Below are positions 1-64,000 of a DNA stretch of 64,000 nucleotides, one piece after another. Each line of letters begins with the position of its first letter. Position 1 is the first letter of the stretch. Location: assembly GCF_001571045.1 (NCBI RefSeq), contig NZ_BCSV01000006.1, forward strand, positions 62,001-126,000, in the 5' to 3' direction. The stretch is from Curtobacterium ammoniigenes NBRC 101786. Lineage in GTDB: Bacteria > Actinomycetota > Actinomycetes > Actinomycetales > Microbacteriaceae. The notes beneath the pieces are model-generated. The model made no database searches. It was given only the letters and a program-made list of their open reading frames with translations, and was not told the origin of the DNA. The translations under genes and the position numbers were made by a program.

Positions 1-1223
1 AGAAGCTGCAGGCTGAAGCGATCGTCGCCGAAGACGTCGAGGGTGTGACCTTCGCGGACCTCGGAATCGGTGCGAACATCAGCCGCGTTCTCGCTGAAAT
101 GGGCGCCTCGAGCCCGTTCCCGATCCAAGCCGCGACAATCCCCGACGTCCTTGCCGGCAAGGACGTGCTCGGTCGAGGCCGCACCGGATCCGGGAAGACG
201 ATCGCGTTCGGTGCACCGCTCGTCGAGAAGCTCATGGAGAACAGCGGCGGCAAGAACCGGCGCATGGGCCGCAACCCCCGCGCGCTGATCCTCGCTCCGA
301 CGCGTGAACTCGCGCTGCAGATCGACCGCACCGTCCAGCCGATCGCTCGCGCCGTCGGTCTCTTCACCACCCAGATCTACGGTGGCGTGCCGCAGGGCCG
401 GCAGGTCGGGGCGCTGCAGCGCGGCGTCGACATCGTCGTGGGGACTCCCGGTCGCATCGAGGACCTCATGGAGCAGGGTCGGCTCGACCTGAGCGAGGTC
501 GTCGTGACGGTCCTCGACGAGGCCGACCACATGTGCGACCTGGGCTTCCTCGAGCCCGTGCAGCGCATCCTCAAGGCCACGGCCGAGGTGACGCCGACCG
601 GTGCGCGTGCGCAGAAGCTGCTCTTCAGTGCCACGCTCGACACGCAGGTTGCTGCGCTCGTGGACGAGTTCCTCGTCGAGCCGGCGGTGCACGAGGTCCT
701 CGGTGAGGACCAGTCATCCTCGACCATCGACCACCGCGTGCTCGTCGTCGACCAGCGCGAGAAGGATCAGATTCTCGAGGAGCTCGTCGCAGGACCGGGC
801 AAGACGGTCGTGTTCGCGCGGACTCGCGCCTACGCCGAGCGGCTCGCCGACCAGTTCGAAGACGCCGGTATCCGCGCCACGTCGCTCCACGGCGACCTGA
901 ACCAGTCGCGGCGGACCCGGAACCTCTCGCTGCTCACCAGCGGACGGGTGAACGTCCTGGTTGCGACGGACGTGGCGGCTCGCGGCATCCACGTCGACGA
1001 CGTTTCGCTCGTCGTGCAGGCGGACGCGCCGGACGACTACAAGACGTACATGCACCGTTCTGGCCGCACCGGGCGTGCGGGCAAGGAAGGCACTGTCGTC
1101 ACGATCGTCCCCCGAAACCGTCGGCGGAAGATCGAAGGCATCCTCGACCGCGCGGAGATCGACGCGGACCTGGTGCCGGCTGCTCCCGGCGAGGATCTGA
1201 TCGGCGAGCTCGCCGCGCGCTGA
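1..1223 (+). CDS. DEAD/DEAH-box ATP-dependent RNA helicase (5' end outside window)
   Basis: RNA helicase of the DEAD-box superfamily 2 group, which unwinds structured RNA using ATP. Counting from the GTG at 45, the Q motif FPIQ lies at residues 25-28, Walker A GRTGSGKT at 45-52, PTREL at 85-89, TPGR at 134-137, LDEAD at 157-161 and SAT at 195-197. The C-terminal RecA-like domain ends with HRSGRTGRAG near 338-347. The frame stays open to the left edge of the window with helix-like, acidic residues, so the GTG at 45 is probably internal and the true start lies upstream. The protein seen is about 400 residues with a short C-terminal tail. The family is certain; which RNA it serves cannot be told. 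Confidence 0.93.
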   Translation, partial: KLQAEAIVAEDVEGVTFADLGIGANISRVLAEMGASSPFPIQAATIPDVLAGKDVLGRGRTGSGKTIAFGAPLVEKLMENSGGKNRRMGRNPRALILAPTRELALQIDRTVQPIARAVGLFTTQIYGGVPQGRQVGALQRGVDIVVGTPGRIEDLMEQGRLDLSEVVVTVLDEADHMCDLGFLEPVQRILKATAEVTPTGARAQKLLFSATLDTQVAALVDEFLVEPAVHEVLGEDQSSSTIDHRVLVVDQREKDQILEELVAGPGKTVVFARTRAYAERLADQFEDAGIRATSLHGDLNQSRRTRNLSLLTSGRVNVLVATDVAARGIHVDDVSLVVQADAPDDYKTYMHRSGRTGRAGKEGTVVTIVPRNRRRKIEGILDRAEIDADLVPAAPGEDLIGELAAR

Positions 1224-1253
1224 TTCGGCACTGCGCTGACTCTGCACTGCGCT

Positions 1254-1289
1254 GACGATGGGCGTCTCCTTCGGGAGGCGCCCATCGTC
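1254..1289. terminator. Hairpin terminator between convergent genes
   Basis: A 16-bp arm at 1254-1269 pairs with 1274-1289 (one G-T wobble) around a 4-nt loop. It sits between the helicase stop at 1223 and the stop of the opposing DinB-like gene at 1306, so it can serve both strands. Confidence 0.75.
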
Positions 1290-1305
1290 GTCCGTGCGTT
1301 CCGGG

Positions 1306-1812
1306 CTACGCGAAGAACAGCAACCCGCGGACGTAGCCCGCTTGACCGGCGTGCTGTACGTCGTCATCGAGGATGCTGATGATGCGCACGCCGCGCGTGA
1401 CGGGCGGGTCCCAGGAGTCGTCGACGACCTCGTCGAACTCGTCGGGCTCCAGCCCACGCACGTATTCGACCGTCCGTGCGGTCACTGCGCGCAGGTAGTC
1501 GAGCAGGAGGTCCGCCGAGGCACGGACCCGCCCCACCTCGTCCGACGACATCCCATACCCGAGCGCATCCGCCGGGAAGGGAAGGTCGAATCGCTCGTAC
1601 CAGCCGTCCGCAGTCCACAACTGCTCCGACCCCTGCAATGCCGCGATCTGGGCGTCCTGGCCCCGCGCGATGTGCCAGGCGAGCCACGCAAGCGTATTCG
1701 CTCCCGCGGCGGGTCGAGATGCGAGCTGGTCCTCGGAAAGTCCGCGCACGGCGCGTTCGACGGTTTCCGGGACACGGGAGAATGCTTCAACGAGCAGGTC
1801 CGATGGCGTCAT
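1306..1812 (-). CDS. DinB-like / DUF664 family protein
   Basis: A 168-residue protein of the DinB/YfiT-like four-helix superfamily; in actinobacteria many members are mycothiol-dependent transferases or of unknown role. The typical metal-binding histidines are visible: H47 in the AWHIARGQ segment and H154 in QHAGQAGYVRG. The start chosen is the ATG at 1812, which gives the usual family length. The frame runs further upstream only into arginine-rich, non-homologous sequence that overlaps sbcD. It is transcribed alone, divergently from sbcD and convergently to the helicase. The substrate is unknown. Confidence 0.8.
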   Translation of the reverse strand: MTPSDLLVEAFSRVPETVERAVRGLSEDQLASRPAAGANTLAWLAWHIARGQDAQIAALQGSEQLWTADGWYERFDLPFPADALGYGMSSDEVGRVRASADLLLDYLRAVTARTVEYVRGLEPDEFDEVVDDSWDPPVTRGVRIISILDDDVQHAGQAGYVRGLLFFA

Positions 1813-1903
1813 ACGGTCGACGGTACGCCTGGCGGTGTCCGAGGTCGCCGCTAGCGTTGCTGCCGATCGGGCCCCGCCGGAGCTCGGTCGGAAAGGACAA
1901 GCG

Positions 1904-3055
1904 GTGCGAATCCTGCACACTGGCGATTGGCACCTCGGCCGCACGCTCCTCGGTACGGACCTGCTCGAGCACCAGGCGGCGTTCCTCCGGTTCCTCACCG
2001 ATGTCGTCGACGAGCGCGCCGTCGATCTTGTGGTGGTCGCCGGCGATGTCTACGACCGTGCCATCCCGCCAGTGCCCGCGGTACGTCTCCTCTCTCATGC
2101 GCTGCATGAGCTGTCCCGCCGCGCCCAGGTCGTTGTTGTCCCGGGCAACCACGACTCGGCGGTGCGACTCGGCTTCGGGGCGGACCTGATGACCGGTCGC
2201 GTCCGGATCCTTGCCTCGGTCGACCGGCTCCACGAGCCGATCCTCCTCGCGGACGAACACGGCCCCGTCGCCGTGTACGGGATCCCGTTTCTCGCGCCGG
2301 ACATGGTGCGGCAGACGCTCGCACCGACCCCTGATACCCCGCTCGCGCGCTCGCACCAGGCGGTCGTCGGGGCTGCGGTCGACCGCATTCGATCCGATCT
2401 CGCCACCCGCGGGGTTGCCCGATCGGTGGTGATTGCGCATGCGTTCGTCGCTGGCGGCGCGCCCAGCGAGAGCGAGCAGGACATCCGGGTCGGTGGCGTG
2501 GACCGCGTCGCGGCCGCCACGTTCGCTGACTTCTCGTACGTGGCACTCGGCCACCTCCACGGTCCGCAGCAGGTCGGCGAGAGCGGCCGGATCCAGTACG
2601 CCGGCTCGCCGCTGGCCTTCTCCTTCGGCGAGCGGCACCAGCGGAAATCGGTGGCACTGGTCGATCTCGGACAGGCCGGCTCGGTCACGGTCGAACGGAT
2701 CGCCGCACCTGTGCCGCGGCGTCTCGTGGACATCACGACGACGATGGCGGAGCTTGAATCCGGCGAGCACGGCGGCCATGCGGACGCATGGGCGCGTGTG
2801 TTCGTGACCGATCCAGCTCATCCGGATCGGATGGTGGCCCGCGTGCGGGAGCGGCTCCCGCACGCGCTCGCCGTCGTCCACCAGCCAGCCGTGCGCCGAA
2901 AGGAAACACCCGTCGTGGTGCATCCGGGTGCGGATCCGGTCGACGTTGCCGCCGACTTCGTCCGATTCACGACCGGCGCTGCTGCGACGACCGACGAGCG
3001 GGGCCTCCTCCGCGAGGCATACGAGGCCGCACGGGCCATGGAGGTGGCGCGCTGA
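1904..3055 (+). CDS. sbcD: Exonuclease SbcCD, nuclease subunit SbcD
   Basis: Mre11-type Mn-dependent nuclease that works with SbcC to cleave DNA hairpins and blocked ends. It is 383 residues from the GTG at 1904, which follows a purine-rich ribosome site (GAAAGGA). Phosphoesterase motifs appear in order: GDWHLG (residues 7-12), GDVYDR (47-52), GNHDS (81-85), then a GHLHGP motif in the region of residues 220-226. The C-terminal part is the SbcD capping domain. The stop overlaps the ATG of sbcC (TGATG), so the two are translationally coupled. Confidence 0.95.
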   Translation: MRILHTGDWHLGRTLLGTDLLEHQAAFLRFLTDVVDERAVDLVVVAGDVYDRAIPPVPAVRLLSHALHELSRRAQVVVVPGNHDSAVRLGFGADLMTGRVRILASVDRLHEPILLADEHGPVAVYGIPFLAPDMVRQTLAPTPDTPLARSHQAVVGAAVDRIRSDLATRGVARSVVIAHAFVAGGAPSESEQDIRVGGVDRVAAATFADFSYVALGHLHGPQQVGESGRIQYAGSPLAFSFGERHQRKSVALVDLGQAGSVTVERIAAPVPRRLVDITTTMAELESGEHGGHADAWARVFVTDPAHPDRMVARVRERLPHALAVVHQPAVRRKETPVVVHPGADPVDVAADFVRFTTGAAATTDERGLLREAYEAARAMEVAR

Positions 3056-6000
3056 TGTATCTGCACACGCTGGATCTCCGCGCGATCGGCCCGTTCCCCG
3101 GCACCGTGCACATCGACTTCGCCGCGCTGGGGGCATCTGGAGTGTTTCTCCTGGACGGCCCGACCGGCGCCGGGAAATCGACGATCATCGACGCCATCGC
3201 ATTCGCGCTCTACGGGTCGTTGGCCGGCGAATCATCGAGCGTGGACCGGCTGCACAGTCAGCATGCGGATCCGGGCGTCGAGCCGTTCGTCGACCTCGTC
3301 TTCGAGACCGCTGCAGGGGTGCATCGTGTTCGGCGCACCCCCGCATACGCGCGCCCGAAGCGCGGAGGCGGAACTGTTCGCCAGCACCAGTCTGCGCAGC
3401 TGTGGCGGCTGGCAGCCCCGGACGATCAGGTCGGGGAGCCCATCTCCGACCGTGCCCAGGAAATCGGCGTCGAGATCCCTCGGATCATCGGATTGGACCG
3501 CGCGCAGTTCGTGCAGACCGTGATCCTGCCGCAGGGCGAGTTCGCGCGGTTCCTCCGATCATCCGGTGAAGACCGTCGCCGGCTGCTGCAGTCCCTGTTT
3601 GCGACCGACATCTACGAGGCAACGACAGAGGTACTCGTGCAGCGCCGACGGGATGCCGCCGGAGCTGTGCAGACCGCGGACGCCGCGGTCACTGACGCAC
3701 TGAGCCGCTTTCAGCAGGCAAGCGGCGTCGCAGACGCGGACATCGACACCGTTCCCAGAGTGGTCGACGAACTCGCAGCAGCAGCCGCAAACACCGCTCG
3801 CCACCTCGCGGCGGAGCGCGACCGCCTCGCCGAAGGGCGCCGCGTCGAACACGCGGCGGAACAGCGGCTCGCCGCCGTGCATCGTCGCGCCGAGTTGCTG
3901 GCGCGGTCCGCGACGCTCGACAACGCTGCTGCCGACGTCGCGAGCTCGCGCGCTCGGCTGCTCGCTGCCGAGCGGGCCTCGCGCGTGCTCGGAGTCATCG
4001 GCGGGCTCGAGGCCGCACGAGAACGGTTCAGCTCTCGTGAGCGCGACCATGATCGGGCATTGGAGGCGGCAGCGGCAGCCCTGCAGCGCGCTTCGTTCGT
4101 CCAGGTATCCGCGGCCCCGGGGCGTCGCGGCGATGACGTCGGCTCCGACGATGCGGTGTTCGCCGCTGGCCTTCCGGACGACGTCGAGCTCCTTGAGGAC
4201 CGAATCCGCGCGCTCCGCACGGCCGTCGCGGAAGCGGCGACGGTGATCGGTCGAGCGGCGGTGTTCACTGACCGACGGCTGCAACGGACGCGGACCGCCA
4301 CGGCCCTCCAGACCGAACGAGAATCGCTCGCGGCACTCGACGCCCGCATTGCGGCGCGGCCGGCCGAACGCGCCGCGTTGATCGAGGCGATTGGCGAAGC
4401 ATCGATCGGCGCCGCCGAACTGGATGACCTTCGACGCGAGCACGAGATCCTCGAGGCCGAGCGCACGGCGCACGAGACGCTTGCGGCGACTGAGCGCGAG
4501 CTTGCGGCGCTTGCCATCGACGTGTCCTCGGCGACGAGCGCGGCGCAAGCGGCCGTTCACCATGAGGCGGAACTGCGCGAGCGGCGTATCGCCGGACTCG
4601 CCGGTGAGCTCGGGGCGGAGCTCGTGGCCGGAACGGCCTGCCCGGTGTGCGGGTCGATCGAGCACCCGAACCTCGCACGACCGGCGGACGACCATCCGAC
4701 GCCCGACGACATCGACCGAGCCGCGGCCGCTCGCGCCGACGCAGAGATGTCGCTCCGTGACGTCGTCGGCACCCACGCGGCGTGCCGGGAGCGCCGCGAC
4801 GCGCTGCACGAGCAGCTTGCTGCGCGACCTCGCGACGTCCTCGACACCATGGCGCGCGACCTCGAACGCCGCCGCGCGCAGGCGCTCGACGCTGCCCAGC
4901 GCCTCCGGGACGCGCAGTTCGCGCTCGACGTCTTCGACGCGGAATCCGCAGAGCTCACCGACCGACGTTCGGTCAGCGCCAGCGCGATCGCCGCGGCAGT
5001 GGAGCGGCTGCAGTCGCTCGATGCGGCGATCGACGAAGACCGATCGCTGCAGGCCTCCGCAGCCGAGACGCTGCACGCACTCGGCGCCGACCCGGAGGCG
5101 GAGCTCGATGCGGCGCGCGACGTGCTGGCCGCCGACGCGGAGGCGCTGCAGCAGCTCGTGCAGAGCGCGGCGCAACTCCGCAGCGCACGCACCGATCTCG
5201 ATGAGCGCGGCGTCGAAGTCGCTCGGGCACTCGACACGGAGGACTTCTTGGACGCGGCGGCAGCGCGCCAGAGTGCCCTCGACCCGCCCGCAGCGAGCGC
5301 ACTTCGCGCCACGGTCGCAGCGCATGAACGTGAAGCGACGATCGTGGCCGCGGGGCTCGCCGAGCCGGCGATCGACGCTGCGGCCCACGATGCAATCGAC
5401 GACGCCGAGCTCAAGATCGTGCGCGCAAACGCGAACGACCTCGAGCAACTCGTTGCGACTCTCGCAGCGCAGGCGGCGACCGCGGCGGAACGAAGCACAC
5501 AAAGCGCCGCATGTGCGATCGCGCTCGCCGATGCGGTCCAGGCACGTGACGCGATCGCGGTGCGGACCCGCGCGGTGGTCCGCCTTGCGGATCTCGTCAG
5601 CGGTCAGCCAGGTGTCAATCCGAGCGGGATCACACTCGGCACCTTCGTGCTGATGCGCCGCTTTGCAGACGTGATCGCGGCGGCGAACGCTCGGCTCGTC
5701 ACCCTCTTCGGCGGCCGGTTCGCACTCGAGCCGTCGGATGAACGGGAACGCGGCAGCAAAGCGCGACGTACCGGACTCGCGCTCGCCGTCCGGGACCACC
5801 ACACCGACCGCACCCGCGACCCACGAAGCCTGTCCGGGGGCGAGACGTTCACCGTCTCGCTGTGCCTCGCGCTCGGTCTCGCCGATGTCGTGCAGGCAGA
5901 GGCCGGCGGCACCCGACTCGGAACGTTGTTCGTCGACGAGGGATTCGGGACACTGGATCCGGAGACGCTCGACGATGTCCTCGGGCAGCTCGCGCAACTC

Positions 6001-6123
6001 ACCGCAGACGGACGCCAGGTCGGCATCGTCAGTCACGTCGAGGAGCTGAAACAGCGAATTCCGGAGCGCATCTCCGTCAGGCGGTCGGCGACCGGAGGCT
6101 CGACGGTCACGACGACGGTCTGA
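3055..6123 (+). CDS. sbcC: Exonuclease SbcCD, ATPase subunit SbcC
   Basis: Rad50/SMC-like ATPase partner of SbcD. It has 1,022 residues. Walker A GPTGAGKS is at residues 35-42, followed by a long alanine- and arginine-rich coiled coil. The zinc hook CPVC lies near residues 529-532, in the middle of the coiled coil. The C-terminal lobe carries the ABC signature LSGGE (about 926-930) and the Walker B region FVDEGFGTLD (about 960-969). The start is the ATG at 3055 overlapping the sbcD stop. The frame is open for another 267 bp upstream, but that part overlaps sbcD and has no homology. Confidence 0.95.
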   Translation: MYLHTLDLRAIGPFPGTVHIDFAALGASGVFLLDGPTGAGKSTIIDAIAFALYGSLAGESSSVDRLHSQHADPGVEPFVDLVFETAAGVHRVRRTPAYARPKRGGGTVRQHQSAQLWRLAAPDDQVGEPISDRAQEIGVEIPRIIGLDRAQFVQTVILPQGEFARFLRSSGEDRRRLLQSLFATDIYEATTEVLVQRRRDAAGAVQTADAAVTDALSRFQQASGVADADIDTVPRVVDELAAAAANTARHLAAERDRLAEGRRVEHAAEQRLAAVHRRAELLARSATLDNAAADVASSRARLLAAERASRVLGVIGGLEAARERFSSRERDHDRALEAAAAALQRASFVQVSAAPGRRGDDVGSDDAVFAAGLPDDVELLEDRIRALRTAVAEAATVIGRAAVFTDRRLQRTRTATALQTERESLAALDARIAARPAERAALIEAIGEASIGAAELDDLRREHEILEAERTAHETLAATERELAALAIDVSSATSAAQAAVHHEAELRERRIAGLAGELGAELVAGTACPVCGSIEHPNLARPADDHPTPDDIDRAAAARADAEMSLRDVVGTHAACRERRDALHEQLAARPRDVLDTMARDLERRRAQALDAAQRLRDAQFALDVFDAESAELTDRRSVSASAIAAAVERLQSLDAAIDEDRSLQASAAETLHALGADPEAELDAARDVLAADAEALQQLVQSAAQLRSARTDLDERGVEVARALDTEDFLDAAAARQSALDPPAASALRATVAAHEREATIVAAGLAEPAIDAAAHDAIDDAELKIVRANANDLEQLVATLAAQAATAAERSTQSAACAIALADAVQARDAIAVRTRAVVRLADLVSGQPGVNPSGITLGTFVLMRRFADVIAAANARLVTLFGGRFALEPSDERERGSKARRTGLALAVRDHHTDRTRDPRSLSGGETFTVSLCLALGLADVVQAEAGGTRLGTLFVDEGFGTLDPETLDDVLGQLAQLTADGRQVGIVSHVEELKQRIPERISVRRSATGGSTVTTTV

Positions 6124-6147
6124 ATGGCGTGGCGCGACCGTTGGCGC

Positions 6148-7056
6148 TCAGTGCAGCGCCAAGACCGCGCTCGAGGCCACTGCGAGCGCAATGCCGGAAG
6201 CCTGGATCGTCGTCAGCCGTTCCCGGAGCGCTACGCACGCCAGGGCGATCGTGCCGATCGGATAGAGCGCATTGAGCACGCTCACGACCGGCAGCGTCGA
6301 CGGATCCCCGCTGGAGTGGAGCGCCGACTGGATGAACACGTTCGCGCTGGCATCGCACACGCCGCAGGCGACGACCACCAGCCAGAACCGCCATCCGAGA
6401 CGCGACCGGAGCGCTGCACTCGCAACGAAGGGTGCCCGTTGCCGACGTCGCTGGCGCCGACCCGTGCGACTGAGGGAGGCGACGGCCGCGAGTGACAGCA
6501 GCACCGCCTCCAGGATGCGCGCGACGACGAGGGGAGCGACACCGGCATCCGCGGGGGTTGCGTCGTACGCCAAGACCAGGCCGCCGAAGCCGCACCCGGC
6601 GATCACCGCGGCGAGGATCCCACGGACCGTGAGACGCGCGCCACTCCGGTCCGGAACCGCGGCGACGAGGACGACGGAGATGATCCCGGCGATGAGTGCT
6701 CCGATCGACAGCGGGGGCAGCGCGCTGCCGCGTGCCAGTCCGACGACGGCCGGGACGAGTGCCGAGAAGACCGCGGTGATCGGCGAGAGAACGCTCATCG
6801 GACCGACCGCGAGCGCCGCGTACAGCAGCAGGATCCCAATGCCGCCCGATACGCCGCCGATGAGGCCGAACACGACGGTCGCGGGTGAGAATCGGCCGCC
6901 GAACAGGGCCAGACCGACGATCAGCGGAAGGATCCCGATCGTCGCCGTCATGGCGGTCACAGCCACGGGGCGAAGCTGACGAGAAGCAACACCCCCGAGG
7001 AAATCGGCGAAGCCGTAGATGATCGCGCCGCAGAGACCGAGAACGACAGTGATCAC
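6148..7056 (-). CDS. EamA/DMT-family transporter
   Basis: A 302-residue membrane protein with about ten hydrophobic helices in two five-helix halves, the usual drug/metabolite transporter layout. It begins at a GTG (MITVVLGLCGAIIYGFADFL reads as the first helix). Substrates of this family range from amino acids to small metabolites and cannot be predicted here. The gene is convergent with sbcC (24 bp between stops) and divergent from the CPBP protease, sharing a 39-bp promoter gap. Confidence 0.85.
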   Translation of the reverse strand: MITVVLGLCGAIIYGFADFLGGVASRQLRPVAVTAMTATIGILPLIVGLALFGGRFSPATVVFGLIGGVSGGIGILLLYAALAVGPMSVLSPITAVFSALVPAVVGLARGSALPPLSIGALIAGIISVVLVAAVPDRSGARLTVRGILAAVIAGCGFGGLVLAYDATPADAGVAPLVVARILEAVLLSLAAVASLSRTGRRQRRRQRAPFVASAALRSRLGWRFWLVVVACGVCDASANVFIQSALHSSGDPSTLPVVSVLNALYPIGTIALACVALRERLTTIQASGIALAVASSAVLALH

Positions 7057-7095
7057 CGGTCAATCCTGCCCGCTCGGCTCGGTCACGGCGAGCGC

Positions 7096-8229
7096 ATGAC
7101 TCCGGCCGATACCCTTCCCCTCGTGAGCGTCGCCTACCACCGGCTGTTTCGCGTCCACCCGCGCTACCGCTGGTGGCGCCCGCTTGTCGCACTTGCGATC
7201 ATGCTCGGGTTCTGGTTGGCAACACAGATCGTCATCGCGGTGGTGCTGCTCCTCATCGAGTTCAGCATCGGCGGCGCGGATGCGGCGCGATCCTTCACGA
7301 CGCGGCTCGCGAAGGACCCGCTCGATCCGTCGCATCCCGCGGTGCTCGCTCTGACGCTCGTCTCACTCGCCGTTCTGCTGCCAGCGATGATGGTCGCGGT
7401 GCGCCTCGCGGGTCTTGGCCCGATCGGGCAGTTGTCGAGCGTCGCGTTCCGGATCCGATGGCGGTGGCTTGCCCGCTGTCTCCTTCCGCTTGCAGCGCTC
7501 GCGGTGCTCACCGTGGGGGTGCAAGCGGTCGGCATTCCGGGCGTCATGTCCGGATACTTCGTCGTTCGCCATGGAGCGTTCGTTCCGAACATGGCGGAGA
7601 TCGGCCACCCGACCGTGTCCGCGACGACGACGATCGTCGCGATCGTCATGGTCATCGTGCTCGTTCCCCTCCAAGCGGCAGCCGAGGAGTACATGTTCCG
7701 CGGCTTCGTGCAGCAGACCGTGGGGTCGTGGGTGCGGAACCCGATCGTCGCGTTCGTCGCGTCGACGGTCTGCTTCGGCGCGGCGCACGTGCCCAACGGC
7801 TACGACCCGATCGCAATTCTCGACGTCGCCTCGTTCGGATTCGTCGCGGCCCTCCTGACCTGGAGGACCGGGGGATTGGAGGCTGGAATCCTCGCCCACG
7901 CCTTGAACAACGTCGGCATCTTCGTCCTACAGGCGCCTGGCTGGTCGAAGATCAACCCGAATGATGGTCACGAGTCGGTGCTGCAACTGGGGATCACGGT
8001 CGTCACCCTGTTCGTCTACGCGTTCCTCGTCGAGATCAGCGCTCGCCGCGCCGGGCTGATCCGGCGTCGACCCGGACGTGAGGCGCCGCGCCTCCGGCAT
8101 CGGGCACCCTCGTGGGTCGCAGCCGGCGCCGATCCAGCCGATTGGGGACAGATCCAGCAGAACGATGCCGGCGGACCGCTGTCCACAGGCTCCATGGTCG
8201 AGCAGAGCGGTGTCGGCGGGGCTCTCTAG
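7096..8229 (+). CDS. CPBP-family intramembrane metalloprotease
   Basis: Membrane protease of the CAAX prenyl protease/bacteriocin-processing (Abi) family. It has 377 residues and seven or eight hydrophobic segments. The glutamate motif EEYMFRG is at about 197-203, a histidine in FGAAHVPNG near 231, and HALNNVG near 268, the expected catalytic pattern. The last 65 residues are hydrophilic and poorly conserved. The start is the ATG at 7096; an in-frame GTG at 7123 is an alternative. recQ starts 10 bp after the stop. Function in actinobacteria is mostly unknown. Confidence 0.85.
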
Positions 8230-8239
8230 GCTGACACGC

Positions 8240-10102
<1,863 letters not shown>

Positions 10103-10120
<18 letters not shown>

Positions 10121-10166
10121 GGGCGCGCGCCCGCCGGCGACGCGTAGGTGCGCTGAGAGCGCACGC
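10103..10166. repeat. 28-bp imperfect tandem-type repeat spanning the recQ stop
   Basis: Copy 1 is 10103-10130 and copy 2 is 10139-10166, with three mismatches in 28 positions and a 36-bp period. Copy 1 contains the last codons and stop of recQ; copy 2 is non-coding. It looks like a local duplication of the gene end. Confidence 0.7.
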
Positions 10167-10235
10167 ACACGGCGGCGTAGCGTCGGTCGAGCGGCCGGGG
10201 AGGGCCGCTCATCGTCTTCGACAGGAGGATCGACT

Positions 10236-11102
10236 ATGCGCGTCGCCGTGCTAGGAACCGGTGCCATGGGAGCGGGCGTCGCCCGTTCACTCATTCGAGA
10301 GCACCACGACGTGACCGTCTGGAACCGAACAGAGGACCGCGCGCGTCCCCTTGCCGACGACGGCGCGCACGTGGCGTCGTCCGCCGCAGACGCTGTCGCG
10401 AACGCCGAAATCGTGGTGCTCACCCTGTTCGACACGGACGCCGTCGTCGACGTGCTCGACGCTGCGGCGGGCGATGCACCGGCAGACGCGATCTGGGTGC
10501 AGAGTTCCACGATCGGGCTGGAAGGCACGGAGACCGTCGTCGCGCTCGCCGACAAGTACGGCATCACCCTGATCGAGGCGATGATGCTCGGCACCAAGGC
10601 GCCGGCTGAGCAGGGCAAGCTGACGATGCTTGCAGCCGGGCCCGAGCACCTCATCGATCGAGTACGACCGGTCCTCGATGCGATGGGGTCGAAGACCGTT
10701 GTTGCGGGCCATACCGTTGGCAACGGCTCTGCGCTGAAGCTCGCCGCGAACGCCTGGATCGCGTCGATCACCGCCGCGACCGCACAGTCGCTCACGCTGA
10801 CGCGTGCGCTCGGGCTCGACCCGGGACTCTTTCTCGCCGCCATCGAGGGCACGGCATCCGACTCTCCCTATGCGCACGCCAAGGGAACGGCCATGATCGA
10901 CGACCAGTTCGCGCCGCAATTCGCATTGGATGGGCTCCGGAAAGACATCGGGCTCATGCTCGACGCGGCGACACCGGCGGGCGTCGGAACGACCCTGCTC
11001 GAAGCGCTCCGGGACACATACGCGGCCGCGAGTCGGGACGGTCACGGTGCGGACGACATCGCCGCCGTGGTGACGGCGTTCCGGCCGGAGCGCTCGAACT
11101 GA
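10236..11102 (+). CDS. NAD(P)-binding beta-hydroxyacid dehydrogenase family protein
   Basis: A 288-residue oxidoreductase of the 6-phosphogluconate / 3-hydroxyisobutyrate dehydrogenase family. The nucleotide-binding motif GTGAMG is at residues 7-12, followed by a strand ending VWNRT, where the arginine suggests NADP preference. The catalytic-type lysine is K168 in GSALKLAANAW. The start ATG at 10236 has a perfect AGGAGG at 10223-10228. The exact hydroxy acid (or imine) substrate is unknown. It is transcribed alone. Confidence 0.88.
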   Translation: MRVAVLGTGAMGAGVARSLIREHHDVTVWNRTEDRARPLADDGAHVASSAADAVANAEIVVLTLFDTDAVVDVLDAAAGDAPADAIWVQSSTIGLEGTETVVALADKYGITLIEAMMLGTKAPAEQGKLTMLAAGPEHLIDRVRPVLDAMGSKTVVAGHTVGNGSALKLAANAWIASITAATAQSLTLTRALGLDPGLFLAAIEGTASDSPYAHAKGTAMIDDQFAPQFALDGLRKDIGLMLDAATPAGVGTTLLEALRDTYAAASRDGHGADDIAAVVTAFRPERSN

Positions 11103-11138
11103 GACCAGCGGCTACCGTTCTGATGTGAGTGCCGTCCA

Positions 11139-11179
11139 GGCCAGCGGCGAACCGGATACCGACGCCCGGAGCGCTGGCC
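11139..11179. terminator. Hairpin after the dehydrogenase gene
   Basis: GGCCAGCG at 11139-11146 is the exact inverse of CGCTGGCC at 11172-11179, with a 25-nt loop. It lies between two convergent stops (11102 and 11201). There is no clear T-tract, so the role is inferred from position. Confidence 0.4.
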
Positions 11180-11200
11180 GTGCCTCCCTGACGCGCGCAG

Positions 11201-11443
11201 TCAGCGTCGCCGGAACCAGCGCCGGATGCGCGCCGCGACCCGACGGGTCCACTCGTCGTTGAGCGTGTTCGCGAGGTCGAACGCCTCCAGTGCCGGGTCG
11301 CTGCCGCGCCGGATGCGGTGGAGTGCGACCTCGGCTCGAGCGTACGAATCGAGTTCGCGCAGCGGCATCGACTCCTCCGGCGCACTGGGGTGCGCCTCCC
11401 CGTGGGAGGCTTTCGGGTCTCCTCGAACAGTTCGATCGCTCAC
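11201..11443 (-). CDS. Small conserved-looking hypothetical protein
   Basis: An 80-residue soluble, arginine-rich protein. The middle (LRELDSYARAEVALHRIRRG, then an acidic helix with LANTLNDEW) reads as two amphipathic helices, and the end is strongly basic (ARIRRWFRRR). No family is recognised and no membrane segment is seen. The reading frame has normal high-GC third positions and is flanked by terminator hairpins on both sides, which supports a real single gene. Function is unknown. Confidence 0.5.
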   Translation of the reverse strand: MSDRTVRGDPKASHGEAHPSAPEESMPLRELDSYARAEVALHRIRRGSDPALEAFDLANTLNDEWTRRVAARIRRWFRRR

Positions 11444-11496
11444 TGAATCATCCTGCGCCGCACCGAGGCCGAGTGCGAGTCAGTGGGAAAAGAACA

Positions 11497-11526
11497 GCAG
11501 CCCGGCGGATCAGGTCGCCGGGCTGC
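11497..11526 (-). terminator. Rho-independent terminator of the MarR gene at 11.6 kb
   Basis: An 11-bp perfect stem (11497-11507 with 11516-11526) and an 8-nt loop. On the minus strand it is followed by the T-rich run TGTTCTTTTCCC, so it should stop transcripts coming from the MarR gene. Confidence 0.8.
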
Positions 11527-11603
11527 CGCCTGCTCCCGCGAGCACCTCGACGGGAGGCCGGCAAGGTACCCGACCTGCGCCGACCCATTCATTGTGCACC
11601 AAT

Positions 11604-11624
11604 ATCGCTAGAAGGTCTAGCGAT
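11604..11624. promoter_or_regulatory. Perfect 9-bp inverted repeat overlapping the MarR stop codon
   Basis: ATCGCTAGA (11604-11612) and TCTAGCGAT (11616-11624) are exact inverses with a 3-nt spacer. The repeat shares the CTAGA word with the palindrome in front of the same gene. It could be a second binding site for the encoded regulator or part of the terminator; the sequence does not decide. Confidence 0.45.
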
Positions 11625-12210
11625 CAGCGGGCTCACTATCGCGTGTCCGCATCGCCGCTCCTCGAGCGTCTGCCCCCGGGGAGTCGATCGATTGTGAATC
11701 GTCGTGAGACTCGGTCTGGTCCTGAACGTCGACGGCGCTCGTCATGGTGTTGAGGAATCGAACGATGACATCGGTCGCAGCTGCGGGGAGGTCGCTGGCC
11801 GCAGCAACGGTGCGGTTGTCCATCGCTTCAATGATTGCGAGCGCTTCACGCATCGCGCTACCAGTCGCTGTGAGGATGATGCCGCGGCGGTCGTCGGGAT
11901 CGGCCTCCCGCTCGACGTAGCCCGACCGGACCAGCCGATCGACCAGCGCTGATGTCGATGCTGCTGTGATGCCGAGGCGTTCAGCCAAGAGCTTCGCGTT
12001 GACCTTCCGGCCCTCGTGCTCGGCGTTGATCAAGATCCGCAGCGCGGCGAGTCCGTTCTCGCCGACGCCGAGCGCTTCTCGGGCGCGCCGCCCGGCCGCG
12101 GCTTCAGCGGTGCGATAGCGGCGGAGGGCGTTGAGGACATCGATAGCCGATGCCTCGGGACTTGCTCCATACCAGAATCCCGAGGCACCAGGAAGGTGCT
12201 GGGAGGACAT
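11617..12210 (-). CDS. MarR-family transcriptional regulator
   Basis: A 197-residue winged-helix repressor-type regulator. The recognition segment AKLLAERLGITAASTSALVDRLVRSGYVERE and the wing motif DPDDRRGIILT are classic MarR features. The C-terminus has a 40-residue acidic, low-complexity tail unusual for MarR. The start is set at the ATG at 12210, because the longer frame would run across an inverted repeat at 12221-12246 that looks like the operator. It lies downstream of the MFS gene on the same strand. The ligand is unknown. Confidence 0.85.
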   Translation of the reverse strand: MSSQHLPGASGFWYGASPEASAIDVLNALRRYRTAEAAAGRRAREALGVGENGLAALRILINAEHEGRKVNAKLLAERLGITAASTSALVDRLVRSGYVEREADPDDRRGIILTATGSAMREALAIIEAMDNRTVAAASDLPAAATDVIVRFLNTMTSAVDVQDQTESHDDSQSIDSPGADARGAAMRTRDSEPADR

Positions 12211-12220
12211 GTGATCAATG

Positions 12221-12246
12221 CTAGACGCTCTAACTAGTTTGTCTAG
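12221..12246 (-). promoter_or_regulatory. Candidate operator in front of the MarR gene
   Basis: CTAGAC (12221-12226) and GTCTAG (12241-12246) form a 26-bp dyad that also encloses the palindrome AACTAGTT (12232-12239). It starts 10 bp upstream of the MarR ATG, the usual place for MarR autoregulation. Confidence 0.6.
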
Positions 12247-12316
12247 CAGCGGGGGGCTTTGCCGCGCTATTTGACAGGGTCCCACCGTGCTCGTCGTCAG
12301 AGCGTGATCCTGTCGG

Positions 12317-13651
12317 TCACACCCCGCTCGAGCGGTCTGCGACGACTTCGTCCCGCTCCAACGCGCGGCGCAGTCGTCCGTCCGCTCCTGACGCCGTGGC
12401 CGCGGATGCCGTCACGACGGCGAAGCGCAGCGGCGCGCGGGAGTCGAATCGAAGGCGCAAGTTCTGTGATCGGGTGAGCCAGACCGCAGCGATCGCGAAT
12501 GCGACGAATCCGGAAGCCGCTCCGACGCCGAGCGACCATCGTGGTCCGAAGGCGTCCGCGACCCAGCCGACGACCGGGGCTCCGAGAGGTGTGCCACCAG
12601 CGAAGATCGCCATGTAAAGCGCCATAACGCGGCCCCGCATAGCGGCCTCCGTGGTCGTCTGCACGAGCGAGTTCGCCGTGTTCATGAATGTCATCGACAC
12701 CAGGCCGAGCAGCGCGAGCACTGCGCCGAACGTCCAGTAGGTCGGCATCAGGGCCGCGACCCCGCAGGCGACACCGAACCCAGCGGCCGCCCCGACGAGC
12801 AGCCGAATCCGTGGGCGGTCGCGGCGCGCGGCGAGAAGCGCGCCGCCCACCGACCCGATCGCCATGATCGAGTTGAGGAGCCCGAACTCTCCCGCGCCTC
12901 GGTGGAACACGATCTCGGACATCGTCGAGGTGAAGATCGGGAAGTTGACTCCGAATGTGCCGACGACGAACACCATCGCCAGCACGATCATGATGTCCGG
13001 TCGAGTCCGGACGTATGCGAATCCCGCTTTGATCTGGCCCGGCCCACGGCCCGCTTTCGAGCGCTTCGTCAGCTGTGCGGGGTCGATGAAGCGCAGTGCG
13101 CCGAGGACCGCCAGGAACGATGCCGCGTTCAGGATGAAGACCCAGCCAGAGCCGATCGCGGTGATCAGGAGGCCGGCCACGGCCGGTCCGATCAGTCGCG
13201 CGCCATTGAATGACGCGGAGTTCAGCGCGACCGCGTTCGGCACATGCTCTCCGCGTACGACGTCAGAGACGAATGCCTGTCGAACGGGGGCGTCGAAGGC
13301 AGCGACGACGCCGAGGGCCAGCGCGAACCCATAGACGCTGAGGAGCGTCGCGGTGTTCGTCAGCACCATGATGCCGAGCGCGAGTCCGAGTGCGCCCATC
13401 AGCAGCTGCGTCAGCATCAAAGTGCGTCGCCGGTCGAATCGATCCGCAATGAGACCGGAGATCGGCATGAAGAGCAACTGGGGGCCGAACTGGCAGGCCA
13501 TCGTGACACCGACAGCTACGGCGCTGTTGTGCGTCAGGTGCGTGAGCACAATCCAGTCTTGGGCGGTGCGCTGCATCCAGGTGCCGACGTTCGACACGAG
13601 GGCGCCCGAGAACCAGATGCGGTAGTTTCGCCCGCTGAGCGATCGGAACAT
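12317..13651 (-). CDS. MFS exporter (Enterobactin/EntS-like group)
   Basis: A 444-residue major facilitator protein with about 12 membrane helices. It begins with the MFRSLSGRNYRIWFSG signature common to the EntS-like exporter group and has the loop motif GLIADRFDRRR between helices 2 and 3. The start is the ATG at 13651, five bases after the stop of the preceding MarR gene, with an alternative GTG at 13660. Operon position suggests that the MarR protein at 13.7 kb controls it. It probably exports a toxic small molecule; the substrate is unknown. Confidence 0.85.
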   Translation of the reverse strand: MFRSLSGRNYRIWFSGALVSNVGTWMQRTAQDWIVLTHLTHNSAVAVGVTMACQFGPQLLFMPISGLIADRFDRRRTLMLTQLLMGALGLALGIMVLTNTATLLSVYGFALALGVVAAFDAPVRQAFVSDVVRGEHVPNAVALNSASFNGARLIGPAVAGLLITAIGSGWVFILNAASFLAVLGALRFIDPAQLTKRSKAGRGPGQIKAGFAYVRTRPDIMIVLAMVFVVGTFGVNFPIFTSTMSEIVFHRGAGEFGLLNSIMAIGSVGGALLAARRDRPRIRLLVGAAAGFGVACGVAALMPTYWTFGAVLALLGLVSMTFMNTANSLVQTTTEAAMRGRVMALYMAIFAGGTPLGAPVVGWVADAFGPRWSLGVGAASGFVAFAIAAVWLTRSQNLRLRFDSRAPLRFAVVTASAATASGADGRLRRALERDEVVADRSSGV

Positions 13652-13656
13652 GGAGC

Positions 13657-14115
13657 TCACTGCTGCGCGAGCCTCCTCAGAATCAGGGTCGCGGCGGCAA
13701 GTGTCTTCCGCTCGTCGGGCGAGAGTCGAGCGAGCCGGGGGCTCAGCCACGCATCACGGCGCCGCCGGGTCTCGGCGACGAGCGCGGTGCCGGACGCTGT
13801 CGGCTCGAGAAGCACGCGTCGACGGTCCGCGTCGTCCACCGACTTGGAGATCAGTCCACGGTCGAGGAGCGCAGCGACAGTCTTCGTCATGGAGGGCGGG
13901 GTCACCCCTTCGACACGGCTCAGCTCTCCGAGCGTCTTGGCGCCCTCGCGATCAAGGCGGGCGAGGGCTGAGAAGAGCGAGTCCGGGAGCGAGGCGTCGG
14001 CCTTCTCATTGCGCAGTCGTCGAGAGAGACGGTTGACAGACACGCGGAGGTCGGTGCTGAGGGACGCATGGGGTGCGGCTCGCGGGGGCGAGGGTATCGG
14101 CGGGCTCATGGTCAC
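13657..14115 (-). CDS. MarR-family regulator of the adjacent MFS gene
   Basis: A 152-residue MarR protein. The DNA-binding part reads LGELSRVEGVTPPSMTKTVA, followed by the wing segment VDDADRRRVLLEPT. It is first in a two-gene operon with the MFS exporter, the standard layout for a self-regulated efflux pair. A 19-bp dyad lies just upstream of the start. An alternative start is the ATG two codons later. Confidence 0.87.
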   Translation of the reverse strand: MTMSPPIPSPPRAAPHASLSTDLRVSVNRLSRRLRNEKADASLPDSLFSALARLDREGAKTLGELSRVEGVTPPSMTKTVAALLDRGLISKSVDDADRRRVLLEPTASGTALVAETRRRRDAWLSPRLARLSPDERKTLAAATLILRRLAQQ

Positions 14116-14132
14116 GTCAGCGATCGTAGCAA

Positions 14133-14151
14133 ATTAGTTCGGTGAACGAAT
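14133..14151. promoter_or_regulatory. Candidate MarR operator upstream of the MarR-MFS operon
   Basis: ATTAGTTC (14133-14140) and GAACGAAT (14144-14151) are inverse in seven of eight positions with a 3-bp spacer. The site lies 18 bp upstream of the MarR start codon, in AT-richer sequence than its surroundings. Confidence 0.55.
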
Positions 14152-14206
14152 CAATGCGCGCACAGGATCGTGTCCGATTGGCGCATCCGTCTGCCAAGAT
14201 GGCGCT

Positions 14207-15073
14207 GTGCCAACGTTCTCAGCCGCCCGGGGTGATGCGTCGTTCCGCGATGCGTTCGGGGTCGAGATCATGTACTCGACCTGGCGAGCCGGAAAGCCGC
14301 GCGGGCTGGTTCAGATCGCGCACGGCGTTGGTGAGCACGGCCTCCGGTACGAGCCCCTCGCCCAGGACCTCGTTCAGGCGGGCTTCACCGTCTACGTGAA
14401 CGATCATCGGGGTCACGGTCGCACGGGCATGGCGCAGTGGGATGGCGATCGATCGAAGCTCGGTCGTCTCGGGCCCGGCGGTCTTCGAGCGGCGATCGCG
14501 GCGGTCCGACAGATGACGCGCGTCGCCCAGGAGGAGGAGCCGGGCCTCCCTGTGGTGCTCCTCGGCCACTCGTGGGGCTCGCTCATGGCGCAGAAGATCG
14601 TGAACGAGGACAGCGGGGCCTATGCAGGAATCGTGCTGTCGGGATCGGCGTATCGGCTGCCAGGGTGGATGAACAGCGGCGATCTCAACAAGCGCCACGC
14701 AGCCTTAGGACCGACGCGATTCGAATGGCTCACACGAGACCGCTCGATCATCGACGCAATGGCCGTGGATCCGCTCGCGGTCGAGGCGAAGGTCGTCGAA
14801 CTGTTCGGGATCGCGGACACGCTTCGACTTCTCGGTGTGCCGCGTCGGGGCGTGCAGCACGACGTCCCGATGCTGCTGCAGGTCGGATCCGACGACCCGC
14901 TGGGCGGCCCGCGCTCGATCGAGCGGCTTGCGCGCGCATATCGGGAGCGTGCCGGGCTGTCCGACGTTGCAGTGCGGGTCTATCAGGACGCGCGGCACGA
15001 GATCTACAACGAGCTCAATCGCGACGAGGTCATCGCGGACCTCGTCGCCTGGCTGAACCGGATCGTGTCCTGA
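14207..15073 (+). CDS. Alpha/beta hydrolase (lysophospholipase / monoacylglycerol lipase-like)
   Basis: A 288-residue serine hydrolase of the S33-like Hydrolase_4 group. Motifs are HGVGEH (39-44, oxyanion region), DHRGHG (66-71), nucleophile elbow GHSWGS with S122, an acid in VGSDDPLGG, and catalytic H264 in DARHEIYNE. No signal peptide is seen, so it is cytoplasmic. The start is the GTG at 14207. Likely substrates are monoacyl lipids, by family only. It is divergent from the MarR-MFS operon. Confidence 0.87.
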   Translation: MPTFSAARGDASFRDAFGVEIMYSTWRAGKPRGLVQIAHGVGEHGLRYEPLAQDLVQAGFTVYVNDHRGHGRTGMAQWDGDRSKLGRLGPGGLRAAIAAVRQMTRVAQEEEPGLPVVLLGHSWGSLMAQKIVNEDSGAYAGIVLSGSAYRLPGWMNSGDLNKRHAALGPTRFEWLTRDRSIIDAMAVDPLAVEAKVVELFGIADTLRLLGVPRRGVQHDVPMLLQVGSDDPLGGPRSIERLARAYRERAGLSDVAVRVYQDARHEIYNELNRDEVIADLVAWLNRIVS

Positions 15074-15120
15074 CGCGCCAGCCGCCGACGCGGCCGAGTT
15101 GCGGCGCGTAGGGTCGAGCG

Positions 15121-15405
15121 ATGGCACGCGTTCACAACGACGAGGACCGACACCAGTATTCGCTTGTGGAGGACGGTGAGGTCATCGGATTCGCGGCGTA
15201 CGAGCTGGACGACGATGTGATCCGCTTCGTCCACACCGAGGTGGACCCGCAGTATCGGGGCGGGGGACATGCCTCCATGCTCGTCGAGCAGGCGCTCGAT
15301 GACGTCCGGTCAAGCGGTGGACGGACTGTGGTGCCGCAGTGCAGCTACGTCCGTGCCTGGATCGACCGTCACCCGGACTACCAGGAGCTGGTCGCGGAAG
15401 ACTGA
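15121..15405 (+). CDS. GNAT-family N-acetyltransferase (short YjdJ-type)
   Basis: A 94-residue protein of the small GNAT group. The acetyl-CoA loop appears as VDPQYRGGGHASMLV, followed by the helix EQALDDVRSSGG and the strand TVVPQCSYV, with the typical terminal WIDRHPDYQELV. These mini-acetyltransferases have unknown substrates. It lies 47 bp behind the hydrolase and may share its transcript. Confidence 0.85.
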   Translation: MARVHNDEDRHQYSLVEDGEVIGFAAYELDDDVIRFVHTEVDPQYRGGGHASMLVEQALDDVRSSGGRTVVPQCSYVRAWIDRHPDYQELVAED

Positions 15406-15410
15406 CGCGG

Positions 15411-15451
15411 CTCCTCGAGGGGGCGGCGTCGTTCGAAGACCCCTCGAGGAG
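15411..15451. terminator. Bidirectional hairpin between convergent genes
   Basis: CTCCTCGAGGGG at 15411-15422 is perfectly inverse to 15440-15451, with a 17-nt loop. It separates the GNAT gene from the opposing lplA stop at 15478. No strong T-tract is present. Confidence 0.6.
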
Positions 15452-15477
15452 GCCGTCGCCGTTTGAGCAAGCTCGCG

Positions 15478-16527
15478 TCAGGGGACGCGACGAAGCCATG
15501 CGTCGGTCGCGAATTTCGTGTCGACGAGCTGCTGTGCCCGGGCTCGCTCATCGTCCGTCACGGCACCGGGGTGCGCGTTGAAGCGCGCCGTGAATCCGGC
15601 GATGAGGCGGTCGATGATCTCGGCGCGGGAGAGGCCCGTCTGGGATCGGAGCGGATCCACCCGCTTCGCCGCACTCGTGGTCCCTTTGTCGCTCATCTTC
15701 TCGCGTCCGATGCGGAGGATCTGCACCATCTTCTCGCCGTCCATGTCGTAGCTCATGGTCGCGTGATGGAGGAGTGCGCCGGTCCCGAGCCGCTTCTGGG
15801 CCGCGCCCCCGATCTTGCCCTTGGCGGAACTGATGTCGTTGAGCGGCTGGTAGAACGCGTCGATCCCCATGCCGCGGAGCGCCTCGATCACCCACTCGTC
15901 GAGATACGCGTACGAGTCGGCGAAGCTCATTCCTTGCACGAGGTCGGTCGGCGCGTAGAGCGAGTAGCTGATGATTGCGCCGGCCTCCATGAGCATCGCG
16001 CCGCCACCCGAGATGCGACGGACGACCTGCACACCGTGCCGTGCAGCGCCGTCGGGGTCGACCTCGTTGCGGAGGGATTGGAAGCTCCCGATGACGACGG
16101 CGGACTCGTCCCACTCCCAGATCCGCAGGGTCGGACCGCGACGACCGGCCCCCACTTCTTCGGTGAGCACCTGGTCGAGCGCGAGGTGCTCATTCGGGGC
16201 GATCGGCCCTTCGTGGATGATCTCCCAGTCGTAGTCGCGCCAGCTCGTTGCGCGGGCCATCGATCGCCGCACCGCGACCGCAACCGCTTCCGGCGAGAAT
16301 CCGAGCAGCACGGCGCCCGAAGGAAGCGCCTCCCGCACCGCAGCGGCAATCGCTGCCGTGTCGGAATCCGCTCGCAGTCCGTTCACCGCGGCATTGATGT
16401 CACCGAGGGCGTCGTCCGGCTCGAGGAAGAAGTCGCCGGCGAGCTGGAAGTTCTGTATCCGACCGTCGACCACATCGAGGTCGACGACGACGAGCTTGCC
16501 GCCCGGGACTTTGTATTCTCCGTGCAC
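15478..16527 (-). CDS. lplA: Lipoate-protein ligase, circularly permuted domain order
   Basis: Adenylates lipoate and attaches it to the E2 and GcvH proteins. It has 349 residues from a GTG at 16527. Residues 1 to about 85 are the small accessory (lipoate_lig_C) domain (start MHGEYKVPGGKLVVVDLDVV), and the BPL/LplA catalytic domain follows. In E. coli LplA the order is the reverse; the permuted form is established for Streptomyces coelicolor. Catalytic motifs are RRISGGGAMLM and KGKIGGAAQKR with the ligase lysine. The usual histidine after the GGG loop is methionine here. It lies 9 bp downstream of the DHA2 transporter on the same strand. Confidence 0.88.
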   Translation of the reverse strand: MHGEYKVPGGKLVVVDLDVVDGRIQNFQLAGDFFLEPDDALGDINAAVNGLRADSDTAAIAAAVREALPSGAVLLGFSPEAVAVAVRRSMARATSWRDYDWEIIHEGPIAPNEHLALDQVLTEEVGAGRRGPTLRIWEWDESAVVIGSFQSLRNEVDPDGAARHGVQVVRRISGGGAMLMEAGAIISYSLYAPTDLVQGMSFADSYAYLDEWVIEALRGMGIDAFYQPLNDISSAKGKIGGAAQKRLGTGALLHHATMSYDMDGEKMVQILRIGREKMSDKGTTSAAKRVDPLRSQTGLSRAEIIDRLIAGFTARFNAHPGAVTDDERARAQQLVDTKFATDAWLRRVP

Positions 16528-16536
16528 GCAATCAGC

Positions 16537-19011
16537 CTATGACGCGGGCGAGTCTCCCGTGTGGCGGCCGTGGGCATGCTCGCTCGAACTGACCGCAGGG
16601 TCGGATTCAACGGCGGAGTCCGCGCGGCTCGATCCCTCATCGACGGGGTCGGCTTCGAGGACGGCTGCGTGCCGGGGAGTTCCACGAGAGCTCGTGTGCG
16701 CCGGCTCCGCGTCGACGGACCCCGTCGCGGAGTGCGCCCCGTGGGTAGGGGCGTCGGGAAGCGGGGCACGCGTGTCGCGCTGCGCGGCCGCGTCGGCACG
16801 AACGGGCGCGGGGGAGACGTCGGGCGACACGGGGATGGAGTCACTGCCATCGCTGTTCGGGGCGACGAGCGCGACGCCGGCATTTGCTGCGGCCTGCGCC
16901 TCCACGGGCACCTGGTCGGCGTTCGTCGCGGTGCGCGACACGGCATTCACGCCGTCGTCCGAGTCGCTTGGGTTCGCGCCCGCTGACGCTCGGGCCGCGT
17001 CGGCCTGTTCCTGGAGCCCGGACACCTTCCGCAACGGTGGGACGCGGAAGAACCACGTCAGGACGAACGCGAGGAGGATGACGCCGAGACCGACGGTGTA
17101 GACGGTGACGGCCGAGTCGCTGAACCCAACGAGGAACGGGCGGGTGAGGGCACGGTCGGCACCGTTCAGGAACGACGTGTCGGTCGTGTCGGAGGCGCTC
17201 CCACCGCCCGTGCCGGAGCGGAGCTTCGAGAGGATGGTCGGCACGGACTTGTCGACGTAGTACCGACGATCCGCGCTGTTCGACCAGTCGACGACGAGGG
17301 CGCCGTTCTGCACGGATGCGTGCGCCTGCTTCGCAACGGCTGCAAGCGCGTTCGCCTCGGCTTTCGGTTTCGCCGCGGCGACCTGCTGGTCGATGACGGA
17401 TTGCTCTGCCGATGCTGGAACCGCTCCGGCGGCGACCTGCCCCTGAACCGCCTTCGTCACCTGCTGCGTCACTGCTGCGTCTGCTGCGGCCTTCGCTTTC
17501 GCCTCACCCGCGCTGAGCGATCCGTCGATGCCCTTCTTCAGCGGCGTCACGATCGGGTCCCAGATCTGATGCATGACGCCTTGGTTTCGTGGAGCTCCGG
17601 CGACCGCCGGGTTCAGCGCGGCGTCCAAGGCGTTGGTCAGGTCCGCTTTGTTCGACAGGGCGTTCGTGATGTTCGTCGGCATCAGCGAGAACAGAACGGA
17701 GAGCAGCACGGCGGTCCCAAGCGTTCCACCGATCTGTCGGAAGAAGGTCGCGGCGCTCGTCGCCACACCGATATCGCGCGGAGCGACGGAGTTCTGGGCA
17801 GCGAGCGTCAACGTCTGCATGAGCTGTCCGAGTCCGAGGCCGATCCCGAACATGCCGAGCATCAGGAACCAGAGGGGCGTGTCCGCCGTGATGCGCGTGA
17901 GGAGCACGAAGCCGATCGCCGTGCTGGCTGTTCCGGTGACCGGGAAGATCCGGTAGTGGCCAGTGCGCGAGACGATCTGGCCCGAGCCGATCGACGCGAT
18001 CATGAGGCCCAGGACCATCGGAAGCATCGAGAAACCGGACTGCGTCGGAGTCACGCCCTTGACGATCTGCAGGTAGAGCGGGATCGTCAGCATCGCGCCG
18101 AACATCCCGAATCCGACGAGCACGCTGAGGATCGTCGCCATTGAGAAGACATGGGACCCGAACAGCTTCAGGGGGATGATCGCGTCGTCGCCCATGAAGC
18201 GTTCGACGATGACGAAGAGCACGAAGCCGACGGCGCCGGTCACATAGCAGGCCCATGAGCCGGGGCTTGTCCAGCCCCAGGTCCGTCCTTGCTCCGCAAC
18301 CAGCAGCAACGGGACCAGGGTGACGATGACGAGCGCGGCACCCCACCAGTCGATTCGCGGCGCTCTCCGTTCGCCAACCTTCGGCAGGTGCAAGAAGGTG
18401 AGGACCATGAAGAGCGCGACGATCCCGATCGGCACGTTGATGAGGAACACCCACCGCCAGCCGCTGATGAAAAAGATCTGACTGGCGCCGGCGAACACTC
18501 CGCCGACCAGGGGGCCGATCACGCTCGAGATGCCGAAGACGGCGAGGAAGTAGCCCTGGTACTTCGCGCGCTCACGGGGAGCGAGCATGTCGCCCATGAT
18601 TGCGAGCGGCAGCGACATCAGACCTCCGGCGCCGATGCCCTGAATGGCACGGAACGCCGCCAGCATCAGCATGGTCTGCGAGAACGACGACGCGAATGAC
18701 CCGACGATGAAGATGCCGATTGCGGTGAGGAAGAGCGGTCGGCGACCGAAGATGTCCGAGAGCTTCCCGTAGATGGGCGTCATGATCGTCGACGCGATGA
18801 GGTAACCGGTCGTGACCCACGCCTGCTGGTTCAGTCCGTGCAGGTCGTCGCCGATGGTTCGGATCGCGGTGCCGACTACCGTCTGGTCGAGTGCGCCGAG
18901 GAACATCCCGGCCATGAGCCCGTAGATGACGAGAAGGATCTGGCGGTGGGACATCACCGCGCTGGATGCCGTCGTCGGCGCCGGGGCGGGAGCGGTGGCG
19001 GTCTGCGTCAT
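16537..19011 (-). CDS. DHA2-family (EmrB/QacA) MFS drug exporter with long extensions
   Basis: Proton-driven 14-helix multidrug exporter. The N-terminal half is canonical ([43 protein letters not shown]). At 824 residues it is some 300 longer than usual. Part of the excess is a large loop between the last two helices (about residues 470-610), rich in Ala, Gln and Lys. The rest is a hydrophilic Ala/Ser/Asp/Pro tail of about 150 residues. The start is the ATG at 19011. The substrate is unknown. It is upstream of lplA, with which it may be co-transcribed. Confidence 0.88.
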
Positions 19012-19197
19012 GGCGGTTGTTCTCGTTTCGTCCTGGGAGATCGACGTGAGGCCAATCCGGCGCGCGCACGAACGACAGCGCCGACAGACGGCCAGGGTAT
19101 TCCTTCGGGTTCGAATCCGATCTCGGATGCTCCGGTTGCGCCGCTCGCTGTCCGCGAACGCTGTCGCGTTGTCGGCGTCGTGCGTGCGGCGTCGACG

Positions 19198-20817
19198 TCA
19201 GGGGCGCAATGCTGCGTCCACGATGTCCTTTGCTTCGTGCTGGACCTGCTGCAGATGCTCGCGTGACACGAACGACTCGGCGTAGATCTTGTAGACGTCC
19301 TCGGTACCCGAAGGGCGTGCGGCGAACCATGCCCGGTCGGTGACCACCTTGACGCCCCCGATTGCCGCGCCGTTCCCCGGCGCCTTCGACAGTTTTGCCG
19401 TGATCTGGTCCCCGGCGAGCGTCGTCGCGCTGATCGCGTCGCCGTCGAGCTTCGCGAGCGCGGCCTTCTCGGACTTCGACGCTGCCGCGTCGACGCGTTC
19501 GTACACGGGGTCGCCGAAGCGCTCGGTGAGCTCGACGTAGAGCTGGGACGGTGTCTTCCCCGTGACGGCGATGATCTCCGAGGCGAGCAGCGCGAGGATG
19601 ATGCCGTCCTTGTCGGTGGTCCACGCAGTGCCGTCCATGCGAAGGAATGAGGCGCCGGCGGATTCCTCTCCGCCGAACGCGACCGACCCGTCGATGAGGC
19701 CGGGCACGAACCATTTGAAGCCGACCGGGACCTCCCAAAGTCGGCGCCCGAGCGATTCGGCGACACGGTCGATCACGCTCGATGAGACGAGCGTCTTCCC
19801 GATCGCGGCGTCATCTCGCCAATTCGGACGGTGCGCGTAGAGGTACTCGATCGCGACCGCGAGGTAGTGGTTCGGGTTCATCAGGCCGCCGTCGGGGGTG
19901 ACGATGCCGTGGCGGTCCGCGTCGGCGTCGTTTCCGGTCAGGACCTGGTACTCATCCTTGTGGGCGACGACGGACGCCATCGCCGACGGGCTCGACGGGT
20001 CCATGCGGATCTTTCCGTCCCAGTCGAGCGTCATGAAGGACCATGTCGGGTCGACGTCGGGGTTGACCACGGTGATGTCGAGCCCGTAGTGATCCCGGAT
20101 GAGGTTCCAATACGGGAGGCTCGCGCCGCCGAGCGGGTCAGCGCCGATGCGGACGCCCGCCCGTTTGATGGCGGCGATGTCGACGACGTTCTCCAGGTCA
20201 TGGACGTAGGTGCGGAGGAAGTCGTATCGACCCGGCGTCGCCTGTTCCTGCCGCCGAACGTCGGCATTCCCGCCCGCCAGCAAGTCGTTCGCGCGGTTTG
20301 CGATCCACGACGTCGCGTCGCTATCCGCTGGTCCGCCATGCGGTGGGTTGTACTTGAAGCCGCCGTCGCGCGGGGGGTTATGGCTCGGGGTGATGACGAT
20401 GCCGTCGGCGGTGTCGTCGTGCCCTGCGCGGTTGTACGTGATGATCGCGTGGGACAGCGCGGGGGTCGGCACATAGCCGTTGTCGCTGTCTGCGAGGACG
20501 GTTACACCGTTCGCAGCGAGCACCTCGAGTGCGGTGCGTTCGGCCGGACCGGAAAGCGCGTGGGTGTCACGGCCAATGAAGAGGGGGCCGGTCGTGCCCT
20601 GCGACGCTCGGTATTCGACGATCGCCTGCGTGATGGCGGCAATGTGCGCATCGTTGAAGGCCGTGTCGAGCGACGACCCGCGGTGACCGGAGGTTCCGAA
20701 GACGACCCGCTGCTCCGGCACGGAGACGTCCGGTACGCGGTCGTAGTAGGCCGCGGTCAGCTCCTGCAGATCGACGAGGTCTTCAGCGGTGGCTGGGGTT
20801 CCTGCTCGGTCGTTCAT
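19198..20817 (-). CDS. pgm: Phosphoglucomutase (alpha-D-glucose phosphate-specific)
   Basis: Interconverts glucose-1-phosphate and glucose-6-phosphate for glycogen and cell-wall precursors. It has 539 residues. Motifs are GTSGHRG (41-47), the phosphoserine loop TPSHNPP with S145, the metal loop [10 protein letters not shown], the sugar loop FGGEESAG, and the phosphate-binding [15 protein letters not shown] near the end. The start is the ATG at 20817; the longer frame upstream is not homologous. It is divergent from the MarR gene at 20.9 kb and 186 bp upstream of the DHA2 gene. Confidence 0.95.
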
Positions 20818-20915
20818 CGCTCCATCCTGGCACCGGCGAGAGAACGATGCGCGAGCGGGCGATGCCCTGTGGATAACACTGGTTGCAGCGACAACTGATT
20901 GATAATCTGCTCTGC

Positions 20916-21455
20916 ATGACGGATACGCCACCCGACGACGCCGTCCGCTGGCTCCGACCCGACGAACTCCGCGCCTGGATGAAGCTCGTGGCGGTTATCG
21001 AACTGCTGCCTGCGGCGCTCGACTCCCAGCTGCAGCGCGACTCGGAACTCACCCACTTCGACTACATGGTGCTCGCGATGCTCTCCGACGCTGCGGGGCG
21101 TCGTATGCGGATGACCGCGCTCGCTGCGGCGACGAACAGCTCGCTGCCGCGTCTGTCGCATGTGGCCACGCGCCTCGAGCGACGCGGGCTGATCGTCCGG
21201 AGCCAATGCTCGTCCGATCGTCGCGCAACCGAGGTGCAGTTGAGCGACGAAGGGTTCGACCTGCTCGTCGCTGCGGCGCCGGGCCACGTCGCAGCGGCTC
21301 GGGAGTACGTCATCGATGCGTTGAGCGCCGAACAAGTCGCCCAGCTCGACGCGATCGCGCGGGCCATGCTGCAACGCCTCGACCCGGACTGCCGGCTCGC
21401 CGCGCTCTCGAACCCGCAGGGCGCTGCGACGGAGGCGAGTGGAGCCTCCCGATAG
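20916..21455 (+). CDS. MarR-family transcriptional regulator
   Basis: A 179-residue MarR protein. It carries [20 protein letters not shown], then the recognition region [20 protein letters not shown] and the wing [15 protein letters not shown]. The start is the ATG at 20916. The 98-bp gap to the divergent pgm holds a small dyad GTTG-N6-CAAC that could be its site. The stop is 10 bp before pheA, so the two may be co-transcribed, but no link to phenylalanine synthesis is evident. Confidence 0.85.
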
Positions 21456-21465
21456 GCTTCCCGGC

Positions 21466-22434
21466 ATGACCGACCCTGCTCGCCCCGCCGCGGACACCTA
21501 CAGCTATCTCGGGCCTGCCGGAACGTTTACCGAGGCCGCGTTGAAGCAGGTGCAGGCGGCGGCCGGACAACACTGGCGGAGCGTGAACAACGTCGGTGAG
21601 GCGCTGAACGATGTCGTCTCCGGCCGCAGCGTCGGTGCCGTCATCGCCATCGAGAACTCCGTCGACGGCGGCGTCAGTGCCACGCAAGACGCGCTGGCCC
21701 GAATCCCCGGGGTGCGGATCACGGGGGAGTACCTCGTGCCCGTGGACTTCGTGCTCGTCGCCCGCCCCGGGACGCGGCTCGAAGGCGTTCGCACAATCAA
21801 CGCGCATCCCGTCGCCTACGCGCAGACGCATCTCTGGCTCGAGCGGAACGTTCCCGGGCACGGACACATCCCGTCCTCGTCGAATGTCGCGGCTGCCGCG
21901 TCGCTCTTGCAGGCGGGTGGGCCGAGCGCGGATGCCGCGGTCGCGCCTCCGGGAATCACCGACCACTACCCGCTCGAGGTCCTCGCCGAGTCGATCGGCG
22001 ACAACCCAGGAGCGTTGACGCGGTTCGTGCTCGTCAGCCGGAGTCGCGCGATCCCCGCGCGCACCGGCTCGGACAAGACGAGCGTCATCGTCGAGCTGCC
22101 GGACGACCACCCGGGCGCGCTCGTCGACATGCTCGAACAGTTCGCCACCCGTGGCATCAACATGGGGCTGCTGTCATCGCGTCCGATCGGGGACGAGTTC
22201 GGTCGCTACCGCTTCGTCATCGACCTTGATGGTCATGTCGACGACGAGCGCGTCGCGGACGCGCTGCTGGGTCTCCGCCGGTTCAGTCCGCGCGTCACAT
22301 TCCTCGGGTCGTACCCGCGTGCCGACGGCAAGCGCACCGAGATCGCGGACCGATACTCCGACGCCGCATTCCAGGAGGCCCGTGGCTGGCTCGACCGCAT
22401 CCGCGCCGGCGAGCCGGTGGACGAGTCGCGATAG
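21466..22434 (+). CDS. pheA: Prephenate dehydratase
   Basis: Converts prephenate to phenylpyruvate in phenylalanine synthesis. It has 322 residues from the ATG at 21466. The dehydratase domain opens with YSYLGPAGTFTEAAL, has IENSVDGGVS and ends with the conserved TRF motif (GALTRFVLV). The C-terminal ACT domain (about 200-280) carries GALVDMLEQFATRGINM, the phenylalanine sensor. This is the monofunctional actinobacterial form without chorismate mutase. Confidence 0.94.
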   Translation: MTDPARPAADTYSYLGPAGTFTEAALKQVQAAAGQHWRSVNNVGEALNDVVSGRSVGAVIAIENSVDGGVSATQDALARIPGVRITGEYLVPVDFVLVARPGTRLEGVRTINAHPVAYAQTHLWLERNVPGHGHIPSSSNVAAAASLLQAGGPSADAAVAPPGITDHYPLEVLAESIGDNPGALTRFVLVSRSRAIPARTGSDKTSVIVELPDDHPGALVDMLEQFATRGINMGLLSSRPIGDEFGRYRFVIDLDGHVDDERVADALLGLRRFSPRVTFLGSYPRADGKRTEIADRYSDAAFQEARGWLDRIRAGEPVDESR

Positions 22435-22476
22435 CGCTTCGTCCGCTGCGTCAGCGATCGCTGCGGCCGCACGCCG

Positions 22477-23481
22477 TCAGTGCGGGATCCGATGTCCTTT
22501 CGGAACCCGAACCCGGAGGGACGCAGGATCGATCTCCGCGCGGAACGCGGCGACCTTCCCGATCGAGTCGCCGTCGATCTCGAACTCGTCCGCGTGTTCG
22601 AGGCGCAGGGTCATGCTCGTGCCACGGAGGTAGCGCAGCGTGCGCTCCTTCTTCGCGCCGTTCACGATGCGGCGGCCCGCAGCGCTCGACCCGAGACGCG
22701 ACCGGTTCACCCAACGGAGGATCGCGTTCTCCCAGAACACCCGCGCCACGATACGGAGCCAGCCGAGAATGGTCCGGGGCCGAAGCACCACGATGTCGAA
22801 GACGCCGTCGTCGATCACCGCGTCCGGCAGCAGCATCGCGTTCGCTTGGAGCGTGCCGCAGTTGCCCACGATCACGGTGTGCGCTCGGAGCGCGCGGGTG
22901 GGTCCGTCATCCAGCCGGAATCGGAACTCGATGCCGTTGGAGTCGCGAAGACTGCGGATCAACGAGTCGACGTATGCGAGCCAGCCGACTTTACGCTTGA
23001 GGTCGTCGTTCGTGTTGGCGAGCATTCGGGCATCGAGCCCGAGGCCCGCCATGACGAGGAAGCCGAACGGTTCGCGCTCCCCGGATTCGCGTTCGACCTG
23101 CAGGGTGCCGAAGTCGATGGTGAGATCGTCGCCGGAGAAGATCGTCTGTGCGCTCGTGTCGAGCGAGTCGAGCGGCAGATGCATGTTGCGCGCGAGCAGG
23201 TTGCCGGTTCCGCTCGGCAGCAGCGCCAGCGCGGCATCGGAGCCATGCACCGCCTCGGCAACGGCTCGCACCGTTCCGTCGCCACCGGCCGCTGCGACGA
23301 CGGTGGCGCCTTCCTCGATCGCGCGCGTGGCAACGCCCTTGCCGGTGTCCTCGACGGAGGTCTCGTACCACCGGGTCTCCGCCCAGCCCGCCTCCTGCTC
23401 GAATCGGCGCACGGTGCGCTGCAGGGTAGGGAGGTCGACCTTCGTGGGGTTGTACACAACCGCGGCCGTCTGTTCGGGCAT
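22477..23481 (-). CDS. Diacylglycerol kinase-like lipid kinase (DagK/YegS group)
   Basis: A 334-residue soluble lipid kinase. The ATP-binding GGDGT is at 66-70, the PSGTGN motif at 89-94, and the C-terminal NAD-kinase-like beta domain includes the motif LRLEHADEFEIDGD. It probably phosphorylates diacylglycerol or a related lipid at the membrane face. It is convergent with pheA and divergent from serS. The start is the ATG at 23481. Confidence 0.87.
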   Translation of the reverse strand: MPEQTAAVVYNPTKVDLPTLQRTVRRFEQEAGWAETRWYETSVEDTGKGVATRAIEEGATVVAAAGGDGTVRAVAEAVHGSDAALALLPSGTGNLLARNMHLPLDSLDTSAQTIFSGDDLTIDFGTLQVERESGEREPFGFLVMAGLGLDARMLANTNDDLKRKVGWLAYVDSLIRSLRDSNGIEFRFRLDDGPTRALRAHTVIVGNCGTLQANAMLLPDAVIDDGVFDIVVLRPRTILGWLRIVARVFWENAILRWVNRSRLGSSAAGRRIVNGAKKERTLRYLRGTSMTLRLEHADEFEIDGDSIGKVAAFRAEIDPASLRVRVPKGHRIPH

Positions 23482-23538
23482 GCCCCAACGCTACTGACGC
23501 ACCGCTGACGGTGTGCGCCCCGCGGTTAGGATCGACGC

Positions 23539-24804
23539 GTGATCGATCCCCAGCTGCTGCGCGACCACCCGGACACCATCAAGGCCTCGCAGGCGGCACG
23601 CGGCGACTCCGTCGATCTCGTCGACGACGCCGTGGCGGCCGACACTGCTCGACGCAGCGCGATCACGGCGTTCGAGGCGCTTCGCGCCGAGCAGAACGCC
23701 TTCAGTAAGACCGTCGCCGCGGCGCCGAAGGCAGACAAGCCCGGTCTGGTGGCGCAGGCGCAGGCGCTCGCCGCCCGCGTCAAGGCTGCTCAACAAATCG
23801 CGACGGAGGCCGACGAGGCCTTCCAGCACACCCTGCGGTCCATCTCGAACCCGATCATCGATGGCGTTCCCGCCGGCGGCGAGGACAACTTCGTCACCCT
23901 CCGGACCGTCGGCACGAAACCGACCTTCGACTTCGAGCCGCGCGACCACGCCGATCTCGGCGAGATGCTCGGCATCATCGACATCCCGCGTGGCACGAAG
24001 GTCTCGGGGTCGCGCTTCTACTTCCTCCGCGGGTGGGGTGCCCGCCTCGAGATCGCGCTCATGACGCTCGGCCTCGACCGAGCGGTAGCCCACGGGTTCG
24101 AGCCCCTCATCACGCCTACCCTCGTCCGACCGGAGGCGATGGCCGGAACCGGTTTCCTCGGCAAGCATGCGGACGAGATCTACCACCTGCCGGCGGACGA
24201 TCTCTATCTCACCGGAACGAGCGAGGTCGCGCTCGCCGCGTACCACTCGGACGAGATCCTGAGCCTGCCCGACGACGGGGCGATCCGCTACGCGGGTTGG
24301 TCGACCTGCTACCGCCGGGAGGCCGGCGCTGCGGGCAAGGACAACCGCGGCATCCTTCGGGTGCACCAGTTCAACAAGCTGGAAATGTTCTCGTACGTGC
24401 ATCCCGACCTCGCGGAAGCGGAGCACGAGAAGCTCGTCGGCTATCAGGAGTCGATGCTGACCGATCTCGGCCTGCACTATCGCGTCATCGATGTCGCCGC
24501 GGGCGATCTCGGACAGAGCGCTGCGCGCAAGTTCGACATCGAGGCTTGGGTCCCGACGCAGGGCACCTACCGCGAGCTGACGTCCACGTCGAACTGCACG
24601 ACGTTCCAGGCGCGCCGCCTCGACATCCGGTACCGGACCGAGTCCGGCAAGACCGCTCCGGTCGCGACCCTCAACGGCACGCTTGCGACGACGCGCTGGC
24701 TCGTCGCGATCCTCGAGACGAACCAGCAGGCGGATGGCTCGGTCGTGATTCCGCCGGTTCTCCGGCCGTATCTCGGCGGTGTCGAGGTGATCGAGCCCCG
24801 ATGA
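23539..24804 (+). CDS. serS: Seryl-tRNA synthetase
   Basis: Charges tRNA-Ser with serine. It has 421 residues. The N-terminal helical arm binds the long variable arm of tRNA-Ser; the class II core contains motif 2 ([20 protein letters not shown] region) and motif 3 ([11 protein letters not shown]). The start is the GTG at 23539 and gives the normal length. Two tRNA-Ser genes lie in the same window (25.8 and 47.0 kb). The stop overlaps the start of the HAD gene by four bases. Confidence 0.96.
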
Positions 24805-25739
24805 ATGAGCTCGACGCGCGCGCCGGCCGCGACATCTCCGATGCAGCGGTCGCTCGCGCCGAGAACGCGCTCCGGGGAGACTCCGCCGCGCCGCCCTCGC
24901 ACGGCGCCGTCGGCTCCGAGCATGCGAGCACGCGAACGAAACGGTGGCTGGTCGCGCTCGACATCGACGGCACTGTCATGCGCGAAGACGGAACCATCAC
25001 GGAGGCCGTGGTCGCCGCCGTCAACCGTGTCGCCACCGCCGGCCACGAAGTCATGCTCGCCACCGGCCGGAGCGCCGCGTCAACGCTTCCTGTCGCGGAG
25101 CGCCTCGGCATCCGACCGCGGTTCCTGGTGTGCGCGAACGGCGCAATCACCCTCGAGCGCGACGACACCGAGCCGACGGGCTATCGCCGAGCGCACGTGG
25201 AGACCTTCGACCCGACGGACGTGCTGCAGACGGTGCACGGGGCGCTCGACGGTGCTGCGTTCGGCGTCGAGGATGAGACCGGCAAGTACCGCATTGCGGG
25301 CCCGTTCCCGGACGGTGCGATCAGCGCACCCGCGGAGCGGGTCTCCTTCGAGGATCTGCTCGGATCCGTCGCATGCCGCGTCGTGGTGATCTCACCCGGC
25401 CATGACCTGGACGACTTCCTGAGCGTTGTCGACCGGATGGGGCTGCACAAGGTGTCGTACACGGTGGGGTGGACGGCATGGCTCGACATCGCGCCCGACG
25501 GGGTGACGAAGGCGACGGCGATGGAGCGGGTTCGGGAACACCTGGACATCCCGCGCTCCCGGGTGTTCGTGGCCGGAGACGGACGCAACGACATCGGGAT
25601 GCTGCAGTGGGCCTCCACGTCCGGTCGCGGAATGGTCATGGGCCAGGCGCCCGAGGATGTCGTCGAGGCCGGTAACGAGCGCACCGCGACCGTCGACGAC
25701 GACGGCCTCGTCGCCGCGCTCCACACGCTGCCTCAGTAG
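24801..25739 (+). CDS. Cof-type HAD-superfamily phosphatase
   Basis: A 312-residue sugar-phosphate phosphatase-type HAD protein. The nucleophile motif DIDGT (D54, D56) follows a 50-residue disordered leader; motif II is LATGRS and motif IV is [13 protein letters not shown]. The C2 cap between them is the Cof type. It starts at the ATG overlapping the serS stop (ATGA), a common actinobacterial arrangement. The substrate is not predictable. Confidence 0.9.
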
Positions 25740-25785
25740 GGGCCACTAGACTCGACTGCGCCGGTCGCGCGAGCGACCCGGTTCG

Positions 25786-25870
25786 GGAGGGTTGTCCGAG
25801 CGGCCGATGGAGCTTGTCTTGAAAACAAGTGTGGCGAGAGTCACCGTGGGTTCGAATCCCACACCCTCCG
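25786..25870 (+). tRNA. tRNA-Ser(UGA)
   Basis: The acceptor stem GGAGGGT (25786-25792) pairs with ACCCTCC (25863-25869) and G is the discriminator. The anticodon loop CTTGAAA gives TGA; there is a long variable arm (GTGGCGAGAGTCAC), and the T loop GGTTCGAATCC is normal. CCA is not encoded. An integrase remnant starts 47 bp downstream, so this is a used attachment gene. Confidence 0.97.
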
Positions 25871-25917
25871 CTTATAAATCAAGGGATCGGGGCGGTTGCC
25901 CGGCCTAGTCTGACCCG

Positions 25918-26766
25918 TCAGGGTCGCTTTGTGTGTGCGATGTGTGCAGTTGCTCCTTTCGGCGTGCGCATGAAGTCGTCCATCGCCTCCGCTGCGCGAC
26001 GGTTTGTCTCGTCGAGCAGGTGACCGTAGAAGTCCGAGGTGGTGGCGAGGGTCGAGTGTCCGAGCCGCTTCGACACTGTGCCGAGGTCGACGCCGGAGGC
26101 GAGCCTGAGGGACGCGTGCAAGTGTCGGAGGCCGTGGAGTCGCAGCGGTGGAAGGCCGGCGCGTTCGACGAGGGTGGCGAGCCGCTTGCTCACGTAATCG
26201 GGGCGGAGCGGATCTCCGATCGGGTTCGTGAAGACGAGCCCTTCCGGGTTGTAGCTGCTGCCGAGCGTGGCGGCTTCCTCGGCCTGCCGGATCTGCCATG
26301 CCATGAGTGAGCCGACGAGGTTCGCGCCGAGGTGCACGCGACGGTCCTGACCTGCAGCGGTCTTGATGCTGCCGGTCTCGACGCGCTTCCCGACGAGGAC
26401 GCGCTGCTGTCGGACTGTGGCTTGCGATGCGATGAGGTCGACGTCGACCCATCGGAGGCCGACGATGTCGCCGCGACGCATGCCGGTGTAGATCGCGAAC
26501 TCGAACAGGACGCCGAGCCGTTCGTCCTCGAGGGATTCGAGGAACCGCCGCGTTTGGTCCAGGGAGCGGGGCGCCGACTCGACGCCGTACTCCGCGATCT
26601 CGCATCCGAGCACAGTCGACATCGCCGGACCTAAGAGTTCCGCTTCGACGTTTCGAACTCGTCCCGTGTCAGGCTTCGATGACCCCGCGAGGCGCCGGTT
26701 CGTCGGACGAAGCTCCGTAGCCGGTTCGCGCGCGCTTATCCATGCGGCGAAGCGGGGTCCGGTCAA
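25918..26766 (-). pseudogene. Tyrosine integrase with lost N-terminal domains
   Basis: A 282-residue frame that contains a complete-looking catalytic domain from about residue 66: R97 or R98 in YTGMRRGDI, K135, H211 and R214 in HGLRHLHAS, H237 in RLGHS, and Y247 in TSDFYGHLL. The first 60 residues do not resemble the arm-binding or SAM-like core-binding domains, and full phage or ICE integrases are 360-420 residues. It points toward tRNA-Ser(UGA), 47 bp away, in the standard integrated orientation. It is probably inactive unless translation begins elsewhere. Confidence 0.75.
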
Positions 26767-26930
26767 CTTCGCGGGTTTCCGCGGATAAGTCGACTGACCC
26801 TCGAATGGGGGTTTTCGGTTCGGTCCACGTTTGGGCGTAGCGTCCGGATTTGTTAGGGGTTCGAAGCATTCTCGTGTTCGCGGGCGTGTTCATCGCTCGC
26901 AGGGGTGCGGGCGCGAAGAGGGGACGTCCG

Positions 26931-29900
26931 GTGTTCGGATGGTCGAGCGTGCACGGTATTCGTCATGTCTTCGTTGCGGTAATCGCAGCGGTGGCGCTGG
27001 TGATGGCGGGGTTGGTGTTTGTGTCACCGCCCGCGCGGGCGGCGGCAGCGCCGGGCACGGGCGGTCAGTTCGTATCGGCTAGCGGGGATCGTCAACGGGG
27101 TGTCCATGAGTGCGCACACGTGGATGACGGTGCAGGTCGCCGGCCAGGCGGGTATCCCTTCAGACGGTTCAGCGGGCGCAGTGGTGGTCAACGCGACTGT
27201 TGTGAACATGCCTGGGCTTGGTCAGCTCAATAGTCGGACTGACTCGTCGAGCCCGTCAGCGCTTGTGACGACGTACGACGGGTCGGGGCTCGGGGCTTCC
27301 TCGGGCACATCGACGATCGCGATCAGCTCTGCGGGGACGATCCAGGTGGAGGCGGATACGTCCGCGTCGTTGTATCTGGATGTGCAGGGCTATTACACGA
27401 CGACCGGCGGCGGTGCAGGTGTGGCGCCCGGCGGCTTTGTGCCGGTCCCGGGGACCCGCATTATCGACACCCGAAACGGCACTGGTACGGCGCAGGCGAC
27501 TATTCCTTCCGGTGGTTCGTTGACCGTGCAGGTCGCCGGCAATGCGGGGGTTCCGGCAGGAGCATCCGCGGTCTCGGCGAACATCCTCGTTGTCAACGCG
27601 TCACCGTGGGTCGGTTGGGTCACGCCGTATCCCACGGGCAGCACTCCTCCGGCGGAGTCCCTGCATTACGTCGGCGGAACCGTGCCCACGTCGAATACCG
27701 CGCAGGTGGCGTTGAGCGCGGCCGGACAGTTCACCGTCACGAACACGGGTGGCACCATCAATTTGGTTATTGACGTGCAGGGATATTTCACTGCCGTGAA
27801 CTCGGGCGGCTCGTTCACCCCGGATGCCGGCGGTATCGTCTGGGATTCTCGTACGTCGCCGAACACGACGCCGGCTGCGCAATCGACGACGCCGATCACC
27901 GTCGACGGTGTGGCGGGGGTGCCGAACGTAGGGTCCGGCGTCTCCGCGGTGGCCGTGCAGCTCACGGCGATCAATGGTCCCAACAACATCGGTAACGCTG
28001 AGTTGTGGGCCGATGGTGTGGCCCAGCCAGGAACCACGTCGCTGAGTTTCAACGGTGACGATATCCGCTCGAACTCAGTGATCGTCGCTGTCGGGTCCGA
28101 CGGAAAGATCGACCTGTTCACTACCTCGAAGACGGACTACCAGATCGTTCTGGAAGGTTGGTACAACTCGCTGCCGACGGGCCCGTCGTCGACGAATGTG
28201 ACGGGCTCGCGACCGTCGGCAACAACACTGCCGTTCCCGATCGACGATCAGACGACTGCATCGGTTGATGTCGGGACGGGCAATCTCGAAGTCTCCAACC
28301 GCGCTCTGACGCTCCCGACAGTCACCGGGTCCGCGAGCTTTGGCGCGTCGTACAACTCTCGAGGGTGGGAAGCAGAGAACTCAGCGAACATCGACGCGAA
28401 CAAGTGGGCGTACAACTTCGACGCGGCAGGCAGCCTGTCGGCGAACGCGAAGGGTGTCGTGTTCACCGCTGCTGATGGTTCAACTGATCAGTTCACCCAA
28501 ACCGCGGCGAACACCTTCGCGGCACCGTCGGGGTTCAACGCGGCTTTGACGCCAACATCCTCCGGATATGTGCTGACAATGCTGGCGACTCGCACCGTCA
28601 CGACCTTCAATCAGTCCGGACAGCCCACCGGCGTCGTGGACAAGAACGGCAACGGGGTGGCGTTCCGCTATTCCGGCTACCTCCTGTCCGGCGTCCTGTC
28701 GAACGCCGGGCCGGCCAGCTCCCTGTCCTCGCACAGCGCTGTCGGCGTCACCTATGCGAACGGCACGACGACGTTGACCGAGGCGAACCAGGCGGGAACC
28801 GCGACGCGATCGATCTCGTACTCCAAAGACACCTCTGGGAACATCACCGCGTATATGGACGGCGACGGGAAGAAGACCTCCTTTACATACTCCGGAGGCC
28901 TTCTCACCGCGATCACCTCTCCCGATGGCGCGGTGACGTCATTCACCTATGACAGCTCGGCTCGCGTCCTCACGGTGACGCAACCAGCCTCGACGGGCAC
29001 CGGCACCGTAACGACCCGGTTCGATTACGTGTCGTCGACGCAGACTGCTGTCGCTGGGCCGGACACTGACCCCGGTCAGGCGGTTACGTCTGTGCCGCAC
29101 ACGACGTACACGATCAACAGCACCTACCTGGTGACGCAGGCGGTGGACCCGGATAACATCACCCGCTCCACCACGTACGCGAACTCGGCGAACAACACCG
29201 AAGCAACGCAGGAGAGTGTCGGCTCGGCGACCCCGTCGAGCACGAGCTACACCTACGGCGCGAACGGTGGCCAGTCCGTCACGGGCGCGTCGACGACGAA
29301 CGGGCCGTCCGCGTCCGCGACGTACACCTCCTCCTCCGAGTACCAGCCGGCGTCCACGACGGACGGGAACGGGAACACGCTGACCTACGGCTACGACGGC
29401 TCCGGGAATCAGCTCTCCACCTCCAGCCAGGGCTCGTCCGGCGCCGTGCCGGCATCGTTGACGTACAACGGCAACGGCACCGTCGCGACCGCGACTGCTC
29501 CGTTGAACGCGTCGTCGGGTGCGAAGACGACGTACGCGTACGACGGCAATAACCAGCTCTCCACCGTGACCGCGCCCGCCGGGACCACGCTCGGGGTGAA
29601 GACGTACACGTATGACGCGTTCGGCCGGGTCGCGTCGGAAACCGACGGGAACGGGCACACCACCTCGTTCACCTACGACAACGACGACCGGCAGCTGACC
29701 GAATCGTTCTCGGATGGCACCCATCAGGTGTCGAACACGTTCGACGGCAACGGCAACGAACTGACCAGCCAGTCCGCGACCGGCACCATCACGAACACGT
29801 TCGACCAGGACAACCGGCTGCTCAGCACCGGGAACAGCGCCGGCGGGGGCCTCATCCGCTACGGCTACGACGCGGCGGGCAACGAAACCACCAGCACGGA

Positions 29901-31305
29901 CGCTGCGGGCACGGTGACCTACGGCTACGACCCGGCGAATATTCTCTGGTCGATGACGTATCCGCACGGCTCTGGGACGGAAACCGACCGGTACGCCGTG
30001 GATGACCACGGCCGCCGCACCGACAGCTACCTCAACGCCGGCGCGTGGCCCGCCGGCACCGGGAACGCTGTCACCACCAGCAAACCCGCCACGTATACCG
30101 GGCACATCGCGGTCAGCTACGACACGGCCAGTCACGTCACCGCCGTCGCCGCGTACACGGGGCAGGACGCAACGAAGGTGTTCGACACCACCTACAGCTA
30201 CCTCAGCCCCACCCTGTCCGCGCAGACCAACCAGATCTGGTCCGCCACCGACACCCTCACCGGGAAGACAACCGCCTACCGCTACGACACCTCCGGCCGG
30301 CTCACCCAAGCAGCGCAGTCCGGCGGCACCGCGGATGTGACCTGGTCGTACAGCTACGACGCGGACGGGAACCGGCTGACCGCGAACGAGTCCGGTGCGG
30401 CGACCTCGACCCAGTCGCTGAGCTACAACGCGGGAAACCAGATCACCACGACCGGGTACAGCTATGACGCTGCGGGGAACCTCACCGCGAGCCCGGGAGC
30501 GACGTACACGTATAACGGTGCGGAGCAGATGGTGTCTTCCACGGTCAACAGCACGACGACCGCGTATGCGTACGCGGGGGCGTCGCAGGATCAGCTGCTC
30601 ACTGAGACCATCAGCGGCGGCGCCGCGTACACCTTCACCTACGGACGCAACAGCGGTCAGGGGGTGCCGGAGATCGACACGGAAACCAGCGCTGGCGCAA
30701 CCTCGCGGGTGCTCTCGGACGCGGCGAACGGGCAGGTGCTCGGGTTGACGAACTCGGCTGGGGACACGGCGGCGTTCGTGGTCGACGGCACCAACAACCA
30801 GGTCGCTGCGCTCACCGACACCGGCACCGTCGCCTTCCAGGCCGCCTATGACCCGTACGGGACCGGCGGGGTCACCAGTGGTGGGTCGAGCAGGTTCTGG
30901 ACGCAAAACCCGTACGGCTTCTGCGCCGGCGACCGCACCAGCACCAGCCAGGGCGGGTTGGTGAAGTTCGGACAACGCTGGTACAACACCGCGACCGGAA
31001 ACTGGACGCAGCAAGACACCCTCGACGCACCCCTCGACCCCTCGAACGCCAACCGTTACGCCTATGCCGGTGGAGACCCGATGAATCTACTCGACATGAC
31101 AGGGTTGCTAACCTGTGGTCAGAAAATTGCGCTAGGTCTCATCGGTGTACTCGGAGGTATAGGTGAGATTACCAGCTTCATCGTGGGTATTCCGCTCTCA
31201 GACGGTTTTGACCTAGTTCTTGCGCCAGCTCTCGCGACAGAGTCGGCGGCGATTATTGCTCTTGGCGTTGGGTTCCTGGGGAATGCGGCGAGCACGTGCG
31301 GATAG
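26931..31305 (+). CDS. Secreted Rhs/YD-repeat polymorphic toxin, frame broken near N-terminus
   Basis: The signal-peptide segment (HVFVAVIAAVALVMAGLVFV then ARAAAAPG) is read from a GTG at 26931 after GAGGGGA, but that frame leaves the gene after GGQFVS near 27078. The body is in the +1 frame from about 27078. It has two or three beta-rich repeats (each with an SVTVQVAG or LTVQVAGNAG-type strand and a DTRNGTG-like opening), then dozens of YD repeats (YDGSGNQ, YDAAGN). The Rhs core end RYAYAGGDP lies at about 31060. The tip after DMTG is about 66 residues, hydrophobic, with cysteines near both ends (LLTCGQK ... STCG). The tip is AT-richer than the core. Family: Rhs/polymorphic toxins delivered to the cell surface. 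Active only if the frame break is an error or is bypassed. Confidence 0.85.
30484..31080 (+). repeat. 597-bp Rhs core direct repeat, copy A
   Basis: Near-identical to 31962-32558 with a constant 1,478-bp offset. It covers the end of the YD repeats and the whole conserved core up to GGDP. Identity stops exactly at the tip boundary. Confidence 0.93.
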
Positions 31306-31328
31306 CCCGGGGAGATGAGAAAAATCAG

Positions 31329-31526
31329 ATGAAAGCTTTCCAAGTGACTCTTTCCTGGATCATGCTGGGATTCGAAGTCCTGGCTATTTTCATCGGAGTG
31401 ACGATGATAGTTAATAGCGGCGGGGGTGATCGCGGCTTCGGAATATTTCTGGTCATCGTAGCCGGGATCGCTCTCCTCGCGAACATCTACCGCGTCATAT
31501 ACCGGCTGACCCGGAGTAGAAGCTGA
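31329..31526 (+). CDS. Two-helix membrane protein, putative immunity protein 1
   Basis: A 65-residue protein from the ATG at 31329, 24 bp behind the Rhs tip stop. Two membrane helices are clear: residues 7-28 (TLSWIMLGFEVLAIFIGVTM) and 37-56, joined by the Gly/Asp turn SGGGDRG, with a basic C-terminus. A longer GTG start at 31296 is possible. The position directly after a toxin tip is where immunity genes sit in Rhs and CDI loci. The function is inferred from context. Confidence 0.65.
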   Translation: MKAFQVTLSWIMLGFEVLAIFIGVTMIVNSGGGDRGFGIFLVIVAGIALLANIYRVIYRLTRSRS

Positions 31527-31618
31527 TGGCAAGAAACCGATTTGGTCGACCGACTATATTTGTTAAAAAATCGGCAAAGCGTGTACAGGGGCGAACTCGA
31601 TCGGCAGTACGCATATGA
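31526..31618 (+). CDS. 30-residue basic ORF coupled to both neighbours
   Basis: MARNRFGRPT-type basic peptide with ten Arg and three Lys among 30 residues. Its ATG overlaps the stop of the membrane protein (TGATG) and its stop overlaps the next ATG (ATGA). No family is recognised. It may be a real coupled peptide, or the remains of a longer gene whose frame was broken. Confidence 0.35.
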   Translation: MARNRFGRPTIFVKKSAKRVQGRTRSAVRI

Positions 31619-31956
31619 CTGCTATCACTTTGCCGGTCCCCAGATCTGCACTTCCCGCTCTGGTACACGAGGCCGTATCGTCAGTATCTTCAGCGACGCT
31701 TATCGAGGTGACTGAATATGGCGCACTGATTGGTCGCAGGACTAATTTTGTGATGCGTACTGAAACAAATCGATTCAGCTTCCGCTCGTCCGGGCCCGAG
31801 TCGACAGTTGTGACCGTAGTCTCGACAACCGGGGGAATCGTGGGCCACGCCAAGCCACCTGATGTTCTCGCTGACACCGGCAGAGCTGTCCTCGATGCTT
31901 TGGCGGCGGGGGCTCAGAACTGGCGCGAGAGGCAGTCCCGCGGAACTGGCGGATAG
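31615..31956 (+). CDS. Unrecognised 113-residue soluble protein in the Rhs tip cassette
   Basis: The frame opens at an ATG that overlaps the preceding small ORF. The sequence reads as a beta-rich soluble domain (TLIEVTEYGALIGRRTNFVM, VVTVVSTTGG) followed by one helix (VLADTGRAVLDALAAG). Low GC matches the surrounding cassette. It ends 6 bp before the second Rhs core copy begins. It could be a further antitoxin-like gene of cassette 1 or an unrelated cargo gene. Confidence 0.5.
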   Translation: MTAITLPVPRSALPALVHEAVSSVSSATLIEVTEYGALIGRRTNFVMRTETNRFSFRSSGPESTVVTVVSTTGGIVGHAKPPDVLADTGRAVLDALAAGAQNWRERQSRGTGG

Positions 31957-31961
31957 TACCG

Positions 31962-32558
31962 ACCGCGAGCCCGGGAGCGACGTACGCGTATAACGGTGCG
32001 GAGCAGATGGTGTCTTCCACGGTCAACGGCACGACCACCGCGTATGCGTACGCGGGGGCGTCGCAGGATCAGCTGCTCACTGAGAGCATCAGCGGCGGCG
32101 CCGCGTACACCTTCACCTACGGACGGAACAGCGGTCAGGGGGTGCCGGAGATCGACACGGAAACCAGCGCTGGCGCAACCTCGCGGGTGCTCTCGGACGC
32201 GGCGAACGGGCAGGTGCTCGGGTTGACGAACTCGGCTGGGGACACGGCGGCGTTCGTGGTCGACGGCACCAACAACCAGGTCGCTGCGCTCACCGACACC
32301 GGCACCGTCGCCTTCCAGGCCGCCTATGACCCGTACGGGACCGGCGGGGTCAGCAGCGGCGGGTCGAGCAGTTTCTGGACGCAGAACCCGTACGGCTTCT
32401 GCGCCGGCGACCGCACCAGCACCAGCCAGGGCGGGTTGGTGAAGTTCGGACAACGCTGGTACAACACCGCAACAGGAAACTGGACGCAGCAAGACACCCT
32501 CGACGCACCCCTCGACCCCTCGAACGCCGACCGTTACGCATACGCCGGTGGGGACCCG
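31962..32558 (+). repeat. 597-bp Rhs core direct repeat, copy B
   Basis: Second copy of 30484-31080. It starts with the ASPGATY codons and ends at the tip boundary. It could recombine with copy A, deleting 1,478 bp and replacing tip 1 by tip 2. Confidence 0.93.
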
Positions 32559-32750
32559 GTCAACGCCACGGACCCCCGAGGATTGGCATCATTTTTAAAC
32601 TGCACCGTCGCTTATTTGGGGTTGCTTCTTACAACCGGACTCCTGATCGGAGCAGTTGCAGCAGGACCGATAGGATTCGGAGCCAGCCTGATTGCTTACG
32701 GCTTTGCTTCTTATGCGGTGCTTGCCGACTGCTACGGGATAGGGGACTGA
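31962..32750 (+). pseudogene. Orphan Rhs C-terminal module with toxin tip 2
   Basis: A detached copy of the Rhs core end (open frame from about 31941; the first ATG is at 32007, without a ribosome site) reaching RYAYAGGDP, then a different 60-residue tip after the motif NATDPRG. The tip has two hydrophobic stretches bracketed by cysteines (SFLNCTVAY ... LADCYGIGD). It has no signal peptide and no YD-repeat shell, so it can only be deployed after recombination into the complete gene upstream. Orphan tip modules of this kind are established in enterobacterial rhs and cdiA loci. Confidence 0.8.
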
Positions 32751-32751
32751 G

Positions 32752-32907
32752 TTGAGCGCATTGCGAAGCGCGGCTGGGTTTCTACTCGCACTCATCGGCT
32801 TGATACTGCTCATCATCTCGCCGCCTGGGGGAAAAATTGCCGGCGCCGGACTTATCGTATGCGGTTGTTTTTTAGGAATACTATATTTGCGCAAGAGTCG
32901 TAATTAG
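32752..32907 (+). CDS. Two-helix membrane protein, putative immunity protein 2
   Basis: A 51-residue frame starting at TTG one base after the tip 2 stop. Helix 1 is about residues 9-23 (GFLLALIGLILLIIS); after a PPGGKIAG turn, helix 2 is about 31-46 (GAGLIVCGCFLGILYL), then a basic end (RKSRN). Layout and position mirror the 65-residue protein after tip 1, although the sequences are not obviously related. It is shorter than most annotators accept, so it is easily missed. Confidence 0.6.
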   Translation: MSALRSAAGFLLALIGLILLIISPPGGKIAGAGLIVCGCFLGILYLRKSRN

Positions 32908-33059
32908 TCACTCGGCTGTGATTATGTGCGTTGCATTGGTGCACGCCGCGCCGGATGTTGCACACGGGCGCGGCGTAGTCCCCGACGGCAGTAGGCATGT
33001 CTCGGAGCAGTGTTCGCGGTCGATGAGCATGTCGAGGTCGAAGCGACGTGGGAACTCGT
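32908..33059 (-). other. Unrecognised fragment left of the IS481 copy
   Basis: On the minus strand, residues such as RRFDLDMLIDREHCSE and a Cys/Thr-rich run read as a piece of some coding sequence, but there is no start or domain of its own. The frame continues into the IS end. Probably a gene fragment cut by the insertion. Confidence 0.3.
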
Positions 33060-34013
33060 TGTTGTGGGTCATGACGTTGTTGACGCTGGCGGGGTGTGAG
33101 GAAGCGGGCCCGTTGCCGGTTGGATTGGGAGTGCTACCCACCCATCCCGACCGCAAGGACCCGCTTCGTGACCCACCGTAACGCTCCGCTGTCCGTCGAG
33201 GGCCGCCGACGCCTGATTGACCGCTGCCGCACCCGCCCCATCAGCCATGTCGCCCAGGAGATGGGCATCAGCCGGGCGTGCGCGTCGAAGTGGGTGAACC
33301 GGTGGCGAGCCCACGGCGACCTCGGCCTGGAGGATCGTTCCAGCGCACCGGGATCCTCGCCGGCCGCGACACCGCCAACGCTCGTGGACCGGATCGAGCA
33401 GCTGCGCCGTGACGGCAAGCAATCCGCGCGCCGCATCGTGCTCGAGCTCGCCGCGGGCGAGATCACGATCTCGGTGCGGACGGTCACGCGCGTGTTGGAC
33501 CGGCTCGGGTTGAACCGCCGTCGTCACATCGATCCCGACGGCGACTCGAACCGTGCTCCGCGGAAGATCGTGGCCCGGTATCCAGGGCACATGGTGCATC
33601 TGGACGTGAAGAAGGTCGGCCGGATCCCCGACGGTCGACCACGATCGGGTTCTTCCACCGAGCACGAGCGTTCTTCACAGCGCACGGCATCGTCCGGCTG
33701 ACCCGGGTCGTGACCGACAACGGCTCCAACTACCGCGCCGACGCGTTCCACGCCGTGATCCTCGCGCACGCGGCCCGGCATCAGCGGACCAGGCCATACA
33801 CGCCCCGCCACAACGGCAAGGTCGAGCGCTACAACCGGATCCTCGCCGAGGAGTTCCTCTACGCCCGAACCTTCACCTCGGAACAGCATCGCGCCGACGC
33901 TCTGCAGGTCTGGAACGTGCACTACAACTACCATCGGCCACACACCGCCACCGGCAACCAGCCACCCGCGAGCAAACTCCGCACCGGCGTCACCAACGTC
34001 ATGGCCTCATACA
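33060..34013 (+). mobile_element. IS481-family element with internal deletion
   Basis: Inverted ends at 33060-33086 and 33987-34013 match in about 21 of 27 positions, start with TGT, and share CATGACGTTG and TGACGC. The element is 954 bp, shorter than the usual 1.1-1.3 kb. No target duplication is evident at these limits. Confidence 0.75.
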
Positions 34014-34018
34014 ATTAG
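33168..34018 (+). pseudogene. IS481 transposase, internally deleted and frameshifted
   Basis: The 5' part (GTG 33168 to about 33632) gives the helix-turn-helix region (SHVAQEMGISRACASKWVNRW) and the start of the DDE domain, HLDVKKVGRIPDG. The expected segment between there and the TIGFFHRAR motif is missing, and the 3' part continues in another frame (from about 33642): RVVTDNGSNYRAD, the final acidic HNGKVERYNRILAEE, and the family end. The first catalytic Asp (in LDVK) and the second (TDNG) survive, but in different frames. Confidence 0.85.
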
Positions 34019-34387
34019 GTGCCCCTGCTCCCGGCGTCTCGTGAACACCTGAAACAGGTTTAGTCCTCCGCCGTAATTCCCTCTCGGGCCCCATCGGCGA
34101 AAGTGGAAAGGGGCGCAGATCCGAGCGGGAAGCGTCCAAGTCACCGCTCCCCAGTGCTCCGAAGGTGGACTCGACCGGCTACCACGGCACCGGTCTCATG
34201 TCGATCTCGGGACGGTGGACGGGTCGTCCACGACGAAGTTGGGCTGATTTGCGAATTTCTTCGCATTCGATCCAGTGTGGGCGCCTCGTGCTCGACGTGA
34301 TCGGCGTCGCTGCGCATGACCCGCATAGATCGCGCTCTGTCAGCCTCTGGGGGCGGCAGCTCACTCGGCCGAGTGATGATCCTGTCG
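34019..34387. other. Non-coding stretch between the IS481 copy and the ABC operon
   Basis: 369 bp of somewhat lower GC without a convincing gene. Short frames on both strands lack codon bias and ribosome sites. Nothing else recognised. Confidence 0.6.
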
Positions 34388-35575
34388 CTACTCACGCATG
34401 ACCGTGGTCATGCTCACTCGAGACGCACGCACGGCGGGGACCACGCTCCCAATAAGCGCGGCGGAGCAACTCACGCCGAGTGCGATCCAAGCGCTGTTCC
34501 AGGGGTAGTGCGGTGGTGTTACTCCGGGCGGAGCGCCGAGAGCAGCGGCGATGAACCGATGACCAACGACCGACATCGGCACGGCGATCATGCTGGCGGT
34601 GATTGCGATGAGTTGCGACTCGATGACGAGTGCCAGCGCAAGATACCGCGGTCGAGCCCCCAGTGAGCGCCGGAGCGCCATCTCGGACGCACGTTCCCTG
34701 ACGGCGCTCGCTCCGACGTTCACGATGCCGATCACGGCGCTGAGGAGTCCCAGCACCCCGACCGCCGTGAAGCTCACGCGGGTAACGCGAAGGGCATCCG
34801 CGACCGTATCGACGGTGTCTTGCCGCGCCACGTTCCATTGGGCGCCGCTCCCGTCCAGTGCGCTGAGCCGAGCGAGATCGCCCCTGACCGTGGGAGCGTC
34901 GAGTGCAGGACCGGTGAGCTCGAGCGAGACCGATGCCGCTTGTGACTGGGCGAGGAGATCGGAGCGGTGGAGCGATACGTAGAGCGCGGGTGCGGTGCTG
35001 CCGTCCTCGATCACACCGCCGACGCGAAATGTAACGGGTTCCCCCGCAATACGCGCCTCCACCGACCTGCCCAGGCTCGCGCTGGCGGTTGTTGCGAGGG
35101 CAGCGTTGACGGCGACGGTCTCGCTGACGTCGTCGGAGAGCCATGTGCCATCGAGGACGGGAAAGCGTCGAATGGCGATGAGGTCGCTGGACACGAAGTG
35201 CAGGTCGGTTGCGATCCCGTCTGCGCCGTTAACACGGATGCTCGAGTCGGGGACGTCGATCCGGACGGCAGCAGCGTCGTAGCCCGGGAATCGGAGGAGC
35301 GCTTGCCGAGCGAACTCCGCCGTCCGCTGGCCGACGAAGCCGGTCGGCCCGGTTCCGACGAAGGTTGAGGCAGCGCCGCCCGTGAGAACCGCGCGAAGTT
35401 CGGACGTGGCCTGCACGGTCGTTGATGCGGCGGATACGGAAACGAGCCCGACGAGGCCCACCACGAGGCTTGCAGCGGTGAGACCATTCCGCACGGGGAA
35501 GCCACGCACTCCCTGCCAAGCGTCTTGGAAGATCGATGTCGTCCTGCGCCTGAGCGCCTCCCACCGCTTGATCAC
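34388..35575 (-). CDS. ABC transporter permease (MacB/FtsX type)
   Basis: A 395-residue permease. After helix 1 (NGLTAASLVVGLVGLVSVSAA), a large extracytoplasmic domain covers residues 55-255, then three helices follow. The segment ERASEMALRRSLGARP before the third helix is the FtsX/MacB coupling motif. It is last in a four-gene operon and its GTG overlaps the ATPase stop by 4 bp. Mechanotransmission-type transporters export peptides, lipoproteins or antibiotics; the substrate is unknown. Confidence 0.87.
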   Translation of the reverse strand: MIKRWEALRRRTTSIFQDAWQGVRGFPVRNGLTAASLVVGLVGLVSVSAASTTVQATSELRAVLTGGAASTFVGTGPTGFVGQRTAEFARQALLRFPGYDAAAVRIDVPDSSIRVNGADGIATDLHFVSSDLIAIRRFPVLDGTWLSDDVSETVAVNAALATTASASLGRSVEARIAGEPVTFRVGGVIEDGSTAPALYVSLHRSDLLAQSQAASVSLELTGPALDAPTVRGDLARLSALDGSGAQWNVARQDTVDTVADALRVTRVSFTAVGVLGLLSAVIGIVNVGASAVRERASEMALRRSLGARPRYLALALVIESQLIAITASMIAVPMSVVGHRFIAAALGAPPGVTPPHYPWNSAWIALGVSCSAALIGSVVPAVRASRVSMTTVMRE

Positions 35576-36237
35576 GCCTGCCCGTCGACAAGGGTGATCG
35601 ATCGCTCCATCCGGCGTGCGATGACCGAGTCGTGGGTGACCACGACCACGCTTGTCCCGTCGCGCTCCGAAGCCGAGAGCATCGTACTGATCACGTGATC
35701 AGCGGTCGCCGCATCGAGCGCGCCCGTGGGTTCGTCCGCGAGGAGCACCGTTGGCCGTGTCACCAGCGCTCGAGCAACGGCAACCCGCTGCTGCTCACCG
35801 CCCGAGAGCTCCGTCGGCCGTTGCGACTCGAACCCCTCGAGGGCGACCGAAGCAAGTGCCGATCCGACTCGCAATCGCAGCTCCCGCCTACCCACCGTGC
35901 TCGCGTATCGAAGAGGGACGGCCACGTTCTCGAACACGTTCAGGTGGCGGATTAACGCAGCACGTTGGAACACGAACCCGATGTGGCGCCGTCGGTATTC
36001 GTCCCGTCCTGCTGGCGAAAGCTCGCCGACATTGTGGTCGGCGATCTGGAGGTCGCCGCTGTCAAACCGGTCTAACAGCCCGAGGATCGCCAGCAATGTG
36101 CTCTTTCCGGATCCGGAGCGGCCGAGAATCGCGCAGCTGCTTCCTCGGTCCACATCGAAGGAGACGTCGCGAAGTATCGTCCGGCCAGCGAGTTGCTTCG
36201 AACCCCGGCGAACGCGGATGGCGGTGCCGTCAGCCAT
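35572..36237 (-). CDS. ABC transporter ATP-binding protein (LolD/MacB type)
   Basis: A 221-residue ATPase. Walker A is GRSGSGKST (39-47), the Q-loop region GFVFQRAALIRHLNVFENV, signature LSGGEQQR, Walker B VLLADEPTGALD and the switch VVVVTHD. The start is the ATG at 36237, which overlaps the end of the adaptor gene by 8 bp. It pairs with the permease downstream. Confidence 0.92.
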   Translation of the reverse strand: MADGTAIRVRRGSKQLAGRTILRDVSFDVDRGSSCAILGRSGSGKSTLLAILGLLDRFDSGDLQIADHNVGELSPAGRDEYRRRHIGFVFQRAALIRHLNVFENVAVPLRYASTVGRRELRLRVGSALASVALEGFESQRPTELSGGEQQRVAVARALVTRPTVLLADEPTGALDAATADHVISTMLSASERDGTSVVVVTHDSVIARRMERSITLVDGQA

Positions 36238-37054
36238 GGCGGAGGGACGGACTTGGGATTCGCACGCGGTCGCCATCGCGAAGCTCCGACCGTATCTCGA
36301 CGCGGACTCCGTCGGAGACGCCGAGTTCGACGGGAGTCTCGGTTGCGGAGCCGCTCCCCATTCGGAAGACGGAGCCGTTGCGAACGCTGCCAGCGACCGC
36401 CTCGACAGGGAGTGAGAGCACGTTGCGAGCTGGGGGTAGGTGCAATGCGACGAGGCCTTCCAAGCCGTTGATCGGTTCGGTCTCGGCCGGAACCGTGCAG
36501 TACAAGGCTGCAGTGCCCCCGTCCTCGACCGTCGGACGCGGGTCGAGCAGACTGCACTCGAACGGGCTGCCCGCGCCATCGATCTCCGCGCGGGCATGAT
36601 CGACTCCGCCGCGCACCGCGAGTGTCTGCTGCGGACTCAGCGCCGCATGGAGCGTGAACCCGACGTATTCGGCCGTCGCGATCGGAAGGCCCCGCGGCAC
36701 CGTGGTGCCCGATGGGACCGCCCATTCGCTGATGGCCGCGTCAGGCTGCGTTTCGATCGAGACGGTGGACCCCTCAGGCGAGGTGATGTGTGCTCGTCCG
36801 TCGCCGTGACGGATCAGTGTTCCGGCCAGCGGGGCTGTGACGGTGTACGAGGTGTTGCTGGTCACCATTGCTCCAACGGTGATCACCGGAGTGATCGTGG
36901 CGCGCTTCACGACCGCTTCTCGTTCCGCTCGATCTCCGGATGCGCGTGCACGCTCCGACGGAGACGAGAAATCCCGAGCCGGAGGCGACATGCAGGCACT
37001 GCAGAGCCCAACCACGATGGCGCTTGCCACGAGCGGGGCCAGATTATGGCGCAC
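36230..37054 (-). CDS. Membrane-anchored adaptor-like protein of the ABC operon
   Basis: A 274-residue protein starting at the GTG at 37054. It has an N-terminal hydrophobic segment LAPLVASAIVVGLCSAC, either a signal anchor or a poor lipobox. The rest is beta-rich, with VTAPLAGTLIRHGDGRAH and SGTTVPRGLPIAT, which read like the lipoyl/beta-barrel parts of HlyD or peptidoglycan-binding adaptor proteins of MacA type. It lies between the lipoprotein and the ATPase with overlaps at both ends. Confidence 0.7.
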   Translation of the reverse strand: MRHNLAPLVASAIVVGLCSACMSPPARDFSSPSERARASGDRAEREAVVKRATITPVITVGAMVTSNTSYTVTAPLAGTLIRHGDGRAHITSPEGSTVSIETQPDAAISEWAVPSGTTVPRGLPIATAEYVGFTLHAALSPQQTLAVRGGVDHARAEIDGAGSPFECSLLDPRPTVEDGGTAALYCTVPAETEPINGLEGLVALHLPPARNVLSLPVEAVAGSVRNGSVFRMGSGSATETPVELGVSDGVRVEIRSELRDGDRVRIPSPSLRHG

Positions 37055-37565
37055 CGTTGCTCCCGAGCACCGAGGGACAGCTCCCCGCGAAGTCGGAACG
37101 AACACCAGACGGGTCACCGAGCCGCGTCGGCGCGAGCACATCGCGCTCCCAACCCTGTTCAGGGTCGTCCACGTACTGCCGCGTAAACGGGAGGGTCGGC
37201 CAACGGGCGAGCTCTGTGAGCGCGCGTTCGGCCGTTGGCTCGTCACCTGCATCGATTCCTTCCAGGTAGTCGCGTTCCCACGCGCAGAGCCAGTAGAAGT
37301 AGATCGCTCCGAGCGCAGTGCCCCGCTGGCCGGCCGATCGGAGCGATGACGGAGCGTCACGGGGAAGCGTCACCCCGTCTGGGAGTGGCTCAGCGAAGTG
37401 CTCGGCTTCGTTCCGGTAGACGTCGCGCAACTGATCCGCCGTGAGAACAGGATCACCGACGGAGGCGGAGCGGTCGTCGGTCGGAGACGTGGCGCAAGCG
37501 GTCACCGACAGAGTGGTGCCACTCAGCAGAAGTGCGAGGACCAGCCGACGGCAACTGAGCAGCAT
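37044..37565 (-). CDS. Putative lipoprotein, first gene of the ABC operon
   Basis: A 173-residue protein from the ATG at 37565. The signal MLLSCRRLVLALLLSG ends in the lipobox VTAC, so it should be lipid-anchored outside the membrane. The mature part is acidic, with a Trp/Tyr-rich helix (AIYFYWLCAWERDYLEG). No family is recognised. The end overlaps the adaptor start by 11 bp. Confidence 0.65.
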   Translation of the reverse strand: MLLSCRRLVLALLLSGTTLSVTACATSPTDDRSASVGDPVLTADQLRDVYRNEAEHFAEPLPDGVTLPRDAPSSLRSAGQRGTALGAIYFYWLCAWERDYLEGIDAGDEPTAERALTELARWPTLPFTRQYVDDPEQGWERDVLAPTRLGDPSGVRSDFAGSCPSVLGSNGAP

Positions 37566-37645
37566 ATATTTCACACTACAGGGTGTGAGCGGCACGCTCG
37601 TGCCTCCGGCCATTGCCCCCGAACCGACCTGCCTAGGCTGGCTGC

Positions 37646-38416
37646 ATGGGAACTGTGATCCTCGTCCGCCACGGGCGCACCTCCGCCAATGCCAGCGGCA
37701 TCCTCGCCGGGCGGGCCGGAGGCGTCCGTCTGGATGAGGTCGGCGTTCAGCAGGCCGACCGTGTTGCGGAGCGGATCGCGGCGATCCCGCTCGCGGGCAT
37801 CGTGTCGAGTCCGCTCGGACGCTGCAGGGATACCGCGCGCCGCATCGCACGAAGTCAACGGGAGCCCGCGGCGGTCAGCATCGATCGGGCGCTCACTGAA
37901 TGCGACTACGGCTCGTGGCAGGGTCGCCCGCTTCGCGAGCTCACCTCGGAGCCGCTCTGGCCGACCATTCAGCGTCAGCCGTCGGCGGTGACCTTTCCGG
38001 GCGGCGAGTCCATGGCATCGATGCAACTGCGGGCCGTCTCCGCGATCCGGCGACTCGATGCCGCGTTCGAGGCCAAGGCTGGTCCGCACGCGGTGTGGGT
38101 CGCGGTGAGCCACGGAGACATCATCAAGTCGATCCTCGCCGATGCGCTCGGTATGCACCTCGATCTGTTTCAGCGGATCATGGTGGGCCCAGCCTCCGCG
38201 TCGATCGTGCACTACGGGGCTACGCAGCCCGACGTCCTCGCGATGAACACCGAGACGGGTGATCTCGGATGGTTGGCGAAGCAGGCCGAGGTGACGCAGG
38301 AGACCCAGGTGGGCGGCGGCGCCGGTCACAGTGGGCCGGCCACGCCCGCCCGACCCGATGCAGATCCGCAGCCTGCGGACGGATACTTCCGGGCGAGCGA
38401 TCAGGGCGGCTCCTAG
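37646..38416 (+). CDS. Histidine phosphatase family protein (MSMEG_4193-type)
   Basis: A 256-residue phosphoglycerate mutase-like protein. The catalytic RHG is at residues 8-10 (LVRHGRTSANASG) and the second histidine is in AVSHGDIIKS near residue 157. The C-terminal 40 residues are hydrophilic and variable. It starts the conserved actinobacterial trio with DUF3090 and SCO1664-type genes (Rv2135c-Rv2134c-Rv2133c order in Mycobacterium). Its substrate is unknown. Confidence 0.9.
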   Translation: MGTVILVRHGRTSANASGILAGRAGGVRLDEVGVQQADRVAERIAAIPLAGIVSSPLGRCRDTARRIARSQREPAAVSIDRALTECDYGSWQGRPLRELTSEPLWPTIQRQPSAVTFPGGESMASMQLRAVSAIRRLDAAFEAKAGPHAVWVAVSHGDIIKSILADALGMHLDLFQRIMVGPASASIVHYGATQPDVLAMNTETGDLGWLAKQAEVTQETQVGGGAGHSGPATPARPDADPQPADGYFRASDQGGS

Positions 38417-38426
38417 AATTCGACGT

Positions 38427-38993
38427 ATGCCAACGATCGTCTACGGTTTCGACTGGCCCGATCGGTTTGTCGTCGGCACGATCGGCGAACCGGGCGCCCG
38501 GGCGTTCTACATGCAGGCGCGCGCTGGGAACCGTGTGACGAGCGTCGCGCTCGAGAAAGAGCAGTCCGAGGTTCTCGCAGAGAAGCTCGACGAGCTCCTC
38601 GACGAGTTGATGCAGGTCGAAGGCAATCGGCACAGCGTGCCCGCGCAATCGCCCCGTGAGCTCATCGACGATGATCCACTCGATCAGCCGGTCGAGCCGG
38701 AATTCCGCGCAGGGACGATGAGCCTCGGATGGGATCCCTCGACCGCGCAGGTGGTGATCGAGGCGTACCCGCTCGATGACGCCAACGACGAGCCCGAGAG
38801 CGTGGAGCTCTTCGGTGACGCTGAGCATGAGCCGTCGGAGATGCTGCAGGTCCGAATCCCGGTCGGGACCGCTCGCGCGTTCGCGAAGCGGACCCTCAGC
38901 GTCGTCGGAGCGGGTCGCCCTCGCTGTCCGCTCTGCGGCCGACCGCTCGAGCCGGTGGGGCACATCTGCATCATGCCCGGCGACGACATATGA
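38427..38993 (+). CDS. DUF3090 family protein
   Basis: A 188-residue conserved actinobacterial protein from the ATG at 38427. The start MPTIVYGFDWPDRFVVGTIG is typical. The end holds a zinc-ribbon pattern, CPLCGRPL followed by GHIC. It lies between the phosphatase and the kinase-like gene with a 4-bp overlap to the latter. The role is unknown. Confidence 0.92.
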   Translation: MPTIVYGFDWPDRFVVGTIGEPGARAFYMQARAGNRVTSVALEKEQSEVLAEKLDELLDELMQVEGNRHSVPAQSPRELIDDDPLDQPVEPEFRAGTMSLGWDPSTAQVVIEAYPLDDANDEPESVELFGDAEHEPSEMLQVRIPVGTARAFAKRTLSVVGAGRPRCPLCGRPLEPVGHICIMPGDDI

Positions 38994-39760
38994 CCGCTGT
39001 CGACGGGGCGGTGCACGGTGAGGTCGAGCTGCTCGGCCGGATCGAGACCGCGTCGAACGCGACATTTCTCGCGCGGATCGGCGATGTCGAGGTCGTGTAC
39101 AAGCCAACCGCGGGGGAGCGACCGCTGTGGGATTTCCCCGACGGCAATCTGTCGAGCCGTGAGTACGCCGCGTTCCTCGTGTCCGAAGCGCTCGGATGGC
39201 GCATTGTTCCGCCGACCTGGCTCGCGGACGGGCCGTTCGGCTCCGGCATGTTTCAGCGGTGGCAGGACATCGACCCGGATCAGGAGGCTGTGGACCTGGT
39301 GCCGATCGAGTCCATTCCTGAGCATGGCTGGCTCGAGGTCCTGCACGCCACTGACGAGACGGATCGTCCGGTTGCGCTGGTCCACGAGGATTCGCCGCAG
39401 CTTCGGCGCATGGCCGTCTTTGACGTCCTGGTGAACAACGCGGACCGGAAGGGCGGACACGTGCTCGCCATGTCCGACGGACACCGATTCGGGGTCGACC
39501 ACGGACTCACGTTCCATGTCGAACACAAGTTGCGCACCGTGCTCTGGGGATGGGTCGGCGACGCGCTCCTCGCCGATGAGATCGCCGGCGTCGAGCGTCT
39601 CGCCGCTGCGCTCCGGGGTTCGCTCGGCGCGCAGCTTGCGGACCTGTTGACCGCTTCGGAGGTGAGCCGCGTCGAGCAGCGGTGCGCGCGACTCCTGGAC
39701 CGCGGGTCGTTCCCGGCGCCGCGTGGATCGATGCCGGCCGTTCCCTGGCCGCTGTTCTAG
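38990..39760 (+). CDS. SCO1664-family (PI3/4-kinase-like fold) protein
   Basis: A 256-residue protein of the SCO1664 family, with lipid-kinase-like elements: VVYKPTAGERPLWDFPDG near the N-terminus, and a catalytic-type segment DVLVNNADRKGGHVL followed by FGVDHGLTFH. It is third in the trio. In many actinobacteria this trio sits next to mshC; here the next gene is an opposing vWA protein. Confidence 0.9.
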   Translation: MTAVDGAVHGEVELLGRIETASNATFLARIGDVEVVYKPTAGERPLWDFPDGNLSSREYAAFLVSEALGWRIVPPTWLADGPFGSGMFQRWQDIDPDQEAVDLVPIESIPEHGWLEVLHATDETDRPVALVHEDSPQLRRMAVFDVLVNNADRKGGHVLAMSDGHRFGVDHGLTFHVEHKLRTVLWGWVGDALLADEIAGVERLAAALRGSLGAQLADLLTASEVSRVEQRCARLLDRGSFPAPRGSMPAVPWPLF

Positions 39761-39805
39761 ACGCTGTTCTCGACGTGGAGGGCCCGACCGCTGCCCTTCC
39801 TGGGG

Positions 39806-39853
39806 GCTACCCTCCCCAGCCGCTACCCTCCCCAGCCGCTACCCTTCCCAGCC
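39806..39853. repeat. Three 16-bp tandem repeats at the end of the vWA gene
   Basis: GCTACCCTCCCCAGCC at 39806-39821 and 39822-39837, then the same with one change at 39838-39853. The third unit encodes the last residues and stop of the vWA gene; each unit contains a potential stop in one minus-strand frame. Confidence 0.85.
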
Positions 39854-41917
39854 GCGACCGAAGAGCCCATCGCCGAAATCTCCCCAGGCGCCCGCGCCGC
39901 CGAAGGCGCTTCCCCAGCGGCGGGAACCCAGGTAGGAGCCGACAACCGCGGCTCCGAGATCGTCGGACTCCGGGGCGACAACGGTCCCGTCGACGCGCTT
40001 CGCCATCGCGTCGATGAACCGCGCGAGCCCTGGATCGTCGCCGAGTCGGAAGAAGCTCGTGTGCGCACCCAGTCGACCGGCATTGTCGAGTTCGCGGATC
40101 GTCGTGGCGATCGTGATCGCATCGGGCGGATAGCTGAAGGCTATGCCACCGTTGGGCTCGAGGTGCGAGGTCGGCTCGCCGTCGGTCACGATGAGCAACA
40201 CGGGCTGTGCGGTCGGATGCTTCCGGAAGTGCCGGTTGGCGAGCAACAGCGCGTGGTGCAGGTTCGTGCCCTTGTCCCACATTGCGTCGAGGCCGACGAG
40301 CTGCTCGATGTCCATCACTTCGGCGTGGCGGCCGAAGGCGATCAGTTGCAGATCGTCTCCACGGAACCGACTCGAGATGAGTGTGTGCAGTGCCAACGCG
40401 GTGCGCTTCATCGGGACCCAGCGGTCTTCGATCGCCATCGAGAACGAGGTGTCGACGAGCAGCGCGACGCACGCCTGGGTGCGCGCCTCGGTCTCCTGCA
40501 CCTCGACGTCGTCCATGTGGAGCCGCACCTGACCACGATCACCGTCGGCGGCCATGCGAGTCATTGCGTTCGTGATCGTCCGCGTGACGTCCCAGGGCTC
40601 GGTGTCGCCGAACTCCCACGCACGGGTCGCGCCAGAGAGGTCGCCAGCAGCCCCCGCGCGCCGGAGGTCGCGAGCTCCACCGCGGCCGGACATCTTCTCG
40701 GCGACATCGCGGAGCAGACTCTGCCCGAGCTGGCGCATCGCCTTCGGGGTGAGGCGCAACTGCCCGTCGGCGCCACGCCGCAGCGCGCCGGAATCGCGCA
40801 GCGCCTGCTCAAGCCGTTGGAGCGTCCGCGCGTCAACGGCGGCCTCCGAACCGAGCTGACGGGTGAGGGCGTCGAGGTCCAGGTCGTCGAGTCGCGAGCC
40901 GTCCTGCGACTGCGCCAGCTGCTCAGCCAACGCGTCGAGGTCGGCGAGGTCCTGGAAGACGCCGGTCCCGTCGCCGAGGCCAAGCCCCTGCTCGCCGTCC
41001 ATGCGCTCCGCCCCGCCCCAGTCCTCTCCAGGACGGAGGGTCTGCAGGTTCGCATCGAGCGCGGCGAGCGACTCCATCAGGTCAGGTGAGCCGAACGCCT
41101 GTTGAGCGAGGGCATCGAGTTCCGCCCGCTGTTCAGGCGTCATCGAATTGCGCAGTCGTTGCGCGGCGGCAGCCCGGGCGGCGAGCGAGTCGAGCAGCTG
41201 ATCGACGTTCTCTGGGCGGTCCGGAAAGAACTCCCCATGCTTCGCCATGAAGTCGTCGAATTGCACCGAGGTGTCCTCGCCGCGAGCGTGCGCTGCGAGC
41301 AGCGCGTTCAGGTCGTCGAGCATCTGCTTGACAGCGGCCCGATCGCTGTCGGAGGCGTTCTCGAGCGCCTGCTTCATTCCGGCGAATCGCTGGTCGAGCA
41401 TCTCGCGACCCAGCAGGTCTTTGATCTGTTCGTATGTCTGCGCAGCCTGCCGGCTCTGCCACTGGTAGTCGCTGAGTTCGCTGACCGCGGCAGCCGGCGA
41501 TGGGGAGAGGCTGTCGAGTTGCATCTGCGCGAGTGCGCGATCGGCATCGTCGATGTCGACGTCACGGGCCAACTGTCCGCGCTCCTGCGTCACGGCGCGG
41601 TCGAGGAGCTCCTTGATCTGCTGCAGGGTTCCGTCGAGGTTGTGTTTGCGGGTCAGGTCCCGCCGACGCTCAGCCACGCGCCGCGCGAGATCGTCGAGGC
41701 CGCGCCGATCGGCTCCGCCGCGACGCAAGTACTCGCGCATCGCACGCTCGGGAGAAGTCCCGGCCATGACCTGCTCGCCGATCGCATCGATCGCGTCCGA
41801 CAAGTCGACGGGCGGCGCAAGCGGATCGGGGCCGCCGCTGTACGCCCGGTAGCGAGAGTCTCGAGCGAGACGGCGATTTGTTCTAGCCACGGTGGAATCC
41901 GTTCCGAGCGCGCTCAC
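39839..41917 (-). CDS. vWA-domain protein, chelatase-D/CoxE-like
   Basis: A 692-residue cytoplasmic protein. The N-terminal two-thirds are helical and charged. The C-terminal von Willebrand A domain has the MIDAS motif DTSFS at about 486-490, a Thr in KGTNLHHAL and LLIVTDGEPTS. It works with the AAA+ protein encoded just upstream; such pairs resemble the ChlI/ChlD parts of metal chelatases but are thought to be remodelling modules. The start overlaps the ATPase stop (ATGA). The C-terminus is Gly/Trp-rich. Confidence 0.87.
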   Translation of the reverse strand: MSALGTDSTVARTNRRLARDSRYRAYSGGPDPLAPPVDLSDAIDAIGEQVMAGTSPERAMREYLRRGGADRRGLDDLARRVAERRRDLTRKHNLDGTLQQIKELLDRAVTQERGQLARDVDIDDADRALAQMQLDSLSPSPAAAVSELSDYQWQSRQAAQTYEQIKDLLGREMLDQRFAGMKQALENASDSDRAAVKQMLDDLNALLAAHARGEDTSVQFDDFMAKHGEFFPDRPENVDQLLDSLAARAAAAQRLRNSMTPEQRAELDALAQQAFGSPDLMESLAALDANLQTLRPGEDWGGAERMDGEQGLGLGDGTGVFQDLADLDALAEQLAQSQDGSRLDDLDLDALTRQLGSEAAVDARTLQRLEQALRDSGALRRGADGQLRLTPKAMRQLGQSLLRDVAEKMSGRGGARDLRRAGAAGDLSGATRAWEFGDTEPWDVTRTITNAMTRMAADGDRGQVRLHMDDVEVQETEARTQACVALLVDTSFSMAIEDRWVPMKRTALALHTLISSRFRGDDLQLIAFGRHAEVMDIEQLVGLDAMWDKGTNLHHALLLANRHFRKHPTAQPVLLIVTDGEPTSHLEPNGGIAFSYPPDAITIATTIRELDNAGRLGAHTSFFRLGDDPGLARFIDAMAKRVDGTVVAPESDDLGAAVVGSYLGSRRWGSAFGGAGAWGDFGDGLFGRGWEG

Positions 41918-43347
41918 ATGCCATAGGCGGCTTCACCTCCGCCGCTTTCTTTGCTGACCCGTCGGGCAAGGTAGAGCCCTTCGAGCGCGAGCTCGATCGC
42001 ACCTGCCCGCTCGCCGTCGTTCTCGGCACCGAGCCGCGCGCAGACCTCGTCGTAGAGCTCGGACTCGCCGAGCGATGGGAGGCCCGCCAAGAATTCCCGC
42101 GCCGTCACCTGCTCACCGGTGGTCACCATGGCGCCGTTCTCGAGTGCGTCGACGAGGACGCTGAAATCGATGCCGCGCAGCCGCGCTCGAACCGTCTCGG
42201 CCGTCGCGGTGCGGAGTAGATGCGTGAGGATCTCTTCGGCGCGGTCGTCCTCGCCGGACTCGAACTCGATCTTTCCGCCGAGAACATCGACCGCCGTCTC
42301 GAGATCGATCGGGCGGGCGACGGCCTCGGGTTCGCCCTGTCGTGTTGCGCGGTGGAGCGCCGCGGCGGCAATGGTTTCGGCGCCGGCGATGGTGAATCGA
42401 GCGCTCACGCCGCTTCGTTGATCGACCGAGCTCGAGTCCCGCAGTGCTCTGGTAAATCGCGCCAGGATCTCGATGAGGGAGTCGGGCACCTCAGCGACGA
42501 GGTCGGTCTCCTGCCGCACGATCGCGATCTCGTCCGCGAGCTCGGTCGGGTAGTGGGTGCGAATCTCGGCGCCGAAGCGGTCTTTCAGCGGCGTGATGAT
42601 GCGGCCGCGATTGGTGTAGTCCTCCGGATTCGCACTGGCGACGACGAGCACGTCGAGCGGAAGGCGCAGCACGTATCCGCGGATCTGGATGTCGCGCTCC
42701 TCCATCACGTTGAGCATCGCGACCTGGATTCGCTCGGCCAGGTCGGGGAGTTCGTTGATCGCGACGATGCCCCGGTGGCTCCGCGGGATTAGCCCGAAGT
42801 GGATGGTCTCCGGGTCGCCGAGGCTCCGGCCTTCCGCGACCCGCATCGGGTCGACATCGCCGATCAGGTCGGCGACGCTCGTGTCCGGCGTTGCGAGCTT
42901 CTCGACGTAGCGCTCGTCGCGGTGCCGCCACTCGACGGGAAGGTCGTCCCCGAGCTCCGCGGCCCGTCGAATGCTCTCGGCGCTGATCGGCTCGAAGGGA
43001 TGCTCGCCGATCTCGGACCCGGCGATGACCGGGCTCCACTCGTCGAGCAGCGAGGGCAGTGTGCGCAGAAGACGAGTCTTGCCCTGGCCCCGCTCGCCGA
43101 GCAACACGATGTCGTGGCCGGCGAGGATGGCGCGCTCCACCTGCGGGATCACGGTCGTGGCGAACCCGTGCATTCCCGGCCATGGGTCGCGGCCCGCGCG
43201 GAGCGCCGCGACCAGGTTGTCGCGCAGTTCGGATCGAATGCTCTTCTGCACGTGACCGGAGGCGCGAAGCGCTCCGACCGTGTTGATCTCTGGCCGCATC
43301 ACCTCCGCCACGGTACGCCGCAGGAGCGACATCTCCGAGCGACCCAT
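41914..43347 (-). CDS. AAA+ ATPase, magnesium chelatase ChlI-like
   Basis: A 477-residue AAA+ protein. Walker A is GERGQGKTRLL, Walker B region GIVAINELPDL (Glu and Asn in place of the usual DE), and the sensor VVASANPEDYTNRGRI is clear. The C-terminal part is a helical lid. It is first in the operon with the vWA protein. It probably remodels a protein complex or loads a cofactor; no metal-tetrapyrrole genes are nearby. Confidence 0.88.
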   Translation of the reverse strand: MGRSEMSLLRRTVAEVMRPEINTVGALRASGHVQKSIRSELRDNLVAALRAGRDPWPGMHGFATTVIPQVERAILAGHDIVLLGERGQGKTRLLRTLPSLLDEWSPVIAGSEIGEHPFEPISAESIRRAAELGDDLPVEWRHRDERYVEKLATPDTSVADLIGDVDPMRVAEGRSLGDPETIHFGLIPRSHRGIVAINELPDLAERIQVAMLNVMEERDIQIRGYVLRLPLDVLVVASANPEDYTNRGRIITPLKDRFGAEIRTHYPTELADEIAIVRQETDLVAEVPDSLIEILARFTRALRDSSSVDQRSGVSARFTIAGAETIAAAALHRATRQGEPEAVARPIDLETAVDVLGGKIEFESGEDDRAEEILTHLLRTATAETVRARLRGIDFSVLVDALENGAMVTTGEQVTAREFLAGLPSLGESELYDEVCARLGAENDGERAGAIELALEGLYLARRVSKESGGGEAAYGM

Positions 43348-43493
43348 GTCCGCTGGTGGAGAACGAGGCGGGCTGGGTCGGGTGTGGACGCCGGACGCAC
43401 GACGGGCCTCCTGTGAGAACGTGATGGTGTGTCACGGCGTACGGTCCGAAAGTGCGCCGCGCCGCCCGTGCACTGGCGCGGGAAGGCGGAACG

Positions 43494-44960
43494 ATGAGCA
43501 CGACCGACGTCGGTCAGCGCCGAGGCCCGATGGTGAGCCTCGTCCCCGCGCGGATGGACCGGCTCCCGTGGACGCGATTCCATTGGTCCGTCGTGGTGGG
43601 GCTCGGAATCTCCTGGGTGCTCGACGGTCTCGAGATTCAGATCGTCTCGAATGCGGGGTTCACGCCGGATCTGCACCCGTCGAATATCGAGGTCTCCTGG
43701 CTCGGCACGATCTACCTGATCGGCGAGGTGGTCGGAGCGCTCGTCTTCGGTCGTCTGTCGGACCGCCTCGGGCGCCGCAAGCTCTTCATGCTGACGCTGC
43801 TCATCTATCTGGTCGGATCGGGCGTGGCCGGTCTCGCTCCCGCGTATTGGTTCCTCGCGACATTCCGGTTCGTCGCCGGGCTCGGCATCGGCGGCGAGTA
43901 CGCGGCGATCAACTCGGCGATCGACGAGCTCATCCCCTCGAAGTACCGCGGACACGTCGATATCGCCATCAACGGCACGTACTGGGGCGGCGCGGCGCTC
44001 GGCGCATTCGCCAACATCTACTTCCTCGACCCGCACATCTTCCCGGTGACGCTCGGATGGCGCCTCGGATTCTTCCTCGGACCGTTGCTCGGTATCGTCA
44101 TCATCTTCCTGCGGCGGCACATACCGGAAAGTCCGCGCTGGCTCATGACGCACGGTCGCGAACAGGAGGCCGAAGACACCGTTTCGCGCATCGAACGTCG
44201 GGTCGAGGAGCAGAGCGGGCAGGCGCTAGAACCGGTCGATGCGTCGAAGGGCATGAAAGTCACCCCCGTCGACCGCGTGCGATTCGGCACGATCGTGCGC
44301 GTGCTGTTCCGCCAGTACCCGACGCGGACACTCGTCGGTGCGGCGATGATGATCACGCAGTCCTTCCTCTACAACGCGATCTTCTTCAGCTATGCGCTCG
44401 TTCTGACGAACTTCTACGGGCTGAAGACCGCACAGACCTCGATCTACTTCTTCCCGTTCGCCATCGGGAATCTCCTCGGGCCGATCCTGCTCGGTCGGTT
44501 CTTCGACACGTGGGGTCGACGGCAAATGATCTTCCTCACATATCTGGTCTCCGGGATCGTGCTGGCCGTCTCGGCGTTCCTGTTCAAGGCCGACATGATG
44601 TCGGCGACGGTGCAGACGCTGTTCTGGTGCGTGTCGTTCTTCTTCGCCAGCGCGGGGGCTTCGAGCGCCTATCTGACCGTCAGCGAGATATTCCCGCTCG
44701 AATTGCGGTCCCAGGCGATCTCGTACTTCTTCGCTCTCGCGCAGATCTTCGGCGCGGTCGCTCCGCTCATCTACGGCGTCCTGATCGGGAACGGCTCCAG
44801 CCGCGATCCACTCTTCTGGGGGTATCTGCTCGGCGCGGCGGTCATGATCCTCGGAGGCGTCATCGCGCTGATCTGGGGCGTGGATGCCGCCCGGAAGGGG
44901 CTCGAGTCGGTGACCCAACCGCTCTCGGTCGTCAGTGGCGACGAGTCGCGACGCCGGTGA
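43494..44960 (+). CDS. MFS transporter (sugar/aromatic acid porter type)
   Basis: A 488-residue 12-helix carrier starting at the ATG at 43494 after GGAAGGCGG. Motifs include GRLSDRLGRRKLFM, the R-x-G motif FVAGLGIGGEYAAIN and PESPRWLM after helix 6, as in the SP and AAHS groups. It imports an organic acid or sugar, probably. The GntR gene downstream may control it. Confidence 0.88.
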   Translation: MSTTDVGQRRGPMVSLVPARMDRLPWTRFHWSVVVGLGISWVLDGLEIQIVSNAGFTPDLHPSNIEVSWLGTIYLIGEVVGALVFGRLSDRLGRRKLFMLTLLIYLVGSGVAGLAPAYWFLATFRFVAGLGIGGEYAAINSAIDELIPSKYRGHVDIAINGTYWGGAALGAFANIYFLDPHIFPVTLGWRLGFFLGPLLGIVIIFLRRHIPESPRWLMTHGREQEAEDTVSRIERRVEEQSGQALEPVDASKGMKVTPVDRVRFGTIVRVLFRQYPTRTLVGAAMMITQSFLYNAIFFSYALVLTNFYGLKTAQTSIYFFPFAIGNLLGPILLGRFFDTWGRRQMIFLTYLVSGIVLAVSAFLFKADMMSATVQTLFWCVSFFFASAGASSAYLTVSEIFPLELRSQAISYFFALAQIFGAVAPLIYGVLIGNGSSRDPLFWGYLLGAAVMILGGVIALIWGVDAARKGLESVTQPLSVVSGDESRRR

Positions 44961-45019
44961 CGCGAACCGGGTGGCCGGCCCGGCGACCTCTCAGGGTTGA
45001 ATGTTGAATTGGATATCGT

Positions 45020-45032
45020 TGGCGATTCGCCA
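45020..45032. promoter_or_regulatory. Candidate operator upstream of the GntR gene
   Basis: TGGCGATTCGCCA is a perfect 6-bp dyad with a 1-bp centre, in the 253-bp gap between the MFS and GntR genes. The rest of this gap holds no gene that can be supported. Confidence 0.4.
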
Positions 45033-45213
45033 GGACGAGTGCTTCTCTCGACCTCACCCGCAGAGCAGGCTGCGGGCGATCGAGGGGAGACCTGTTGCAC
45101 CAGCTCGAAGGGCCTGAGGCCGGCGGTCCTCGTCGCGTTCGCGCCCTCCACAAGTCAACCGATCAGATTCCTGGGGCCTGGTCATCGTCGGTCTCGCGAA
45201 TGGGTGCCGTCGC

Positions 45214-45924
45214 GTGATGCACGGTATGGCGATGCCTCGTCCCGACCGCCAGCTTCCGCGCGCAGAACTCATCCCGCGGAACCTGCTGCGCGACGTCGTC
45301 TTCACCCGGCTCCTCACTGCGATCCTCCGCGGTGAATATCGGGTGGGGCAGCGGCTGCGGCTCGAAACCATCGCCGCTGAGCTGCAGGTCTCGCGGACAC
45401 CGGTGCGCGAGGCGCTCGTTGCACTCGAGGGCCACCGCATGGTGCATGTGCATCCGTACCTCGGGGTCGTCATTGCGCCGTGGTCGATGCTCGACATGAC
45501 CGAGCGGATTGAGATTGTCTCGGCGCTCCTTCGCGACGCCGCGGGAACCACGCTCGCACGGGGCGCATCGGCATTCGACCCAACGCTGATCGAAGTGACG
45601 GAATCAGAGGGCGGCGCCTTCGCAATCCTCGCCGAATGGGTGCTGCAGGCGCACGGCCGCTCCATCAGCGCCGAGTGGGTCGCGTCTGAACGTGTTGTGC
45701 TCGACGTGTTCTACCGTCCCGACATCGCGCTCGCGCACGGACTCGACACGACGGTCGGCTGGGCCGGCCGAAACGCACGGTTGACGGATGCCGTGACCGC
45801 CGCGCAGGAGGGCGGGGTTCTCGCCGCCCACCGTCATCTCCTCGACTTCGCGGGCGAGCTCGTGGCGCTCCAAGACACGTTCGGTCCTGCGCGAGAACGC
45901 GCGCGGGTCCGCACGTCGACCTGA
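45214..45924 (+). CDS. GntR-family (FadR-type) transcriptional regulator
   Basis: A 236-residue regulator. The winged helix includes RLLTAILRGEYRVGQRL and LETIAAELQVSRTPVREALVAL, the GntR hallmark. The C-terminal all-helical FCD-type domain binds a carboxylate ligand, but it is shorter and less typical than usual. The start is the GTG at 45214; an ATG at 45226 is possible. Neighbouring MFS and LysR genes suggest a small catabolic regulon. Confidence 0.88.
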   Translation: MMHGMAMPRPDRQLPRAELIPRNLLRDVVFTRLLTAILRGEYRVGQRLRLETIAAELQVSRTPVREALVALEGHRMVHVHPYLGVVIAPWSMLDMTERIEIVSALLRDAAGTTLARGASAFDPTLIEVTESEGGAFAILAEWVLQAHGRSISAEWVASERVVLDVFYRPDIALAHGLDTTVGWAGRNARLTDAVTAAQEGGVLAAHRHLLDFAGELVALQDTFGPARERARVRTST

Positions 45925-45972
45925 GCAGGTCAGGCCCAGCCGGTACGGTGTTCGCGACACACCGGAGGCCCG

Positions 45973-46839
45973 ATGTTCGAGACCCCGCTCCTCGAGAGCT
46001 TCCTTGCTGTGGAGCGCTGCGGCAGCTTCACGGCGGCCGCTGCCGACCTTGGGCTCGGGCAGTCCACCATCAGCGGCCATATCGCCCGGCTCGAGCAGCA
46101 GGCCGGCCGTCAGCTGCTCCGCCGCGGTGCGACCAGCACCGAACTGACGACCGACGGCATTGCGATGGTTCGTTTCGCCCGAGAGATCCTCGCGGCGCAA
46201 GGCCAGGCGGAGGCGTACTTCTCCGACTCCGCGCTGACGGGCAATCTGCGGTTCGGGGCGTCTGAAGACATCGTCGCCACGGGCCTCCCGGACATCCTGC
46301 TCGATTTCCGGAACGCGTATCCAGCCGTCGATCTCGACCTACGCGTCGGGCTCACCACGGAACTACGCGAGGACGTCCGCGGTAATCGGCTCGATCTCGC
46401 GCTCGTCAAACGTCGGCCGACCGAGGATGTCGGCGAGCTCATCTTCCGCGACGACCTCGTGTGGGCAGGCCGAGCAGGCGAACAGGTGGACCCACGCGAA
46501 GAGGTCCATCTTGTGACCTACCCGCGCACCAGCGTGACGCGGGATGCCGCGATCGCCGCGCTCGAACAGGCCGGCATCCGGTATCGGATCACCTGCGTGT
46601 CCGCGAGCCAGCAGGGCATTCGCGCCGCGGTCTACGCCGGGCTGGGCGTGACCGTCCACGCCGGTTCGATCCTGCCGCAAGGCCTGGCGCCGCTGACCGG
46701 ACTGCCGGACCCCGGGCCCACGGAGTTCACCCTCGTCGCGCGCTCTGGGCCGGAGAGCGTTGCGATGACCGAACTCACGAGAGCGATTCGAGTCGGCGCC
46801 GGGCGGATCATCGCCGGGCGATCCATCGGTCGGGTCTGA
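45973..46839 (+). CDS. LysR-family transcriptional regulator
   Basis: A 288-residue LysR protein. The helix-turn-helix covers residues 15-45 (CGSFTAAAADLGLGQSTISG), followed by the periplasmic-binding-like effector domain. The target is unknown; it reads in the same direction as the GntR gene, 48 bp behind it. Confidence 0.9.
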   Translation: MFETPLLESFLAVERCGSFTAAAADLGLGQSTISGHIARLEQQAGRQLLRRGATSTELTTDGIAMVRFAREILAAQGQAEAYFSDSALTGNLRFGASEDIVATGLPDILLDFRNAYPAVDLDLRVGLTTELREDVRGNRLDLALVKRRPTEDVGELIFRDDLVWAGRAGEQVDPREEVHLVTYPRTSVTRDAAIAALEQAGIRYRITCVSASQQGIRAAVYAGLGVTVHAGSILPQGLAPLTGLPDPGPTEFTLVARSGPESVAMTELTRAIRVGAGRIIAGRSIGRV

Positions 46840-46960
46840 GGCGGAGCCGCCACACCGACCCTGTGCAGGACAGCTGGGCGAGCCGGTCTGGAGGCACGGG
46901 TCGAGTCCGGCGCGCGCCTCCCGTATAGTGGTCCACGCGCGCCCGCACGCGGGTTCGCAT

Positions 46961-47049
46961 GGAGACGTCGCATAGTCAGGCCGAGTGCACCACCCTGCTA
47001 AGGTGGAGTCCCCTTTCGGGGACCGAGGGTTCAAATCCCTCCGTCTCCG
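46961..47049 (+). tRNA. tRNA-Ser(GCU)
   Basis: GGAGACG (46961-46967) pairs with CGTCTCC (47042-47048) and G is the discriminator. The anticodon stem CCACC-GGTGG encloses CTGCTAA, anticodon GCT. The long variable arm contains CCCCTTTCGGGG, and the T loop is GGTTCAAATCC. CCA is not encoded. Confidence 0.97.
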
Positions 47050-47069
47050 CACATAGGGGTTCGGTCCTC

Positions 47070-47222
47070 TTGCCTTTCAGTCTCGCGCTGGCGATTGCGG
47101 TCTCCGTCTGGGGATATCTGCTGCCCGCGCGGTTGGCGGCGATGGCCGGATTATGCGGCGTGGCTGGGATAGTTTTTGGGCTGCGTGATGTGGCGGCACG
47201 GCCGTTAGATGCGATGACGTGA
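47070..47222 (+). CDS. Small two-helix membrane protein after tRNA-Ser(GCU)
   Basis: A 50-residue frame from a TTG at 47070. Residues 4-19 (SLALAIAVSVWGYLLP) and 21-37 are hydrophobic; the end is polar. There is a weak purine run AGGGG upstream. No family is recognised; it could be chance. Confidence 0.35.
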   Translation: MPFSLALAIAVSVWGYLLPARLAAMAGLCGVAGIVFGLRDVAARPLDAMT

Positions 47223-47310
47223 GCGCGCGCCCGATCCGCTGTTCCATCGTTGGGGCAGCGAGGGGGTGGGAGCGGCTCACCGCAAGTGACCCCGGCGGGC
47301 AACCTCTAGC

Positions 47311-47907
47311 GGCTCTTCGCAGTTGAGGGGGTAGCGGTGGTGGTGTGAGTGGGGCGGGTCGGTCCGGGTGAACGGGGTCGAGGTCTTCCAGGATGGAAGT
47401 TCTCACACTCACCGTCCGGAAGACCTCGACGTGTCCCACGCTACCTTCGCGCCTGCTGACCTGACGACGTTCTGCCGTCTCGACGAACTCGGCCTGACCG
47501 TGGTCGGGCAACGACTCGAGCCCGACCGGGCGGTGATCGAGTGCCGGCTGACGGACCCGGATCCGTGGTGTCATCGCTGCGGTGCGCAAGCGAGGTCGCG
47601 GGGAACGCTTGCTCGTCGTCTGGCCCACGAACCGTTCGGGCATCGCCCGACGACGCTGCTGGTCCGGCTCCGGCGATACCGGTGCGATCACTGCGGACAT
47701 ACCTGGCGAGAAGCCGCCCGGCGGGCCGCGTCGGACCGGGCGAAGCTCTCCCGTGGCGGGCTGCGGTGGGCGCTGGCGTCGATCGTGATCGATCACCTCA
47801 CGGTGTCCCGGATCGCTGCCGGACTCGGGGTGTCGTGGCATACCGCGAACACCGCGGTCCTTGCCGAGGGTCGCCGGATGCTGATCGACCAGCCGGCCCG
47901 GTTCGAC
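47311..47907 (+). mobile_element. ISL3-family element, right part missing
   Basis: The left end GGCTCTTCGC at 47311 matches the ISL3 terminal type. The transposase homology stops at about 47907 where the DDE domain should begin, and no right inverted end is found. About half of a typical element remains. Confidence 0.65.
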
Positions 47908-48207
47908 ATCTCGCCGCCCGGGAAAACCTCCTGGGCCGACTTCGTCGCGGAAAAGAAGCCCGTGAACATGAACGACAAGTACGCAGTGTGCGTCCACTGG
48001 CTTCTGGACGTGGCGGAACTGCCGAAGGCGACGGTGAACCAGATCGTTACCCTATTCATCGCGGCGAGGTGGACACTTCCCAGCGACCCTCGCAACCAGA
48101 CCTCCCAGGCGAGTCGCGCTGGCTATCTGGATTCGAAAGATCTGCAGGACATCAAACTGACGTCCATGGGGTCTGCTCGGGTTCTGAACGACCTCCCGGC
48201 CAAGTAA
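47431..48207 (+). CDS. Chimeric ORF: ISL3 transposase N-terminus fused to a winged-helix-like tail
   Basis: Counting from the GTG at 47431, residues 1 to about 159 are the ISL3 N-terminal part: the zinc pattern CHRCG ... CDHCGHTW and the helix-turn-helix VSRIAAGLGVSWHTANT. After PARFD the sequence leaves the transposase family. The last 100 residues (KTSWADFVAEKKPVNMNDKY onward) form a domain with helix-rich KYAVCVHWLLDVAEL, GYLDSKDLQDIKLT and RVLNDLP. That tail parallels the N-terminal domain of the next gene. The fusion is in frame, perhaps expressed, perhaps only a scar. Confidence 0.7.
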   Translation: MSHATFAPADLTTFCRLDELGLTVVGQRLEPDRAVIECRLTDPDPWCHRCGAQARSRGTLARRLAHEPFGHRPTTLLVRLRRYRCDHCGHTWREAARRAASDRAKLSRGGLRWALASIVIDHLTVSRIAAGLGVSWHTANTAVLAEGRRMLIDQPARFDISPPGKTSWADFVAEKKPVNMNDKYAVCVHWLLDVAELPKATVNQIVTLFIAARWTLPSDPRNQTSQASRAGYLDSKDLQDIKLTSMGSARVLNDLPAK

Positions 48208-48211
48208 TCAC

Positions 48212-48961
48212 ATGAGTATGACGCTGGTCGAGTTCCTCGGCGTCGTCAAAGGACAAAAGCGCGAAACGCTCGCGCTTTCAGTTCTGTACTGGCATGAGCG
48301 GTACGGCTCGAAGCCGAGTATGACCGCAGCGAAGGTCAAATCAGCCCTCGTCCAGGCGAGGGTGGCTGGAGCGTCGAAAGCCAACGTCCCCGACGTCCTC
48401 GCTAAGGCGGGCGCCAATGTCAATGTCACCGGCAACACGCCGGGTGGGGCAAGGCGCTGGGAACTGACCGCGACAGGCCGCGCGGCGGTTCGTCTCGCGC
48501 ACGACCTGCCTGAGGCAGAGCCGGAGCTCGAGCACGGAGTTGGAGAACTCGAGAAGGTCGCCACCAAGATTGCGAACCTTGACGCCAAGAAGTTCATCCA
48601 GGAAGCGATCCAATGCTTGAGCGTCGATGCTCTCCGAGCCGCGATAGTGTTCGTATGGGTCGGCGCTATCGCGGACATAAAGGAACGGATTTGGCAGCAT
48701 GGTGCTGCCTACGCGACAACTGCCTTCCAAAAATACAACCCGAAGGCGCAGTTGAGGACGTACGATGACCTGCTCAAGTTCCAGGAGTCTGACATTCTCA
48801 ATGTCGCCCAGGATCTGGGCGTGATCGACAAGGCGCAGAAGATCGTCCTTGGGCAGGCGCTCGATCTGCGGAACCAGTGCGGTCACCCCAACAAGTACTG
48901 GCCAACCGTCGCGAAGGCGAAGGCCCACATCGAGGACATCGCTGGGATCCTCTGGGTCTAG
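48212..48961 (+). CDS. Winged-helix-like plus HEPN-like domain protein
   Basis: A 249-residue protein 4 bp behind the chimeric ORF. Residues 1-100 form a winged-helix-like domain (ETLALSVLYWHERYGSKPSM to RRWELTATGRAAVRLAHDLP). After a hinge, residues 110-249 are all-helical and contain ALDLRNQCGHPNKYW, that is R220-x4-H225 with Asn after the Arg, the HEPN ribonuclease signature. HEPN proteins cut RNA in toxin-antitoxin and anti-phage systems. That assignment is from one motif plus the helical context; no known family was recognised. Confidence 0.7.
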   Translation: MSMTLVEFLGVVKGQKRETLALSVLYWHERYGSKPSMTAAKVKSALVQARVAGASKANVPDVLAKAGANVNVTGNTPGGARRWELTATGRAAVRLAHDLPEAEPELEHGVGELEKVATKIANLDAKKFIQEAIQCLSVDALRAAIVFVWVGAIADIKERIWQHGAAYATTAFQKYNPKAQLRTYDDLLKFQESDILNVAQDLGVIDKAQKIVLGQALDLRNQCGHPNKYWPTVAKAKAHIEDIAGILWV

Positions 48962-49292
48962 GAGCTGCTCGAGGTAGAGCGCTCGATCGGGGGGCCACGA
49001 GCCTGACGGCGAGCTACAACCGCTAGCACACCCGCGTGCCGGGCCGCGCCGACGAGCTGCGGCTCGCCGTCCGTAGCGGCAGACTGCCATAGTCCGGACG
49101 GTCATCCTTACGGTCGCCGCGGAATAGTAAGGGGCTCCGTAATGTGGTCCGAGGTGAAGGGGCCATGACTCGTCCCACCGCACGGCCGGAGTTCGCGGAT
49201 TCGTGTATTAGCGTATCGGGAACCCCCACGCGAGGCATATCGGGTGCCACTGGGGGCCCGGTCGTTGTCGGATCTATGGATAAGTCGAGACC
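48962..49292. other. Gap without a recognised gene
   Basis: 331 bp with several short GC-rich dyads but no frame with a credible start. Probably decayed DNA at the edge of the accessory spot. Confidence 0.55.
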
Positions 49293-49466
49293 ATGAAACA
49301 GAATCGCGTGCGTTGGATCCTCGGGTTCACCGGTCTCGGGATCATGTGCACTGGGATCGTCTTGTCGGTCCTGATTCCACCCACTCATTACTTCTTCGCA
49401 CTGTTCATGTTTGCAGGGGGAGTCTGCGAAGCAAGCGCGCTCACAGTGAGGTCACGGGAGCGATAA
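49293..49466 (+). CDS. Small two-helix membrane protein
   Basis: A 57-residue frame from the ATG at 49293. It starts MKQNRVRW, then helix 1 (ILGFTGLGIMCTGIVLSVLI), the turn PPTHY, and helix 2 (FFALFMFAGGVCEASAL), with a basic end. The positive-inside pattern is consistent with both ends in the cytoplasm. No family is recognised. Confidence 0.5.
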   Translation: MKQNRVRWILGFTGLGIMCTGIVLSVLIPPTHYFFALFMFAGGVCEASALTVRSRER

Positions 49467-49783
49467 GCGGCAGGGGTCGAGAGTCCTTACTCGCCGATGA
49501 GGCCCGCCAGCCGGTGCGTTCCTTGACGGCCGAGTCCATTGCGGCGGCCGAAAAGCGGTAAGCGTTCGCCGCGCTTTTATCTTGCTCGGGCGGCCACTCA
49601 TCCACGGGCCCGGGAACTACCGGTACAGCTCGAACGGGCTGAATGCTAACGCCGGCTTCGCGGCGGTGTCGGTCTCGCGCTAGCCGCCCGTCGCCGCCAT
49701 CAGCCCGGCCGCCCGCCGGAGCGCTGTCACCTGGCGGAGGTAGCATGCGCGAACACGTCCATCCGCGTTGAGGAGGTCCCGGC
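49467..49783. other. Intergenic region upstream of the MoxR operon, with one hairpin
   Basis: 317 bp without a supported gene. AAAAGCG at 49551-49557 and CGCTTTT at 49572-49578 form a hairpin flanked by A and T runs, a plausible bidirectional terminator for the small gene upstream. The operon promoter should lie to its right. Confidence 0.5.
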
Positions 49784-50848
49784 GTGACCGACACTGCTCG
49801 ATCGTCAACCGAGCGTTCGCTGCGCGATCGCGATCCGGCGGAGGCGAGCGTCGAGTCTGGACGATCCGGTCGCGGCGCGTTGCCGTTCGATCGCGTTCGC
49901 GCCCTTGGCAGCGAGATCATCACGGTGGTCGGCAGGGTCATCGATGGCAAGCCGGACGCGATTCGCACGGCGCTTACAGTGATGCTCGCCGAAGGGCATC
50001 TCCTCGTCGAAGATGTGCCTGGCGTTGGCAAGACCGTGCTCGCTAAGGCGCTCTCGGCTGCGGTCGGCGGAACCGTGAATCGCGTTCAATTCACGTCGGA
50101 CATGCTGCCCGCCGATGTCACCGGCGTGAACGTGTACGACCAGTCCTCTGGGACATTCCGATTCGCGCCGGGGCCGGTGTTCGCGAACGTGGTCATCGGC
50201 GACGAGATCAATCGCACGAGCCCGAAGACGCAGTCCGCGCTGCTCGAGGCGATGGCGGAATCGCAGGTAACGGTCGACGGGGTGACGCGCGAGCTGCCGA
50301 CACCGTTCATGATCGTCGCAACCCAGAATCCGATCGACATGGAAGGCACCTATCCGCTGCCGGAGGCGCAGCGCGACCGATTCATGGCGCGCATCGCGAT
50401 GGGATATCCGAGCGTGGATGCCGAGCGCGAGATGCTCCGCAGTCGAGGCGGGGGCGATCCGCTCGAAGCGGTGCGCCCGGTCGTCGACCTCGCAACGCTG
50501 ACCGCGATGATCAGAACCGTGCGAACCGTGCACCTGGCGCCCGACGTCGAGGCCTACATCGTCGAACTCGTTCGTGCCACTCGCAATCATCCCGATCTCC
50601 TGCTCGGCGCGAGTCCCCGTGCCACACTCCACATCGCCGCGGCAGCGCGGGCGCGCGCGGCGCTCGAGGGCCGCAACTTCGTGATCCCTGACGATGTGGC
50701 TGCGCTCGCCGCCGTTGTGCTCGCCCACCGACTGGTTCCGATTTCGCACGGGCTCGGCGCGAGCGCCGACGACGCGGTCCGTGAGATCGTGCTTCGCATC
50801 GTCGCGGAAACTCCGGTCCCGTTCACCCCGGCTGCAGCCGCGTCCTGA
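49784..50848 (+). CDS. MoxR-family AAA+ ATPase
   Basis: A 354-residue chaperone-like ATPase. Walker A is DVPGVGKT (77-84), Walker B NVVIGDEINR and sensor 1 MIVATQNPIDMEGTYPLPEAQ, the MoxR signature. The start is the GTG at 49784. It is first in the MoxR-DUF58-transglutaminase operon that is widely conserved in actinobacteria, likely acting on membrane or cell-wall protein assembly. Confidence 0.93.
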   Translation: MTDTARSSTERSLRDRDPAEASVESGRSGRGALPFDRVRALGSEIITVVGRVIDGKPDAIRTALTVMLAEGHLLVEDVPGVGKTVLAKALSAAVGGTVNRVQFTSDMLPADVTGVNVYDQSSGTFRFAPGPVFANVVIGDEINRTSPKTQSALLEAMAESQVTVDGVTRELPTPFMIVATQNPIDMEGTYPLPEAQRDRFMARIAMGYPSVDAEREMLRSRGGGDPLEAVRPVVDLATLTAMIRTVRTVHLAPDVEAYIVELVRATRNHPDLLLGASPRATLHIAAAARARAALEGRNFVIPDDVAALAAVVLAHRLVPISHGLGASADDAVREIVLRIVAETPVPFTPAAAAS

Positions 50849-50858
50849 TCGACTCACC

Positions 50859-52139
50859 GTGTCCAGACCCACCGGATCACGTCGGACGCGAGACATCCCT
50901 GTCCCGCGTCCGACCGCGCGCGGGTGGGCGCTGCTCGGTGTCGGCGTCGGCCTAGTCGCGGCTGGACTCATCGTCACGATGGGTGTCGTCATCACCGCGG
51001 GCCTGCTTCTCGTGTTCCTCGATGTCGCAGGAGTGGTCGTCGCCTTGAGTGTCGCCGCCCCGCTCCGAGCGGATCGGCGCATCAGCCGCGCGGTTGTCGA
51101 AGTCGGCGACATTCACCGCGAGCGCATCGAGCTCGTCGGCCTCCGCGCACGCCTCGCACCGACCGTCTCGGTGCACGTCCACGAAAGCATGAGTCCGCAG
51201 CTGACCGGACTCGCTGAGGCTGCCGCGACCGTGACGATCGGCCCGAACCGGCCGCCCGCACGACTCGAATTCGAAGCGCTCGCTGTGCAGCGCGGCATCG
51301 CATCCGTGGGGCCGTTGCGCGTTCGCGTAGTCGATCCCTTCGGCCTCGTGCGCGTCGACCGCTCCGCACTCCGCCCGACCGAGGTTGTCGTCGTTCCGCG
51401 CGGGGCGAACGTTGGCACCATCGACACCGGCGCCCTCGCCGGCGCGGTGTCCGCGGATCAGGGGCGCGTCGGTCAGGGTGGTTCCGCGGATGACAGCGAG
51501 CTCCGTCCGTACCGCCCAGGCGACCCGATCCGTCGGGTGCACTGGGCGCAGAGCGCGCGCCGGGGCGAACTGCACGTCCGCCAGACCACGCAAGCACAGC
51601 CTCCGGAGGCCGTGGTGGCCCTGGATCTCCGGCCGTCGGTCTACCAGGACCTCGGCCGGGATGATCTCTCAGAGCTCGCGGACATCGACGGACTCGTGGC
51701 GTTCGAGCACGCGGTCGTCGTCGCCGCCGGTGTGGCGCGGCAGCTCGCGGCCCGCGCCTCGCACGTCACGCTCGTGGCCGACGACGCTGCGGCAGGTCCG
51801 GAGCGGCCGCGCGGCGGGTCGGGACTTCAGGAGGCGCTCGTCGAGTTGGCGACCGTCCAGCCGCACACAGCTTCCAGCCCGCCTGAGACGATGCTCGCCG
51901 CGGCCGCCGCGCGGGGCCTCAGCGGAATGACAGCAGTGATCACCGGCCATTGCAGCGAGCACGAGGCGCTCGCGCTCGTCGGCCAAGGACAGCGAGGAGC
52001 ACGCGGCCTGTTCGTCTCGATCGTTCCGCCATCCGGCGTCGTGCGCGGGATCTTCGAGCGCGCCGGGTGGCGGGTGATCACCGTGCCGGTGCCTGCCGGC
52101 GCCCACGGTCATCGCGGACACCGTCGGAGTGCATCATGA
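50859..52139 (+). CDS. DUF58 domain membrane protein
   Basis: A 426-residue protein from the GTG at 50859. Two helices (GWALLGVGVGLVAAGLIVTM and the next) are followed by a soluble domain with the DUF58 motif ELRPYRPGDPIRRVHWAQSAR and a vWA-like fold. It is the usual partner of MoxR. The stop overlaps the next start (ATGA). Confidence 0.9.
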   Translation: MSRPTGSRRTRDIPVPRPTARGWALLGVGVGLVAAGLIVTMGVVITAGLLLVFLDVAGVVVALSVAAPLRADRRISRAVVEVGDIHRERIELVGLRARLAPTVSVHVHESMSPQLTGLAEAAATVTIGPNRPPARLEFEALAVQRGIASVGPLRVRVVDPFGLVRVDRSALRPTEVVVVPRGANVGTIDTGALAGAVSADQGRVGQGGSADDSELRPYRPGDPIRRVHWAQSARRGELHVRQTTQAQPPEAVVALDLRPSVYQDLGRDDLSELADIDGLVAFEHAVVVAAGVARQLAARASHVTLVADDAAAGPERPRGGSGLQEALVELATVQPHTASSPPETMLAAAAARGLSGMTAVITGHCSEHEALALVGQGQRGARGLFVSIVPPSGVVRGIFERAGWRVITVPVPAGAHGHRGHRRSAS

Positions 52140-54475
52140 CCGGCACGCTCACGAATCCATCGCATACGCGCCGGCCGCCGTTCCGGGGCGCCGATGACTG
52201 GGAGGAGCGGCGGGAGTCCGACACACCGTCGGCCTGGGTTGTGGTCGCGTCGGTGCTCCCCGTGCTCATCGCCGCGCTTGCCCTCCGACCGCTGGTGCAG
52301 GGGATCGCGTGGTGGTGGATCGCCGTCGTCGCGACAGCTGCCACCACGGGGCTCATGGTCGCCGCGCGTCGCAGCGGACGGGGACTCCGGTTCGTTGTTC
52401 TCGTCGTCGCCCTCGTCGCCGTCTCGTGCGCGACGTCGCTCGCCAGCGGCATGCAGCCATTCACCTGGCTCGATCGGACCGGCGCGCTCGGTCGAGCGAT
52501 CGAAGCGATCAACTTGAACCCGGCCCCGCTCCTCGAGACGACCGACGTTCGCCTCATCGTGGCGCTCAGCATCGTCTGGGTGAGTGGGGCGGCCCTGTTC
52601 GTCGCGGCAATCGCGGGGACACCGGCACTCGCCGCTGCGCCGGCGCTCGTCCTCCTCGCGGTTCCCGCATTCGTGATCGGCTCGAATCCGAGTCCAATCA
52701 TCATGGTCACGGTCGGCATCGCCTTCCTGGCGTTGCTCTGGCTGTCCGCCAGGCCCACTCGCAACGCCGTGCCGGCGGCGATTGTCGGCGCCCTCGCCCT
52801 GACAGTTGCGGTCGTCCTGCCGACCGTCATCCCGCTGAACTCCCCGTTCCTCTCCGGCGTCACCGGAGCGGTGCCCTCTCCGGTGCAGCCAGGTCGGCCC
52901 GGGACCCTCATCCGACTGGGTCAGGATCTCCGGGAGCCGTCGCCGCTCGAAGTCTTCGAATACCACACGACATCCGGCTCGCCGGAGTACCTCAAGCTCG
53001 CGAACCTCGATGATTTCAGCAACGGCGAATGGTCGCCGAGCGTGCAGGACGCGAGCCAAGCGCCGACCGCGAACAGCGATCAGGTGCCCGTCGGTGTGAA
53101 CCCGGCGTTCGGCACCACGGGCGACGCTGTTATCCGCATCACCGGTCTGTCGAGCCAGTACCTCCCCGTGCCGGCGGGCGCGTCGAGCATCCTCTCGCGG
53201 AGCACCTCGCTCGACCTGCAGAACTGGCGGTGGCTCGCCGGGTCGAACACCATTCGCTCGACCGGGCCGGTCACGCGTCCCGGTGATGTCTACGCGGTCA
53301 GCGGGTCATCGGTCTTTGCGGGCCCGTATCTCGATTCGCTCGATGCGCGCGGTGCGCTCGCGAATCCGACGAGCAGAGTCTTCGCGCAACCCTCGGCAGC
53401 GCAACTCCGCCAAGACCTCGCACTCCCAAGCAACCTGCCGGCGATCATCCGGAACACGGCCTACAGCATCGGCGTCGGTGCGGCCGATCAGTACACCCGC
53501 GCTCGCGCGCTCCAGTCGTTCTTCCTGAGCGGGCAGTTCACGTACTCGACGACGACGCCGGTGTCGCAGGGCTACGACGGCGACAACATGCAGGTCATCG
53601 CCAAGTTCCTCCAGGTGCGGGCCGGATATTGCGTGCACTTCGCCTCAGCAATGGCAGTGATGGCGCGCGTCATGGGGATCCCGTCCCGCATCGCGGTCGG
53701 TTACCGGCCGGCCGCATCAGATGCTCCAGGGCAGTTCACCGTGACGAATCAGCAGCTTCACGCATGGCCCGAGCTGTACATCGCGAAGGTCGGCTGGGTC
53801 GGGTTCGAGCCGACGCCGGCCGCATCATCGTCGTCGAACGCCCAGGCCGCGCCGTCGGCTGCTCCGGCGTCACCCGCGGCGCCGACCGCGTTGCCGCTGC
53901 AGCACACGGCCGTGACGCCGCAAGCCGGTCCGACGAGCACGCCAAGCGCAACGGGAACGCGCCGCTCCTCGGCCGCTCCATCGTCGGCGCCGTCGCTGCC
54001 GCTCGGTGGGATCGCGTGGACGCTTGCGATCATCGCCGCGCTCCTCGCGCCTGCTGGCGCCCGGGCGCTGCAACGGCAGTCTCGGCTTGCTCGGCTGCGG
54101 AACGCTCGTGCCCCGGCACGAATTGCATGGCGGGAAGTGGTTGACGACGCAGTCGACCACGGGTTCCATCCAGCGTTGCGGTCACTCGACGATCCGCTCT
54201 CGAGCGTCCCGACCGCGCGGGCCGTGCTCGGGAGGCTGCCAGCCGATCTCCCGCCGGCGACGCGCGCTGCCATGCTCCGCATACTCGAAGCGCTGGAACG
54301 CGAACGGTACGCGCAGACCCCAGACGTGGAGGCTCACCCGGCGCTCGTTCTCGCCGTTCTGGAGGCGCGGCAAACGCTCGACGACACGGAGTCGCCGATG
54401 CAGGTCCTCCGGAGTCGTCTGCTTCCGGCGAGCCTCGTCCGGTGGGTGCGCAGCGGGTCCGGGGTGCACGCCTGA
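52136..54475 (+). CDS. Membrane transglutaminase-like protein (TgpA type)
   Basis: A 779-residue protein. The N-terminal part has about six helices; the periplasmic-side transglutaminase-like core has Cys about 499 in RAGYCVHFASAMAVMARVMG, His about 542 in QLHAWPELYI and GWVGFEPTP. After a low-complexity Ala/Pro/Ser linker there is one more helix and a cytoplasmic tail. The third catalytic acid appears as Glu in HAWPELY. Substrates are unknown. Confidence 0.9.
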   Translation: MTGTLTNPSHTRRPPFRGADDWEERRESDTPSAWVVVASVLPVLIAALALRPLVQGIAWWWIAVVATAATTGLMVAARRSGRGLRFVVLVVALVAVSCATSLASGMQPFTWLDRTGALGRAIEAINLNPAPLLETTDVRLIVALSIVWVSGAALFVAAIAGTPALAAAPALVLLAVPAFVIGSNPSPIIMVTVGIAFLALLWLSARPTRNAVPAAIVGALALTVAVVLPTVIPLNSPFLSGVTGAVPSPVQPGRPGTLIRLGQDLREPSPLEVFEYHTTSGSPEYLKLANLDDFSNGEWSPSVQDASQAPTANSDQVPVGVNPAFGTTGDAVIRITGLSSQYLPVPAGASSILSRSTSLDLQNWRWLAGSNTIRSTGPVTRPGDVYAVSGSSVFAGPYLDSLDARGALANPTSRVFAQPSAAQLRQDLALPSNLPAIIRNTAYSIGVGAADQYTRARALQSFFLSGQFTYSTTTPVSQGYDGDNMQVIAKFLQVRAGYCVHFASAMAVMARVMGIPSRIAVGYRPAASDAPGQFTVTNQQLHAWPELYIAKVGWVGFEPTPAASSSSNAQAAPSAAPASPAAPTALPLQHTAVTPQAGPTSTPSATGTRRSSAAPSSAPSLPLGGIAWTLAIIAALLAPAGARALQRQSRLARLRNARAPARIAWREVVDDAVDHGFHPALRSLDDPLSSVPTARAVLGRLPADLPPATRAAMLRILEALERERYAQTPDVEAHPALVLAVLEARQTLDDTESPMQVLRSRLLPASLVRWVRSGSGVHA

Positions 54476-54495
54476 TCGCGTTGGTGCTCGCGCGT

Positions 54496-55203
54496 TCAAC
54501 GACGACGTCGAAGCATCCGTCCGCGACGGAGGAGCGTGGCCAGCGCTGACTGTGGCTGCCAGTTCCTGCCGTTCGGCAGACCCCACCCCCATCGGACCGC
54601 GCCAAGGCGGAGGAGCAGCGAGAGCAGGATCGCAACCACGATGCCGACGGTCGGTGCGTGCAGCGCAAGAGCGCCGACCATGACGCCGGAGGCCGCGACT
54701 GCGACCGAGGCGTAGAGGGCGTTTCCGCCGAACACGGCAGGGACGCGACGAAGCAGGAGATCGCGGATCGCGCCTCCGCCGACTGCGGTCACCGTGCCCA
54801 TGATGACCGCAGCGGGCCAGGCGAGCCCGGCGTCGAAGGTTCGCTGGACGCCGGCAACCGACCAGAACCCGATCACCGCAGCATCGAGCACGGTGAACAG
54901 TCGGTCCCAGGTGCGTTCGGACACCTGGATGAGGAATGCGACGAGCGCGCCGGCGATGGCCACGGGAACGTACAGCGGATCGGTCAGGGCAACGGGAGGC
55001 CCGTGCTGCAGGAGGACGTCACGCAAGATCCCGCCACCAAGCCCGGACACGAACCCGACCACAAGGAATCCGAACAGGTCGAAGTCATTGCTTCGGGCGA
55101 TCGCTCCGCCGAGGAGCGCGGACGCGAACACGCCCGCGAGATCGAGGGCGTTGGTCACGACCGTCAGGCCGTCGGCGGACAGCAGATGCATGGCACATAT
55201 CAT
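54496..55203 (-). CDS. TRIC-type (YadS/UPF0126) cation channel
   Basis: A 235-residue protein from the ATG at 55203 (an alternative is the ATG at 55191) with seven hydrophobic helices in two inverted repeats. [12 protein letters not shown] and [14 protein letters not shown] are the paired signature motifs. It forms a trimeric cation channel in characterised relatives. It is convergent with the transglutaminase gene (20 bp) and divergent from pxpA. Confidence 0.9.
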
Positions 55204-55536
55204 CCCGTGCCGGACCGTCCGGGCCCGCAAGCCGCCGCCGAACGGTGGACCGTTTCGGAACGCCTCCCGGCTATGGAGGCCGGGCGGCCAGGGAACGAGA
55301 AGGTGCCCTCCGTCGTTTCCCTGGAGACGGAGGGCACCGCGTCGCGGGGTCAGCGGACGGAACCGCCGTCCGCGCTGAGAGTCGACCCAGCGCGACGCGT
55401 CGCGCAGCGCGACGCTCGAAGAGTACTGCCGGAACCTTCGTGGCCACGACCCCTCCACACAGGTCGGCGCGAGTCCGCAATCCCGCATGTGCCGGACGCA
55501 GGGCCGAGAGTGCGTGCATGGTGCGAAGGTGGAGAC
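55204..55536. promoter_or_regulatory. Divergent upstream region with two strong hairpins
   Basis: 333 bp between the divergent TRIC and pxpA starts. A 13-bp perfect stem (55302-55314 with 55326-55338, 11-nt loop) is followed by a second stem (55351-55360 with 55366-55376, one bulge). The first looks like a terminator although no annotated gene ends here. An uncharacterised leader or small RNA is possible. Confidence 0.5.
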
Positions 55537-56316
55537 ATGCAGACGATCGATCTGAATGCAGACCTCGGCGAAGGGTTCGGCCGCTGGAGCCTCGGCGACG
55601 ACACGGCGATGCTCGACCTGGTCTCGAGCGCGAATGTTGCGTGCGGCTTCCATGCGGGCGACCCACTCGCGCTGCTCGACGTTCTCAGCGCCGCCGCGGA
55701 ACGTGGGGTGGCAGTCGGGGCGCACGTCAGCTATCGCGACCTCGCCGGCTTCGGCCGACGATTCCTCGACGCCTCGATCCCCGAGCTGCGCGCCGATGTC
55801 GTGTATCAGATCGGCGCGCTGCAGGCGCTTGCGCGTGCAGCAGGTACAAGCGTGGCCTACGTCAAGCCGCACGGTGCGCTCTACAACACCATCGCCACCG
55901 GCCATCAGCACGCGACCGCGGTGATCGATGCGATCCGCGCCGTCGACCCGGGCCTGCCGCTCGTCGTGCTCGCTGCGTCACCGCTCGTCGAGATTGCGAA
56001 CCGCGCTGGACTTCGCGTCGTCGCCGAAGCGTTCGCCGACCGCGCGTATACGCCCGACGGCAGTCTGGTGGGGCGGCGTGAGCCCGGGGCGGTGCTGCAC
56101 GACCCACGCGCCGTCGCGCAGCGGGTTGTCGAGCTCGTGACCACGGGAACGGTCCGCGCGGCCGACGGCTCGCGTCTGCAACTCGACGCGGAGTCCGTGT
56201 GCGTGCACGGCGACTCGCCCGACGCCGTATCAATGACGCGCGAGATCCGCGCCGCGCTGTCCGACGCAGGTATTTCCATCGCATCGGTCGCGACGGTGCC
56301 CGCGAACGAGCGCTGA
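55537..56316 (+). CDS. pxpA: 5-oxoprolinase subunit A (LamB/YcsF family)
   Basis: Part of the ATP-dependent PxpABC enzyme that opens 5-oxoproline to glutamate. It has 259 residues. [11 protein letters not shown] (5-15), [28 protein letters not shown] and [11 protein letters not shown] are the family signatures. The start is the ATG at 55537 after GGTGGAG. The fused pxpBC gene follows 2 bp after the stop. Confidence 0.94.
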
Positions 56317-56318
56317 GC

Positions 56319-58079
56319 GTGCAGATCCATCGCTTCGGTGCGAGTGCGCTCCTCATCGACGCTGACGGCCTTGAGGAGGCACTCGCACTGCACGAGGCCC
56401 TGACCGACGCACGGATCGACGGGGTCACCGAGATCGTGCCATCCGCCGCCGCTGTGCTTGTGATGTTCGATACCGCGGTGACGGACGAACAACGGGTGGC
56501 GAGGGCTGTCCGCGGTCGGTGGCACGGTGCTCCACCGGCGCTCGACGCCTCGGCCGACCTCGGTGACGCGGCAGGCCAGCCGGGGATCGAGATCCCGGTC
56601 ACCTATGACGGCCCGGACCTCGAGGAAGTCGCTGCGCTCACCGGGCTGACGACCGCGTCGATCATCGACCGCCATCTCGCGTCGTCCTGGCGCGTCGCAT
56701 TCGTCGGGTTTGCTCCCGGCTTCGCCTACCTCCTCGGCGGTGACCCTGCACTGCACGTGCCCCGACGCAGCAGCCCGCGAACGACTGTTCCTGCAGGGGC
56801 AGTCGGCCTTGCCGGGCAGTTCAGTGGCGTCTACCCCCGGTCGAGCCCCGGGGGATGGCAACTCATCGGACACACCACAGCCCGCATGTGGGACGCGACG
56901 AGATCTGATTCGCCTGCGCTCCTCATGCCCGGCATGCGCGTGCGGTTCGTCCGCGCACCGCGTCCCGTTGTCCCGCTGCCCGGCGGGTTCCCCTCCGACG
57001 CGGCATCGACCCACCAGCCACACGTGCGCCCCGAAGCGGCACGACTCAGTCCCAAGCGGTGGGCGAGCCGGAGTCCGCGTGCGGTCCGCATCGATCGGGT
57101 CGCACTGCTTGCGACCGTGCAGGATCTCGGTCGCCCGAAGCATGCTGCGCTCGGGGTCACACCGTCCGGCGCAATGGACCGCCCCGCTCTGCGCCGAGCA
57201 AACCGACTCGTCGGCAATCCCACCAATGCAGCCGCAATCGAATTCGTGGGACCCATTGCCGTGACCGCTGTCGGCGACCTGATCGTCGCCCTCACCGGCG
57301 CGGAAAGCCGGGCCGTGGTCACTCGGTCCGTGGTCACTCGAACTAGCAGGCGGCCCGTCGGCGCTGACGCTGTCGCACTCCAGCCCGATGCGGAGACCAT
57401 CGACGACAGTGACAGCCTCAGCGTCGAACCGGAGCAGCCTGATCGGGCGTTCGCGCTGCACGATGGCGATCAGCTTGTCGTCGAACCGACCGGCCGCGGC
57501 CTCTACGGATACCTCGCAGTACTCGGAGGCCTCGGCGACGGTGCGGCGCTGCTGCTCGGCTCAGCCTCCACAGACACGCTCGCAGGTCTCGGGCCGACGC
57601 CGCTTCGACCGAACGACACCCTCGCCGTCGGGGCGCGCCGTGGTGCGGCGGTGGCCGACCTCCCGGAACCTGGGCCGCGCCTCCAGACCGTCGATGAATC
57701 GATCGCCTCGCCGCAATCCTTCATGGTTCGGCCCGGTCCGCGCGAGGACTGGTTTACCGACGACGCCCTTCGACTCGTGACAGAGCAGATCTGGACCGTT
57801 CACAGCGCGTCGAACCGCGTCGGGGTGCGCCTGACCGGGTCGCGACCACTGGCGCGTCGCGACGAACGGGAGCTGCCGTCCGAAGGAATGGTGACCGGTG
57901 CCATCCAGGTGCCGCCCAACGGTCAGCCAGTCGTCTTCACCGCAGACCATCCCGTGACGGGCGGCTATCCCGTCATCGCGACCGTTGAGCCGGCCGACCT
58001 CGCCCGGCTCGTGCAGATTCCACCCGGCGGCTGCTTCCGATTCACCACCGATGCGTTCGGCGTACCTTCGGCGCTATGA
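56319..58079 (+). CDS. 5-oxoprolinase subunits B and C fused (KipI-KipA)
   Basis: A 586-residue fusion. Residues 1 to about 215 are PxpB/KipI (VAFVGFAPGFAYLLGG; VPRRSSPRTTVPAGAVGLAG; WQLIGHT); about 265-586 are PxpC/KipA (QDLGRPKHAALGVTPSGAMD; LVGNPTNAAAIEFV; GYLAVLGGL; GYPVIATV). An arginine- and proline-rich linker joins them. With PxpA it makes the complete enzyme. The start is the GTG at 56319. It overlaps the SDR gene by 4 bp. Confidence 0.92.
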   Translation: MQIHRFGASALLIDADGLEEALALHEALTDARIDGVTEIVPSAAAVLVMFDTAVTDEQRVARAVRGRWHGAPPALDASADLGDAAGQPGIEIPVTYDGPDLEEVAALTGLTTASIIDRHLASSWRVAFVGFAPGFAYLLGGDPALHVPRRSSPRTTVPAGAVGLAGQFSGVYPRSSPGGWQLIGHTTARMWDATRSDSPALLMPGMRVRFVRAPRPVVPLPGGFPSDAASTHQPHVRPEAARLSPKRWASRSPRAVRIDRVALLATVQDLGRPKHAALGVTPSGAMDRPALRRANRLVGNPTNAAAIEFVGPIAVTAVGDLIVALTGAESRAVVTRSVVTRTSRRPVGADAVALQPDAETIDDSDSLSVEPEQPDRAFALHDGDQLVVEPTGRGLYGYLAVLGGLGDGAALLLGSASTDTLAGLGPTPLRPNDTLAVGARRGAAVADLPEPGPRLQTVDESIASPQSFMVRPGPREDWFTDDALRLVTEQIWTVHSASNRVGVRLTGSRPLARRDERELPSEGMVTGAIQVPPNGQPVVFTADHPVTGGYPVIATVEPADLARLVQIPPGGCFRFTTDAFGVPSAL

Positions 58080-58882
58080 GCGATTCGCGTCTCGCCATGG
58101 GCGACTACCGACTGAGCGGCAAGACCGTCATCGTCACCGGAGCGGGTTCCGGCATCGGCCGCTCGATCGCACGCGCGTTCGCCGAGCAGGGCTGCTCCGT
58201 GGTCCTCGCCGGCCGCCGAGAGGACGCGCTCGCCGAAACCGCCGAGGGGATGTCCCCGGACCACGTCATCGCGGTCCCGACCGACGTGCAGGACCGGGAA
58301 AGCGTCGCCGACCTCGTCGCCATCGCGATCGACCGCTTCGGCTCGCTCGACGTGGTCGTCTCCAACGCTGCCGCCTACACGGCAGGCCCAATCGAGTCGC
58401 TCGACCCCGACGCCTACCGCGCGATGATCGCCACCAATATCGACGGCACCGTCGCGCTGGTGCAAGAAGCGATCCCACACCTCAAGCCAGGATCGTCGAT
58501 CCTCTTCACTACGAGCGTCTCCGCGATCCGCGGCGACTGGAACCAGGCGGTCTACAACGCGTCCAAAGGCGCGATGACGATGCTCATGCAGTCACTGGCG
58601 CTCGACCTCGGCGCCCGCGGCATCCGCGTGAACGCGGTGGCGCCGGCCTTCACACCGATGGGTGCGCTCGGAGACCGCGTGCGATCCGATCCGGACTTCG
58701 CAGCACCCTTCACAAACCGGGTCGCACTCGGCCGCACCGGGCTCCCCGAAGACGTCGCGCCCGCGTTCCTGTTCCTCGCGAGTGACGATGCCCGGTACAT
58801 CACCGGTGTGACGCTCCCCGTCGACGGAGGAACGAGTGCGTCGACCGGCCAGGCGCACATCGACTCAACCGGCCGTTCCTGA
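58076..58882 (+). CDS. SDR-family oxidoreductase
   Basis: A 268-residue classical short-chain dehydrogenase. The cofactor motif is TGAGSGIG (21-28), NAAAY near 100, a Ser in FTTSVSAI near 145, and catalytic Tyr159 and Lys163 in VYNASKGAM. The first 9 residues are extra, and MGDYRLSGK is an alternative start. It is last in the pxp operon by overlap, although no step in 5-oxoproline use needs it. Confidence 0.88.
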   Translation: MSDSRLAMGDYRLSGKTVIVTGAGSGIGRSIARAFAEQGCSVVLAGRREDALAETAEGMSPDHVIAVPTDVQDRESVADLVAIAIDRFGSLDVVVSNAAAYTAGPIESLDPDAYRAMIATNIDGTVALVQEAIPHLKPGSSILFTTSVSAIRGDWNQAVYNASKGAMTMLMQSLALDLGARGIRVNAVAPAFTPMGALGDRVRSDPDFAAPFTNRVALGRTGLPEDVAPAFLFLASDDARYITGVTLPVDGGTSASTGQAHIDSTGRS

Positions 58883-58951
58883 AGCCCACCGATCACCATC
58901 CGTCGACGCGGACTTCCCGCGTCGACATCCGACACACCCTTGGAGAACCGC

Positions 58952-59737
58952 GTGACGACGATCGAAGACGTTCTTGCCACTGTGCCCGAGCCCGCAGGCG
59001 CTGCGATCAGCGTCGAAGCCGTCCGTTACGAACACGACGGGACCGAACTCGAAGGGGTGCTCGCGAAAGACACCGCCATCGGCGAGCGTCGCCCCGGGAT
59101 CCTCATCATCCACGACTGGCTCGGCGTCGGCGACCATGTCACCGCCCGGGCGACGATGCTCGCCCGGCTCGGGTACGTCGCATTCGCCGCCGACATCTAC
59201 GGCGCGGACGTCCGACCCACTCCCGACGAAGCGCCGGGTATTGCCGGATCGTTTTATGGCAATCTCCCACTGCTCCGGGCTCGGGCCGAAGCGGGGCTCG
59301 CCCGCCTTGTCGCCGACCCGCACGTCGACCCCGAGAAGGTCGTCGTGATCGGGTACTGCTTCGGGGGGTCCACCGCGCTCGAGCTCGCTCGTACCGGCGC
59401 ACAGCTCGCCGGAGCCGTCTCGTTCCACGGCGGCCTCATCGTGCACGACCCATCCGACGCCAGCGCGATCCGCGCCAAACTGCTCGTGCTCACCGGCGCG
59501 GCAGACCCGGTTGTGCCCGACGAGACCGTGCACAAGTGGGAGGACGAGATGCGCGGCGCCCCCGACGTCGACTGGCAGCTCGTCAGCTACTCCGGCGCAA
59601 TGCACGCCTTTGCCGTCCCCGGCACGAACGCGCCCGACCACGGCGCCCAGTACCAGGCCGCCGCAGACCGCCGGTCCTGGCAGGCGTTCCAACTGTTCCT
59701 CGACGAGCTCTTCAACGAGGAAACGGTCCTCGCCTGA
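58952..59737 (+). CDS. Dienelactone hydrolase family protein
   Basis: A 261-residue alpha/beta hydrolase with the cysteine nucleophile: GYCFGG with C136, an Asp in GAADPVVP and His in GAMHAFAVPG. The N-terminal strand PGILIIHDWLGVGDHV is typical. The start is the GTG at 58952 behind TTGGAGAA; the TTG at 58940 would make that ribosome site part of the gene. The substrate is unknown. Confidence 0.88.
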   Translation: MTTIEDVLATVPEPAGAAISVEAVRYEHDGTELEGVLAKDTAIGERRPGILIIHDWLGVGDHVTARATMLARLGYVAFAADIYGADVRPTPDEAPGIAGSFYGNLPLLRARAEAGLARLVADPHVDPEKVVVIGYCFGGSTALELARTGAQLAGAVSFHGGLIVHDPSDASAIRAKLLVLTGAADPVVPDETVHKWEDEMRGAPDVDWQLVSYSGAMHAFAVPGTNAPDHGAQYQAAADRRSWQAFQLFLDELFNEETVLA

Positions 59738-59860
59738 CGCAACTCGAGCGGTCCGCGGCGGTCTGCAGTGCGCACCGCCCCCACCGCCGAACGGGAGGCG
59801 CGTGACGGATTCGCGCGCGCCTCCCGTCCCTGCTAGGCTCGTCTCCGGCCTTCGGGCCAC

Positions 59861-59933
59861 GCGCTCGTAGCTCAATGGATAGAGCATCTGACTACGGATC
59901 AGAAGGTTGGGGGTTCGAGTCCCTTCGAGCGCA
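59861..59933 (+). tRNA. tRNA-Arg(ACG)
   Basis: GCGCTCG (59861-59867) pairs with CGAGCGC (59926-59932) and A is the discriminator. The anticodon stem TCTGA-TCAGA encloses CTACGGA, anticodon ACG. The T loop is GGTTCGAGTCC. CCA is not encoded. An intact integrase 2.4 kb downstream points back at it. Confidence 0.97.
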
Positions 59934-59967
59934 CACTGTGTTGAGACAGCAGTAAGCAGTAAAGGTC

Positions 59968-60007
59968 CGATCGAGGGCCCAGGCGAAAGCGTCTGGGCCC
60001 TCGATCG
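59968..60007 (+). terminator. Strong terminator after tRNA-Arg
   Basis: An 18-bp stem (59968-59985 with 59990-60007, one G-T pair) with loop AAAG, followed by T-rich GTTTAAGTCGCGTTTT. Confidence 0.9.
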
Positions 60008-60703
60008 CGTTTAAGTCGCGTTTTGCTGGCTGCGTGTCGCTTCGATTGCTACATGCTCGCCAGAGCAACGTCTATCAGCCGACGGAGACGAGCTTTCCGG
60101 CAGTGGCCTGTGCCCGCCGTGACGCGAGTGAATGCGGCAGGTCTGGCACATCCGTCCAGCGGGAGAATGCTCGGCTGGCAGGCGGCTGTTCCCGCGGTCT
60201 CCTTCGGATCGACCCCGCAGGATGGGAGCGCCTAGACGATGGGCACTGTCAGCACGTCCGTTCGACCGGGTGCCGTACAGTACTCCCATAAGGTGATATT
60301 GTCACATATGAAATTTGCGCTGCCCGTCCTTACTAGTTATCGTGTAGCCGGGGCATCTGCCTCGCGCCCGGCGCGACCGGCGCTCGAGAGCGTGACGCCT
60401 CGGTGCACCCGAGCACCCAGGGGCGCCGTCCGCAAGCTCAATCTCGCAGACGGCGCCCCTTCAGCCTTGGCTCGATAGTGGCGAGCGCAGATGCGAGCAA
60501 GTTCACCCCCCTTGTCGGTCGAGTCAAGGAGGCTCGCTGCTCACGAGCGCGTGTTCTGATGAACTCGGGGCTCCCGCTTGGCTACCTCATGTTGTAAGCG
60601 CCACGCGCTGCGGCGCCGCCAGACCTTTCCAGGAGAGGGTGTACGAGGATCTCGGACATTGGCGCGGGCGGGCGGTCGCCGGGGGGTGTCCCTATTCTTC
60701 CTG
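60008..60703. other. Gap left of the IS110 gene, with an orphan terminator-like hairpin
   Basis: 696 bp without a supported protein gene. An AT-rich patch lies at 60285-60350. GGGGCGCCGTC (60420-60430) and GACGGCGCCCC (60449-60459) form a perfect 11-bp stem. A short transcript ending there is possible but not shown. The last 100 bp probably belong to the IS110 element. Confidence 0.5.
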
Positions 60704-61912
60704 TCAAGCGGCGAGTGGGATGGGCGCTTGGTAGAGGGTGCCGTCGCGCAGCATGGCGTAGAGGACGTCGCAGCGTCGCCTGGCGAGGGCGATGAGGGCC
60801 TGGTTGTGGCGTTTCCCGGCGGCGATCTTCCGGTCGTAGTAGGTGCGAGAGACGGGGTCCCGAAGCGCTGCGAATGCGGAGAGGAACAGGGCCCGTTTCA
60901 GCGTCTTGTTGCCGCGACGTGAGGCGTGTTCGCCGCGGATCGATGAGCCGGAGCGCCGTGTGACGGGAGCGAGGCCGGCGTAGGAGGCGAGGTGGCCGGC
61001 GGATGCGAATCGCTTTCCGACGACCTCGGTGAGGAGCCTTGCTTCGGTCCTGACGCCGACTCCCGGCATGCTCGTCAGGACGGGGTGAAGAGGGTGTGCC
61101 TCCACGAGACGCTCGACCTCGACCGCGATCTCTGCTCGTTGCTGCCGCAACGATGCCAGTTGCATCGCCAACCGGGGCAGCACGAGCGAAGCGGCGTTCG
61201 TGCCGACCACGACGACGCTTTGCTCGGACAGTGCCTGCATGATCTGGGCCGCGAGGCGGCGGCCGATCCGTGGGGCGAGGACGCTCAACCGGTTCCCGAG
61301 GCGCTTCTCGCCGGCCGCGGCCAACGCCGCTGGTGATGGGTAGTGCTGCAACAGGTCCAGCACTGCCGGGTGGTCCAGGTGCGGGCCGAGGACCCGCTCG
61401 AGGGCGGGATGGATCTGGGTCAGCAAACCGCGGACTCGGTTGCTGGTTGCGGTGACCTGCCCGGCGAGGTCGTCATCGAAGCCGCAGAGCATGCTCAGTT
61501 CCGCGACCTGCGCATCGGCGAGCTGAATCGAGCGCAGCGCGTGCGGCAGCGTCCGGGCAGCTTCGGCGATGATCGCAGCGTCGCGAGCATCGGTCTTCGC
61601 CTCGCCGGCATGCAGGTCCGCGATGCGGCGCATCGCGAGACCGGGTAGGTAGCCGATCATGGCGCCCTCATCCTGCGCGACGGCGAGTGGCAGCGCACCG
61701 ATCGTCGCGGGCTGGTCCACCACGACCAGCACCGTTCCCCGGTCCTTGAGGCCATGGATCAGCTCGCGCAACCGGTGTTCGTCGTTGGGGAGCGCCTTGT
61801 CGAACACCCGCTTGCCCGCCCGGTCGAGCGCGACCGCGTGGTGCTCTCCTTTGCCGACGTCGACGCCGACGAACACGTCGACGCCCTCGTAGCCGGCGAT
61901 GCTCGACTCCAT
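60704..61912 (-). CDS. IS110-family transposase (DEDD)
   Basis: A 402-residue transposase from the ATG at 61912. The RuvC-like DEDD domain begins FVGVDVGKGEHHAVALD (D18), with Asp in VVVDQPATIG and KTDARDA. The C-terminal transposase_20 domain has LTSMPGVGVRTEARLLTEV, SYAGLAPVTRRSG and RGNKTLKRALFLSAF with the conserved Ser. It seems complete. IS110 elements lack terminal inverted repeats, so ends are not set. It separates tRNA-Arg from its integrase. Confidence 0.92.
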   Translation of the reverse strand: MESSIAGYEGVDVFVGVDVGKGEHHAVALDRAGKRVFDKALPNDEHRLRELIHGLKDRGTVLVVVDQPATIGALPLAVAQDEGAMIGYLPGLAMRRIADLHAGEAKTDARDAAIIAEAARTLPHALRSIQLADAQVAELSMLCGFDDDLAGQVTATSNRVRGLLTQIHPALERVLGPHLDHPAVLDLLQHYPSPAALAAAGEKRLGNRLSVLAPRIGRRLAAQIMQALSEQSVVVVGTNAASLVLPRLAMQLASLRQQRAEIAVEVERLVEAHPLHPVLTSMPGVGVRTEARLLTEVVGKRFASAGHLASYAGLAPVTRRSGSSIRGEHASRRGNKTLKRALFLSAFAALRDPVSRTYYDRKIAAGKRHNQALIALARRRCDVLYAMLRDGTLYQAPIPLAA

Positions 61913-62307
61913 CCGAGCCCCTTCCAATCGCGACGGATGCCGACCCGAACCACGGCGACGAGTCCCGGCAGCCACGTTACGAACGACCTCGAGACGACCT
62001 CGGGCCCTGTCCCCATCAGCGATCACCCGCCACCAACCGGGCCCGGTGACAACACCCCCCAGATCATGAGCGACAGGGGGCAGCAATCATGCCGGGCCCG
62101 GCAGGCCGACAGCCACCAGCATCCTCATCCGGCAGCCGCGAAGAAAGTAACGGGGTCACCGCCCGCAGGACTTGGTAATGCCGGCAGTGCAGGCGACACG
62201 GGGGAGTTCGCACCGCGCGACTTTCGTGACGATTCGCTGCATGCGCGCCGCTGAGATCAACAGACGATCGAAGCGAGATCACCCGGTACGAAGGTTCCCC
62301 GCCTCAC
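61913..62307. other. Non-coding stretch between the IS110 and integrase genes
   Basis: 395 bp. The part next to the transposase should be the IS110 left end, which encodes the guide RNA in characterised IS110 elements (bridge RNA). The rest holds nothing recognised. Confidence 0.5.
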
Positions 62308-63630
62308 TCATTGCTCCATCCGGCGCGCGTACTCGACGTCCAGGAGGCGGCGAAGACGCGCGAGGTCGTGGGCATCGAGAGTTGGCAATGTCCCTGTCAA
62401 CGAATCGAGGACTGCGCCCGTTGTGTCGCGCCCACTCGACGTGGCATTGGGGACGTCGACCGAGTGACCATTATCCAGGGCTTCGAGCGTCGCACGCACG
62501 TCCGGCGCCGCCTTTGCCCGCTCGATGTAGTGCTGTTCGGTAACCTGCACGCTGGCATGCCCGAGGAGTTTCGAGGCGGTATCGATGTCGTGGGCGCGCG
62601 CTACGAGTGTTGCGATGTAGCGCCGCAAGTCGTGCGGCGTGGCGCCCGGGAGACCTGCCTCGTCGCGGACCGATCTCCAGGAGCGGCTGAAGTTTGCCTT
62701 CGAGTAGGGCCTGCCGGTACGTGTGGCGAAAATGAGGCCTTCATCGCGCTGGCGCTGCCTGAGTCGTTTCACGAGCCACGCAGGGACCGGTACGGCGCGG
62801 AATGACGTCGACGACTTCGGTCGATCCTGAACGTGCAGTCCTTTCTGCCATGCGTCCGGCCCTCGGGCCACCTCGATGACCGTTCCCCGCACCGTGATCG
62901 TCGGAACTCGTGAGTCCAGGTCCACATGCTGCCACTTCAGTGCCAGCGCCTCGCCAACCCGCAGCCCTCCTGCTCCAAGGATCACATCGATGATGAGGTC
63001 GACCGGAAGGTGGTCCTTTCCCCCGACGGCGGCTCGCCGCCTTGCGACATCGCGAAGTCGCGTTACCTGGTCGGCCGTGAGCACACGGACCTCGCGTCGT
63101 GGCCGGGCAACGGAGGAGGTCGCGCGGGCGACATTGCTGTCGACCCATTCCTGTTCCATCGCGAAGCGGAACACCGCGATGAGAACGGAACGCAGTCCCC
63201 GCGCTCGCGCGTAGCGGCCCTGCAGAATGTACTCCCGCAGGAGTTGCTGCAGAGATGCTCGGGTGATGTCGGTGATCGGGCGGCTCCCAATGCGAGGCTT
63301 GAGGTGAATCCGTAGTTGTTCTTCGTATCGGCGAAGGGTGCTCGCAGGGCGTCCTGAGCGGGCGAGGTCGCTAAACCACTCCTCGGCGACCTCGTTGAAG
63401 GACTTGCTCGATTGGGTTGAGGGTTCCCATTGGCGCAGTTCGTTGATGCGCGAACTCAGTCTGGTGACGAGTACGCGCTTCGCTTCGGCTGGGGAGGCAC
63501 CGGTCGCTCGAAGCTCTCGCGACTTACCGTCGGGATGGCCGTAGCGACAAGATGCACGGTATCGGCCGTCCTCGAGTCGGCGAACGGCAATGGTTCCCCA
63601 TTGCCCGAGCGTGAGTGCTACTCGTCCCAT
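62308..63630 (-). CDS. Phage/ICE-type tyrosine integrase
   Basis: A 440-residue complete integrase. An N-terminal AP2-like arm-binding region (RRLEDGRYRASCRYGHPDGK) is followed by the SAM-like domain (SFNEVAEEWFSDLARSG) and the catalytic domain with R224 (GGLRVGEAL), K272, H333 and R336 (TPHDLRRYIA), H358 (LLGHAS) and Y368 (EQHYIE). A 60-residue tail follows. Its gene is directed toward tRNA-Arg(ACG), the probable target. Its start overlaps the excisionase-like stop (TGATG). Confidence 0.93.
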   Translation of the reverse strand: MGRVALTLGQWGTIAVRRLEDGRYRASCRYGHPDGKSRELRATGASPAEAKRVLVTRLSSRINELRQWEPSTQSSKSFNEVAEEWFSDLARSGRPASTLRRYEEQLRIHLKPRIGSRPITDITRASLQQLLREYILQGRYARARGLRSVLIAVFRFAMEQEWVDSNVARATSSVARPRREVRVLTADQVTRLRDVARRRAAVGGKDHLPVDLIIDVILGAGGLRVGEALALKWQHVDLDSRVPTITVRGTVIEVARGPDAWQKGLHVQDRPKSSTSFRAVPVPAWLVKRLRQRQRDEGLIFATRTGRPYSKANFSRSWRSVRDEAGLPGATPHDLRRYIATLVARAHDIDTASKLLGHASVQVTEQHYIERAKAAPDVRATLEALDNGHSVDVPNATSSGRDTTGAVLDSLTGTLPTLDAHDLARLRRLLDVEYARRMEQ

Positions 63631-63992
63631 CAGGCGGCCAATTGATGAGCTTCAAGCCAAGCATCCAGGTCCTGCTGGGAATAAACGACTCGCCCTCCGA
63701 GCGCGAACGCCCTCGGACCTCGGTCGCCGAATGCAGTTCCACGAGAGCGCCAATTGGCCAGAGTGCGCGGAGCCACGCCGAGATACCGAGCCGCTGCGTA
63801 GGACGGGAGCATTTCTTGTTGGGACTCGGGCGGTTCGTCGTCGCCAGTTCCCCGGAGTTCGCGTACGGCGTCAGCGAATCCGCGCTTATATCCCCGCTCG
63901 GTGGCGGATTCGACAATGCGGGCGAGCGCCTCCGCGAAAAGAAGCGCATCGTCTTCTCCGGAAGGATGTCCAAGGTCTTGGTGTGCTGGCAT
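63630..63992 (-). CDS. Excisionase-like helix-turn-helix protein
   Basis: A 120-residue protein with a MerR/Xis-like winged helix in the second half: SYAAARYLGVAPRTLANWRSRG and VVYSQQDLDAWLEAH. The first half is an acidic helix. It is upstream of and coupled to the integrase, the usual directionality-factor position. Confidence 0.8.
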   Translation of the reverse strand: MPAHQDLGHPSGEDDALLFAEALARIVESATERGYKRGFADAVRELRGTGDDEPPESQQEMLPSYAAARYLGVAPRTLANWRSRGTAFGDRGPRAFALGGRVVYSQQDLDAWLEAHQLAA

Positions 63993-64000
63993 GACGGAAT

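Follow-up and report, generated by a model that had tools for sequence, protein, structure and literature searches.

A candidate two-gene HEPN module with a winged-helix partner, truncated beside an insertion sequence remnant in Curtobacterium ammoniigenes

Gene B and its surroundings

There is an intact ORF on the forward strand at positions 48212-48961 of the window, which is the whole stretch of 64,000 nucleotides that was analysed. This gene, here called B, begins with ATG, is free of internal stops and encodes a protein of 249 amino acids, for which the ORF, a predicted model and a family alignment indicate a winged-helix domain followed by a HEPN domain. The winged-helix domain covers residues 14-101 (48251-48514, forward strand) according to the model and VIA-align. 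The HEPN domain covers residues 121-249 (48572-48958, forward strand) according to the same two sources and profile comparisons, and it includes a motif, R220-N-Q-C-G-H225-P226 (48869-48889, forward strand), that is recognised by its conservation among full-length relatives.

An earlier note, made from the DNA letters alone, placed B in an accessory position beyond a tRNA gene and beside an IS scar, and both observations hold. A gene for tRNA-Ser(gct) is located at 46961-47050 (forward strand), at the edge of a stretch that reaches to a MoxR-like AAA gene (46961-49783 in the window) and that varies in length and content across the genus. Among the 18 of 20 other genus genomes that were read upstream of the MoxR gene, 14 carry tRNA-Ser(gct) within about 8 kb of it, at distances of 0.24 to 7.8 kb; the distance in the window is 2.8 kb. 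In two genomes (L112 and L114) the order of MFS, GntR-like and tRNA-Ser genes is, by eye, that of the window, with a different gene in place of the insert. No 12-mer of the tRNA gene is repeated between it and position 52000, as might mark an integration event.

The IS scar is the left end of an ISL3-family element (47307-47906, forward strand), which matches the left ends of two copies in the same genome (L095 and L096) at 74%. Its terminal repeat (about 47307-47341) is present on the left side only, the transposase starts with GTG at 47431, and the right end is missing. About 158 amino acids of transposase remain, compared with 436 in the two other copies. The remnant matches Pfam Zn_ribbon_ISL3 above the cut-off and NCBIfam transpos_ISL3 at 1.7e-24, the latter below the full-length cut-off, as is expected for a fragment.

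Immediately downstream lies the C-terminal remnant of a second gene, here called A (47917-48207, forward strand). It encodes about 97 amino acids of a winged helix that are 46-53% identical to intact A proteins (L010, L011, L012, L118 and L119), and the tag and linker that precede this domain elsewhere are gone. Similarity to the IS ends at 47906 and similarity to A begins at about 47917 (protein) or 47929 (DNA), a junction most simply explained, we infer, by insertion of the element and a later deletion next to it. An open frame of 279 amino acids (47368-48207, forward strand) joins the start of the transposase to the A remnant, contains no stops and ends 4 bp before B. The GC content of the A remnant and B is 0.60, compared with 0.67 for the window. 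What the earlier note overlooked is that the ORF 5' of B is a fusion, with the IS remnant and what is left of a partner gene in one reading frame.

The predicted HEPN domain and its motif

An AlphaFold2 model of B, based on an alignment of 7 sequences, has a mean pLDDT of 87 and a pTM of 0.56. In this prediction the domains are good and their mutual placement is uncertain. The front of the model has a winged-helix pattern, and VIA-align matches it to winged-helix regulators with Z about 9, in agreement with the winged helix suggested earlier. The rear is all-helical, as had also been noted, with R220 within the helix formed by residues 207-223 and H225 immediately past it.

The best VIA-align match of the rear domain is 2hsb (Z 11.6, rmsd 2.6, 107 residues), followed among HEPN entries by HepT 7bxo (9.7), HI0074 (9.5), SO_3166 (9.3), TT1696 (9.3), an AMPylated HEPN toxin (8.7) and AbiA (8.6), where Z values under about 13 for helical bundles are not decisive and may reflect a common arrangement. 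We take the HI0074, TT1696 and AbiA chains to be HEPN folds. Roquin ROQ domains are interspersed in the same ranking, with one in the second row (Z 10.3) and three more lower. A search of the PDB and BFVD with Foldseek gave nothing below E 0.001. Independently of structure matching, hmmsearch with the B family profile recovers PDB entry 9wx2 ('Dandelion-hepn') at E 0.0054, and R220 and H225 align with its R-x4-H-P. Pfam, NCBIfam and the phage collection hold no family and no phage record matching B, and PHROGs holds one, phrog_27609 (unknown function; E 1e-7), across the HEPN part. On the model and these comparisons we assign the rear domain to the HEPN fold as the earlier note did, with the same caution that applies to helical bundles.

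Searches recovered 11 full-length representatives of B. In addition to the window, they are found in Microbacterium (L010, 82% identical to the window protein), a Cellulomonas MAG (L011, 71%), Microbacterium bovistercoris (L012, 68%), a Terriglobia MAG (L013, 42%), two viral contigs (L023, 44%; L042), and genomes G321 (42%), G120 (39%), G445 (35%) and G796. Full-length matches are rare, occurring in 3 of 398 genomes of the family, 2 of 394 of the class and 3 of 396 of the phylum, with the window genome counted each time.

The segment R220-NQCG-H225 is the sole R-x4-H in the protein, as the earlier note had read it. Composition-preserving shuffles of B contain R-x4-H in 23% of cases and R-N-x3-H in 0.9%. 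Thus, the motif alone is weak and the weight is carried by its conservation. The earlier note had staked its claim beforehand on whether R220 and H225 are kept in homologues and whether the fold is HEPN, and the claim withstood both checks, with the caution on helical bundles given above. The two residues are present in all 11 full-length members (nine of nine in the main alignment, plus the L042 and L045 sequences), as are the N and the P, and the G is replaced by A in one.

Similar motifs are found beyond the full-length family. Seven shorter HEPN relatives of 177-188 amino acids (L027-L032 and L046) all carry R-N-x-C-(G/A)-H-P, and six of them match the HEPN domain of B with an hhalign probability of 99.7. 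Among 19 plasmid relatives, the six that were analysed are 432-465 amino acids long and all have R-x4-H-P, which begins with R-N in five and R-H in one. The HEPN matches in G017, G340, G494, G632, G687, G713, G833 and G1131 were set aside from the survey of partner genes below.

These observations suggest that B is most likely a HEPN-type endoribonuclease, a function we assign from the predicted fold and the conserved motif. The protein might instead be a nucleic-acid-binding regulator that has kept the HEPN fold and lost RNA cutting. The winged helix at its front would suit such a role, and inactive HEPN families, or ones that have no such motif, are described by Anantharaman et al. (2013, PMC3710099). 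However, R, N, H and P are invariant among representatives as little as 35% and up to 82% identical to the window protein (the range of the eight others in the main alignment), and a role for the fold only would not need them. We therefore consider a non-cutting B improbable.

The partner gene and the two-gene arrangement

A gene on the same strand is located directly upstream of B in all 11 full-length cases, either overlapping it or within 12 bp, and only that of the window is truncated. The overlap is 4 bp in seven (L011, L012, L013, L023, G321, G120 and G445) and 23 bp in L042, and gaps of 12, 9 and 4 bp separate the genes in L010, G796 and the window, taking the likeliest start codon where several fit. 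In other words, B is the downstream member of a module of two genes; this is the main point that the earlier note overlooked. Its reading of B as an effector that acts alone, with a built-in sensor, is not supported in that form.

Intact A partners are 148-216 amino acids long. The one partner that was modelled (L012) is predicted to begin with a helix pair, at a low pLDDT of 52-65, and to continue through a disordered linker, where pLDDT is 29-50, into a winged helix that has pLDDT of about 85 and resembles MntR (VIA Z 8.8). The predicted helical tag is about 40 amino acids long. A probable relationship between the winged helices of the two proteins is indicated by an hhalign probability of 93 (E 3e-7), compared with 0.1 and 0.4 for two control pairs; with fewer sequences, an earlier profile comparison had reached only 57 (E 1e-4).

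The relationship among partners is less uniform. Between two A groups, the tags score 90. There is no match between the winged helix of group A2 and that of B (2.4) or A (0.9), nor between the tags of A1 and A3 (2.7) or A2 and A3 (13), and neither the winged helix of the L013 and L023 partners nor the tag of the G321 and G120 partners gives a profile match. Thus, the partners may be one family or several families of one plan, with those of L042 and G796 standing outside the comparison. A-type proteins match no Pfam family above the cut-off and, where scanned, nothing in PADLOC. The Pfam scan, which covered the partners in L010, L013, G445, L042, G796, L118, L119 and G321 and the extra gene of L011, and left out A of L011, L012 and L023 and the G120 partner, gave no match to PF17278 or to a nucleotidyltransferase.

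The C-terminal part of A is 45-56% identical among the four closest relatives, versus 64-75% for the winged helix of B and 72-85% for its HEPN domain. This part of A diverges faster than B in six of six pairs, and the winged helix of B faster than the HEPN domain in five of six. Rapid change of A would be expected if A meets phage molecules.

When 339 genomes of the family were searched with A, two (G058 and G268) proved to carry it intact, in addition to the remnant in the window; weaker matches in eight more genomes were left out of the analysis. B is absent from both, even at E 1. Instead, A closes a three-gene set, X-Y-A (L118:192-2055 and L119:188-2085). By eye, X and A share one plan. 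The winged helix of X matches that of B at 85 and that of A at only 6.6, and its tag reaches a borderline 49 against that of A1, with no match to A2 (0.9) or A3 (0.3). The X protein begins with a 'LEPEQQVRVLRWAADRYG' tag. In G058 the set adjoins a phage tape-measure gene, with a primase-polymerase gene near.

The Y protein has 253 amino acids and carries 'IRNNRGVGH', which is possibly a HEPN-like R-x6-H, a by-eye reading that neither libraries nor profiles confirm. Y was considered as a relative of the HEPN domain of B and rejected (hhalign 0.1). It has no PDB match and no viral relative, and none of the 11 genomes or records with B contains a match to it. The X-Y-A set has no Pfam family above the cut-off and no strong PADLOC match (X matches LmuC at E 0.02-0.04). 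From these gene neighbours, A may be an exchangeable adaptor that accompanies B or, in two genomes, Y.

In the window, an ISL3 remnant stands in place of the A tag and linker, and therefore the two genes of this strain probably no longer work as a module, being uncoupled or dead, with B still an open frame. At E 0.001, the remnant is the only A match in the window genome. Among B of the window, L010, L011 and L012, the number of sites unique to one protein is 18 in the window, 6 in L010 (p 0.02 for these two), 15 in L011 and 22 in L012. Changes at codon positions 1 and 2 relative to position 3 number 27:24 in the window and 8:20 in L010 (p 0.057). Enrichment of the unique window changes in the winged helix has p 0.15, and pairwise dN/dS between window and L010 is 0.08, with dS near saturation. 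The unique changes fit relaxed selection on B in the window strain but fall short of proving it.

Perhaps, rather than damage, the junction has created a working rewired regulator of B, in which the DNA-binding part of the transposase replaces the A tag. The in-frame join and the stop-free frame that ends just before B would agree with this. However, an in-frame join has a one-in-three chance of arising, it is seen in one genome only, and the excess of unique changes in B over L010 is compatible with relaxation. We regard this as highly improbable.

Possible mode of action and known systems

HEPN RNases are common weapons of bacterial immunity and, to our knowledge, how they are restrained and triggered is known for few. 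The reading that we favour, with slightly better than even confidence, is that A and B form an abortive-infection module borne by phages and islands, with B as the presumed HEPN RNase effector and A as its adaptor. This draws on computed features, namely the predicted fold, the conserved R and H, the operon structure, the likely winged-helix kinship, the phage context and the occurrence of A beside a different neighbour in two genomes. RNase activity, complex formation, trigger and defence are what we infer from them for the module.

In such a module, A and B would be made together through coupled translation and would form a complex via their winged helices in which the HEPN dimer is kept inactive. 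Perhaps, on contact of A with a phage product or with nucleic acid that the phage has altered, the HEPN dimer would be released and would cut cellular RNA, so that growth stops. A frequent target of HEPN proteins is tRNA. An intact B in the window is a point against this explanation, because it is unexpected if a strong RNase was set free once A was lost.

The genomic setting gives the defence link suggested in the earlier note partial support. On viral contig L023 the tail, endolysin and SSB genes are encoded on one strand and the pair on the other, and on L042 it lies between capsid and head-tail genes, also on the opposite strand. An Abi_alpha gene (1.3e-7) is located downstream of the L010 pair, and the L046 pair is beside an HhH-GPD glycosylase gene and, by eye, a cytosine-methyltransferase-like gene. 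No recognised defence gene is found beside the pair at the other A-B loci, where few neighbours were scanned.

Further support comes from kinship to PD-T7-3, an experimentally found system that protects against phages (Vassallo et al. 2022, PMC9519451) and is listed under HEPN in PMC10952713. All three plasmid relatives of B that were tested match the PADLOC PD-T7-3 model at 8e-26 to 1e-36, with L036 and L038 matching over most of the chain and L040 over residues 6-165. The L040 gene adjoins an annotated Wadjet gene. PD-T7-3 and B thus share a related HEPN domain with R-x4-H-P. However, the match of B itself to this model is confined to positions 5-51 of 432 (E 8e-4), and the plasmid proteins are single chains of 432-465 amino acids with the HEPN domain first, whereas B has the winged helix first and the HEPN domain last and is accompanied by a second gene. 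We would guess that 'Dandelion' (9wx2) is a PD-T7-3 relative; the word is absent from the literature searched.

A plain toxin-antitoxin system is a competing explanation, wherein A would be a winged-helix antitoxin and autorepressor, B would be the RNase toxin, and the pair would be selected for maintenance of the element and not for phage defence. The order of partner then effector, the frequent 4-bp overlap, the disordered linker and DNA-binding-like domain of A and the presence of pairs on phage contigs are all what such a system would show. However, B carries its own winged helix, and A is also found beside a different protein, Y. Moreover, B of the window remains open with both motif residues though the front half of A is lost and no second copy was found. 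We consider this explanation rather unlikely. The HEPN-MNT type VII toxin-antitoxin system (HepT-MntA) resembles B in having a HEPN fold of comparable size (7bxo). Its partner is a nucleotidyltransferase, whereas the partner of B is a predicted tag-linker-winged-helix protein.

A closer analogy for the favoured abortive-infection module is the type IX retron. In retron-Kva2, according to a 2026 preprint (PMC13405049), a HEPN dimer is caged by a winged-helix protein together with the reverse transcriptase and msDNA, until a phage protein releases it to degrade tRNA. A-B likewise would combine a HEPN protein and a winged-helix protein in one operon, with the HEPN protein presumably inactive until a phage trigger, a likeness drawn from descriptions. 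The systems differ in that B has a winged helix of its own joined to the HEPN domain, and in the canonical R-x4-H of B, a motif that the authors did not find in the Kva2 HEPN protein (PMC13405049). The motif difference also bears on another idea, which the shared pairing of HEPN and winged-helix proteins might suggest, namely that A-B belongs to a type IX retron, or is left over from one, with the reverse transcriptase and ncRNA encoded elsewhere. RVT_1 was not found near the pair in any of 17 genomes or records holding B or a shorter HEPN relative, being absent from 15 and on other contigs in 2. We give this idea almost no credence.

These comparisons allow a broader proposal, which we advance tentatively and rate somewhat below an even chance. 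There may be a class of phage-borne immune modules in which different HEPN-type RNases (B and the unrelated-looking Y) are served by small exchangeable adaptors composed of helical tag, disordered linker and winged helix. Such modules would work in a manner like type IX retrons and sense infection without reverse transcriptase or msDNA. The window strain would then represent a case in which the adaptor tag has been cut off. A compact pair of RNase and adaptor that lacks a reverse transcriptase would be a simple system for learning how a HEPN dimer is caged by winged-helix proteins. The A adaptors, which matched no Pfam family above the cut-off where scanned, could be used as bait for further systems.

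No description of the A-B pair or the B family was found in the searched databases and literature, whose coverage excludes most subscription journals. The HEPN-fold B family is real, its partner is conserved, and the two appear to constitute a so far undescribed variant of HEPN system. The suggestion of an undescribed effector in the earlier note stands to this extent, with the amendments that B is part of a two-gene module and that the window copy may not work because its partner is truncated.

Other genes accompany some of the pairs. A second tag-linker-type gene (L011:4522-5148) is located upstream of A-B and is about 30% identical to the G321 and G120 partners. In G321 and G120 a gene downstream of B (L024:6607-7473, 288 amino acids; L025:6542-7315, 257 amino acids) has a similar end, 'KALAPVL..AIAN.QGFEF', in both. 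It has no Pfam match in G321 and no PADLOC match in G120, and is a possible third component.

An overlapping upstream gene likewise accompanies six of the seven shorter HEPN relatives, L032 being the exception. In L030 and L031 this gene encodes DUF5343 (PF17278; PADLOC candidate PDC-M34A), which is not found mentioned in the searched literature. These pairs resemble A-B in that an overlapping upstream gene is followed by a B-related HEPN gene. They differ in that the HEPN gene lacks a winged helix, and a profile comparison of the alignment containing DUF5343 with A gave no clear match (probability 7). In L027-L029, the gene overlapping upstream of the HEPN gene ends in a conserved 'HIAADATADTVREIFKNM'-like stretch.
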